Shown piece by piece: positions 1 through 64,000 of a DNA stretch of 64,000 bases. The notes beneath the pieces were generated by a model that saw nothing but the letters and a program-made list of their open reading frames with translations, was not told the DNA's origin and did no database searches. Position 1 is the first letter of the stretch. Every line of letters begins with the position of its first letter. The DNA is taken from the NCBI GenBank assembly GCA_009192285.1, contig WBVU01000003.1, positions 496,001-560,000 on the forward strand, read 5' to 3'. The translations under genes were made by a program, and so were the position numbers. The DNA comes from Morchella semilibera. Its lineage: Eukaryota > Ascomycota > Pezizomycetes > Pezizales > Morchellaceae.

Positions 1-391
1 ATCAGACACCAACAACGGGAAGGGGCAAATTTTCAAATCTCAAATCCCAAACCTCAAAATGGACATCCGTTGAAAATTTATTTAAAAAGAAAAAAAGAAA
101 AAGAGAGAAAAATAGATTTTTTTAAATAATAATTGAAAATGCGCACTGCTAATAATTACTCTCTTTGGGGCATTTAGTCTATACCATCAACCGTGACGTC
201 CTCGATAAAGGTCGGCGACTAGAAAATCTTTTCTGGCGGATATGGGGCAGCGAACGAATAAAGCGAAACTTCTCCGGGCAGAAGGTTTCTCAAATATTTG
301 CAAAGATCCTCGAAGGCGAATCTGGTTTTGAGCTTAGAATACCACCTCGACCCGTCCGCGCAGCTCTTCCGCCACCCTCATCCCATCATTT
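1..391. other. Upstream flank of the first gene
   Basis: No gene is visible. The first 150 bases are A-rich, with runs of A and T around 85-130, as in a fungal promoter or 5' leader. An open frame runs from about 165 into the first gene in another phase, but it shows no protein-like composition. Confidence 0.5.
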
Positions 392-1504
392 ATGGCTGAT
401 GTAGATAGCCTCAGTAGCCCCCGTCCAAGTCTAGAGATTGAATGTCCTCCCACGCCACCGCCTAGCCCAATACCCCCCGTTACTTCAGTTGTAGGATTCC
501 AATTGGGATCAAGCTACTTGTCGAAGCCCCCATCTCAAACTGCCATAACTGCATCAATACGAAGGAAGTTCCCAGATGCTCCTCCTTCTCCACCAATACC
601 TTCCCAATCTCCAGTACTTGTACCAACGCCAGTAGCGCCTATAGAGGAAGTTGAAGCCACATCATCTCCACAGCTCCCACCGCCACTACCTTCCAAATCA
701 AACTTAACAGTAACCATTGTTGCAAACGTTCAAGTCAGCCCCGGTGGTGCCGCATCATATACCACAGTCGGATCGTCTTCCGAATCCCCAGAAGACCCCA
801 AGCCCAGCAAAGCCCGAAAAGCCAAATCTGATCGCCCGCCGCCTCGTGGGCGCCGAAAAATCGTGGCAGCAAAGGCATCGACTACCAAGGTGGCAACAGG
901 GCGGGCCACAGCAGCGTCAAAGAAGAACGTGTTACGGCCGGCACTGCCGAAACGGAAGAGCAGCAGTTCGTCAAACACTGCGGTCAACACGGCGGTGTCG
1001 AGTCCGAGTAATACTTTAACGGTCGATGTTGCGCGATCATTGCCATCGTCGAGCCAGCAGAGACAGGAACGGAAACGGACTTCCTCGACGGAAGGTGATG
1101 AGGAGGGTTCTGGGAGAAAGGGGGATGCTACAGGAAGTGGATGGATTGTGGACCCGGATTTCAGGACAAAGTACCTGGAACAGAAGAATAAGGAAAAATT
1201 GGGAGTTTTGACGAAAGCTGTTTCAGCAATTGCTGTTAGTGAGGCCATAACAAAGGCTTCGAGGAAGGTGAAGGGAAAGGGTCTTATGGTGGATGAAATT
1301 GTACCATTGAAGGGGCCGTCGGAGGATACGGAGGATATGAAGGTAGCATCTATTGTCAGCGTGCGTGGAGTAGATGTCGAGGAGACATCAATTCTACCAA
1401 GAAGGAAATCCGAATTAACACTTCTATTCGAGCGTGAAGGGGCGAAAAAGGCTACGCAGCAGAGAAGAACGGAAGAGAGCACAGCACCAAGAAGGTGCAT
1501 GTAA
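392..1504 (+). CDS. Hypothetical disordered basic Pro/Ser-rich protein
   Basis: Single-exon reading frame of 370 codons from an ATG. I do not recognise the family. The N-terminal third (about residues 1-100) is rich in Pro and Ser with repeated PPxP-like stretches. The middle (about 135-225) is rich in Lys, Arg, Ala and Ser, with short basic clusters such as RGRRK and PKRK that could be nuclear localisation signals. The C-terminal third is charged and less repetitive (around WIVDPDFRTKYLEQKNKEK) and might hold a short helical region. There is no signal peptide or membrane segment. Even composition, an ATG start and no stop over 1.1 kb support a real gene. A shorter open frame on the opposite strand is taken as a shadow. 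A nuclear role is inference only. A poly-G run follows the stop directly. Confidence 0.55.
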   Translation: MADVDSLSSPRPSLEIECPPTPPPSPIPPVTSVVGFQLGSSYLSKPPSQTAITASIRRKFPDAPPSPPIPSQSPVLVPTPVAPIEEVEATSSPQLPPPLPSKSNLTVTIVANVQVSPGGAASYTTVGSSSESPEDPKPSKARKAKSDRPPPRGRRKIVAAKASTTKVATGRATAASKKNVLRPALPKRKSSSSSNTAVNTAVSSPSNTLTVDVARSLPSSSQQRQERKRTSSTEGDEEGSGRKGDATGSGWIVDPDFRTKYLEQKNKEKLGVLTKAVSAIAVSEAITKASRKVKGKGLMVDEIVPLKGPSEDTEDMKVASIVSVRGVDVEETSILPRRKSELTLLFEREGAKKATQQRRTEESTAPRRCM

Positions 1505-4500
1505 TAGTTGAGGGGGGGGGGGGGGTCCGACGGTAGTCAGGCAAGGCCACTCGGGTTCCTGTCTGCATTAATGTCAATTGAGGGGGGGTGAGCGGGGGGT
1601 TAAGGGTATAAGAGGCAAGGAGATCGAAACATTGCGGGGGGGGATTCGAATGTGAAGCAGAAAGTACAAAGGTTGTTATTTGCATTTCCCTTGTCAGGCA
1701 ACGGGGATGTCCCCTGCTGTCTGGCCGGGGCCCGGCGCCGCGTTTGTTTTCTTTCTTTTCTCTTGGTAAAAAAAAAAGAGTTTGGTTTTATAACGGAAAA
1801 GTCTGTTTTTGTTGTTTTTTTATCTTTGTTTTCCTCTCCGCTTCATATGTGCGTGTGTGCTGTGTCTCTATGTGCGCGTTAGTTAGTCTCGATCGGCCCT
1901 GGGCGAGCCTTATCATTTAATTCAGGATGAACATGTTCTTTTTTTTTCTTCTTCCCTTCCCCCTCCTTCTTCCAGACGTACATATATCCTTCCAGCCACA
2001 TTATAAACTTTTGCATACCTGGGGGGTGGGGGGAGGGAACAGACAATTCTGTCCCCACCGGGACTGAATTTGAAGGCCGAGTCTCCTCCTACCTTATATA
2101 TACACCCTTCCTTCCTCCCTTCACCAGATCCTGTCGTCGTCATCATTGGCCCTGGGCCCGGCTACGTGGTTTTGGGATCGACTATCTTTTTTCCTTTTTC
2201 CTTTTTCCTTTTTTTTTTTTCCTTTTTTTTCCTTACTTTTCTTCTTTACTTTTTTAAACATTTTGCGCACCCGCATCCCGAGATTGTCTTGCCGGGTTCT
2301 TCGGGACAGCCAGTTATCGGCCCTACCACTGTTATTCTCTCACGGGGGGGGCGGGGCATATAGTGGTACCATATAGGACTGGCTGGTGGTGGTGGGTTTT
2401 TTTTTTTTTTTTTTGGTTTTTTCTGGTTTTTTTTGTTTTTTTTTGCTTTGTAGATTTGGAATAATAGGTTTTTTGCAGTTGGTTAATTAAATTCCTCGCA
2501 CACAACGAGCTGGCGCTGATCATTGACAGCTAGCTGCACTGGTTAGTTGCTAGGTCTGTAAGAGTATCTGCCTACCTACCTACCAGATAGTTATCCCCCC
2601 TCCCTTCCATCTCACCCCAAAGGGCGGGGGATCTGGATCTGTGTGAGCAGAATAAACCCTGCACCGATTGTGCCGTACCCAGGAAAGTAAACCTTAGGTT
2701 ATATGTAATGTATGTAGGACCTTACCCCAAGACTTTGAAAACCCGGGAGACCAAGACATTATTGCAAGGCGGAATGATCAGCAGCACCGTAGCATCCGGG
2801 AACGGCGGGGCCACTCTGCTACATGTGGTACACACGGCGGGGCATTTCCTGGTTCGTCCCGGGCTGTGACGTCTGCCAAAAAAAAAAAAGGCGCTCTTTA
2901 GTATAGTCAGTAATAACAGATGGTGCTAAAATTGGAAGGGGGGAAAGGTACTAGTGCTGAAAAAGGAAGCTAAAGTGGTACTTATCGATATCTACCCACG
3001 ACAAGACATGACATGACAAGACAAGACATGGCAAGACAAGACAAGACCAGGACAAGACAGGGCATCTCGTTTCCTTGGACGGTGGGGCTCTACCCACCCC
3101 CTACATAACTTACCTGCTTGACGTTAACGTTAAGGACGTCATGGGCCCTGCTTTTTTTTTTTACCTCACTGGCAGAACGGGCTAGATGCAGGGCTGGAGG
3201 TCGAGGCTGCGTCACGGGTCACACGATGTTTGCACTGGAGGTGAGTGAGACGGAGGAGAGGAAAGTCACCTGTTAGATAGGCCTATATCATCTCGCTGGT
3301 CTGTATGAGTTTTTGGGGCTGGTTTGATTGATTGGACTCGGAGAGAGCTGTTGAGTGTGTGTGAGTGTCTAGGGCTCAGTTGTGAAATAACAAACGGAAA
3401 ACAGCAATAGCATGTGCAATGTGCAATCAGAACCAAAAAAAGGACGAGACATACGAGGAAACGAACAGATATCCAATCATCTAACCCTAACTCCCGTCAT
3501 CGAGAGATAGATAGAGAGAAGGGTCCACTTCGTTCTCGTTCTTTTTGTTTCCCTTTGGTGTCCTCCTATCCTAGAGGCGCAGAAACGACAGCTTATGAAA
3601 AAAAAAAAATGAATTTTCGATATCAAATACTCCGATGTTTCAGATGGTCACGAGCTCGCAGAGGGGGAAGAGTGGGACAGAGTGAAATGATAGATAACCG
3701 GAGAAATAGCTTCCCCCCCAGATCACTGTTGCTGCACGCTGCCGTCGAGAGAGCTCGTTGATGGCGATACGGATACGGTTCTGGGCTGGCTGTGGGTTTG
3801 TGGGTGGATTGGGGATTGTGGTTATGGTTGTGGTTGTGGTAACGGTTGGCTCGATGTCACGTTGCACGGCGGCCTGGGATTTTGAATCTGTGCTACTTCC
3901 TCCTCTTTGCTCTTCTCTACTGAATTAATTGTCATTATTATTATATGTAAGTAACTTAGTCTACAGTGTGCAGTAGTGGTGGTAATTGTTTACTCACGCA
4001 GGCACTACCAATTAGACTACATACATACTAACCTACATGAATCCATCATTATAGACTATATTAGTAAAACACCCAGCGCAGTCGCTATATTAAACGCGCC
4101 AGGCAAGATCGGAAAGCGCGCCCCTAGATCTCAAGGTCACCACGCCCAGACCAGCCGTGTCACGAAGTTTTCCAAACCGGGCTGCGAGGGGGAAGGGGGG
4201 GGGATCTGCTAGTTAGCTCGTCGTGGAGCATTGATTTCATGCTAAATGACGGTGGGTGCAGGGGGAGGGGTTGGGGTTGGGGTTGGGGGTGGTGACGTAG
4301 GAGGTTATGTTGAGGATTATGTACGTATGAAGTATGTATGTAGGAACGAAATCGGTCAGTGCGGTCGACTGGGCGGGTGAGGTTAGGGTAGGGTAGGGGT
4401 ATACGATACGTGGGTAAGAGTAGACAGACGAGGGGAGCATGGTGGTGAGAAAGTATGGTATGGGAGGTGAATTAAAAGAGAGAGAGAGAGGGAGGGGATT

Positions 4501-5300
4501 TACAACATATAGGTACCCTACTACGAAGTACGTACCTACATGTAGGGGGGTTGTGTACTGATATCAAGCGAGTTGAAACGTTTGTTTGTTTACACACGCA
4601 CCCAAGGGTCCGCATCTCGCCCGCCAAATCAAAAGCTTATATACCCTCCCCTCTCCCTCCATGACCGTTGATCTGATGGCCGCACACACATGTAGAGCCA
4701 CCGGCATCGTACCGGCAAAGAAAGGAAGAAGGAAAGTTGACGTAACAGAAGCTCAGACGTCATGCCGTTTTGTGGAGAGGGCTAGAGCTAGAGAGAGGGG
4801 GGAACGTGCATCGCGCGGGAACCAATCATGATTGTCCGCGCGCACTCGTCTATCTAGGGTACATGTATGTTATGTACCTTAGCTACTACTACATGCACAT
4901 ACTTTTTTTTTTTTGATGTCAATGATGAGGCTGACTGGATCACCGCGTTGGGTGGATCGACGAGGGTATGTAAGGAAGAAGGGTCGTAGCTCATTTATGG
5001 TTCTTCTGACAGGTGGAAAGAAGAGTATCATTTTTTTTTGTTTTTTCTTTCTTGTTGTTTTTCTGGCGTTTTGGCGTTTGACGTTTGGCGTTTTGCTTTT
5101 TTGCTTTTCAGGTGAAGGAGAAGAAAGTATGGTCTGGCGAGGCAAGTACATAACTCTCTCTGGCTCTCTACAATTGGAGGAGCGAATTGTAAGTACATGT
5201 ATACTAATGGTAGAGTCCCCATATGGCTGGCTCACACTCATACACATACATGTACTCGTACATACATACATACATTGCTTTATTGCCTTACTCTATATCT
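1505..5300. other. Low-complexity intergenic DNA, segment 1
   Basis: No credible gene. Visible contents: poly-G runs near 1511-1525 and 2344-2350; a long polypyrimidine tract around 2185-2260; poly-T near 2397-2414; a GACAA/GACAT pentamer array at about 2998-3062; GGGGTT- and TAGGG-like repeats between 4260 and 4400; and several TACATGTA octamers from about 4540 onward. Short open frames occur on both strands but consist of translated simple repeats. Confidence 0.6.
2998..3062 (+). repeat. Imperfect GACAA/GACAT pentamer microsatellite
   Basis: The top strand repeats gacaa, gacat and ggcaa units head to tail for about 65 bases. It lies in an intergenic stretch and shows no coding sense. Confidence 0.75.
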
Positions 5301-8300
5301 AACCTGCCTTACATGTAGAGAGAGAGCTAGAGAGAGAGAGAGAGAGAGCATCAACCAAGTGTCGCCCCCTATGGAGTCGCCAAACCAGCTGCAGAGAGCA
5401 ATCGCAGCTAGCAGCTAAACGAGCACACGACACGACACAGCAGCAGCAGCAGCAGTACGACACAACAGACGACACGACACGACTCTGTAGGGCAGAACAG
5501 AAACAGACGTGCAGAGTAGAGAGAGAGAGAGAGGGAGAGAGAGAGCCCAAGAGAGTATCGTCCTGACCTGACTGAATGCCTTAAACTGCCCGACCGACCG
5601 ACCTGCCTGTTGATTGCCTGAATCATGAAGTCTGTATACTATACTTCTTACCTGACTGAACCTACCCCTCTCGACGAGACAAGACGTGGCCCGCCCCTCC
5701 CTCCCTCCCTTCCTTCCTCCCTCCCTCCCGTCCCCGCCCTCAATTGCGAACAGGATCATCTCCCGGGTGCTACATGTAGGTACCTACCTACATGTAGCTA
5801 GTAACTGACTACTGAAAAACTGCTTATACAAAGGAGGTTAGTTAACAGTTAGTGGTGCCCGCCCCCCGGTCGGTAACGTGATATCGCGTTGCACGCGAGA
5901 CTAGAATCATGGGCGAGTGAGAGGCTGTGCAATTGTGCGATTGTGCAGTTCCGCGATTGTGCAATTGTGGGGGAAGGGGCTGTGTGCCAGGTGGGTGTAA
6001 TGCAGATCTTGCGGATGTAATGTAAATACATGTAGTTACAGCTTACTTGTCTAAGCAGATCATCATATATATCCATCCACAGATCAGAACCTAGACCACA
6101 GCAGTAAAACACTTCGGCGAGCGCGAGTCGAACCCCGACACCGCGGGACTCGGGAATAATAGCTAGGCTATGCTATTCTATGGCACGGTCGGTACAACCT
6201 TCAAAGGTGGGGGGGGGGGGTGAAGGAAGGAGAAACATCCTCTCTAGATCCTCCTGTACTACATAGGTACTTAGAGGTACATACTCTCTACAAGGGTCGG
6301 GGGAGAGAGAAACAAATGGGTACAAGCCCAGGCCTCCTCCCGCCCCCAATTTAAAGATTTTCCTCCACCCCCCCAAGCTGTTTGTTATTGTCGCTGGGGC
6401 CAGGCCTAGGTACCACCGGATCTACCTGTTGTACCTCCGCTCCACAAACCACAGGCCAGACCACGGTCCAGATCTGACTGCGGAGCCGAAACCATGCCCC
6501 CGAAACACCGCCTACTCACCCACGGACCAAGCGCCACGAAACAGTTACACACGCGCGCGCGGGAGAAGCTCGGGCCTACCCTACCTACCCACCGGTACCT
6601 ACAAGAAGAAGAAAAGAAGAAAAGAAGAAAAAAAACAAAAGAGAATAAAAAAAAGACCTCAGATCTATCCAACAGCTACAAAAACGTCTCCCGCCGCTAG
6701 CTTGCCACGAGGCGGGGAGAAACAGAAAAAAAATCAAATCGATCGTGGGCAAAAGGTAGGTACGTGGTGGTGCGTGCGTGTGTGCGTGGCTGGATTGGTT
6801 GGATGTATGGTGGTAGAGATTGGGGGAGTGGGAATGTTGAGATTGAGATTGGGGGGGGTGGGATTTTGTGAAGATTTCGATTGCGGGGAGGGATGCGGAT
6901 TGGAGCGCGGGATCGAATCGGCGGTGTATGTATGTATGTAGATAGATAGATAGTATGTAGGTGAGTAGGTAAAGAGTTGTGGGTGGTGGTGGTGGTGGTT
7001 GCGGTGGTGGGTTAAGGTAAGGGACGGCCCTACCGGGAGGGGAGGGGATGGAAGACTGTAAATCCGATGATTGCAAATCCGATGATTTGTAGACTTATGC
7101 GTGCGGGGTGGGGAGGGAATCGTAATTCCGAGTATCCCCAGAATCTCCGTTGCGTTGTTTCGTCCGTTCATCCGTCCGTCCTTGGTCACGCGAGGAGGAG
7201 TCATTCTTGGTGGGGCAGGCATATGGCATGGGGAGGAGCTTTTTTTTTTTTTTTTTTTTTTTGAATCCGATTCCACTCCTTTTGTTACTTGTCGTATCGT
7301 ATCACACACATCATCACCATTATTCATCATCACGAGAGAGAGAGAAAAAAAAAATTTAAAGTGGTCAGGATGATGGATGTTTCTTTCATGGATGCTGTGC
7401 TGTAGGTACATAAGTCTAGCGCTGGCAAAATTGAGAATAAAATTGAAAACAAGTAAGGCCGTAAAAACAAAAAGAGACCCGTTAAACATGAGAAACCAAA
7501 CCAAACCCAAAAAAAAAGGAAAAAGAAAAGAAAAAATCACCCCGCTAAACATAAAAAAAAGTAAAAGAACTACATACTATACTACATATTGCTACACTAT
7601 ACTATGCACATAAAACAGCAATATATACAGATATGTCGATACATGTACCTACATTAGCCAGCCGAGCCAGCGAAGAGACAGCCGGAAGTACGACGAGGAA
7701 GACCCAGGGGGGGGGGAGCAATATGACGTGAGGCATCGTCAACCCCAGAGCGAAAAGAAAGAGAAAAAAGAAAAAAGAGGGGAGCACTCATGTAGGTTGA
7801 GGCACTCTAGCTCAGGCAGCCCGGGGGGGGGGGGAGGGGAGAAGAAGAACCACGAGACACGAGACACGAGAGACAGGACGAGACGGAAAAGCGTTGAGAT
7901 TAAATCAGTTCCCGTACCCGCCATAGCCTTCGAGTTCGGCGCGCGCGCGCAGCCCCCACCCCACTTTACTCCCGAATCAGACCAGCATGGCAGGCATGCG
8001 ACGACAGCAGCAGCAGCAGCAGCAGCAACTTGTTGAGGATACGAGACCAGACGTTGACGAAAAAAATATATGCGAAGCGAACGACGTCGATAAAGAGTCG
8101 GGCCCCATGATGCTGTTACTGCTGCGATGCCGGACCCGAGTTGGGTTGACGACATACCACCACCACCAACACCACCACCATCGATCCTCTGTAGGTAGGT
8201 ACAGCGCAGTGATTGAGTGCACTATGTTATTTCCCCTCTCTCTCGAGATGACCTCGGTGAATGGTAGTTGTGGTGGTGGTGGTAATGACGGTGCTGGTGT

Positions 8301-10160
8301 TGTTGCTGATACTGGTTGTCCCTCCCTCTTTCATCCCCCCCCCCACCCTCCCCGAAACCCCCGAACAGCAACAACCACCCCCGAAACCCCCCCCCCCCCC
8401 GCTCTACTCGCCTCTCCCCTCCCGAGTAGGCCAGACCAAACCCAAACGTCAACACGACCAGTCACTAGCGCGGTCTCCCTCCCGCCGATACCTCAACCGA
8501 GTCAGCCAATGGCCGCGGCCCCCGTGACACCAGGCCCGCCGCCCTGTTCGGCCCAGACAGCAGACCAGCGAAGGAGGAACGACGAGCGGACGGGAAATTA
8601 ACGTGAACGGAGAATAAAAATGAAGTGGACGGTAAATGTGGATGGGTGAAAAACCAATTCTTTTTTTTCTCTTCATGCTGTATAAAAAAATCTCCATGGA
8701 TGATCCAGAAAAAAATAGGCCCTTTCCAGCTTCCCACCCAAAAAAATAAAAAAAAATAAAAAAAAAAAAGATAATACAACAGGATTGATAGACCCTGATA
8801 AACAAAAACAAACAGAAGCAAATAAAACAAAAGCACCCAAGTATTCAAATTTGTAAAAAAAAAGATGTAAAAAAAAAACTCCCGCCAAACGCCGCGCTCC
8901 AGTGGAATTTTTTAACCAGAGAAAAGGAAAATATGGAAAAAGAAACCATGACGTAACGTGACAAGAAATAGTTAAACACCGGCTACCACCATCCCTACCC
9001 CGGCACCCCGAAAAAGGAATAGGAAAATATGCCCCAAATACGAAACCCGGAAAAAACAAATAAATGGAGAGAGGATGGGAACCAAAAAAGGAAATAGTAA
9101 TAAATCCAAACTAAAAATATAACCCAAAAAGTAGTTTCGTTGATTGAGGGAGGATGTTATAGTAGCCGTAGTAGTAGTAGCCGTAGTAGAGGAGGTTGAG
9201 GAAAGAATCGAAATGGAAAGAAAAAAATGAGACGGTTTGGTTAAATCGTTGGATAGATTATCGCCTCTCGTACTCGCTCGACGACTCGACTAATGAAGGG
9301 ATCTCTATTGTGGGTCTTCGGTATGGGCTTGGGGCTGTGAAGATTGAGGTCTTTCGGAGTCCGAGTTGCTGTAATGCTTGTTAGTATTTTGCATATGAAG
9401 GACGCTGGGGGGGTAGTTTCTTACCCTGCAGCTGTCGCAACGTGTGTTGATCTGGTTTACTCTTCCGCGGCATCCTCTGGGCTGATTTACGCAGGAGAAC
9501 ATTTTGAAATTGGTAGTGGGGTGGATTTGGAGCGTTGAAAGCTTTATTGATTTTTTGGTAGTAGTGGTAGTGGTAGTGGTAGTGGTAGTGGTACTATCGG
9601 TTGTGGTTGTGGTGATAGTAGTTGCGGTAGTAGTTGCGGTAGTAGTAGTACTATCGATTGATGGAAGTTCTTCGAGTTTGTACTTGTAGTGTGCGAAATA
9701 CTGAGTTGTATGAAGGCAATGTTCTTATTGTGTGTTGATTTGAGAGTCTTCTCGAGGAGGGAACTGTGTTCTTATAAGGCGAGATTGAATTGAAAGGTCC
9801 AAGAACTGTGTGGATCGTGATCTGATGGAAGGGTTTGACTTCTTGGACGGGGGGAATCAGGGTTTAATATATCGTTGGAGGGGTGGCTGTACGGATTAAC
9901 ACGACTGGTTTGTGGCAGAGGGGTTGAGTGAGTACTCGTATGGTACGTATCATGGTAGAATATTAGCGTAGTAGGGCGGACTGGAACTGACCGGGGGGGG
10001 GGGGAGCAGGCATAGGATGGGCCAGGGTGCTTGTTACTAGGGGGGAGGGTCTAGGTACTCTAGGTCATAGGTAATTCTATTTTTCTCTCCAGACCCGGGG
10101 GAAGGTATGTACCAGAGTCATCACTTTTTTTTTTTTTTTTCTTCCCATACACTTACTTGG
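5301..10160. other. Low-complexity intergenic DNA, segment 2
   Basis: No credible gene. It contains AG repeats near 5325-5350 and 5520-5545, a CAG run near 5441-5455, a polypyrimidine tract near 5695-5735, poly-G or poly-C runs near 6210, 7709, 7822, 8337, 8387 and 9991, alternating CG near 6551 and 7938, a T20 run near 7240-7262, a second CAG run near 8005-8028 and a GTAGTG minisatellite at 9555-9600. Frames of 200-270 codons here translate these simple repeats (poly-Q, poly-H, poly-V) and are not accepted as genes. Confidence 0.6.
9555..9655 (+). repeat. GTAGTG/GTTGTG minisatellite
   Basis: About 100 bases of ggtagt, ggttgt and gcggta-like hexamer units in direct orientation. In one frame this gives only Val-rich sequence, so the frame here is a translated repeat. 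Confidence 0.8.
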
Positions 10161-13100
10161 CTATTACCACAGCAGCAGCCCAAAAGGGGGTTGGTGTGGT
10201 TTTGCCGCAACACTGATGCAGGCGATCTTAAGAAATCCAAGTTTCAGCCTCTCCGCCAGTAGCGCAATTGCAGATGCTTGGGTTTTTTGTCTCTTGTCTG
10301 TTCTCTGCCTCTTCTTGCTGCTGTTGCGAAATCTACAGGTTAGGGAGTGGGGCCGGGCGGTGGTGGTGGTGGTTGTGGGAAACACACCCTCTGGACCTTC
10401 TTGGCCTTTTTTGCTTGCCCTCATTGTTGGAGGTCCTGGCCAGACCAGTTCGAAGTCTTGCTTGTTGTTTTTGTTGTTTCCATCTGGGCCCTAGAGTAGA
10501 AGAAGTTGAGTACTCTAGAGGTTAGTAGGCCCTGGCCTGGGGGGGGGGGGACGTTCCGGACCCTCCTTCTTCCCTCCTCCCGAACCCCCCCCCCCCCAGG
10601 GTTGCAGCGCTTTTCTTGTTTATCTTGGCTGCTGGCTATTTTTACGACCTGGGTCCTGGTCAAGACTTGACCTAGGGGGAGGGGGGACACGGCGGCGGTG
10701 ATTATGGTCGGTCAAGGGTCAGCATGCAAGTGGGTATGCGTACTCACTTTCTCGACCTTACACTCGCTGCATATTTTACTTGCTTGCTTGCCAAAGTTGA
10801 TTGTATTACTATTGCAACTATTATTGTTGCTATTACTCTACCAACCATACCTATCTTTGCCTACATACCTGCTGCGAGCGCCAGTGTCGCAAGGCTGACG
10901 ATGCAAACGAATGTCTAAGCCTGGCCAGCGCAGAATGTGTTTACTGTTCGGAGAACACTGGCTGAGTGCCGAGGTCCGCAACTTTAAGAGCGGGTGTAGT
11001 TGGCGCGGGGGATCGAAAATGTTGTTTTGCAATGTTCGATATCTCACATATGGGTAAACTGGAATAAATAAGCTGTCGCGCGCGCGCGAGCGCTGGATGA
11101 ACTAAATTGAACAGAATTAGAGCGCGGTTCAATTAAACTGATCTGTTTGTTTCTTTCACATACACGGCATGACACGAGGGGGAAAAAATGAAATATAATA
11201 AGTGTTATAACTGTTCTCTCCCATAGGATCCAGCCTATCGGTATTCAGGTGGTGGTTGTTTATGCATTTTATCTTTTGTGTGCCAGTTATGTAGTTAGTA
11301 TGTAAGGTAGGGGGGGGGGGACAAAATGCGATATGCAAAAATCGATTCTCAGCTACCTCGCTTTTGTGGATTCTGTCATTTTGTAGTTTATCCCCGGATA
11401 TATATGTGACGCGAGTTGGATGGCTGGCTTTAGTTAGCTAAGAGGGTGAGGTGAGTGTGAGTTGCAGAGGGTGCATGCAGACACCTGTGATCTCCGTGAT
11501 GTTGCGCCCTGCATTTTTTTTTTTTTTTCCCTTTCTATCCTATCCCTTGCGACAGACTTCCTCAATATCACTACATGTAGTAGTAGCTACATACAGTAAA
11601 ATATACTGCTAGTATATTAGCTAGGAAGGCAATTGAGGTCATGATACAGCTGGTAAACAGCTGGTGGCATTAATCCACCGGGAAACAGCATCTTCCAGAG
11701 TAAGTATGTACTGCCAGAGCACCACTCATGGGTCAGTAGTAGTACTACTGTAGTACTGGTACTTACATACATGTAGTAGAGGTGCTACTCTTCTGGCTGC
11801 AGGCTCGCGCAAAAACCCTGCACCATGGGGATTGGGATTTGACGAAGGCACCGTCATGGGGTTTTGCGATGTTCACGATACTGCTGGAGTTGGGAGGTTG
11901 ATGCGGCGCGTGCGGTTGCGGACATGTACATAATACAAATTACCCTATCTTTAATTACTACATACTGACGCTCTCTATCTACTGGGGAGAGGCAGGAATG
12001 AAAGGAGAAAGTAAAATTGTAATGTCAAGCAGTACTCTGAAAATAGAGTGATAATATGTGAAGCAAGCAGGCACTGGACGAGACATTGGACGAGTTGTCT
12101 TAATTTTGAATATCAACTTCTTACTCAGGCCTGGGGGGGGGGGGAGGTGGAGGAGAGATTGGGTTAATCCGGCCGACCACCGGCAAGCGCGTATCACCCT
12201 CCGGTCCCCGAAATACCTGTAGGAGGACCAAAGGAGAGCAGAGAGAGTCTGGAGTCCTGGGCACCGCGAAGAGGGCCGGCCTGTTGTAAACAAATCCTGG
12301 TCCGCCCGTGGTCCAGACAGTAACGATGATCCCAATTCCAACGGCCGGGACTAGACCAGAAGAAACAATTGCAACATGCCACTACATGTACCTACCACTA
12401 CCACTACCACTACATGAACTATCACTATCACTACTACTACCACACAGTAGTAACCGCACTCCGATAAACTTATGGGACCAGCCAGGAAGGGATTGTAGCA
12501 TGCATGCAGCTCAGGGTCCAGAGCATCAACAGAAGGAATAACTACATGTAAGGTAGCTAGGGGATTAAACTTACCTACGTATAACTCCTAGAGCGCTGTC
12601 GCCGCCGCTATCGTGGGGGGACAAAAAGAGAAAAAAGGAAGGAACCCTAGGGAAGGGAATAAAGAAGGGGAAAAAAGAATGAGGGAACGAAAAGAAAAAA
12701 ACTTTCTTGCGCAATATTGATTGTGCTCTGCTGGCGGCGGCGACGAACGAATTCAACTCAATCACTCACTGCATAACGAACGAGAGCGTTAATGTTAGCT
12801 CTAAACTTGACTCTAGATCACACGCCTCACTAACCACCACAACCACAACCCCCCAACAATTACAATCGCAACATGGCTGCTGCTACTAGCTAACTGTTAT
12901 TGTTGGCGCCCTACCTTAATTCTCTTACTTGCTTGCTTGCCTGCTGGCTACCTAGGGTAGAACATCATGTATGTACGCAATCTCCTTATTATTTTTTATT
13001 TTTTTTCCCTCCTTAATGCCATCCATCCGTTCATCCCTCAATAGGGGATGTCGAAACGACTGCGGCGGATACCTACAGAACATGTAGCGTCACTTGATTG

Positions 13101-15503
13101 ACCTGGTAGTACTCGGGGCAGGTAAAAAGTACCGGACAATGGAGGTTTTTGGTTCACCAATGGGTGCGCGTACTAGGCGAGAACCACTGCAAAAAAAAGC
13201 CCAGAGACAAAACTTGCATTGTCCGGTACTATTTACCTGCCCCGAGTACTTCGCACGCACACTCACTCACAGATACACAGGGAGCCTCACGATGGTGCTC
13301 GTTCCGAAAATGCAGGGCAGCGTACTCATACATCCCTTCCCCCGGCTATGTACGGAATGCCTGTGGAAGCTTCTATCGGGGAGTCTGTGCTGCAGTGTTA
13401 TTTCTGGACCCGGCCCCCTTCCTTCGATGTGATGCACGAGGCTACTAATACTCTCGAGACACTCTGGGGGAAGCCAGCGGAGAAAGCTAGGGGGAAGGGG
13501 GGAAGGGGGGGGGGGGTTGGTATGTCAGCACCGCAACCCCGGTGTATTTGGAATGTCAGCCTCGTCTGGTGTAGGATCCTGAGTAAGTGGATAGAGGATC
13601 GAGGGCGAGTAATATTTCCCAGGATAGTATAGTTGTCTAGAACCTACATGTATGTACCTACCTTCACAATCTAATACTTCATGTACATACTCTATTATTG
13701 CTTGGTACATACTATACGTCTTGACCGGTAGTCCTAGCGGTGCGTCCATTGTCACTCGGAGGTGAATTGTTAATAATTGAAATACGAACAGCAGTCATAC
13801 CCCGCCCCCCCCGAATGTATCTACATGTACGTAACGCGAGAGCCTAGTTAGCTAATATTAATAAAACATTGCCCTATGTTGCTGCTGTTTTTTCATATTG
13901 CGTGTTCTATGCAGCATAGCACGTATGTATCTAACTGGTATTGTACCCTACGGAGGTTGTAAGTAGGTAGCGCTAGTATGTATGTAGGTAATATATTCTA
14001 TACGGGACTGTTCTGATCCCTCAACTCTTGCTCAAGCTCAAGCTCAGCCATAACTATCCATATACTAATCACGATGCTGTTTTCTGGCGGGTACGGCGAC
14101 TACCAATGGTCTAGGAAAATGTACGAGGAAGGGACCCGAATGCCTTATCCGTCGTTATCGACAGCAGCAGCAACATCAGCAATATGCAAGGTCCAGTGGA
14201 TGACTGACTTTCTGTATGTATGTCTGGCGGGACTCCGCCCCGGTCTCACGAGCATGTTGGCTGTTCCGGGTACGCGGAACGCCAGGAAAATACGGGGGAA
14301 GGAAGGGTGTCAGTTTGGGGTCTATGAAAATAGATATCGGGAATGGAAGCTAACTGGGGCTCGAGCATAATTAAGGCCATTGAGGCCGGCGGCACGCGAG
14401 GGTTCAGTTCAATGTAGGTACGGATTTAAGGCAGGCGATGTAGCGGATCGCTAAGCGACGAGATGAAGGGACTGTAGATAAGTATGTAGTTAGCGGCAAA
14501 CTTTATTTAGGAGGCGCTAGTGGTTGTATCCAAGTGCTCACGTATATGTATATGTAAGCAGCGTAGTGGAGGACCCAAGCGTGTAATCTGTGTGTATGGA
14601 AGACGACAGCATACGCGCCGCGTCAGGCGAACCAAAAGAGCGTTGAGATGTGACTTCTATGGTACTACATCTGATACTCGGATGTCTCTATAATTCTGTC
14701 ACTCGCTCAGCCAGTCAGCTGCATGCTGTACGCTGCATTCAGGCCAGTGAGTGAATAACTCAGTAGCACAGTTCTCGGCGCTCAAGTTGCTCCGCATCTC
14801 CGCCGCCCAAAAAGCAAAAAATGGAAGAAAGCGAGCAGCGGCAGCAAAAAAAGCAAACCAAAAAGACCACATTGCTGCTTCGGCAGTATCAGGGAATTGG
14901 CGACACCAGAACCAGACCCCGTTTTCTAAAGGTGGGAAACAAAAAACCCACATACTGAAATTATCGTGAGACCAGCGCTACAGACCAAAAAAAAAAAAAA
15001 AACCGCTAATCCCCACGATGCTTCTCTCACGTAAAACATCTCCGTACTCTACTTATCTTCGTCTATCGTATCCATCATGTAGCTAACGGGCCCTCCCGAA
15101 GATAGTCTCCCTCCCCTACCATACTTAGCCAGATCTACAATATTTAGATAGCTAGCTGGAGTTAATTGCAATTGAATAGAAATCCCCCATCGTGAGTTCG
15201 TCGCTTATCAGCACCTCGCACAGAATCACCCCCGGGCGAGCTGGTTGTGGCAGAGATAATATCAATATCGACCGGAGGGTCAGCTGTCGGCGCAATACGT
15301 ACATACATGAGAGGGTTAAGGACCATTGGATTGAAGCACGTGCATTGACGCATTTAAGAGAGGAGTATATAGGAATAAGTATCGTGGATAGAGTTCTTTT
15401 ATTCTTAGGAGTTTTCTCGCCTGACCACTGAACTGGCGGGATCAATTGCAGCAATTGTGTTCCTTGACTATATCCTCCACATCCAGTACAATTGAAGCGG
15501 GTA

Positions 15504-15536
<33 letters not shown>

Positions 15537-16000
15537 CCCTCCTGCCTCCCTGCGCATCCCATCACCCTTCGCACCACTCCCAGCACAAACGTGAAACAAC
15601 CCTCCCACTCCTTCCCACAGCCAACACAACAGCACTCCTTCCCCCTAAAAAGAAAAGAAAGAGCCTCATGGTTATTGTTCCCCCACCACCACAATAACAA
15701 CCCATGTAAGTATGTAGAGTACCTAGGGCAGTTACAATCCATACCTCACCTAACTAGCTGGTTAGCTAGCAGTCGATCTGAGATTCTAGATCCTCCTTTC
15801 CCGGGATCGCTCGCGCTCTAGATACTCTATCTAAACACAACCACCAACAGCGTTCCAGATATGTGTGTACCTCCTCTACGCTCCTAAGAGTACTTTATGG
15901 ATCCATAGCCCCTGTCACAGCTCCAGGCCCAAATGGAATCTCAAACTGAATCATCTACAAGGCTGCCGCCGTTGTAAACGAAATATATGTGCGAAGCCTG
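10161..16000. other. Low-complexity intergenic DNA, segment 3
   Basis: No convincing gene. It holds a G/C hairpin at 10537-10601, a short Cys-rich open frame ending near 10968, alternating CG near 11082-11092, poly-T near 11515-11528, a poly-G run near 12133, CTACCA repeats near 12386-12440, a strong 33-bp inverted repeat at 13108-13250, and a T-run of about 30 at 15507-15537. TACATGTA octamers recur throughout. Confidence 0.55.
13108..13250. repeat. Inverted-repeat element with 33-bp arms (MITE-like)
   Basis: Bases 13108-13140 and 13218-13250 are reverse complements over 33 bases with one mismatch, separated by a 77-base spacer. Each arm ends in the palindrome AGTACT, so a duplicated target site cannot be told apart from the arm itself. 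No coding sequence lies inside. Size and structure fit a small non-autonomous DNA transposon or a long hairpin; I cannot assign a family. Confidence 0.6.
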
Positions 16001-19000
16001 ATCCGAATATTCGGCCAGCAATAACCCTAACCCTAGTCACAGATTCGAGTGAGACATGCATCAACTATCTTATAAACAAGTGGCATATCTCTCAATTGAA
16101 GAAGGTTGGGATCGGGACATGTATACATGTATATAGGGAACCAGAGTATGGTGAAAAGAGGCGGGGACCACGCCCCTTCCTGGCCTTATTGGTATCACCT
16201 CTGCATTTCCATTCGTCCACATCATAAATGGCGGCCAATGCCTTCGTCGATACTTCATACAGCACTTTCATCATGAGAGAAGGTTGCGGCAAACGGCCTT
16301 CGATATGCACATGATGGCATCGGCATATGACCTCAGCAGCGCAAGGGATAACAATGTGCCATAATTGAGACGTGGTTTATGCCGAGATACTCTTATCTTG
16401 CACGAGGTCGTCGATTTCCAACCGCGTGTGCTCGAGTTCAAAAACGCAAAGCCGTTATATATATATATATATATGCGCCGGCTATATCTAGCTATATGGG
16501 AAACTTAGTTCGATTGGGGTATTAAGATCGTGCCCCGGAATAATCCACATATGTAAGGGAGCTTCTCTGGGTAGTTAGAGGTAAGAAGGATCTTCATAAA
16601 TGTTTGTTGCTGATGTTTTGCCAGCCGTCCCCTCTTTCTTCTCCCCCTCAACCGGCAAATATCTACTCGAAAAACGGAACGAAGGATAAATATCATTGGG
16701 ATGCCCGATAGATTTATTGCATTGACGCAAAAAAAAAAAATAAGCTTTATTATTTGCCGGTAAATCGATCCTAGATATAATGTGTATATATATAACTGGA
16801 GACAGATGGCTAATCCCTAACAGCTACGATTTCTGCGGACACGAGCGTACATGAGGAGGTAGCTTTTCAGCTTCATCGAATATAACAATATAACCAACCT
16901 CACCATGAAAATAATAATGTGAGCGAAACCACGTGATAACGGGTTTAGTTGCATGGTTAATCAGATCACTTTCTAGATCTGGTCCTACCATCCCTTCTCC
17001 TCCTGCTGCCAGCGAACCTGCTCATCAGTTTGGAGACATGGTACGCCGCCCAATCGCTTGTATGCGCCATCCAAAAGGACAAATCATCAATGTGCGTGAT
17101 TACCCCAGATTTTCATGCGTGCATAGAGTAAAGCTGTCCTGTTGTTATTGTTATTTTTTATTGTTATTGTTATTTTATTTTTCTTATGGCGGACTGGGCG
17201 GACTGATGGCTTTGAATACAAAACCACGAAATCCCGTACCTGGAGAATCTTGATTGGTCGGTACTCTCCTACCGCCAGTATGTAGCAGAGTAGTGCAATT
17301 ATGTAGGTATGTACCTGTCCGGAATTCTCCCCCTCTTCTAGGCATTCCTAATGCCGAACTCCTCCTATCCCTTCAGATCAGGGTACTTGATTCTTCTTGT
17401 CAGCTACATTGACTACGTAAACAATGCGCTAGTTTTGCTCCTCCTCCTGAGAAGCTCGGTTATGAACATACTCGAGGCCGGTGGTTCTATTCTGGACTGC
17501 AGATTGTGCCATTTTGAGCAGGTACCGAAGATATTATGGCATGTTGATGAGTAATTGCCCGTAGACTCAGAGGTAGGGCACGAGTCGACGAATGTACCGC
17601 GCCCGACGTACGGCAGTCCATCAATCCAGGGTCCATGTAGGACAAACAGGCTGCCCGGGTCCCAAACGAGGGTCCAGAGTAGATTCACTGGATATTATCA
17701 CGGCAGTCCTCTTTGATATCTATGATACTCGACCCATTATTTCAGCACGGGACCCTTGACCGGGAGTTGTGTTGTGGAGTAAAATGAGAATGCAGCTAAA
17801 CCAACTCTGTCCCGTTTAGAGATACTGTGGGGTATCCGTCCAGGACCCTGGCCGGGGAAGGAATCAAAGCAGGATGGGGGAGTAATATCCGTTTCGCATA
17901 ATTTAAACTTCTGCAGCTCGATAAATTGGTTTTCGGGGTGCTAATTTTGGGGTCTGGTATTTTTTTTTCCCTGGGCGGCGATGTTGATTTGCGGGGGCTA
18001 GGGATCGATGGACAATGGAACGGACCGAGCTTTTTCTCGCTTGGGTCGCTTGACAGGACAGTGGTTGACATTGACTGCGGACCCGGACAGGAGACAAGAG
18101 ACACGACCACATACGGGCATCGACGGCGTTCCCCACATCACTCTGACTGCATCAAAGTGTTTCTCGAAATACCTCTATTTAATGCTACATACGTAGCATA
18201 ATCTACATCAAACATCTGCTGTGGAATGAAGTAATAACCTCAACTTTACCGCACCAAGCAGGTTCAGTTTGTTTTGGGGGCTTGTACTACTTTGGATTTT
18301 CTTGGTTCGGAGGAGAGGGTTAGGGGTATCTATGTGAGTCGTGATGAAATTAATGATGAGGGTAGGGGTGAATAGGGACGTCATTTTTTTGTAAACGTGC
18401 ATTGATGATATCTGTGAGAGAGAGGGAAATAACTCTCAAGCTTTTTACTGCTGTACAAGGACAGACTAGGTTGGTTAGTTAGCTAAGGTAACTTGACTCA
18501 ATTTAGTATGGACATCCCTGCAGATTAATAGTTTAGACACAACTGCTTGCTGCTGTGTCCCACGAAATCATCTTCTTTGGACGAACACACACCTCAAAAA
18601 CCTGATTTTGAGTGGGTATCATAGTGGGTCCCGAGGACGGGGACCTCAAGGTACTGACAGACTTCAATGACAACGTGTTTATGTAGGTGGATGCCGAGGT
18701 GTAACGTTAACTATATCCGTAACCCTCTTTCCCATCTACTGTAAAATGCGAATGTAACCCCAAATCTCATCTTCTTCATCTATTCATGCTTTCATGTCTT
18801 ATAAAAATAGATTCTTTCCCTTTGTTTATGCTAAATTTCTAGTTTTTATTTATTTATTTATTTATTACCATTATTCTTGCTAGCGTGATGCATGAGTAGC
18901 ATTATTTCAAATCCCCTTGTCTGCAGATCCGACTCTATCTGAATATCCGGAAAGAAGAAATAAAAATAAAAAGGATATAAGAAAAAAATAAAGGGTGAAA

Positions 19001-22000
19001 CAGGGCTTTGTGTAATGTCTGATCGCCTACAACACAGATATTGCCTCACTGATTCGGATCTGGATCTGGGCTGGGGTTGGAGATGAGCTAGCTCATGTTG
19101 AGGTGGTGGTGGTGGTGGGGGGGAGTGTGGGGGGGGGATTAATGAATCAGCTGAAAAAGGAATTAAAAAAGGGAAACAATTGTGTTTGGGCTCGCCGGTT
19201 TTTTTTTTTTTTTTTTTTTTTTTTTGCTATTATTATTTTTCGTCCCGCCCGGGACGGATTTTTTGTTTGGTTTTTGGGATGGGCTTGTGTAATGTATGTC
19301 GATACTTGGCTGTTAGAGTTGTAGAGTCGGGTGGTATGTGTGGTATGTAGTAGTGTAGTAATAATACAGTACGGAAAAATGGGGTGAAATCACTACCATA
19401 GGACTACAGAATTTAGTGACAAATACCGAATTAAATCGGCATTAGAGGAAGAGTACTGTACAAATACCGTATTCTTACCGCAATGCCAGCGTACCAATGA
19501 GAATACCGTCGTGATCCCACCCCTCTTTTTGGTACCGTAATAGTAGTAGTACATGTAGTAGCAGGAGCGTATTCTCGGGATTGAGGTGTAGAGAGAGTTG
19601 AGTAGCGTAACTGGAAGGTAAGGTATATGGGTACATGTACTACTACTGCTAGTAGTGTAGTATCGCAAACTACATTTAACATCTGTGACCCAGAAATCGA
19701 AATATCATAATATATATATCATTTAGTCCATCAATCCATCCATCAATCAACCACTCGCATCCAACCACTACTACTAATTCTATAACGTTTCCGAACACGA
19801 CCGGTGTTGCATACACACAAAAAAAGTGCCAAGTCCCCCTATTTGTATGGTATGGAATATTGGTCGTGTTCGGAAACGTCATGAACGAGTAGACTGATAC
19901 ATCTCTCTACTCTTAATTCTCTCCCACTCTTCACTTCCCCATCACATCTCATCCATCCCATTCATGCATTGATTGATTGCCTTGCCCTTGCCCTTGCTTG
20001 TCCTTGCCATTCCATTCCATCCATTCCATCTCGTCCGTCGGTGGTTAACCTCATCCATACTCTATCAATTCGCGCGCCCCGAGCCCTCCCTCCTTCCACC
20101 CCCTTCCATCCAATACTCTACGGAGCTCCAATCCGACTCAGAGATAAAGTTGCATCTGACAGCCGCAATTAAACAGCTCTCTCTCTCTCTGGAACAAACC
20201 GCACATCGGCATCCCACAGCCATATCGACCGATCGCGCGAGGTACCCGGACGACGACCGCCCTGTCCCTGCCTGGCTACCTACTGCTTTTGTGTGCCTAC
20301 CCTACGCGGTCGGGCAGATGCCGTATCGGGGCGGAAACAAGCGAGATCGGATCTTCACTCACTGGGCTAGCTCTAGCTAGGGGCTTGTTTATTTTTTTTT
20401 ATTTTTTTTTACTCCCTTCTCTCTCTTCACCCCCTTCCTCCTTATCTCTGGAGGGAGAGATAACAACACTCCTTCCCCCCCCAGCTACATACGGTACCTA
20501 CCCAGCTAACCAGACAGCTAGGCCCCCCTTCCCCCGAAGGAGTGTTCTCGCAGAACAAAAACAGATACCCGCCAGCACGAGAGGAGCGATCCAGAGGTAT
20601 CTACCCGATTGCGCCGGGGGGGTTGCACAACTTTTTTTTTTGTGCGCTGTGTCATGATGAGGTGCTGGCTGCGTGCAGAGTAAGAAGTACTGTAGCTTAG
20701 ACAAGGTCATCGGCCCGCATAGGGTCGGTCGGAATAGCAGAGTGGATGTGTCGGCTCACTAAAGATAGTAATGGTAGTGGTACATACGCTGGATCTTGGG
20801 GACGTTTACATGGGGAGATTAGTGAACCCCCACGCATCACGACGCTCGCTCACTCAATCGCTCGTTCACAGCCCTGTCGTGATATGCCATACGTGCGCAC
20901 GTGCAGCGCAAGAGTAGACGGCGAACGCGGCTACGTCGAAATGACCGTGGTGATTTTGGTTTGGTTGTTGATGGAGCAATCAATGCACATGATGTACCTA
21001 CCCTACAAGGTCCAGATCTCACGTCAACCTCCAGCGCAAGCAGGACAGCATGTCTGTCCAAAGGTCAATCATGGGTTTTTTAGAGTACATACATAGAGCT
21101 AGAGACGTAGCTGTGGATATTTTCAGATTGATTACCTACATGTACATATGTACCTCCATGAGAGTAGAGTAGAGAGCACCAGCTCCCCATATCACATCAT
21201 ATACACACAATCAATCAAGCAATCAATCAATCAAACGGCTATCACCCCCCCAAACAGGCATGCATTGGGAGAATAGAACAGATTCCATGACTGCACCCGC
21301 ACCGCACCTCCTTCATCATCACCACCTCCCTCTCTCTCCCTCCATCGACGTCCCAGATCGCAGGTTCAGTTCTCTGTTTATTCTTAGTTCCCTCCCACCC
21401 CCCCCCTCTCCCTTCTGCCGGGGGTAGGGAAAACACCCGCCCGATCTATGTGTGTGTGTGGAGTCGTGTGGTGGGAAATTAAATTAAAAAAAAAAAACAG
21501 ATCTCCGGGAAACACCATGAAACGTCTTAATTACATGTACTGAGGTGTGTTTCCGATGCTATCGACTCCACGTTACCTTGCCTTACCTTACCTTACCTAC
21601 TGCCCGGGTATGTATGTATGTATGTATGTGCGCGCGCGTGTGTTTGACGGGAATCAATCTAGAAGGATTTTTGAGATTCCTTCCTCCCCTACGTCCCGTC
21701 CCATCCCAACCCAACGGACGGACGCAAGGGTTGCGTGCGTGCGTGCGTGGGTGCGGAAGGGAAGGGAGGGAAGGAAGGGAGGGAAAAAGGGAAGGAAGCG
21801 GGTTTGGCACGTGGGTATTACGGAGAGACTGGAAATGAGGTTGTTGGTACTCGAGTTCCTTTTTTTTTTACCGCGCGGACGGATCGGCTGGTCGGTCGGG
21901 CGGGTCGGGCGGTCGGTCGGGGAAACACACATGGGAGTATACTAGTGTTTCTAAACTTCCAAGTTCCGAGTCTAGAATACTCTCTAATGATTGTATAATC

Positions 22001-25000
22001 CTCTGATATCTGTAAGCACGCACATGTGGTAGTGGTAGTCCGGGGGGTGCCATGGTGTCTGGCAAATCATTTCCAGCAATCACTCTGTAGATACCTGATA
22101 CTATCACGAATATCAGGATGAATCCCGCGCCGGTCCGTTTCGTTCTGTGCTGGCCCGATAGACAAGATACATGTAGCTACCTACATAGCCAGACTCTCCC
22201 CCTCCAGTTCATCCCATATGATATTACACTTTCTGACCTGGTTACCAACCAGCCAGCCCTTTTCGACCTGACTCAGTCCTCCTCCCAAAAAGCAATCAAA
22301 AAAGGGTGTATCGTATCGCACCGCACCGTAGCGTAGCGTAACAGAAATACATGTATATATGTAGAACTTGTCTATCAAATTAATTGCAACCAAAGAGGGA
22401 AAAATTCAATCTCCGCGATCCGGTCGTCGTCAAAAAGAAAAGAAAGAAAAACAACTCAAATCCCAATCAATCTTGTCTTGCCACTCTTTCGGGTGCTCTT
22501 GTCCGTTTTGTTGTGTGTGTGTGTGTGTTTGCGTATGTATAATGTGTGTGTGATAATGTGTGATGTGTAGGAGGAGCCACCCTCCCCCTTCCCCGGATCC
22601 CATATCCGTGTACTTGGTTACATGTAGCTAAACACATGCATGGATTATCACTCGGTTTTTGAACATGCCGTCCGTTCCTCTACCCGCCGGTAGGCCGGGT
22701 CCAGCGGGTTTGGGATTGTAAAGGTCGACCACCGGGCCGTGCGTGCGTGACATGAGTCAATAGATCTCTCTCTTTCTCCCTCTCTCCTGCTTCGCTCTGG
22801 CCAGCACCTCGTCCGTCCGCGAGGGCTCGCCGTTTGGAGTACCATGCATGCCGGCGCCGTGCGTTTCTACGCCCTGTGGACCCGGCGCAGCCCCCCCCTT
22901 CCCATTAACTGAGCTGATGATCAAGAGACTCAGTCGACACAGCACAGCCCAGCTAACTCTCAGCTCAACTGGCGCAAAAAGGTAGGTGGCCGGCCGGCTG
23001 GTTGTGGCAAAAACATTGTGACGGGCTGAAACAAAATGTGGAGAATCACAATTAAGAAGGTGAAGAAGAAGAAGAGGAAGGTATGTATGGATTGCCCTTC
23101 TATTCTACTCCAGACTCCCTAGCTACTGTAGCTATGTAGCTAGCTAGATAGATCCTCACCCCCCCCCACCTTTCGCGCGCGCGCGCCCTGTCCGGGTTAG
23201 GCACGCAGGATATGAAAATCACGATAACGGGCAGAGAATTCGTTTTGAAGTATCCTCCGTAGATGTGTACGTACATATACGTATGTATGTATGGATGAAT
23301 GTATGTAGTGTGTTAGCTGAATGCTGATAGTGTTTATCCCATCGCCCGTACGTACATACATCACAACCACCACCACCACCTCATGATCCTCCTCCTCCGG
23401 CGTCAGTCGCCAGGATAAAGAAGAAAGAAAAAAAAAAAAGGGAAAAGGCGCCCCCCCCCTCCCCACCACAGAGGATCACCAGTAGCTCTGTGCTGAACTG
23501 TCAATTTTCCCATCCATCGATCGCTTAAGGAGATCATGTTCGATCGGGTAATAATCTAATCCAGAAGGGCACCACCACCACCATCGCTGCGGTAGAAACA
23601 CCGGTGGCGTGCAGCATGTACGTTGTGGTAAAATACCCGACCACAGCGCGCGAACAGTATAAAACCCTTTTTCAACTACATCTCCTCTCGACTGTGATTG
23701 AGTGGAATTGGGGGGGGGGGAGGTCGGAGGGTAAAAGCCACCACTCTCGTTGAGATATTTGGAATACAGGGGGGGGGGGGGGAAGGGGTTAATTGTGATT
23801 GCTGTGAGTCTCGGTAGGTTGAGAGTTGTGATCTATGTGGGGGGAGGTGGAGGGAGGAAGAATGATAGACATAATGAAAAGACGAGTGAGTGGCTGTGAC
23901 GTGAGTCAAGGTTTTGATAGAGTGCTACTGGGCTTGTAAAATGCATACTGCTCGATGCAATGAGGGGGGGAGGTCCATGTGCAGGCCGGTAAGTTCATCC
24001 GATGATTCGCTCGTGTTTGCAACGCTTGAGATGAGAGTCAAAATTCGAAAGTCAATAAACACACACACACACACAATGTTTCTCGTCTCGTCAATCCCAT
24101 AGTGACTGAACCCCCCCCCCTCCCCTTCCCCCTTCCCCCCTTCCCCCACAAGCTCCCCGCCTAATCTCCGGACTGCCCTAGCTAGCATTACATTACATAG
24201 AGTAGGTACCTGCAGAATCACGACCCAAGCTCCACGATTGGAATTGATTCATTTTTTTGTTCGAAAGAGGGAAAAAAATACCCTATCTGAATCCGGACTT
24301 GGCCGACACACACACAAAAACACACTGACCTCCTCGGATCTTATTTTATTCTCCGACACCGTCAATGCGGCGTTTCACCAGCCATGTAAAGAGGAATCCC
24401 GCGCGCACGTGCATACGTAAGTAAACTCCACCCCCCCCCTTCTCCCCACCGATCATGGATACCCGCCCTTAACCATGGCATGGCATGGGACTGTTTTTTC
24501 CTTTTTCCTTTTTTTCCTTTTCCTTTCTTTCCTTTTGTTCTTTTGTTCTTTTGTTCTTTCCTTCTTTTCTTCTTTACGCCGTGTCGCTTTGACCTCGGCC
24601 GGGAAACGTGGTGGTGCTGGAAACCATTGAGTTATCGGATCCGGGGGGGAGGACGCCGAGGTGGAGACGGACAGTGAGAGAGAGAGAGAGAGAGGGGTTT
24701 TATGTTAGTTAATTCCCTTCTGGACGGGCGAGGTTAAGCTTCTAGCCTGACTGTGCCAAGAGGCGGCCTTGGTTGGGTGGTACTAATTGCACGTATGTAG
24801 GCTCGGACTAGCTACTTAGCTAGTTACATACATTACCTGGCTACCGAGTGGGGATGTTGTAAGAGATGTTTAGAATCGATCCTGCTACCAGTCTACCAGT
24901 GACTAGGTATCATGTATCTATAATCTATAACCTTACTGTTTCAGGGCAACTAGCTATGTAGCAAGTAAGACTTTTCCCCCAGTACGAGTCGAGCATAGAC

Positions 25001-25980
25001 ATGTCACGCCATCCCCCCCCCCGCCCCCCTGATATAGGGAGAGAGAAAAATCTTCAACTGGAAGCGGTGGGCATAGACCTGTTTCAACTTTATAAGGCTA
25101 TTGTAATGGTGTGTGGGGGCTATGGGTTTGCGATATTGGGGGTAAGACGGAGATGATGGAGATGTGGTGGTCGTGGAGAGTCCCTGTTGTTGGCGTCGAT
25201 GAGCCCGGTGATGACTTGTCTCTTCGTCATGGTGGGGAGTATGGTGCGTCCGTATGTATGGGATCTATAGGGATCTATGTTCCTGGGGTTACCAGTTACG
25301 GTACTCGGGAACCGTAGTGATATGTGTTGAAATGGTGACAAACCGGGGGAATAATAACCGTGAAAATGGGGTTCCTAAGATGCGTCATGTTGATACATAG
25401 TACCAGTATCACATAGGAATCCGAGCGATATTTCATGACACGTAACATGCAACTCTAGACCGGCCCTGCGCTGCATCAACCACAAAATACAACCCCCCAA
25501 AACAAAACACCGTCTCAAAGGCCATGGGCCGGTCTTCGTAGCAATTAGAATCTATCTCAGTGCCATGGTACTCAAAGCTACCGGGGAAGACTTTCAGCAG
25601 AAACAGCACACCCTCATAAAAAATCACTCGGCTTAGTTAGAACTGTGGTGCTCTGTTCCATATTTACTATCTTATTAGCGATATACGTTTCACTATCTTC
25701 TCTTTGCTATAATTGAGGGGTCTGTTCATAGAAGGCAAGGTTAAGTTTTATAAATTCCTATCGCTGTTGTGCGGGGGCCTGAGGTTTTAGAGCCGGGGGC
25801 CTTTATGTATATAGTGCAGGGTTTACCAGCCCTAGGATCGTAGCGGGTAGAAATAGCAAATCTATATGATATGGTTAGTGAGAGTGATATGTACTTGCAT
25901 AAGTCATAAAACGCAAGTCCTCAACTAGAGGACGGCCTCAAACCTCCTTTCATTTTTGGTATCATCTGCGTACACGTACA
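16001..25980. other. Low-complexity intergenic DNA, segment 4
   Basis: No convincing gene. Contents include a TA dinucleotide run near 16457-16474, TTATTG units at about 17141-17180, TTTA units near 18846-18866, a T-run of about 26 near 19199-19225, an inverted-repeat element at 19781-19885, GTAT and GTGC repeats near 21608-21760, TG repeats near 22512-22530, CG alternation near 23175, poly-G runs near 23711 and 23771, AC repeats near 24058-24075 and a polypyrimidine tract near 24494-24570. TACATGTA recurs until about 22.6 kb. Confidence 0.55.
19781..19885. mobile_element. MITE-like element, copy 1
   Basis: Bases 19785-19802 (acgtttccgaacacgacc) and 19862-19879 are exact reverse complements, and weaker pairing extends a few bases outward. 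The interior has no coding frame but shares a block beginning GCCAAG and ending TATGG with the element at 42608-42702, whose ends are also similar. Two separated copies with matching ends and interior support a dispersed non-autonomous DNA transposon family. Target-site duplications are not clear. Confidence 0.6.
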
Positions 25981-26007
25981 CGATCATTGAACTATCTAAA
26001 AACGTTA

Positions 26008-26167
26008 CACGATTTTGCCAGTCCGTTCAACCCCCTAAGCCTACTACAAATTCGTAAAGGATCTTGGTAATACAAAAATGGAATGCTGCACGATTTTATC
26101 AGCGTGTTTAACCCTCATATAGGCCTACTAAAGGCCGTAGGAATGATTGGTAACACAAGAATGACGT
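26008..26167 (+). repeat. Two diverged tandem units, period 81 bp
   Basis: A unit starting cacgatttt at 26008 recurs at 26089. Shared blocks include ttcaaccc/tttaaccc, gcctacta and ttggtaa, in the same order. The copies differ at roughly a quarter to a third of sites, so the duplication is not recent. There is no coding sense. Confidence 0.6.
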
Positions 26168-26471
26168 GAAATGACTTTTGATGGTTAAAAGATTGATAGA
26201 ACTCAGATTTAAGAGAAAGAAAACCTTAGACATAACCCTACAACAATTTGTAGGAGAAAAAAAAATATTCATAGCAGAAAGGAAGAGAGAGAAAGGAGAG
26301 GTGCCCTGGTCCAAAGAATACTCAAACACTCTAAATCCATATCAAAGGAACATTACGTTCCTATTTTTAGTCCAACAATTGTCCATTTGGTAGTGCATTT
26401 CGTGTTTGGTGTCAGGTCGATCAATGCCATTAAAGAGAAGTTATTGGTTTCGGCTAGTGGTTTATACAGGG

Positions 26472-29400
26472 CTAGATATGCCTATTTATGTTCTGTGGCT
26501 CTGGAAGCTTGCGGGAGTTGAGAAACTCCAACTGTTCTGGAGTTTTCATGTTATCAAAGAAAGGTGTAATGAATGGGCTATCGACCATTTGGACTGGAAT
26601 ATCTACAGGGTGAAAGATATCCGCAGTAAGGAATTTTGGAAACCCTTGGGGCTTCCCGTGAACTTCATTTGAATTGGTAATTGCTGTAGTAGTATCGGGG
26701 GACTTAGGATTGGGTTTGTTGGTAATTGGCATGGCCACTTGCTGGACACTGTCGAGAGGCTCTGGATCCATTTGGTCGGCACTTGAATCATTGCTTTCAT
26801 CTTTGATATGGTCCTGACGAATATCGCTAGGTGGTTCCGGGTTCAATGAGATAGAATCTGGACCGTCATTTACAGCACCAGCAGCAATATCCATATCTTT
26901 GATATTCTGCTCACGCACACCTGCATGAGTCGGGTAGATGAAACGGGCAGTAGCCGCTACCCTAAACTTTCCTAGAGGAATAACAGAGTGCTGTTGCAGG
27001 TCACAACGAGTCAGAATAGTCCAAGGACTAAGGAGAAATCAAATAATTAAACATACCTCCCAGTATTTTTGAATGTCTGATCCGCTCATTACCATGACGT
27101 CCCCATGGTTTAGACACAAGTCGAGCTTGACTCTAGAATTATCCTTTGGGATGCGGACTGGTGATTTCTGTTGAAGGTCTGGTAGATCTTCATTTTCCTC
27201 CTCCTCCGGCTCTTCCTCATCGGTATTTGAATTATCATGTTGTAACAAGGCGGGAGGTTTGGTTGTCCAAAGATGGGTATCCTTGATATATCTTTTTTTC
27301 AATCGAAACTTCATACGAGCTGGAGCGCCCAAGGAGATAGAGGCTACAGTCTCCCCAAGGCCAGCCTCCCCATCATCATGAAACTAGATTTCCTTGCAAT
27401 ATGAGCGAGTGTTACCGCGGAAATGTGAGTGCTAAGGTGAAACTCACGTCCATTTTTTGGCCTTCGAAATAGCCGACACTAAGAATTTCATTGAATTCTG
27501 CATCGTGATGAACAAGTCTCGAAATCTCAGTGACGAGGTTTAGGGCCTGAGTTACGACTGGCGGTGACTGGTCAAATGGACTGCTGTCCACCTTTGCAAT
27601 GAATTTATATGGAGCGCCCTAAGAAATAATTAACAACAGATAAATATAAACAGAATTCAATAACATGATCAAAATCTTACACAATTGAATGAAAATTGTT
27701 GGGTTAATAATCTTCCCCTGGCTAAATGAGTGTTAATATGAAACCTTATCTGCCATAGATGGGTTAGTTCAACTTACATTTATGGTTTTGCATGGGGAAA
27801 CGCTTAAATGGCATATCAATGGATTGATAATTGTCCAATAGCCAATCAGCGCCCCTGGGACGTGAATTTGTTTGTTTGTTCGAAAGGATATGGGTAACTG
27901 TACCACAATCTCCGAATTCATACTGCATCACTGTCATACCATCTACGACAAACCTTTTGTACACAACATCTGGATGAGACTTGTTTGTAGGTACCGCAGG
28001 TCCTGTAAAAATTGGACGATGCGGGTTTGCCAAACTAGCAGCAGAAAAGATTGTGCGGGGCGGGTTATTGGTGTAGTCACATGATAAGCATCTCCAACCT
28101 GCCCATAGTTCTCTACAGTTCAGGCGGCCGCATTTGGGACAACACATACCCTTCCAGTAGATCCGTGAGACATCTTCTCCGTTGTAGTAAATGTCACGCG
28201 TTTCATCGAGGATAGGTGCTAGGTCGCTAGGTGGTTTCGAGTTTTCTAGAGGCCATGGTGTTCTGCAGCTGATGAAGTTTTGAGTATATTTAAGCTCTAC
28301 AGGCGCATCCTCACCATTAATCTATTTAGGTAAAAGATTAATGTCCGTCCATCCTAGGATGAAGCAAGCAGAGCATATTTACCTTCCAGAATTGTGGGCA
28401 ATTCTGATCCAGACACATCCACCCCTCTTCGTAGATATATGGGCTCTCGGTTTTACAAGCGCGGCAAGTTCCTGAAACCATTTCCTCAGGGTGTTCACTT
28501 TCGGTAGATGGTTCTGAAGCCCACCAGCCGTCCGTTGTCGTGTCGAGCTTTTCGAATCTAAATTTCCACCTAGCGAACCCAGTCGCTTGATCTTTTTCTG
28601 CCCATCCGCAAGTGACCTTGAACCAGTCCATAACGCAGTATGTATGTGGGATTTTCGATGGAGAATTTCCACAGTTCTTGCCTGCATTTGAAAATTGACA
28701 AAATGAGTATTAGGTAGAAACCGCAGGTAAAAATATATTACTAACCAATTATCAGGACCATGGGTGACTTGTCTCTAATGTTCCTAAGGAGATATTGAAT
28801 TGTTTTGTCATCTCTGGTTTGGCTTGAGAGAAGCCTGCGATTCCCGTCCTCGTCGGTGCCGGATTTACCACCGCTGTAAAGTCTATTATTAAAATACAGT
28901 ACTATATATAACTCAAAGGAGGAATATACGAACGTGTGAGCGATGGCAACTTTCCCATCAATGTAGTCCCTCGGAGAAGGGAAACCGTCAAGTAGAGATC
29001 CTAGAACAAGACCGTCATGCCCATAAACGCCACCTTGGTAACTACGATAGTAAGTCAAACTCTCACAAAGTTCTTGACGAGACTATAAGATATCATGCAT
29101 TGATTAGTACTACATTCAAGATCGAGTACGGGTATAGATACATAAAGAAAGACAAATCTTACCTCGCACCAAATGGCTGGTCTCCTGATACCAGGAGGTT
29201 TATCTGCTTGGGGATCGCGTGAGATAACTGATATCTCCTGGCTAATATTCTCGGTCTGGGGCTTATTCGTTACTTCCTTTTTAACTCTGCATCTTTTGGT
29301 TTTAGGCCCTGTAGGTCGTTTTTTGTGTGAAGGTGGTGAGTCAGACGCTGGTGGGCGTTCGTCGTCACTCTGACTGGTTTTGACGACTTTGCCCCTTGCT

Positions 29401-30970
29401 AGAATAAGCCCTTCATCTCGGGTACATTGAGAACCCTCGTTGATACACCTATCGCAAGGAGTCTTTCTGTTGCAGGACTGATGTTTCTTTGCGCAACTAT
29501 GAAGATAATGTTTAGAAAAAGTGGCCACAAGATTCTTAAGGGAAAAGGGCCCTACCCGTGGCAAGCTTTCGGTGCCATATATACCCCATTGACAAGCGTA
29601 AGGACATCAGTCTCGCCTTTCTCGGAGTTATCATTAGCAGAAATGGATGATGAGCCTGTTTGGCCCCCACTTTTTTGAGCACTTTTGGCACCAGAGTTCA
29701 ACTTTTGTCTTTTTGGAGTTAGTTTTCCCGCCTTTTCGCCTTCGACGTGGAGTTTATTAGTAATATCTACTCTTTTATCAGCTTTTTCGTTCTAGTCAGA
29801 AAGCTCATTAAGATCACTCTTACCTGCGAGCGGCCGGGTTTGAGAGGGACCTGTAGTAATGTTGGGTTTGGCTCCATTTTCAATGAATCTTTTCTTTGGA
29901 ACAGTAGAACTGGAGGTTGAATTTCGAGATTTATGGGTTCTGCTCGGTTCTTTACGGGGCCGTAGCCTCTCCGGGGTTATTGTAGTGTCAGCTAAGATCC
30001 CAGTTTTCCTAGTAATCTTTGGAAAGATTGGTGTAGGATCTCGTGGTTTATCGGCTCCTTCAGATAAAGCCCTAGACTGGCGAATCAAACTTTTATCAGA
30101 ACCTGAGGGAAGGTCGGCCCGAAATGAAAACTGTTGGGTACTATAACCGGGAGGCAAGGATGCGTGACGTTTGACCGGCTCTTCAGGGGGGCTTTCATCC
30201 TCATATTCAACCCAACTCCAAGTGGGTTTTTTCTTCTTGCGCACACCCTTTTTTCGTGGAGAACGGGTCTCGAGTGATAATGCGTGATCCGACTGATCAA
30301 CCTGAGCCGAGTCGAGCTTCGGCTTTTTGCCAGTAAAAATTGTGTTTGAAGATAAAAGCGTTGTTGCAGCTGGGTTTAAGTTTTTAGTTGGAGAAGCATC
30401 AACCCGTGGGTTCTGATCGCTCCCAAAGCTAAGTCTGCTTCTTTTCCTGGGAATTTCCATATAATCTCCGTTAGAGTGGTTGCTTAGCGCTCCGTTTCCA
30501 CAGCTGACTTTGCTTGACGACCGAAGCTGCCTTGGTCCGGCGGTACCAAGGTCGCTGTCTTCGTTAGCAGCAATGGCTCTGGCAACTCGAAATGCTTCAA
30601 CTGTATCTGGATCAGCACAGACATCGATTCCGCGGACACGAGACTTATGACGGGTGTTTTGAGGCGGATTAATATTAAGGACTGAGTCTTCTTCTCCTTC
30701 TCCTTCTTCTTGGGTATCGTTTTCCGTATCGTCAAGAACATTGGACCTATTATCAGCATCTTCAGCCTCGACTTCCGAAGACGGTAATTGAGGCTCTGCG
30801 TCAAAGTACAAGTCCAAGTCTGATATTGTAGACAGTGAACTCATTGAAGAAATTGAATATGTCGGCGAGGGAGGAATTTCAGCCTCTAAAAAACCTGCCA
30901 GGTTGGCAGAAGAATTATTCAGGCGTGGCCCCAACTGGGGAGCAGCAGAAAGTGTAATACTATCTTGCAT
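26472..30970 (-). CDS. Zn2Cys6-AlkB-type Fe(II)/2-oxoglutarate dioxygenase fusion
   Basis: Eleven exons read cleanly: 30970-29824, 29781-29556, 29496-29163, 29082-28934, 28873-28746, 28681-28383, 28321-27778, 27721-27681, 27618-27448, 27383-27057 and 26990-26472. All splice phases close, giving 1,294 residues. Residues 1-450 are disordered and acidic/Ser-rich. A binuclear zinc cluster C-x2-C-x6-C-x5-C-x2-C-x6-C spans 456-482. A conserved fungal domain (YRSYQGGVY, AHTGGKSG) covers about 570-665. Two zinc ribbons use Cys734/737/751/756 and Cys822/825/830/839/842. The C-terminal double-stranded beta-helix core has FHDDGE (His1015, Asp1017), HGDVMVMSG, the distal His1123, and Arg1132/Arg1138 in the AlkB R-x5-R spacing, so Fe(II) and 2OG ligands are intact. 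Known: AlkB-family enzymes oxidatively demethylate nucleic acids. Inferred: a nuclear enzyme targeted to DNA. Substrate unknown. Confidence 0.88.
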
Positions 30971-33178
30971 CTCCTCTTCTAGAGGAACTAATACACCGGA
31001 GATGGGTTAGCAAATCAATCTGTGCTAGAGATTATAATGGACATTAATCGAGCTACCAAATGAAAGAAAGCGCGGAGCGGGTTAAGAGGAAACCTCTTTT
31101 AACAGGATATTCCGGAACTCCAAAAAAGAGATAGATGAATTGCTCGGAATAATGCAACCCTCGATGTAATAATATTATATAGGGGATAGGGAAACGGATG
31201 AAACCGACGTGGTTTAGATTCGAAGGATATTTCTCTACACTAACCTCTGATGGATTGCGTCATGATGGTAGAATCAACTCTGACGCGGCGGTGTGCGTTG
31301 GGTTAAGAGAGATTTAAATACTCGGACAGATTATATCTGCTGGAAGACAGATGGGAGAGGGTTCGATGGGGAATTTTGATTTGGAGATGGAGGTGAGTGA
31401 TGGGGGGAAGAAGAAGGGAGGGAGGAGGTGGGAAGGGAACGGTAAAGATTGAGAAAGAAAATGGCCAGGCAAGGAGACTATTAGAGTGTGAAAAAAACGC
31501 AGCGGAGGGTTTAGGGTTGGGTCCTTGCTAGTAGAATTAAGGTACCATAAAGTTAGGCCTCGAGTTCGAGCTCTACACTCATTCACTGATACATCTATCT
31601 ACTTAAGGGCTTTAGTAGTAGACTAAACAACTTCGGGGGTTGGATTTGGGATATTATAGAAATTGACGGGCTCGTCCCTTAAGCTCTCTCGACCCAATAT
31701 TGTATATATGCATATACTAACGAAACCTGTTTGATAGATTTGATTTAGTACCGTATATCAAATCCGCCATCCGATAGCGTAACTCATACCTGCCGCCTTT
31801 AGGACTTATAGCTTTATGGCATATAACTCACTATCGTCTCCTGAATTATCCAATTCAGGGGCATACTCGAATCGTACACTTAGTTTTCCTTCGATAGTAA
31901 GCGCGCTTGAATTCGGAGTAGTTTATCCTGAAAGATTGATCAATAATAAAAGGCACAGTTGTGGAATTTTAAGGACCGCGTTGGTGATATGTAGGAATGA
32001 GTATTGGTGTAGTGACTCGGAGCCATGTAATCACATCGTACTATAGTCCGCTGATCTTATTATGGGTTACACAATGCCTGATCGTCCAGCACCAAGCCGT
32101 AAAAAAAAAGAAATGTGCTAAATTAATATAGAGCTCGTCGAATACGTATATATATTGGCTTTTCGTAGTCCTCTGTGCCTAACCGTCAGTGGTTGAGAGG
32201 AATATTGTTTAGGAGATACATGCGAGTACTCAGCCAGGTGTTCAAGCATAAAGTACTTCCAGCTTGATTTTCCATGCGTCACCTATCTCGCTTGTTTATC
32301 AGAATACGGCTGAGCTGCGGCTCGAATAGTCTAATTTACATGGATCTGAGCCGCCTTGTGCCCAATGAAGCTTATTTCTACGCACGCGCACGAATGCCTG
32401 TAGGTACACGTAAAAGAACACGACATGCGGCAACTACATGTAACGCAAAATCTGAGAAAATTCGTTGCACTGCAGCAAGGATTATTTACACCAAAACTTG
32501 CGGATTGACGTCTAAATGTGGGCTCTGGTTGGCCTATACCCCTGCTGTCTCGCAACAAATTTTTTCAGATAATACGGTATATATATGGGTATATATATGT
32601 GGTCTGTAACATCTCTGTCTGGTTAAGACAAACGCCATATATCTTAGTGGTCGAGTGAGGTGTCGTGTCTGTGATATTGTTCATCTAATTTGGTAAGGTA
32701 CTGCAGCCAGGCCCGGCTTGAACGAAAACAAACGACTCTACAAAACCAATGTAGAAACATGTATAGCTGTAAGCTAAACCGAGGATGTAGAAGGTGCGAG
32801 ATACCCCCGAACGCAAAATACCCCAACTTCAAATTTCCCCAGGGTGAACTACCCTAGCCAATATAAAAAACGTTCTAATGTCACTAAAGATGTTTTTTTA
32901 CCTCTAGTGCCTGACTTTGCTCCAGTGCGGTGGTCTTCCTCCAGCCGTGACCCTTCATTACATCGAGAATAAAATTCAACATCCTGGGTAATCACTAATT
33001 ACTACTCGTAGTAGGATCGATCTCTTTTTTCAAGCATTTGGGTTGGGTAGAAACTCGTCGCCCTTTGGAATGAAGGTCGTGCTTGAGTGTGTTGGGTTCG
33101 GTGTGTCTCGGAGGAGAACATCAAAGCTAGTGTTCACTCTGTGGGCGATAGTAGAAAGGATTAATATCCCTCACCGCT
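30971..33178. other. Intergenic region between dioxygenase and PET191
   Basis: No gene is recognised. The part next to 30970 should hold the dioxygenase promoter. AT-rich stretches occur near 31160-31190 and 31700-31720. Short open frames on both strands (for example 32274-32609) have no recognisable motif. One TACATGTA octamer lies near 32429. Confidence 0.5.
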
Positions 33179-33690
33179 CTATTCTTTCTTCCCTTCACCT
33201 GACTCCCCCCCACCTCCTACCCCCTGCTCAGGATACATAGGCCTGCCTCCATACAGCTGTGGTGCTCTCCCACTCCCTTCTACTTCTTTGCTTGACCCAA
33301 TTGGTGCGTTGCCACGGAATCGCTTCCTCATATCGACCATTCCTCTCCTACAAATCAGATTATAAGAGATCAGTAACCAACTACACTAGGAATAACAGCG
33401 GTATTGGTATTGGGAGAGAAGGGCACCGGAGAGGGTCAAACGCACTTGCACTGGCCATAACTCCTCTTTAATTGCTGGCATTGAGTTGGCAACGTCTCCG
33501 ACAATGGTGGGCGAATGCAATCGCTGGGTTTATTGCGCTGAACCATAACGCAATCGGAATTCTGGAGACATTCCGCTAGAGCCGCTCCTGTCGACCGCAG
33601 ACTTCGTAAGTATAATTTTAAATCACCATATATGATAGGTTTTGGGCGCTGAGAAGGGGCCATACGGATGTCTTTGCACGAGGACGGCAT
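33179..33690 (-). CDS. PET191: Cytochrome c oxidase assembly factor PET191/COA5
   Basis: Three exons (33690-33666, 33587-33446, 33347-33179) join in phase to give 111 residues. The start is the ATG at 33690, and the first exon encodes only 8 codons plus one base. The product has the PET191 signature: Cys5-x9-Cys15, Cys21-x10-Cys32 and Cys45-x9-Cys55, with the core ALAECLQNSDCVMVQRN and the downstream motif RGMVDMRKRFRGN. The C-terminal 40 residues are Gly/Pro-rich and variable. Known: Pet191/COA5 is a twin CX9C protein of the mitochondrial intermembrane space needed for assembly of cytochrome c oxidase. There is no cleavable presequence, as expected for disulfide-relay import. Conserved cysteines and clean splicing argue that it is functional. 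Confidence 0.93.
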
Positions 33691-35847
33691 TTCGGTAAAC
33701 TTTTCGTAACAAAATCAAACGTGTTGCGTTTAGCAGAGGACGAAAAGTGGGATGACGGTGCCAAGAGCTGGTTATACTAAGGCGGTTAGACTCCAAAGAC
33801 TATAATATCAGTCCTAGCGCGGATCAAGTCAGGATTGACTAAATGCGAATGGAGGTTTTGATTGGTCAACCGGTTAAATGGTTTGATCTTTGAGATTTTA
33901 GTTTTAGCTTTAGAAAAAAAAGGGCAAGCTATCATTTACTTAGGCAGCCTGCGTACAGGAACGGGTACATATTGAAAGATTGGAAAGCGACTCGAAGAAG
34001 CGACAAACGCCTAACAATATTTATAAAGATTCAACTTTGGGTGTGGTGAAGACCTATTATAATTACAATGCATTTTAGAATATTTGCTGTTGGATTCTGG
34101 GTAGCTAGGGCACCAATTGCCGCTATATATTGAGGCTACCAAAGGCATCATTGAGCCCAATGGACATGAGACAGTATTATAAAGCTGACACTAAAAGCGG
34201 GGCTTGGAACAGGACGAAAGAGTCTGGAAGGACATAAAGGAACCTTATATAAATAACTGATTAGACGCCGTAGCATACATTCCAAACCGGGTGATATTTC
34301 ATGACCCGCACTCTAAGTACAGGAAGAGTTCTGGTGTTCCTAGGTTGAGTATCTCGATCTCCCTTTTGGCTGACCTCTAGTATAAATATGAGCGAAATTT
34401 CTTGGGATCTAGCCAGTTTGTTGGCGTCTAGTAATTAAACGTGGGTCGGGGGATTAGCAAGAATACATGTATTAAACGGGGAAATTAGGCGCTAACCGTA
34501 AGACCGATGTTTAATATTTGTATCTAGTACTTGATCGGCCATCTAGTTATTTATTGTCCCAATTAACGGTTAAGTCCCAATAATAAATTTGACCAATCAC
34601 AACGAAGTACATACATCATGGTATGATATAGACGACTTCTCTGGCCACTCGGGCACCCCCCTCACTCGGACAGTCGATGATAATTAGAGAAGAGATAGAG
34701 AAGCCACTTAAACTGTTGATCTTCCCTTTTTACGTTAACTGTCCCGGGGGGGGGGGGTGTCCGGGTGGCTAGGGAAACCGTCTATGTACGTGTATGGGTA
34801 CGTACCTATGAGATGATATATCGATACTACCAAATTGAAGCTAATCGGGTCATATTCTATGTACTGTAAAGATTAAACTACCGAATAGTAACGAAGGTTG
34901 GATATCCAGAAGGCTATATACGTATATAATGGATTTAGAGGAAGAATGGTCAGAGTTGGGGTTAATTGCAATTGGGGTCAAAGAAGTTACATAAACATAT
35001 TACCAATGATAGTTAGCGTTGTATTTAGTTAGATACTAGTACTAAAGAAGAGATATTATGGCCGAATTTTAGTTTACTTTCGGAATTTTGATTTGGCCTT
35101 TGCCGGATAAGGGCCAATTTCTTGAACACCCCTTTTGATCAACCTGAAATGCAACTCATCCTTGCATGCAGCTCAACGGTCGATGATAACGGCAGTCTCG
35201 GACAGATCGATATCTATCATCCTCAATAGACATCCCCAATTACTATCAGTCATATATAGTCCAAGACGGACACGCGTGGGTGGAACTTCGGAGCTTCAGA
35301 CCAGACTACTTATCCGCACAGCTGACTGCACGATCCATTAGATAAAGTCAGGAGAGCTTAAGCACGCGAGTGAAGGTATTCCGGCAGTTCTTATCAGGTG
35401 AGCTCTCGAATAATGTTCATGACCAGCCTGGCCCCTTTCCCATGGAATTTGCAAAGCTAATTGGAATTATCTTACCCTAGCTTGTTTCGCGAATCCCTCT
35501 TTTATCTCTGAAGCTGCTATTCCGCGTTTTCTTTGTGGGCGATAGGCACAAGGGAAGGAATCATGCCTATGCCGATTGTAGGCCGGCTCCATTTGTAATA
35601 ATTTCCCGTCTCTGTTTTCTTTGGAAGCTCTGCTTCAACTTGACCACCTAAAATATGTGTCACCCTGCTTGTGCAGGTTACATGCCCCATTTCCTGGATA
35701 GAATTATTTCGTACTAATGCTTCTTCGTGAAATACTAGGTTGGAGTACGTTGCCCTAATATTTTCATTTCTATTCCTTGTATTTGAGAAAGTAATACGAG
35801 TCATTACCTTGGCTCTCCGTAAGAAACCCTTTGGACCTTAGTTTTGA
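33691..35847. other. Intergenic region between PET191 and lipase
   Basis: This region should hold the divergent promoters of PET191 (minus) and the lipase (plus). It also holds an inverted-repeat element at 34628-34785. Sequence at about 33950-34350 has a somewhat coding-like texture but is interrupted in every frame I tried; I cannot identify it. A minus-strand frame of 95 codons at 35517-35804 starts with ATG but has no recognisable motif and is left unannotated. Confidence 0.45.
34628..34785. mobile_element. MITE-like element with about 45-bp imperfect terminal inverted repeats
   Basis: Bases 34628-34673 match the reverse complement of about 34738-34785 at roughly three quarters of positions. 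Both begin ATAGACG and contain a GCCAC(T/C)CGG block followed by a C-run (a G-run on the right side) and end near GGACAG. The core of about 60 bases is AT-rich and non-coding. The G-run of about 13 at 34746-34757 belongs to the right arm. This fits a small non-autonomous DNA element; the family is unknown. Confidence 0.5.
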
Positions 35848-37800
35848 ATGCACCCCTATATAAGGCCAAAAACAACTCTAACGATATCTTTAGCATCGCC
35901 GCTAATAAACTTCTTTTATGCCAAATCACGATCCCTATTCAATTCTTTCTCATCAACCCGGTATACAACCGTCTCCCGTACAAAGGTGGAAAAAGATATA
36001 GTCGCACGTGTTCGAGAGGCGGATGGGTTTATTGAATTATGCGAGATCTGGGACCAAGGTGATTGGCGGGTGGAAGAACATATCGTTCAAACAGGGGATG
36101 GTTATTTGTTGGGCTTACACAGAATCGTAAAAAAATCGACACCAGGGGAGCGGAATGGAAACCGGGGGCAGGGTGGAAATGGAGGAAGGAAGGTCGTTTA
36201 TTTACATCATGGTAAATCGAGTCGTCTTTAAGATCTAACGGGAGATATATATACTGACTCGAAAATAGGATTATTGATGAATAGTGAAGTTTGGGTGTCT
36301 TCTTTGGATAAGGAAAAGTGTCTTCCCTTTGTGCTTGCTGAAAAGGGATTTGATGTTTGGGTAAGTTTTAATACTCTAATGCAATGCCAAAAGTATTGTG
36401 CCTGACATGAGTATTTTCAGTGTGGGAATAATCGAGGAAACAAATATTCAAAGAAATCCATTCACTGCCCTTCCACCTCAACAAAGTTCTGGAACTTCAG
36501 CATGGATGAGTTTGCGTTTCATGATATACCCGACTCCATACACTACATTCTTGCTACTACAAAACAAAGAAGCTTAAGTTACATCGGATTTTCGCAAGGA
36601 ACGGCGCAGGCATTTGCGACCTTAAGCATCCATCCAGCATTAAATAGGAAGGTGGATGTATTTATTGCTCTGGCTCCTGCCATGAGTCCGGCGGGCTTGC
36701 ATAATCCTATTGTGGATGCATTAATGAAGACAAGTCCCAACATAATGTTTCTTTTCTTTGGCCGCAAGAGTATTCTCCCTTCAACGACATTTTGGCAAAG
36801 CATTCTGTGTGAGTCACCCGTGCGTTTAACAATATATATATGAACTAATAGCCCTATAGATCCTCCAATCTTTGTTCGAGTAATTGATTTTTTCCTGGCG
36901 TTCCTATTCAATTGGCGTGCAAACAACATCTCCCTTGACCAAAAGATCGCGGCATACTCAAAACTATACTCTTACGCATCTGTAAAAACTGTGGTCCACT
37001 GGTTCCAGATTATACGTAACAAGTCTTTCCAGATGTATGACGATGATATCCAGTCTCCTATAATGGCATTCTCAGGTAAAAATTTCTATAAGGTTGCAAA
37101 ATTTCCTACCAGGAACATCACTACGCCTATCGTCCTCGTTTATGGAGGCAGTGATAGTTTAGTTGATATAAATGTCATGCTGGAGGAGCTCCCCGGGCAC
37201 ACCATTGCGAAAGAAATCGAGCACTATGAACATCTTGACTTTCTTTGGGCGAGGGACGTGGACAAACTTGTATTTCCACACGTCCTAGAAGCCCTCGACT
37301 TATATTCTTCGAGTGTGGAAGGAAGAAAAAGAACTGGATTAGTAAAGGGTGGGTACCTTAATATTCGTTACAAAAACCATAACTTGCCCCCCTTTTCTGA
37401 AAATGAGTATACTAGTACTAAAGGTGGTGTTTTCCATTTCGGATCAGATATTTCGTCTCGTCCTAGTTCATCAGACTCCACAACCATGAAGATTGCAGGC
37501 CACTCCGCACACAGCGAGACGGATGGGCTCCATCCATCAATTAAAATTCCCCGTGGTGACAGAAGAAGATCTAGTAGTGTGTCAAGCATGTTTTCCACCT
37601 CATCATTAGGGGAAATAAGCATGTCACCGACAAGTAGTAGAGGCCTTATCGGGCCGGGGGGTATTACATTGGGTACCGGAAAACCCACGGCGGGTGTTTC
37701 AACGGGGTTGTCGGTGGATGAAGGCGGGAAGGGAGGAGATATGAGTGGAGCCGGTCTTAAAAAGCAATCAGCGCGAATTGACGAACCCGAAACCGCCTAA
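35848..37800 (+). CDS. AB-hydrolase lipase / steryl ester hydrolase (TGL1/YEH type)
   Basis: Four exons (35848-36211, 36269-36360, 36421-36808, 36860-37800) join in phase to encode 594 residues. The start is fixed by an in-frame stop directly before the ATG. The N-terminal part carries the lipase lid motif (EEHIVQTGDGYLLGLHRI). The alpha/beta hydrolase core has HHGLLMNSEVWV for the oxyanion region, then GNNRGNKYS, and the nucleophile elbow GFSQG with Ser210. The likely triad is completed by Asp380 (VYGGSD) and His406 (EHLDFLW). Motifs such as ALAPAMSP and YPPIFVRVIDFF match the yeast Tgl1/Yeh1/Yeh2 family, which hydrolyses steryl esters at lipid droplets or the plasma membrane. A strong N-terminal membrane anchor is not obvious. 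The last 130 residues are Ser/Gly-rich and probably disordered. No frame breaks. Confidence 0.9.
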
Positions 37801-38177
37801 TCCCACATGTTAGAATTAGGGGTTTACTACGTCTTAAGTTGCCTCAGAGTGTACCAATAGGAGATCAAATTGTTTTAGTGGAGCCTTTCTTTTTTTCTCG
37901 TTTCTTCTACATACACTGGCCAGTGTAATTATGGGAACACAGCGGTGCCTGCAAAATATTTTATAAATTGTGTAGTGCGTGGATTCGGGGGGAAACTCTA
38001 GATACAGAAATCAGGTCAATTATTCAGGTCGATAGTACAGTGCGAGAAAATCACCTCATATTACCTTTGTATTTAGTTGCCCGAGTCGAAAAGCCTTGTG
38101 TTATTGAGCGTCTGCCAATTATCGGACAGTTAATAATTGAAATTAATAATAAAATTAGAAATTTGCCGGCCAGTTCA
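37801..38177. other. Intergenic region between lipase and tRNA-Leu
   Basis: Contains the 3' flank of the lipase gene, with a T-rich stretch near 37886-37900, and the upstream flank of the tRNA gene. No gene is visible. Confidence 0.5.
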
Positions 38178-38258
38178 GGATAGATGGCCGAGTGGTTATG
38201 GCGCTAGCTTCAGGTGCTAGTGGGGCAACCCGCGTGAGTTCGATCCTCACTCTATTCA
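38178..38258 (+). tRNA. tRNA-Leu (anticodon CAG)
   Basis: Folds as a type II tRNA. The acceptor stem GGATAGA pairs with TCTATTC (one G-T pair), followed by discriminator A. The A box TGGCCGAGTGG and B box GAGTTCGATCC are present. The anticodon stem CTAGC/GCTAG closes a 7-base loop TTCAGGT with anticodon CAG. A long variable arm (GGGGCAACCC) is typical of tRNA-Leu. The T stem GTGAG/CTCAC is perfect. There is no intron and CCA is not encoded. Confidence 0.95.
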
Positions 38259-38266
38259 AGAATCTC

Positions 38267-38272
38267 TTTTTT
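38267..38272 (+). terminator. RNA polymerase III terminator of tRNA-Leu
   Basis: A run of six T residues begins 8 bases after the last mature tRNA base, as expected for Pol III termination. Confidence 0.8.
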
Positions 38273-40081
38273 GCCTCTCGATGGATGTGACTCCCGCTGG
38301 GGTAGTAAGATTATTCGAAATGCATATTGGTCTTTCTAATAAGGGGCAGGAAAGGGTTATGTATCAGCTGTTGGGTTTCCGGTGTTTTCTGTCCGGCCCA
38401 TCGATGGGCAAATGCTACCGTTATTAAAGGGAGACCAAGGGGCGTAACAAAATTCAAAGCCCACCTTGGTAGCAATTGCTGGCCCGGTGGTAGTAGAAAT
38501 TATCTAGCCTCCCCTTAGTCAACCAAGGTTTGAAAGATGATCATGAATCAGGGTGATCGTCGGTTTTGACGTGCATGATCAGGAGTTGTGATAACTTTAT
38601 AATTAGCCTAACCTATGCATTGTATATCATTGACAATTCAACTCCAGGTCAGACCACACTTGAGCTTTCCGTTATCACGTAAAGCACCTACAAGCTGATT
38701 CCAGCCTTTGGCCGGTGGGGGTTATGGATGAAGAGTGTCACTAAAAGAGGTGATCCGTCACTATGCTATAGTCGAGGTAGATATATCAAAATCACAAATA
38801 GTACCTAGAGCGTACCAGTACCACAAAAAACATATCACAATCACTGAGTTACAACGGGACAGGGCAGCAACCTCCAACATAACCTTTCTTTCTTTCTTTC
38901 TTTTTTTCCTTCTTATTTTCTTTTTCTTTTCTTTTCTTTCTTTCTTTTTTTTTTTTTTTTTTTAGCTCTCTCCCTATTCAATAGCTTGAGAGAAAGAAAA
39001 AACACCCAAAACTCAACCAATCCAAACATCTGGAGCACTCATTGCATACTCAATACATCTATCTGTATACTACATGTAATTAGATGTTGCACACTGAATG
39101 GGTTGACCATTGACAAGTGTCCTCTGGGCGGGCGAATTTCGCGGATGGTCCAGAACTTGAAATTTTCCCAGTCGGAGCTAATGATGCGTAGCTCGGCCTC
39201 GCCGAAACAGCGAGTGATCTGAAGTGATGCGCCGTAAAACCAATCTATCTTGGTAAGTTTAGTGATATCCTGCCAAGTATCGATGCCTAATTTCAATAAA
39301 GTAGACTCAGAAATATTTTCGGGCGTATTGGCACTCGATTAATTGAATACTTAAGGGTGCTCAACTGATGTATTCGTACATGCGCCTTCTGGGAGAATTT
39401 CTAGACGGCGCCGCCCGATCCGGCCAATCAAACATAAGCTCATCGTCCCTTTCCTTCTTTTAATGATTATTGTACTTAACTAACTTCTACATTTTTTTGA
39501 TCCACCACTGTACATACATGTACTCTTGGAGCACAGATGATGATAGGGCTAGAAGGCTACACGTGCGCGCGTTAGCGAAGTAGCAATAATTAACTAGAGA
39601 TAATCGAACTAGATAGTAATCGTGGGATGTCTTTGGGTTTTTATGTCCAAAAAATATTTATCCTACTAATAAACTAATGAGCAGCCTAAAGCAAGGGCAC
39701 ACCGTGGTAGGTGGTATTTATGCAGCTAAAGCTTGGCCGCAGGTTCTGCCTCTGTCTAGCTTCGTAGGATGGTCAACTAGTGCACTCCTAGCGAGCGTAA
39801 CCCCTCATGATTATTAAACGCTTTGACAGTCCGGAAAATTCGAGGGGAAAACACCAAAGAGTTTGTGGAATATTAACCGTAGAGAAGAATAGTATTCAAC
39901 TTAAGAACAACTAAGTTAAGGTCGAATTCCTCGCACTTTTGGGGGTCTTACCATACCACTGATATTCACTACCTAGAAAACCCAAACCCCAACCGAAACC
40001 CAATAAAGAAATTAACAAAAGAAAGAATCTAGCACAAAGGGCCATGATTAAACAAAATAGTAGGTCAACTAAAAACTAACT
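38273..40081. other. Intergenic region with polypyrimidine tract
   Basis: A CTTT/CTTTC-rich polypyrimidine tract ending in about 20 T lies at 38884-38963. At about 39039-39350 on the minus strand is an open stretch with protein-like composition (TWQDITKL, SSDWENFKFWTIREIRPP) but no ATG start and no recognised domain; it could be a lone exon or gene remnant. The rest shows nothing recognisable. TACATGTA occurs near 39072 and 39515. Confidence 0.45.
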
Positions 40082-41305
40082 TTACTCCTTCTCCACGACC
40101 TCGATACCCTCTTCAGCATATGCAGGAAGCCCTTCTTCCTCGTGATGCTCATCGGCATAAGCCTTCAACATTCCCCTACCCTCCTCGACTTGTTCCTCCC
40201 CAATCTTTCCGCTATTCTTATACTCTTTGGCAAACTTCCAAAGCTTCATGATAGTTTGTCCAACAACCACACCAATGATGGACACACTTACACCGGCCAT
40301 GATACCGATAATGATAGGCATCAGGATATGGCCAATAAGTGCAGACCAGAAGCGGCCGCCCCTGTGGTGTCCATGGTGGTGGTGGGGGTGGGGGTGATGG
40401 TGTGGCCCGTGGCTATGACGGCCTGGACCGCCCCTGTGAGGGCCATCCCCAGGCATATTAGGTGGTGCTTCTTCACCTTTCTTTCCACCGTGGCAACCAC
40501 CCTTCTTCGCATCCTTTACGCGCATGATGTTGAGGTTCTCAAGCCTGTGCTTCATCTCTGATAGCATGCAATCAATTCCCTGGCACGAGACCTCATCGTC
40601 ATGCACATCCCCGGGCAATATAAGAGCGTTGATATGGCTGCTAACAATTTCGAGTGCACCGGTCTTCATGTCCTCAGATACCAGGACTTCAAGGTCAGGG
40701 ATAAAGTCGTTGTGGACACCATCAACAGCGGTGATACGGAGCCTAACGCGGACATCCTTCTTGTCAGGTGTGTCTTGGTTTAGGGTTCCAGTAACGAGAA
40801 GGTCATAGCCAAGCTTGAGCGGACGGAAGGCATGCGAGATGGTGAACACATCTTCAGCAGAGGCGGAGGCGGGGACTTGAAGGGCCGAGAGCCCGAATAG
40901 TGGGGTGAAAGGGACAATACGCCTGTCGTTGATCATGAGAGAGTTGGGGGCGTCTGCGGGAATCGAAATGTCGAATAACTAATCGTGCAAATTAGTAATC
41001 GGAATTTGGATTATGTGAGGCCAAGGTAGACCTACAAGCTCGCTTTCAAGGCCCTCAGTATATGGAACACCCTCCTCGTCCGATACATCTTTATGCCATG
41101 TACATCCAATGCATGGCAAAGTGACAGCTGTATGGGTACCTTTGACGATAGCACTCTTAGGGGTGTCGCTCAAGATGGCGACCTCAGCTTCGTTTGACTT
41201 GAAAAGTGGAGAGAGCTCGAGATCGGTTGACGGTGGAAGAAGGAATGCAGCACCCAAGGCTGGAAGACCTATGAGTGTAGCAAGGGGGATGGTAGAAACA
41301 CGCAT
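40082..41305 (-). CDS. Secreted, membrane-anchored protein with His-rich linker (DUF7728-like)
   Basis: Two exons, 41305-41036 and 40978-40082, join in phase to give 388 residues. The first about 20 residues (start MRVSTIPLATLIGLPALGAA) look like a signal peptide. A conserved CIGCTW motif near residue 68 and a following stretch (SELLFDISIPADAPNSLMIN) resemble a fungal family I associate with DUF7728: a small extracellular beta-type domain whose function is unknown. Residues about 271-295 are extremely His-rich, with HHHPHPHHHH. A hydrophobic segment of about 28 residues (about 303-332, including MPIIIGIMAGVSVSIIGVVV) is a clear transmembrane helix, followed by an acidic cytosolic tail. Predicted topology: N-terminal domain outside, His-rich juxtamembrane linker, one helix. 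Metal binding by the linker is inference. The family name is from memory and should be checked. Confidence 0.82.
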
Positions 41306-42536
41306 ATTTGTTTAATCGATTATTAGCCGACAATAGTTCAAGTATGTAGTTTTTGTAACTATGTTTGTAGGTTATTTGTTATTTGTAGTAAGGTTATGTA
41401 GGGAAGCTCAGCTCAAAGAATATAATGAGAGACAAGGAAAGAGAAAGGAAGATGGGAGGGCGATAACACCATAATATATCCGAGTGATAAAGGGTCGAAT
41501 TAACGGGCGCAGCAGTGCAGGAGAGACACTTACGCAACCACCATCCTGCCCAACCACAACTCGCTAGCCAACCTACGTAACCGTCTAGGAAATCGGAGAT
41601 TTTGGCGGAAGCGTGAGTTTCCGGGAAACCGTTCTGGAAAGCGATCCGGATCAGAACCCCTGTAAGCTGTGAGTATTTTACATACCGACTCAACCGTTTT
41701 CCGCTTTCTGGCCCCACCCAGTTGTGTGTGGGCTGTTTCTTTTATTGGAACCTTCAAATACTCGCTACTTGTATTGTATGCCATACAAAAAATGTAATCT
41801 TGGCGGTTTTTTTGGGTGTATGCAATGAGATTGCGAGTACATACATGTACCTACTCGCATATTCATTATGCACACAGAATTCCGAGGCACCAAAAGTATA
41901 GGCCTTGTTCATAAGGGGGATTCCTCAGGCAAATGGTGTCCAGAGATGTCTTTTTACTGCTTTTCTCTATAATTTTGCTACCGACCTAGGAATTTGATAT
42001 ATGGATCTCCTGTATCGAAATTATATTATACCTGGTAAGTCAAGCTTTGGAAATTTCTGTGTTCCCAATTTTTGATGGTTGCGCCAACATATTGGATATG
42101 TGAGTATGGCAGGTTACCCTGCCTCTAGTCAGGTAGCAACCGGGCCACCCAACCCCCCCCCCCCCAGGTATATGCATATTGAAGAATTGTAGGAGATGAA
42201 CTTCGTCCCCCGTCCCCCAAACTGAAAGTTCGAAATTCGATTGAAGTGAACTGGGGGGTAGAGGGGCAAAGTCTTTGGTACAATGTATGTACAAGCACCC
42301 GCAACTCGCGGTTGGCTCATCCTTAATAAAGTACAGGCTACAGTCAGGGACTATGCTTAACGGTTGGTTGAACGATACATGTATGGATCATGACTGCTAA
42401 TATGTAGTAATTTTGATCTTAAATGCACAGCCAATTTTTCAAGTTATATTGGCGGGTATTCCATCCGCGCGGCACGCTACTCTAATCTTCATTCAAGTAA
42501 TATTATTATACAACATACATGTAGTAGTACTACGGT

Positions 42537-42602
42537 GTAGGGGTAAGTCGACACTGGGGCCCGTGGTTGCAACAGCTCGACCGTCGCCAGACTTACCCCT
42601 AC
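42537..42602. repeat. Hairpin with 13-bp perfect arms
   Basis: gtaggggtaagtc at 42537-42549 is the exact reverse complement of gacttacccctac at 42590-42602, with a 40-base GC-rich loop. It abuts the MITE-like element that starts a few bases downstream. Confidence 0.6.
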
Positions 42603-42607
42603 TCGCA

Positions 42608-42702
42608 ATTTCATTGCGTTTTTGAACACGACTAATAATATTGCCAAGACTCCATTTTTGTCTGGCATGTAGTAGCGGTTGTGTTCAGAAACGCTATGAA
42701 GG
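42608..42702. mobile_element. MITE-like element, copy 2
   Basis: Ends at 42610-42634 and 42676-42700 are imperfect reverse complements (about 20 of 25 positions) around the core gcgttt-tgaacac. The ends and an internal GCCAAG...CTGG block match the element at 19781-19885. It is more diverged between its arms than copy 1, suggesting an older insertion. No coding content. Confidence 0.55.
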
Positions 42703-43295
42703 TTTCGAGTACATACACTGCAGCCGTCAGAGACCTGAGACAGCTGGTAGGATTAGCGTTTCACTTCTGCTTTGGGCCATTTAAATAGTAGCAAGCACCA
42801 TAAAGCGTTGTTGCGGCTGTTGCAGCATGTACCAATATCATTACAGGTACTACATATGATCATAACGTGGCCGTAAAAGTAAAATGGGTATCATTCGACT
42901 CTTTCCCCCCACCCCACCCCCTCCGTGCTAGAAAGATAGAATAAAAGAAGAACACCCACTGCACCAACGTAGGTACATCGCTCGGCGAGTGGGTATTTCT
43001 GTGACGATGGCTTAGCAAGAAAAACACAATCAGTCTCTCAGAAACCAAAATTTCAACAAAACAAAAGATAAAGGATAATATAATAGTTAGTAATGGAAAT
43101 AATATAAAAGAAACAGAAGAGAAAGATACAAATCGTGAAAACAATACAGCTGTTAGCCTTATACAGCCCCGTCTGTACTGCTTTACCATCTCACAGACAT
43201 AAAAACATTCATATATCCCATGCCATGAACCCTTAAACCAGGTTAAAATTCAACGCTCCGTTTACCAATATGCACCAAAAGCAATTGAACTCCAT

Positions 43296-46200
43296 TCACA
43301 AGAAATTAACCGAATGTCTCTTTGACCCCCTCCTGTCGCTATCGTCATCGCCCATCTGACTTAGAGCAGCCATGGTATTGCTGCGGCTATTAGCATTCCT
43401 GTCTAGTCTCATCCCTTTCCAGCCTTCAAGCTCGCGCTCAAGCCTAAGGCTCTTTTCCCGCTCCTCGCGTGCTTCACGTTCTGCTCTGCGGGCAATCAAT
43501 TGATGCTCTGAATGCGCTGCCTCTAACTCTTCGATTGTCTTGAGGAGGCGCTCCATCTTTTCTTTGCCCTTGGTGACCTCTTCCTCGAGTTGTATAGCAG
43601 CCTTGTCTCGCCTTTCAATCTGGGTTTGGAGGTCTCGAACGGTACGATCCACGTTACGAACCGAGCGCTCACTCTTGTTGCGTTCTTTCTCTTGCTCATC
43701 AAGCAATTTTTCAAGCTAATATACCCCAAATATAAATTAGAAGGTTACAACGTAAATAAAATTTAAAGGGTAATATACCTCTTGGACCCGACCATGCAGA
43801 AACCTGACATCATGAGATGTCGAAGAATAGCTTTTAGTTTCCAGATCGACCAATTTTAACTGTAGATCCTTCACCTGCTTTTCCAAGGACGCCCTCTCCT
43901 TGTGTAAGCTGACATTGGTTTCCCTCTCGGCCGCGATATCGCGCTGTGTCTCAACGACCAAGGCCTCAGCTCTCCTCATCTTCTCGACCGCTGCCGCCGC
44001 AACATCCTCTTGTTGTTGCAGAGCCCCTTTGAGATCAAGCAACTCCCTATCCATACCAGCTGCATTGCGCATCGACGGGCTCTCTCCATTGGCAAGGTCC
44101 TCAAGCCTTTGATTAGCTTGGGCCAGTCTTTGTTCGAGGCTACGTTTTTCCTTTTGGATAGCATCTCGTTCTGAGACCACTTCATCAACGTTAGTGCGAA
44201 GGTTTCGGACCTGGGCGAGTAGCGTCACTACACGACCCTGAGCCTCATTATGTGCAGCGACAGCGTCGTCATGGGATTGTGAAAGATCTTGGAGCTTAAT
44301 TTCGAGGCGAGACTTCTCTTTGGCCCATGTAGAGCTATTGAGAACTTCATCGTCCCATTTGGCACGCAGATCTTCAACCTCTTCACGAAGACGCCTGTTC
44401 TCCCCCCTGACTTGGAGAATATTCTCCCGCTCGATCTCCAGTTCCCCATTCAAGGTGGAAAGCTCGGCTTGGTACTTCTTTCGTGTCTGTTCCATGGAAC
44501 TCTCTTTATCTTCAAGGTCGATTTCACGCCTACTGCGGTAATCATCGAGCTCGTTCTGTAGCCTCTTTTTGGCTTGAAGGGCAGCAGACAAATCTGCCGA
44601 AAGATCCTCAACCTAAAATCTTTTTTTAGAGACCTACAATCTTGGGGGGCATAATGGTAATTTTGGAGAAACCGCTTACCTTTTCGTCATAATGCTGGTT
44701 TTGTCTTTGGAGGTCCTCTATCAGTGATTCCATCTGCTTTCTTTCAGCCAACACCGTTGCGGCGTTCTCTTCCGTTTCCTTTGCTTGACTCTTTGCAGCC
44801 GCCTCAGCTCTTGATGCTCTGAGTACCGCAATTTCTGCTTGTTCGAGCTTGTTGAAGTACTCATTGCTGCGCAGCTTGTAAAGGTTTAAGCTCGCTCCAA
44901 GGTCTGCGACCTTCGAAGACTCGGCGTCTAGGCGAATTTGCAGGTCCGCAAATTCATTTAATAACTGAGTTCGGCTAACCTTGTCTTGCTGTTGCATTGC
45001 AAGTGCTTCATCCAGCTCTGTCTGGGTCTCTCGAAGATCTGTCTCTATTGCAGCCTTGGCGGCCTTGACCTTTTCGAACTGGTCCTTTGCTCGCCCAAGG
45101 TCCGAAACAGTCTCATTGTATACCATTACTAGATTGCGTCGGGATTGCTCCTGCTGACTGATGAAGTCATATAGCTCTTCATGGCTCTTAGCTTGGATAT
45201 CTTTTAGGCTAAGTTCAATCGAGTTCATTGAAGCTTCAAGCGCCGAATTCTTCTGGTCCGACTCATCAAGCAAGTCGTGTAGGCGGCTATTCTCACGCTC
45301 TAGCTTCAAGGCTCGCTTAGCAGATGGGCTCGTTTCTAGCTCACCCTCCTTCGCGTTTGCTCGATCAATTTGGGCTTGAAGGTGCTTGTTCTGCATTTCC
45401 GCAATCTGCAGTTGATTCTGGACTTCCTCGAGCTCGGAGGCTAAATCCATCCTTCGCTGGAAGCTAATAGTATCCATAGTCTTATCGGTTTTTTCAGAAT
45501 CGAATTGATCTTGTCCAAAGAGGTTTCTCCTGGTAGGCGTCGTCTGGTTGGAATATTGCTTGGCGTTGAGTGCTCTGCTAAATGGTCGAGCGGATCCATT
45601 TGCAGGAGCATTGTTCTGATCCATCTCGTCGAGTAGAGCTCTCTTAGATGAAGTGTGCATGTTATCTATCTCTGCAACTTCGTCTTGGTGCCGCTTCCTT
45701 AGCTCTTCAAGTTCCTTCTCAGCACGGATACGTCTTTCATTTGAAAGTCTTAGGGCCTGGTTTGCCTCATCTAGCTTGGTAGCCAAGTTGAATGATTGGA
45801 CGATACTCTTCCTCCCAGATTCCCAATTCTTAGGCTGTATGCCTTCAGGGTCGAATACCTTCTGGAGAACAAGCAATTGCTGGCGGCAATCTTCGAGCTC
45901 GGAATTGGCAGTTGCAAGAGCACTTTGGATATGTTTAGTATTTATTTGGGCCTGAGCTTTGACTTGTCTCTCCATCTCCAGGGTTCTGTTCGCTTCCGCA
46001 AGTTGTAACTGTAGGCTAGATGTCGTTTTCTCGGCGTTCCGGGTTGTCTTGTGTTCACGTGCAACTTCATGATTCAAGTCTTCCAAATTCAGAGATAGTT
46101 TCTCTTTCTGTTTCTCGAGAGCACGTATCTGAATTTGCGCGTCTTCGAATTGTTTCCGGTACTTTCTTGCCTCCTCATCAGCCTTCGTCCTATCAGCAGT

Positions 46201-49200
46201 CAACGCAACAATCTTGTCCCGATATTGTTCACTCGCTCTAGCGTTTGCCTTGCTGATTTCCAGGTTCTTTTGCTGTATCTTATTTTGTAAGGCACGGTTA
46301 TCATTTTCTGACGCCATAAGGCGGTTCTTAACCGCGTTGGCTTCCGAATCCATGCGCTTCCTCGACTGCTCGTAAGACTGGCGTGCTCCATCTTGCTCAC
46401 TGACAACTCGGGTAAGTCTAGCAACTTCTGAAGCCAGTCTTGCGCGTTCAGATTCTGCTATAGAAAGGGCCTCCTCCTTCGCCTTTAGATCCTTATCTAG
46501 CCTAGCTTCCTTCTCTTTGGCTTGCCTTGCCAAACTTTTCTCAATCTCTGATTCCGCTTGTAGCCTGGCATTATCAGATTCAGCAAGTCTATCGCGAAGA
46601 GTCTTCAGGTCCGCTTGGAAGTTGCGTTTTTCCTTCTCGGACTGAGATCGAGCTTCGAGTGCACGACGAAGAGTATCTTGCTGTGCATAAAGCTCTTTCT
46701 CAATTGTAAATTTTGCAGCAGTAATAGCGTCGTGGTCACGTTTTAAATTGGCAAATTTATGTTCGCTAAGTAGAGCAATATCCGCTCGGGATTGCCTCTC
46801 TTTATTCAACTCGGCTTGGATCGTTGCCAACTCCTCTTGCAGTTCTTTGATCTGCTCGTCAAGAAGGCGGCGACCCTGTCCCGTCTTAGCATCTTCTGTG
46901 ATTTTTGCATCGAGTAATCTCCTGGCGTCTGCCGCCTCTTTCTCGAGTCTTGCGCATTGATGCTTTAATGTCTCGACCTCCGAGTGGGCACTACGTAAAC
47001 GTGCTAGAATATCGTCATGTTTTGAATTAAGATGACGCTTTTCGTCGTCAAAAGCGGTGCGCTCAAGTTCTAGCTTCTTAAGATCCGCATGGAGTAGGGA
47101 TAATTCGCTTTCTTTACGACGGATAAGATCTTCGTATCCGTTCGAGGTAGTTGATAAGTCGCTCAGCTGGTCTCTAAGCGTCCTATTTTCATCAATAAGT
47201 TCCCGCAACTGTTTTTGGCTAGTTTCAAGACTCAGGTTCTACCCAGAGAGTTAGTTGGAATATAACCTGCTAATAGGGAATTGGGACATACCGTCTGTGC
47301 GAGCGTTTGATCTAAATCGTGATCCGACCTCTTGAGAGCTTCCTCATACTCCTGTAACTTGCGTTCCTTCAAGTTGAGATGACTCTTCAACACATGGATC
47401 TCTTGTTCGAGCTTATCTTCAGCATCCCCCCTCTCATCCCTTGCTGCTTCTGCTGCCTCGAGCTCTCGGTCCAAAAACTCGATCTTCGCGGCTAATTCCC
47501 TCTTTTCATCCTCCAACCGAGCAACCAAGTCACCCGCTTGCTCTAGTTCCTTTCTCCAAAGCTCTGCCTGCTCGTCCGTCTTCTTCTTCGCACTCATCAA
47601 CTCATCTATCTGGTCCTCTAACACGTCCTGGTCCTCAAGAGCACCCGCAAGCTTTTCACTAAGTTCGGCCTCCCTTTGCCTCATCCTCTCAAAAATTTCT
47701 TCCTTATCAAGTGCGAGGGCCCTTTCGCTTTCTAGAGTTTTTTGGACACGTTGAAGCTCTGTATCCGTCTTCCTCCTCTCTTCCTCAAGCTTTTGCCGAT
47801 TTTCCGCCTCTGCTTGCATTAAGGCTTCCATTTTCTGTATCATCTCATCCCTCTTCTTGACTTCATTCGAAGAATGAGATGCACCCAAGAGCGGCTTCAT
47901 CTTCATAAAGAGCTTCCACCAAGGACTCTCGCAAAGATCTAAGTATACTTGAAGATTCCTTTGGATTATCATTGTAGCTTCGGCACGGTAAAGTCTTTTC
48001 CTTGCAATTCTTCGTTGAAGGTAGCCCCTAGCTATGCTCTGAAAACGTGTGATAATTTCTCGAACTAAGGTGTCGCGCTTTTCTTCAAGCTCGGCCAAAA
48101 CACCGGCTCGGAAAAATACCTTTGTTAAACCCACGCGGTAAAGTTGAGTATCAAGATCCAGCTGCTGCAGCATAAGCTGACACGCCCTTTGGCCCTCAAG
48201 ATAGCCTTTGGGTATTTTTGGGGTTAGAACTTCGTACCGTTGCCTAAATTCGGCAAATGGTAATCTATTCGGAAACCCAGTCCTCGCAATTCTAATACCT
48301 TCCAACACACCGTTACATCGAAGCTGGTCCAGTACCAAAGGTGCATTTAATTTTTTGGGCCGCTTTTGGTGGTTAGGGATGATACACCTGACGAAGTGAG
48401 GATGTGTGGAGTTAAGCTGAGCCATGAGACTTGTTAATTGTTCCTTGTGTCTTTGTGCAACGGTTCTAAAGAGCCCTTTCTTTACCCTGCTCTTAGCAAC
48501 AGTTCCGTTTTCGTTTCCATCTTCGGCGTAGTCGGCAAATAATGAGGCTATATATCTGTCGTGAGAGGCAGCAAGAAGTTTTGTGATGTTATCGTTCAGA
48601 GGATCCTTGTTCTTATCTAGCCAGCCCTCCGTAGAGTACTCAACCTCGGCAGCGTAGTGGGTAAGCATGAATCCTTGCTTGAGAAGAGAACGTTTGTATT
48701 TTGGTGTCTTTTTATCCCAGAGGAAGTGAAGCTTTTCGGTGAACGATTTATCACTTGCTTTCGGCATGACACAGTCTTCGTCGAGGCACGAAAAAATACC
48801 AATAGGCTAAAGTTCTAATATTAGCACTTGCTTGTGATATGTATTCGGGGAACATACATTAGGTAATTCGATAAGATCTATAGTCGGTTGAAGATCGTGT
48901 CCGAAGTCGATAAACTTCCATTCAATTTTTTCCCTTTCATATTCTTCCTGCTCTAGAACAAACATGTGGTGATTGAAAAATTGTTGCAGTTTTTCGTTTG
49001 TATAATTGATGCAAAGCTGTTCAAAGCTGTTGACCTATATTCCAAGAAGACAGTTGTCAGTGTTATGCTCTGCCCAAGAATAATATCTCGGTTACCTCAA
49101 AAATCTCGAACCCAGCAATATCTAAGACTCCAATGAAACCGTCCCCTTCGCCGCGGGTGTCAAGTTTGCTATTGACCATTTCGACCAACTTCCCAAACCC

Positions 49201-51070
49201 TCTTTCATACAAAGCTTTTGCCAAAGCATCCAAACTCTGCTTTACTTGTTCTGCTGTTCTTGACTGGTTGACCCATTCTCTACCGGCTTTAACCCGGGGT
49301 CTAAGTAACCCCTTTACAAATCCATCTACTGGTATACCTAGAACATGCGAAACTCTTTCTGCTTGACCACGATCCGGTAGTCGCGCATCCTCACTACCTC
49401 TGCGCTCCGGAACGACTTCAATATTACCGATGTGTAGAACGGCGGCGATGACTCGGAGAATAGATACTTTGCTCCTCAGTGGCAAAACCCATAACATGGA
49501 AAGCCTCCATTAAAGACCGAAACTCTTCAAGGTCGTTTACGCCTGCGATAGTATCATTACTGTTTTTAATATAGTTCCACGCTTTGACATTCTCGTCGTC
49601 GAGCAGGTACATTTCTTTCATCTGGTTGCTGGCTCCCCTCAATAGCTGGTAGAAGACATGGTAATTCCTTTCATCCCCGCCTTGGTGGACGACTCGACTT
49701 TTCTCCAAGAGATACCAATCGATGAAAGCCCCAGCTATCTGGCCGGAGCGAGTAAATTCGATACGAATAAATTTTCCGAACCGAGACGAATTGTTATTGC
49801 GAACAGTCTGAGCGTTTCCGAATGCCTCAAGGATGGGATTGGCCCGCAAAATTTGAAGTTCTAGAGTGCCAAGTTGCTTCGATGAGGAGCTTTCGCTGGC
49901 AACGGCAGCAAGATATTGAATGACCTTCTTTGTATTCTCAGTTTTACCAGCCCCGGATTCACCACTATATGAAGAGTTAGCAGCGTGTCTGACTCGGATG
50001 AACTTTAAAAAGTAAATGTACGCACGTGACTAAAATGCTCTGATTCTCTTTCTCTTCCAGCATATTTCGGAACGCGACATCCGTGATAGCAAATATGTGA
50101 GGTTTTGTTTCCTCCCTTGAGCGATTTTTATACAGGGATATGTAGTCATTATTATATATTGGCAATGCGCAGTAAGGGTTTACTGTTACCCAAAAACAAG
50201 CCCGAGTAGGTCTACAGAAATATTGATCCCCAATTAGTAGGATCTCATACAGGGGCATTTAAGGGCTTACATAGATTAGATCCGCTTGATAACGTAAGTG
50301 AAGATTATGAACTACAGAAGCTTCGTTAAGATGTGTGAGCTCGGCCATATCATCAGCTTTATCAAACTTAGCCGGATTCACTTTATCGACATTATCAGAA
50401 TGAACATTTCGTTCCTGTTTGACTTTGTTAGTGCCTATTAAGACGTAATTCGAACTTGAGACTCGATCTAAATCACGGATCAAGTAAGGTCTTTAACAGT
50501 CCTAGCGCGAGTGGATACACACCGTTCCGTCGTCACATCGCACAGTAAGCATTCCATCCTCATTCAAGAACAACTTCTCCCTTCACAAATGCCCTCTCGG
50601 GATCTCTAACCCATACCCATCGTCTCCCAGAAAAGTCGCTATTCTCCCCCGCTATTCCTCCAGCTAAGCTTGAAGTGCTGGTTCGCCTATCATCAACAGA
50701 CTTGATAAAGCCTGGAGCGAACGTTCCTGGTGAAGCTTTCGAGACTGAGCTGTTGCTTCTGCTTTGCCAGCTGTTTAAAACCAGAGCAGAGCTAGGCCGA
50801 GAAGGTGCGGTGTGTGGGCGCGGGTGCGGGTGTGGAAGTCAATGCTGCTGTCAGGGCAGATACTGATTGCCGGTGACCTCTAATCCCCGGCGTTGGTGAG
50901 GTAACAACATCTGGCGGAGGAGGTGGCGGAGGAAATATTGCATTGGATGGTGACGAGGGAGACTTCTTATGCGCTCCGGAAATAGGGCGACGCTGTTGCC
51001 ATGATAATCGAGGCACGTTATTTGAAGATCCTGAGGGTGATGAATACCCTGTGGGATTGAAACCGGACAT
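43296..51070 (-). CDS. MYO2: Class II myosin heavy chain (septation/contractile ring)
   Basis: Nine exons: 51070-50523, 50414-50271, 50211-50026, 49964-49096, 49034-48858, 48806-47292, 47238-44680, 44612-43779 and 43715-43296. The conceptual product is about 2,415 residues, the usual size for filamentous-fungal myosin II. The N-terminus (about 1-110) is Pro/Ser-rich with [10 protein letters not shown], then an SH3-like segment ([10 protein letters not shown]). The motor has P-loop GESGAGKT (about residue 292), switch-1 [10 protein letters not shown] and switch-2 DIAGFEIFE. An IQ-like neck ([21 protein letters not shown]) precedes a very long coiled coil and a short tail. Role: actomyosin ring constriction at septa, as known for fungal myosin II. 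Odd: four single extra bases break the frame near 50800, 50555, 50190 and 49469, each restored by skipping one base. Everything 3' of 49460 is clean. Confidence 0.93.
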
Positions 51071-52025
51071 TATGGTCCGGGATGAGTGAGCTAAAACAAT
51101 CCGCGAGGAATATAGCTGAAGTAGGTAAGAAGGATGAGAAGATTGATTGATTGATTGAAAGAGCTGTTAGTAGAGCAGTACAGGTAACTAGAAGGTGTCA
51201 ACCGTGTCCACAGAGACAGGTGTAACTTGTAAGGAAGGCGGAGGGGCAGCGGCACTGATCTAAGGAAGCGTCTTCACGAAGTCATGTCCCCTGCAGGAGC
51301 AATCAGAGCCTCACAGTTGGCGTACGATCAAAACACAACAATGTTCCAATTCAGTGCTAGCGTAATCCTGGTTAAGCGACTAAAGCCTAACAGTAGAGTA
51401 CATGTACTTACATGTAGTTACACGTAGTTACACAACGCCTCCCCCGCTTCGGGTTTACCTTTAGGACTTATATAATCAAGCTTCGAGGGCAAACTCGAGT
51501 GCTAGGTAGCACTAGGTAAACGTACATGTACTTATGTATGCCTAGATCAACAGAGAGTGTGTGCGAAAATTTAAAGGAGGGGAAGGAGGAGAGAAATAGA
51601 AGCATGAATAGAAAAAGACTAGAAAAATATATGTAAGATTTCAGCTGTTGAATTCAACCAGAGATGAAAAAAAAAAAAAAAAAATTATTCCACCAACACA
51701 CCAGAAAGGAGTTCTAAAGTATAAAAACTACCCGGGTTGACGCATATCCTATCAGCCGCAAAATAAAGGGTTTACTTGGATTATTCGGAGAATATCCATC
51801 TCTTTCTGCTAGTTCTGGACCCTCCCTGCCCCACCCCCCCCTTGCCCACATACATGTAGTGACTGAAACAACACGGGCCACATCTCTCGCCGCCATCCTG
51901 GTCTCATCAACCACTCCCTTCCTTCACCGCTCTTCCTCTTGCCGTTACTTCCACTTCCGGGCATCACGCCTTCTCTAACATTTTCAGAGTATCATCAGCA
52001 GCTTTGCTTTCGCATCCCATCCGCG
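51071..52025. promoter_or_regulatory. Divergent promoter region between myosin II and zf-C3H1 gene
   Basis: 955 bases separate the two divergent ATG codons, so both promoters must lie here. Visible elements are four or five TACATGTA-type octamers (near 51402, 51412, 51523 and 51852), a run of about 18 A at 51667-51685, pyrimidine-rich stretches just upstream of 52026, and a poly-C run near 51833. No ORF of note. Confidence 0.55.
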
Positions 52026-55000
52026 ATGACGAACTACCCCCCGACTCCAGCATTCGGTGGCTTCCCACTTCCTGCTCCGAGGGGACCACCTAGCCTAAAC
52101 CAAGATTTACGGAAGTTGAGCATAAACAGTGCTGGCAGTAATAATACTACATTGCCTTCACCGGCGATTCAATCGCCAATGTATAATATGCCCAAAGTTA
52201 CCAGTATTAATAGCGTGTCTCGACAGCTACACTCTAATATCCCATCTACTACTTCAAACTCTACCCAGAGGATAATGCACGCGCCCCCATCGGGACTGAG
52301 TAAACAAAATCACCAGAGCGAAGATGGCTTACTTGAAGATAGAGAGGAAGGGGAACTTTCGGACGCGGAAAACATTGAAGGTCAACATTCTAAAAAACGC
52401 AATAACCGTTCTGGAAGCAGTCAACGAGATCGGGGTGTTGAAAACCAGCAAGGCAAGGATTTTGTTTCGCACGGTACACCCGGACAGATCGCGACGAAAA
52501 TAACAAAATCGAATACTAAAAAAGATATAGGTATGAGAATCAACAGTGAAGTTTCAAATAATTCACCAATATCCCGTTCGCAGACGTGGTAAGAATTTAG
52601 CTTCGGCGGGGGCTGAGGAGTCCCACGAAAGTCTTACTAATCTATTCTCTATAACTCCAGGAACGAACCTTACCGCAGGGAGGCTGCGTCACATACATCA
52701 CAAGGTTGGCCCACAAGTCGAAAAAGACCCTTTGACAATTCCTTTGCTACACCATCTAAAGCTATAGAAGGTGATCAACGTGATAAAAGATTCAACTCGC
52801 ACAGCCGACCAAAAGGTACGGGAGATGAAAAAGGTTTGATGCATTTGCCTGGTGGCTTGTTCATCCGTTTCCCTGGAATTTACCAATAGGATTTGGGAAG
52901 GGGTTGCTATATAGCTATAGAGTTGAGGTTTTTGATTTGTACTGACATTTCCTTTGGTTAGGAAACTTTCGAGCTTCAGGACCGGGAGCCGTGTCGTCAT
53001 CTCCACCTGGGCCCAACAATTTCTCATCATTTAATGTGGCATCGAAGGGAATGCTTGTAGGTGGTACTCCCACGCATCCTTCTAACCCCCATTCCCCATT
53101 GGAACCACCAAGGACTTTGACGGAACTGCGCAATGAAGCTCAGCGGGCCGTATTGAATATGATTCCCCTTAGAGTTACCTGGAGGTATATGGTCGAGGAT
53201 TGCGAGATTGATCCAAATGTTTTAAAGATGGTATATAATGCTATCGGACTTCCGGTCCCAACAGAAACGCCCTCGCCACCTCCAAGTGGTGATGTTAATC
53301 ATCCACAGGTGACGGGTTCTAAACATAAAGCAAGGGACAAATCATCCGACAGGATGCAAATTGATAAAGATGCACAAGCGATCCGCAAGCAACTCGAGAA
53401 GGATGCACGCGATAGGGAACGAAAAGAAGCTGAGGCCAAAGCTGCAGAACTAGTTCGTCAACGTGAAGCAGCAAAAGAAGAGGAAGAAAGAAAAAGAAGA
53501 CTTGCAGAAGTTGAGGCCAAAAAGGAAGTGGTTCGAAGGAAGATTAATGAGATGGGTCTTCCTGGTAAATCTGCTTCCCCTAGCCTTCCACTCACACCCA
53601 TATCGTCTACTCCTGTAGTAGCGGCCATTGCCAGAGCACCACCTTCGTCTCCGCCCAAGCCGGAGTGCCTAGAATCCCTGGCTTATTGCTCACACAGCTA
53701 GATGGATCTTATTCGGAGTCTCCAGGGGTTGTGCCTCCACAGGGCGATACCATTATGAAAGATTCACTTGAACATTACCTTCCTCCGGGAAGCCAGCCGC
53801 AGTTTCTGCGGTATCTAACATATCTGCTCCAACTAAAGCACCCTCCCCAGAGCGGCCCTACATTCACCGTAGGAAGAGACCGGTTGCATCTGATATGTAC
53901 TCGGAGCCTATGCCGACAACTAAACGAAAGTTTGGCGACCATAGAAACGTAGAGCTGATTATTGATGTATCTGATGACGAGGAGGAAGAGGAGGAGGAGG
54001 ATTCACTAAACGGTTCAGGTACCTCTCGGTCAACGCCTTGCGGCACAGATAAAAGGAGCGGGAATATTACCCCACACGTCTCCGCCCTAGCCAGACAACT
54101 CCTGTTGGGGCATTTCTAGCAATGGCAACTCGAAGCTTGACTCAGCAAAGGCGCTTCAAGCTAAAGAGGAGCAGATCAGGGCTCTCAAGGAAGCCATTCA
54201 AAAAGCGCAAGAGAAGAAAAAGCTTATAGCAAAACCGGGTTATCAACGCCAACGTCAATTGAAACTCCGAACATTGGGCGGAGCCAAGTGTACCGCCCCC
54301 TCTTACGCAAGTGCAGCAACAACAGCAGGTGACCGATGTAGCTATGGCAGTCTCGTCGGCCCTTGATAATGTTAAGAAAGAGGATGAAATTAAGCGCAAA
54401 GTGGAAGTTGAAAGGCAAAGAATGCTCGTCAAAGAGGCCAGGGCGAAAGCAGAAGCTACCAGGCTCAAGGAATTGCAGAAGAAGGAACAAAAGAAAAAAA
54501 TTGATGCCCTTTTAACAGAAATTGAGGAGATCGAGAAAGCTGAGGCCGAAAAAAAGAGGAAAGAGGCCGAAGAAATTGAGGCTGCTAAACTCAGGCAACG
54601 GGTGAGGGAGGAGAAGGAAAATCAGCTAAAAGAGGCCGAGAACGAGAGACTTAAGAAGAAGTTGGCAAAAGAGAGAGTTTTACAAGAACTAGCAAGAATG
54701 CGACGTGAAGAGGAGGAGATGGAAGCTAAGAAGGAGGCCTTAAAAGCAGAGTTGGCAGCCATGGAGAAGGCGGCAGAGAAAAAAGTAGATGCTAAGGGAG
54801 AGTGCGATGAAGTTGCAACAAAGGCGATTTCCAAGAAGAAGGAAGAAATTGAGCAATTGAAAAAGGCCATGGAGGAGATCGAAGGTAAGGCTGTCCGTGT
54901 AGTCTTACAATGCACTCTCTTCTACCACTGGTAGCTCTTATCGGCCAGCGCAGCTTCTTAATTCTCTTAATCTTAATAAACACCCTTTTGTCGAATAACC

Positions 55001-56430
55001 GCTTATGTTTTGAGTTTGACTTATTACAGTTGATCACGCCACCTTGAAAGACGGCCAGGGATCATCTCCGCATGGACAATTATCACAAATAGGCGTCCCG
55101 GGGGATCGCCAACAGAATGTAACGGATGATGTTGTGATGAGCGATGATTTGGGCCCTGGGGTGAAAGGAGTGGAAGGGACGGTAAGTACCCATGGGCAGG
55201 TTCAAATACCAGCGCTGGATAGGACCGAAGTCATCATCAGCCGCCCCTCGGTCGTTTCATCGCCTGTATCGATGAACACTTCTGATGATGCGATGGATGT
55301 CGATGAAAGGATTACTGAGGCGGGAAAAGGTAACAAAAAAACGACACGAGCGTCGATGATGTTGACATGGATGCTAGCAGCGATGAAGGTGAGGATCAGG
55401 AAAAGGCGGAATCAAGCAGTGAGGGCGACGAAACCTCAGACGAGGAAGAAGACGACAGCGATGAGGATCAACCCCAATTAGAGCCACAAGTCCCAGAAGA
55501 ACAAAAACAAAGGTCTATCATACCAACAACTTCCCAGGTGTTGGGCGACGTTCAAGGACCGACAAATAGAAGTACCGTAAATCTTAAGGAAGCTAATCTA
55601 CCAACCCCAGTGCCCGAGCAAAGAAAACAGGCCAATGAGCTCGTGGATCCCGCCAAGGTTTGCAACAAGACCACCTTACCTATAAATCCTTTTATTTTAC
55701 CGCCCGCTTTACTTTTAATAAGATCTGGTGTTGGCTGACAATAGTTCCTTGCTCTCACTTTGCTCGTGATTGGCTATTTCTTTGGGTTTCAATAGATCAC
55801 CTCCACAACCCGCTGCTGCGAGCGTTATCAAGAAACAGGTGGAACAGAGAATCCAAAGACAACCCGAACACATCTTCACGCCCTATAAGTCACCGCTGAC
55901 TAGCTTCAAATCATTCCGGTATCACCCGAACTTCCTAGCATTTTGCCAAGGTGGTTACAGGAGCTTGACCTTTTCGAACCGCATCGATCCTACAAAGCCC
56001 CTCTGCAGGTGGGAGCTTAGTGGTGGAATTTGCAGCGACACCAGCTGCACGGAACAGCATATAAAGCAGATTGAGTTGCCAGGTATTTCCCCTCCCATTT
56101 TCCCAAGTTGAATTTTATGATATCACTCAAAGTGTGGCTAATAATCGCCTATCAGATGATGAGATTCTTGTCGAACTTGCATCTGTTGTTGAAGGATCTA
56201 CTGAAGAGGAGCGTAACAACTACAACCGTGGTCTCAGGCAGGCAATTGCATCCATGCGTGAGCGGGGGATCAAAGATTTCGAGACTGTCGTGACCGGCAT
56301 CGCGTCTTATCGTAGACATTTCCTTGGTGACGAGACGAGGGTATTGAAATTGCCCCCATCTCAACCTTCTCAGGCATCTCAGCACCAACATCACCAGCAG
56401 CGGGGTTCTTCCTCTTTCTCTTATTCGTGA
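52026..56430 (+). CDS. zf-C3H1 zinc-finger protein (Red1/ZFC3H1-like), frame-broken in the middle
   Basis: Approximate exons: 52026-52588, 52661-52815, 52962-54884, 55030-about 55657, 55796-56082 and 56156-56430. The N-terminus (MTNYPPTPAFGG) is disordered and carries the acidic REEGELSDAE motif found in Red1/ZFC3H1-type proteins. A helix containing TLTELRNEAQRAVLNMIPLR is followed by charged coiled coils (about 53390-53570 and 54330-54880). Near the C-terminus lies the single zinc finger CRWELSGGICSDTSCTEQH, C-x8-C-x4-C-x3-H, with the downstream DDEILVELASVVEG helix typical of the zf-C3H1 family. Known: Red1/ZFC3H1 bridges Mtr4-type helicases to nuclear exosome RNA decay. Odd: at least six single-base frame changes near 53660, 53806, 54112, 54231, 54296 and 55335, several in short homopolymers, and a phase mismatch at the 55658/55796 intron. 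Confidence 0.82.
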
Positions 56431-57561
56431 GCCTATGAGTTTCAGTGAGGCGAGCAGTACCCCCCACTTCATTCTCTCGCCGGTATATTGAGTCATTCTT
56501 CGATTTCGGAAATTTTTTAAACCTATTATAACACTATGCGTACTGGGTTTTACATAAATAGGGTTACGGGCATTATTCTTAACGGTTGTGAAAGCTTATA
56601 AACTCACTTTTCTCCTTCTTGTAACTTTATACTCTTGTATTCATTTTACGTTCTAGTCTTTACTCCCCTAGTTAGCTCGGGCGCTGTGTTGGGGGGTATC
56701 ACTGTATAATCCAATTTAGAGTGAAAATCCAAAAAATTCAAACATATCTACAGACCAGTCTCTGAAAGATTAAGCCAGACCAGCTCCCATCAGTCAATAC
56801 AACCGCAAAACATAGGTGCACCTGTTACATCTACAATCCGGGAAGGCGCGACATAACTCGCACTATTGGTGATGCAGCAACGGGTGACTGTGTCAGGTTA
56901 CTACACTTAAGAAAATTTAGAAAGGTGTGCATAGTTTCATCTATTGAGACACTCATTAGAAAAACAAAACCCGCCAAAAGATCTAATTTCTTTTCCCATT
57001 GGGGGTCCCGAATGAGGTCGAGTGATAATCCATGAATAACATACCAAAGCCAGCCCTAATACATACATACATGTACATGTACATGTAGTTAAAGAAAAAA
57101 CGGCCGAAGCTGTGATGTACATGTTATATATTTAGTGCAGTAAGGTGAGTCCTATAACTTCCCCTCAATTGAATTTACCTCGTTTTACGCATCTTGTATC
57201 AGGAGCCTTTAACCCACTACTTTATAGCGGATGGTATGTTTAATCCTAGAAAAACACCGGTATCAATTGCAAGCCCGGTGTTTTACCAATGCACATTACG
57301 GAACCTGATGCGACTTGTAGCGAGTGATATCCCATGATTAAATAAAAGAAATCGTTGCTAAATCGGATAAACGCGATAGCCCGGGCATTGATCAGCGGAT
57401 TTATCTCTTTATAACTGGGTCTTTATTTTTGAGAAAATTAAATGATTTTTTGAAAACAAAAGGAAATATAAACGAGTAGCTAAATCGGCCGGTGTGTGAT
57501 GCATTGCATCTCTATAGTAAAACAAAAGAAATCCATCGCCAAAAGAAAGTCAAGTCCAGAA
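56431..57561. other. Intergenic region between zf-C3H1 and RTA1-like genes
   Basis: Both flanking genes end into this region (convergent), so it should hold two 3' untranslated regions. A TACATGTACATGTACATGTA cluster lies at 57068-57090. No gene is seen. Confidence 0.5.
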
Positions 57562-58557
57562 CTACGCCACCATCTCCGTCGATTCATCCTCGCAATAACC
57601 CTGACGCCCTCTACCCTTTCTTTGCAACACCCCAGCCGGGTGAACCCAGTTGAAGATGACCATTGCTACAAACATCAGAACCGCGTCAAACAGGTATATC
57701 CAGACCTCGTTTCTCAACAGATACCCATTGTTGCCCTGGATATACTCAATGGCTCTGAATACGCTTCTAACCAGAATGGCTGCCGAGGAGCCGTACAGAG
57801 CATACAGAAGCCCAACCCAGCTAGTCTTTAAACTAGGTGCTGAGTTGCCGAGGGATAGCGAAGCACTAGTTGGGTCCTGACTGATCCGACGATGGAAAAC
57901 GACACTGGCGATCATGAAGAATCCAAAAAAGACAATCTGAACGAAGAGACCGATGAGAACCAGCCTTTCACCGTTCTTCATAGATGATTCAGATTTTCCA
58001 GCCATCATTCCACCACCTAGAGAAGTATTAGAGCTGAATTACCAATTGATATGTTTTGTTTCTGTAGGTTTATAAACGTACCACCAGATTGTAGTGTAAA
58101 ACTTAAAACATCACCAGCAACAAAGACCTTTGTGAGCCATCTGAGTCTGATGAGAGAATGTTTCTCTGCGTCAAGTAAGGCAATGAGGCGTCCGAGGATC
58201 ATGTAGATAGAGGCCGCAAAGAGAGCGGGTGCTACAAGGAGGAGAAGGGTTTGGGTGATGTATGGGCCGAGGGTCTGTGTGTCGAAATGCGACATACATC
58301 GAGCAATATACCCAATAACCTCGACTTGGGGATTGTTAGTTTACCATCACCAGTTAAGCCTAGGGGAGCGAAAGGAGGGAGGTGGGGGGTGACATACATA
58401 TTCCTCCGATTAAAAATGGGATGAAGGACCATGTTCTTGTACGAGCAAGTTGATATGTGTGGCATAATGTAGATGCCCCGAAGAGAACTGTGAAAATAAC
58501 ACCCCCGACGAGACTGGGTGTATAGTGGTAGAAGACCCATCCACCGTTTTCGCTCAT
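57562..58557 (-). CDS. RTA1-family seven-transmembrane protein
   Basis: Three exons (58557-58398, 58324-58082, 58016-57562) join in phase to give 285 residues from the ATG at 58557. The protein is strongly hydrophobic with about seven membrane helices. It carries the RTA1 signatures: a Tyr-rich N-terminus (WVFYHYTPSLVG), IFEVIGYIARC after helix 2, GPYITQTLLLLVAPALFAASIYM, then VFVAGDVLSFTLQSGG and FRAIEYIQGNNGYL. Known: RTA1-like proteins are fungal membrane proteins linked to lipid translocation and resistance to toxic compounds (Rta1, Rsb1, Pug1); the exact substrate cannot be predicted. The short charged C-terminal tail is probably cytosolic. All splice sites are canonical and there are no frame breaks. 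Confidence 0.92.
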
Positions 58558-61500
58558 GTTTGTTGGTATTTGGCGTGTGGTATACCGAATTAGTTACAAG
58601 AGAGATTAAATATTTTTCTGGGAGGAAGTCGAAGATATAAGTACTGAAGTAATAGCGATGTCCAAGTTGAGTATTCAGTATTGCAGTGCGGACGATAAGG
58701 AGTACTTATACAATCGACCCCCAACTGACAGAATGGGGAAACGTAAAAAAAAAAAGGTTAAACGAGCTAGCCCTGCATTGAAAATAGTATAAAAAAAATT
58801 TAAAAAGCACATGTATGCTTGACGAACTATAGGGGGAGTATTGCCAGGCTCTAATTAAAGTGTAATCATGGTACTATACGTAAGTATGTGTATGCAAAAC
58901 GGGGCTGAGTATGGTCGAGTCCCTGATTTTACTGCCAGCAGCATTACCAGCATTATCGCAACAGTACCAAAAAAAAAAATCGTTAAATCATTAACAGCCC
59001 CCCTTTGTTATCGCGTTCGTGTTCGTGTTCGCATTCGCGTAGACGTCTGTTAGGCTGTGGGTTAGTACATGTAGTACGTACATGTATGTACATATGGTGC
59101 GGATACTAGCTGTGCCGGTGAACTAAGTAATATACAGGGTATCGGCCGGAATTCCGGGCCTTGAACTAAGCCCTCTTCCCTCGATAATTCTTTCTCCGCA
59201 AATCAATATAGTGCTTCGAAGCTTCTTATGCAGATATACTGCTAAATTATATTTCAGTTCACTGGTGACGAGGCTACCAACGATCTTGCCTGCCGTAGTC
59301 GCATTCGCGAGTGCGAAACTGGCGAAACACCGTTTTGTGGTATCGAACCGGGATTGTCTCGGGGTAAAATGGCTTTATACCCGGGATGCATATAGATTTG
59401 GCGAGCAGCTTAGCTAATCGCCGAACGTTAGATAAACCTTCAGCTCTGTTGCTAAGATGTACTTTTATTAACGGCCCAGGTCAAGGCTGTCGATAAATGC
59501 ATCTATTGGGAACATATTAATATGATTAGTCCATTGACATCAATATTGATATAAGTATCTATTCACATAATCGACCAAAGAAATCAACGAAAATCTGAGA
59601 GCGATCAAGTCAGGACGAATTTTATGGAATATTATAAGTTTGTTGATACGTGAGATCATTTGATGTCCAGACCTACAAGTTATCTGAGGAATCAGCTACA
59701 TGCTTACGCACTTGTAGTTAAGTATCTCTTAAGATGCTAATAAAAGCATGCCGGAAAAGCATATATTTTCCGACAAAAGAAAAAGAGAAAGAAAAAAAAA
59801 AAAAAGGTCCCGGACAAAGCCCAACCCGTCCTAGCTTCACTTTCAAGTCGTAAACAGATTTAATGCTGATACCTAACGCGCGTCTGGCCCGAGACAAAAC
59901 CCCAGCATAGAAAGGCGTCTACAACGTTGTACGTAAAAGATGTATCCATGGATGGATTTACACAAGGTACCGGCTGTAAGGCATCTTCCTGTGCCCATTC
60001 CCATATTATCTGTACGGGAAAGCTAGGGGGCAATTGATGCATTTGTTAGAGAAAAATCTCTAGATAAAAAAAGAATACCTTAATCTTAATCTTTAAATAG
60101 CACATCGAATTTAAGAGGATCGGGAGAATAACAAGGTCTCAACTACATCAGCAAGGATCCTGATAGTTACCAGTAACTCTAAAGTAGCTCGTATAGTCCT
60201 CTGCTTCCCCGTCACCCTTCGAGAACATGTTCACGTATTCCTCTTCTAAAAGGGGTAAGTTTAAGCTATCTATGCGGGTTGTTTTTAATTTTGCGGGGTA
60301 CTCGGAGCCGGAAGCGCAGCTAATCCACTGATATGGGTGGAACCCTGGTATACCAATAAGGGGATTCAAGAGCAAGTAGAATCACGCCTTCTAGTCCATA
60401 GAAAAGGGGATCGTTAAATGTAGATGTAGTCAGTTAGGATTAAGCCACGCTTTCGACGGTATATGGCTGGTGAAAGCTGAATGGGTACTCTCGTTTCAAC
60501 ACAAAAAGATGAGCTGCTAGGTAGTTTAAAGAATAATGGGGCGTGGTCTCTATGGCAAAAAGATTGAAACCAGAGTACCCTTCCAGATATCACCCTCTAT
60601 ACTTTGATCCTTCTTCATCTTCGGTACAACTGCGTGGCCACTCCCGGGGTCCCGCCGCAAATACTAACAAGTCCACGAATATTTGAGCAAGAGCGGCAGC
60701 AACTACATGTATTCGATGTTCCGTCCATCCATGCAACGATTGGTTGTTCATCCTACCAGGACTCGAGGTTATCCAGGCCTTTGGTCGTCGATATTTCAAC
60801 GCAACACATGTAAGTTTCAGGTAAACCCTGTTCAGTCACTGACTATACTAACCGATGATTTGACTTTATAGATAAAAGAATCCAGAGAGCCTGCAGGTAC
60901 AGCTAGTGAAACAACTGAAGGTGCCAATGGAATCAAGCCGGAGCAGTTAAAGAACTCAGATCTACATAATTAACCCGGGGGTATATTGACTACTTCAAGA
61001 GTTTCAACTTGAGACTACAGCAGCTAGAGGCAGGTCTGCAAAACTTAACGAAGCAAAGTGGAAGATCCGGAAGCAATTATAATTTGTTGATGGGGCTCAT
61101 GATATTGGTTGGAGAGACGGTATATTCCCCATTGAACTACCTGACCTTCTATCTATTAACTAGCTAAGTACATAGCTAACTCACCGGTAACCATAAACAT
61201 ATAAGCTTTTATCGGAAGTATTCTACGATAGGTGGATGGAAGTACTATCGGTGGTGGAAAATGTGGAGGAGTCTCAGGAGAAACTTCAGGGGCGGTTGGA
61301 AGACTCTCAAGATAAGTTGCATAAACGATCGGGGGAATCCAAGCTGGACAAACCCGCAAGCAGAATAAGGATTGAAGTCCATGATATTGTCGTAAAGCTT
61401 ACCGCTAATAAAAGATAAGCGTTAGCACAGTCTGGAGTATCTGTAGGGGTCCCGAAACTCCAAGAAAGAACCTGAGGAAAGGTCGTCCTCCCAAAATAAC

Positions 61501-61960
61501 AATCCCATTACGCCGAAAACTCATCAACCATACTACTCTAAACGCCGAAAACCGTCGAAAGCTTCTACTAGAGGTTGCTATGGACCTTAGCGCTTGGATT
61601 TGGGTTTTGGGTACCCAATAAACCTTGGGTCCCCGGATCAGTTACCCGCCCCACCCGCCCAACGGGTTGGTTTTTTTATCTTGTACTCCTGCTTTTCATT
61701 GCTCTCAACATACAGGTCCCCGTTTACCCAGATGGGTAAACAATCCCCACTAATATTTGTAGTTCAAACAAAGCTTTGTCTAAGGGAACCCCCAAACCGT
61801 GCACTAAAAAAGATAAAAAGCTGTATGCAATTCAGGGTTCAGTTTTTCATCTCTAAACCAGCTCTCCACTCCACAACGACAACTGAGCTAATCTAGCGAG
61901 TCTAGATGAGCTCAGAATCAAGTATCATACATGGTGCGGGGACAAGCAGGTATTATAGGT
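58558..61960. other. Intergenic region, possible gene relics
   Basis: No intact gene recognised. The part next to 58558 should hold the RTA1-like promoter. Several A-rich runs (58745-58757, 58970, 59780-59806) and TACATGTA copies (59069, 59083, 60704) are present. Between about 60600 and 61430 short open stretches (for example one ending SDLHN near 60970) have protein-like composition but are too short and interrupted to name. Confidence 0.4.
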
Positions 61961-63650
61961 AGACAGGTGGTAAGTGGCTGCAACTGTCCTGGCGTTTTGG
62001 TATCGGTCCCGATAGTTCAGTATTCTCAGTGTGGTTGTGACTTGTTGGGTTATGCTAAGCGAGAATGGTAGGAAATGTGGTGAGACTGTTATCATTGGAT
62101 TCCAGAAGGTTCGGTGGCATGATGGATTTGTAATGTAGAAGTAGGGAATGGTGAAGACGAATACAAGATATGATTATAACTGTAACGGAGTAACCTGACG
62201 CAAAGAAGAAGATAACAATGATGACGTAGAAGGACTCGAGGAGAACAGCCTACGTGACGAGGAGACCAACGAAGACAGAGACAACACCGGGCAGACACAA
62301 GCATAGGCACCGGCAAAGGCAAAGGCAAGGGCAAAGACACAAGAACACAGGGCAGGGAGAGTGAGGACCAGATGAACCTCAACGAGAATGATGAGAGGTA
62401 CTATGGTTTTCCTCTTTAGAGGACAGGATCTTAGATACGAGAAGCTGTGACTTGAGAATAGGAATAGATTCCTAGGTACCGAAATAACAGGAAGACGAGA
62501 CAGAGAGTATCACGTCGTGGAGCGTGACTTAGTGGTGTTGCGGGAAGAGGGATTAGTGAGGGATTCTCTTATGTTCTTTGGGCTTCGGTATTAGGGGTTT
62601 GGTTCGGAAATAGGGTTTCGGGTATAGGGGATAAGGTCAGGTTCGGATATAGGGGTCTTGGAAGGTTCTATGGGGTTCTGTACAGGGTTACTCGGGTTAG
62701 TCATCAGGTCGGAAGGTGTGATATATGTAGGGGCTTTGCCCTCGCTTGTAGATAGTTTCTTTTCTTTCCTCTTCACGCAACCTTCCTATCTTCAGGAGGT
62801 TTGTAGTCCTTTAGGAATATATTCGGTTCTCTGGCTCTACTTCGTGTTTTCACCTCGCTCTCATAGTTTCGTCTCGCCCCGCTTCAAACATTCCAACCAC
62901 GTCCCGCCTAGGTAGTGTACCTTGGCTTGTTCCGCCTGAACCTCCGCTTCGCTCCGTGATAGAGAGGAAAGAAAAGAAAGAACTAAGGAAAACATCTAAC
63001 CCCGCTATTTAACACTTCCCCTCCACCAGTCCGCTATGACTCATACATCAGTTCATAGAAGCCCATAGAAACCTGTCGAACCCACACCTCGTATTCCTCC
63101 CCACCATCTCCACTATCTACATTAGACAGTCCCGAGGGTTTGGTAGTCGAAGGGCGGTTGTGATTGTTTAGGAATAGTTAAGCGAGGAAGAGGTGTGCTA
63201 AAGGAGGCTGTCATCATTTAGTTCTAGGAGGTTCCATGGCGTGATGGATTGGTAATGTAGATAGTGGAGATGGTGGGGAGGAATACGAGGTATGGGTGCG
63301 ACAGGTTTCTATGGGCTTCTATGTGTCCCGGCGTCTTGGCACCTGTCCCGACAGTCCGGTAGGTGATGCATGGTTATGATTGTTGTGGTAATGTTAAGCG
63401 AGAGCGGCGAACGCGAGTTGGAGGTTGTCGTCATAGGTTTCTAGGAGGTTCGATGGCGTGATGGATTGGTAATGTAAATAGCGGAGATGGTGGGGAGGAT
63501 TACGAGGTGTGGTAGCGACGGGTTTCTATGAGATTCTGTGGATGATGATATGTAGTCTTGGCGGACTGTTGGAGGGGGTATGTTAAATAGCGGGGATAGA
63601 TGTTTCCTTTAGTTCTTTCTTTCTTTTCTCTCTGTCTCGTCTTCCTGTTC
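61961..63650. repeat. Diverged direct and inverted copies of a dispersed repeat
   Basis: A unit with the ordered blocks TGTCC-GGCGT-TTGG, TTAAGCGAG, GGTTC-ATGGC-TGATGGAT and GTAATGTA occurs near 61986-62165, 63157-63330 and 63328-63580; the last two are spaced about 217 bp. In addition 63051-63123 is a near-exact reverse complement of about 63251-63325, and 62958-63010 is the reverse complement of about 63578-63640. The 62468-62506 block matches inverted sequence at 63632-63663. No coding sequence is recognised. This fits nested or tail-to-tail fragments of a repeat element of unknown class. Confidence 0.6.
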
Positions 63651-64000
63651 TCTCGGTACATAGGAATTATCACGGCGTACCACGGGCTTCGCGGAAGAGG
63701 AGGATATTAGAGTATAGGTCTTCGGGTGTAAGGTTTCTTTTTGGTTCTTGGAGTTCTATGGGTTTCCGTTACACGGTGTGATGAGTCATGATTGTACAGG
63801 GATTAGGAGGGGTATATATATACGTTGCTACGGATCTTCCCTTTGTTCTTTTCTTTCTCTTTTCTTTCCTTACGTGTTCTTCCTATTGTCAACCCTACGG
63901 TTTAGTTTCTTCTCGTCTCGTGTCTTTAGTTCCGAATATAATACGTCATAACCATAGTCTCCGCCAAGACCCTAGTGGGCCTTCCATAGTACCTCGTCTC
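63651..64000. other. Right end of window, non-coding
   Basis: Continues the repeat-like sequence. A CTTT-rich pyrimidine stretch lies at 63838-63872. No gene is visible. Confidence 0.4.

What the first reader, a model, noticed from the sequence alone, without database searches (positions are those of the whole stretch)
26472..30970. Zn2Cys6 cluster fused to a full AlkB-type dioxygenase core
Seen: one spliced frame of 1,294 residues contains a canonical binuclear zinc cluster (456-482), a conserved YRSYQGGVY/AHTGGKSG domain, two further Cys4/Cys5 zinc motifs and an AlkB-like core with H-x-D, distal His and R-x5-R all present. Known: Zn2Cys6 clusters bind DNA in fungal regulators; AlkB enzymes remove alkyl groups from bases. 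Inference: a sequence- or modification-directed eraser acting on nuclear DNA or RNA. The YRSYQGGVY domain loosely recalls SRA/YDG readers, which would give reader, DNA-binding and eraser modules in one chain.
Basis: partly seen in the sequence, partly recalled or inferred. Interest (0 to 1): 0.75.

Follow-up and report, generated by a model that had tools for sequence, protein, structure and literature searches.

The report
Fungal DNA-mark reader fused to AlkB
A single fungal protein joins a domain that in other organisms grips methylated DNA to an enzyme core that in other organisms strips damage off DNA bases, and the pairing is shared by cup fungi, moulds and mushrooms, so a specific repair-of-methylated-DNA idea can now be tested.

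The parts
26472..30970 (-). gene: 11 exons, ten introns (29823-29767, 29555-29497, 29162-29083, 28933-28874, 28745-28682, 28382-28322, 27777-27722, 27680-27619, 27447-27384, 27056-26991), 1,289 residues
   Evidence: splice model; end-to-end alignment with Morchella P0002
29564..30970 (-). N-terminal part (residues 1-450), no Pfam family found; several K/R-rich patches (possible nuclear signals, read by eye only)
   Evidence: the N-terminal 125 residues of the Rhizina model are low confidence
29424..29563 (-). Zn2Cys6 motif, residues 451-477, split by intron 29555-29497
   Evidence: pattern; Pfam PF00172 21.3 bits; same strict motif in 14 of 276 homologs; pLDDT blocks 92-95 over the motif in P0007
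28452..29201 (-). SRA-fold domain, residues 552-733 (profile range), over four exons
28398..28466 (-). first Cys4 module C729-x2-C732-x13-C746-x4-C751
   Evidence: sequence; the four Cys are 90% or more conserved in the 118 rows
28079..28141 (-). second Cys4 module C817-x2-C820-x13-C834-x2-C837 (absent from the Morchella gene prediction)
   Evidence: sequence; conservation; alignment gap in P0002
26928..27976 (-). AlkB-type 2OG/Fe(II) dioxygenase core, residues 872-1138 (profile range), over five exons
   Evidence: Pfam; profile; fold
27372..27380 (-). iron-binding H1010-x-D1012
   Evidence: 118 of 118 aligned homologs
26943..26990 (-). distal iron ligand H1118 and R1127-x5-R1133
   Evidence: 113, 114 and 114 of 118 aligned homologs

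Best explanation
The gene encodes a member of an old fungal protein family in which an SRA-fold domain, two Cys4 modules and an ALKBH2/3-like dioxygenase core form one chain; Pezizomycetes and a few other ascomycetes also carry a divergent Zn2Cys6 cluster in front. SHOWN by computation: architecture, fold of both main domains, conservation of iron and arginine ligands, presence in both Ascomycota and Basidiomycota. INFERRED: the protein acts in the nucleus; the SRA domain binds DNA and flips or senses a modified base with a pocket altered from the 5mC type; this places the AlkB core on nearby DNA, where it removes an N-alkyl lesion (3-methylcytosine or 1-methyladenine, as ALKBH2/3 do) by oxidation with 2-oxoglutarate. 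The most specific version: it cleans up 3-methylcytosine that cytosine methyltransferases leave in methylated DNA. The Zn2Cys6 is more likely an accessory or protein-contact module than a CGG-type DNA reader.
Confidence: 0.5

Rival explanations
1. Eraser of the mark itself: the SRA domain recognises a modified base (a methylated or oxidised cytosine, 4mC or 6mA) and the AlkB core oxidises that same mark, so the protein is a regulated demethylase of Dikarya.
For: SRA plus dioxygenase in one chain in 276 of 277 sequences; SRA pocket altered from the 5mC type, as if for another base; AlkB-family and TET-family 6mA erasers are known in fungi (passages of PMC13297926).
Confidence: 0.2
2. Plain alkylation-repair enzyme in which the SRA fold is only a general DNA clamp with no mark specificity.
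For: Loss of the 5mC-holding aromatics by alignment; ALKBH2/3-like core.
Against: The SRA domain has its own strongly kept residues (GG in 118 of 118; Q, G and Y of QGG-x-Y in 111, 109 and 111; D-Q in 99 and 103), which suggests a specific job; the genome has at least one other clear AlkB gene.
Confidence: 0.2
3. RNA demethylase (for example of m6A or m1A), with the zinc modules and SRA fold binding RNA.
For: ALKBH3 and FTO, both with RNA activity (recalled), are among the nearest folds; an AlkB protein of the fungus Cryphonectria is reported to remove m6A from RNA (start of abstract of PMC11708048, listed).
Against: The solved relatives of the reader domain found by sequence are SRA proteins that bind DNA.
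Confidence: 0.07
4. Two neighbouring genes wrongly joined by the splice model.
For: No transcript data here.
Against: End-to-end alignment with one Morchella protein (itself a prediction); Zn2Cys6, SRA and AlkB together in 14 of 276 homologs.
Confidence: 0.02

Closest known systems
Human ALKBH3 and ALKBH2 (AlkB-type DNA dealkylases)
   Same: Dioxygenase core fold, HxD..H iron ligands, RxxxxxR, and (ALKBH3) the Glu after HxD
   Different: About 20% identity; the core sits behind SRA and Cys4 modules; two Asn positions of ALKBH3 replaced
SRA (SET and RING associated) domains of UHRF1/UHRF2, SUVH4/5/6 and TagI
   Same: Fold (Z mostly 14-17) and profile-level sequence similarity to SUVH4/5/6
   Different: Both stacking aromatics of the 5mC pocket absent by alignment; coupled to a dioxygenase instead of SET, RING or HNH parts (partners recalled, TagI)
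Fungal Zn2Cys6 transcription factors
   Same: Cysteine spacing and a marginal Pfam match; one loop position basic in 9 of 15
   Different: Loop between C2 and C3 poor in K/R; no fungal transcription-factor middle domain among the Pfam matches
Fungal erasers Dmt1 (AlkB type, Mucor) and CcTet (TET type, Coprinopsis), and the RNA demethylase CpALKBH (Cryphonectria)
   Same: 2OG/Fe(II) dioxygenases shown or proposed to act on methylated bases (passages; abstract start)
   Different: No SRA domain mentioned in the passages seen; Tet_JBP family not among the matches of this protein

Membership tests
SRA/YDG domain | SRA fold | tested here: met
   (model of the Morchella homolog's domain)
SRA/YDG domain | sequence homology to solved SRA domains | tested here: met
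   the four PDB hits under E 1 are SRA proteins, three of them at E 8.4e-4 or better; E 1.7e-6 against this genome's SRA pieces
SRA/YDG domain | Pfam SAD_SRA curated cut-off | tested here: not met
   no match in the window protein; best of 57 members scanned is P0142, 24.9 bits against 30.7, although the database's own labels list PF02182 for P0142; 10 of 57 members match at E 1 or better
SRA/YDG domain | two aromatic residues and an Asp that hold the flipped base (SUVH5 Tyr416, Tyr428, Asp418) | tested here: not met
   aligned places: mostly S/E/P/K/D, and a gap or S/T, by two alignments and column counts; Asp kept in 80 of 118; residue roles from passages of PMC4740795
SRA/YDG domain | binds modified DNA by base flipping | not testable with these tools
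   needs binding assay or structure
AlkB-like 2OG/Fe(II) dioxygenase (PF13532) | profile over curated cut-off | tested here: met
   56.9 bits against 31.2
AlkB-like 2OG/Fe(II) dioxygenase (PF13532) | HxD..H and RxxxxxR | tested here: met
   window; H and D 118, distal H 113, Arg 114 and 114 of 118 aligned homologs
AlkB-like 2OG/Fe(II) dioxygenase (PF13532) | dealkylating activity on nucleic acid | not testable with these tools
   needs enzyme assay
Zn2Cys6 DNA-binding regulator | six-Cys spacing | tested here: met
   Pfam 21.3 against 21
Zn2Cys6 DNA-binding regulator | basic recognition loop between C2 and C3 | tested here: not met
   mean 1.13 K/R in 15 family motifs against 4.07 in 27 distinct clusters of the same genome; residue before C3 basic in 0 of 15 against 27 of 27; but fourth loop residue basic in 9 of 15 against 25 of 27
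Zn2Cys6 DNA-binding regulator | fungal transcription-factor middle domain | tested here: not met
   only two Pfam families listed at E 5 or better, neither of them this
TET/JBP dioxygenase | Tet_JBP profile match | tested here: not met
   not among the Pfam matches

The most novel reading that the evidence does not exclude
A Dikarya-wide reader-eraser in one chain: an SRA domain whose base pocket was rebuilt for a mark or lesion other than 5mC delivers an AlkB core to methylated or methyltransferase-damaged DNA, so the cost of cytosine methylation (3mC) is repaired, or a hidden DNA mark is erased, at the place where it arises.
Probability: 0.35. Interest if true: 0.82.

Novelty: new variant of a known kind. 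Interest (0 to 1): 0.62.

Why it matters
SRA domains and AlkB enzymes are each well studied, in the cases I know of as parts of separate proteins. A conserved fusion gives a direct test of whether repair of methyltransferase side damage is targeted to methylated DNA, and offers a candidate eraser in fungi, where few are characterised (passages).

Tried and rejected
Zn2Cys6 as the heart of the finding: rejected as the main point, since 14 of 276 homologs have the strict motif (a looser scan of N-terminal parts added only the degenerate copy in P0163) and its loop is poor in basic residues. Against that: the fourth loop residue is K/R in 9 of 15 family motifs. A first loop comparison read only 15 of 30 loci because minus-strand loci were not turned; repeated with 28 of 30 read (L036 and L043 not), 27 distinct. 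Those 30 loci are the best-scoring of 49 Zn_clus matches, so they lean towards canonical clusters. Some homologs may be short at the N-terminus through gene prediction, which would hide the motif.

Whole-protein fold searches were filled by the AlkB core and said nothing on the SRA part; a separate domain model was needed. The two Cys4 modules were modelled only inside the whole protein and never searched alone, so nothing is claimed on their fold. NCBIfam gave one sub-threshold AlkB match and nothing more for three homologs. A paralogue search with P0002 in the window's genome did not complete, so copy number is open. I made no search aimed outside Dikarya. The best 120 of 261 and 120 of 329 hits were listed, so the lower part of those lists was not seen.

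Literature: seven answered searches on the fusion showed no title or abstract start describing an SRA-AlkB fusion; five of the lists were cut at 20 (of 30, 49, 85, 56 and 31 papers), and most listed papers were not opened. One search was on DNMT and 3mC. Two comparative-genomics papers that I recall as likely places were not held, so prior mention is not excluded. Passages of PMC11393059 only named the SRA family. Fusarium ALKBH2 of 933 residues (PMC10826363 passages) was considered as a member and not tested; the present family may also lie in that paper's tree of 125 proteins, which I could not see.

Full report
WHAT IS THERE. A splice model built from the minus strand gives 11 exons from 30970 to 26472 and 1,289 residues, with ten introns of 56-80 bp. 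It aligns from its first exon to its last with one predicted protein of Morchella sextelata, P0002 (60% identity over the full length; 70% over residues 445-1145). The Morchella prediction lacks one stretch holding the second Cys4 module, which is open and in frame here. The window lies in an unnamed 56.8 Mb genome, G000; the nearest relatives point to a Pezizomycete (inference).

THE ZINC PARTS. Two Cys4 modules lie between SRA and AlkB, all eight Cys at 90% or more in 118 homologs. The Zn2Cys6 motif (residues 451-477) sits in front. A strict pattern finds it in 14 of 276 homologs: 12 of the 13 rows of one gene-tree group whose named members are Pezizomycetes (one has no name; Pyronema P0026 lacks the motif), plus Sarcosagium and Peltula; a degenerate copy is in Phylliscum. 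The other listed members, from Orbiliomycetes, Eurotiomycetes, Dothideomycetes and basidiomycetes among others (classes recalled from species names), do not show it. The loop between the second and third Cys holds 1.13 K/R on average in 15 family motifs against 4.07 in 27 distinct clusters of the same genome (best-scoring loci, so biased to canonical ones). In 14 of 15 family motifs the residue before the third Cys is F or Y (S in the window), never basic; in the 27 others it is always basic. Against a full loss of DNA contact, the fourth loop residue is still basic in 9 of 15 (25 of 27 in the others).

DISTRIBUTION. Three protein searches gave 44, 261 and 329 hits at E 0.001, with overlap; 276 distinct homologs were listed and held. 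With profiles made here, 277 of 277 (276 plus the window) match SRA, 276 match AlkB, 275 match SRA, Cys modules and AlkB, and SRA comes before AlkB in all 276 that have both. The profiles were built from some of these same sequences, and the homologs were found with queries holding both parts, so this shows that the pairing is stable, not how often either part occurs alone. The gene tree (quick method) separates basidiomycetes, Orbiliomycetes, Pezizomycetes and other ascomycetes, which fits descent from a dikaryan ancestor (inference).

MECHANISM. Shown: architecture, folds, ligands, spread. Inferred: nuclear action, DNA binding, dealkylation. The specific idea is repair of 3-methylcytosine made by cytosine methyltransferases: a review (passages of PMC9246332) states that DNMTs make 3mC off-target, that they co-evolve with ALKB2, and that a weaker such relation holds in fungi. 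This genome has cytosine-methyltransferase matches at about three distinct loci, counting C12 and C13 as one, and four other SRA domains. I did not test co-occurrence across fungi.

PRIOR KNOWLEDGE. A 2026 review of fungal DNA methylation (passages) names Dmt1 (AlkB type) and CcTet as the first characterised fungal demethylases; a 2023 study of fungal AlkB proteins (passages) picks them by the PF13532 domain; an RNA m6A demethylase of AlkB type is reported in Cryphonectria (abstract start). None of the passages seen mentions an SRA-AlkB fusion. Seven searches listed none (five lists cut at 20). Two recalled papers were not held.

VERDICT.

Noticed in passing
   Followed up: no
L017:1977-3275 (-): A different AlkB gene whose frame also matches glutathione S-transferase families and, below its cut-off, an isochorismatase-linked thioredoxin-like family.
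   Followed up: partly
P0002 (Morchella sextelata), about residue 879: The public gene prediction appears to skip the stretch with the second Cys4 module that is open in the window gene.
   Followed up: no
L013-L016 (G000): Four further SRA domains in this genome; the best (L013) shows the usual GGY...DD pocket but Phe where others have the second Tyr.
   Followed up: no
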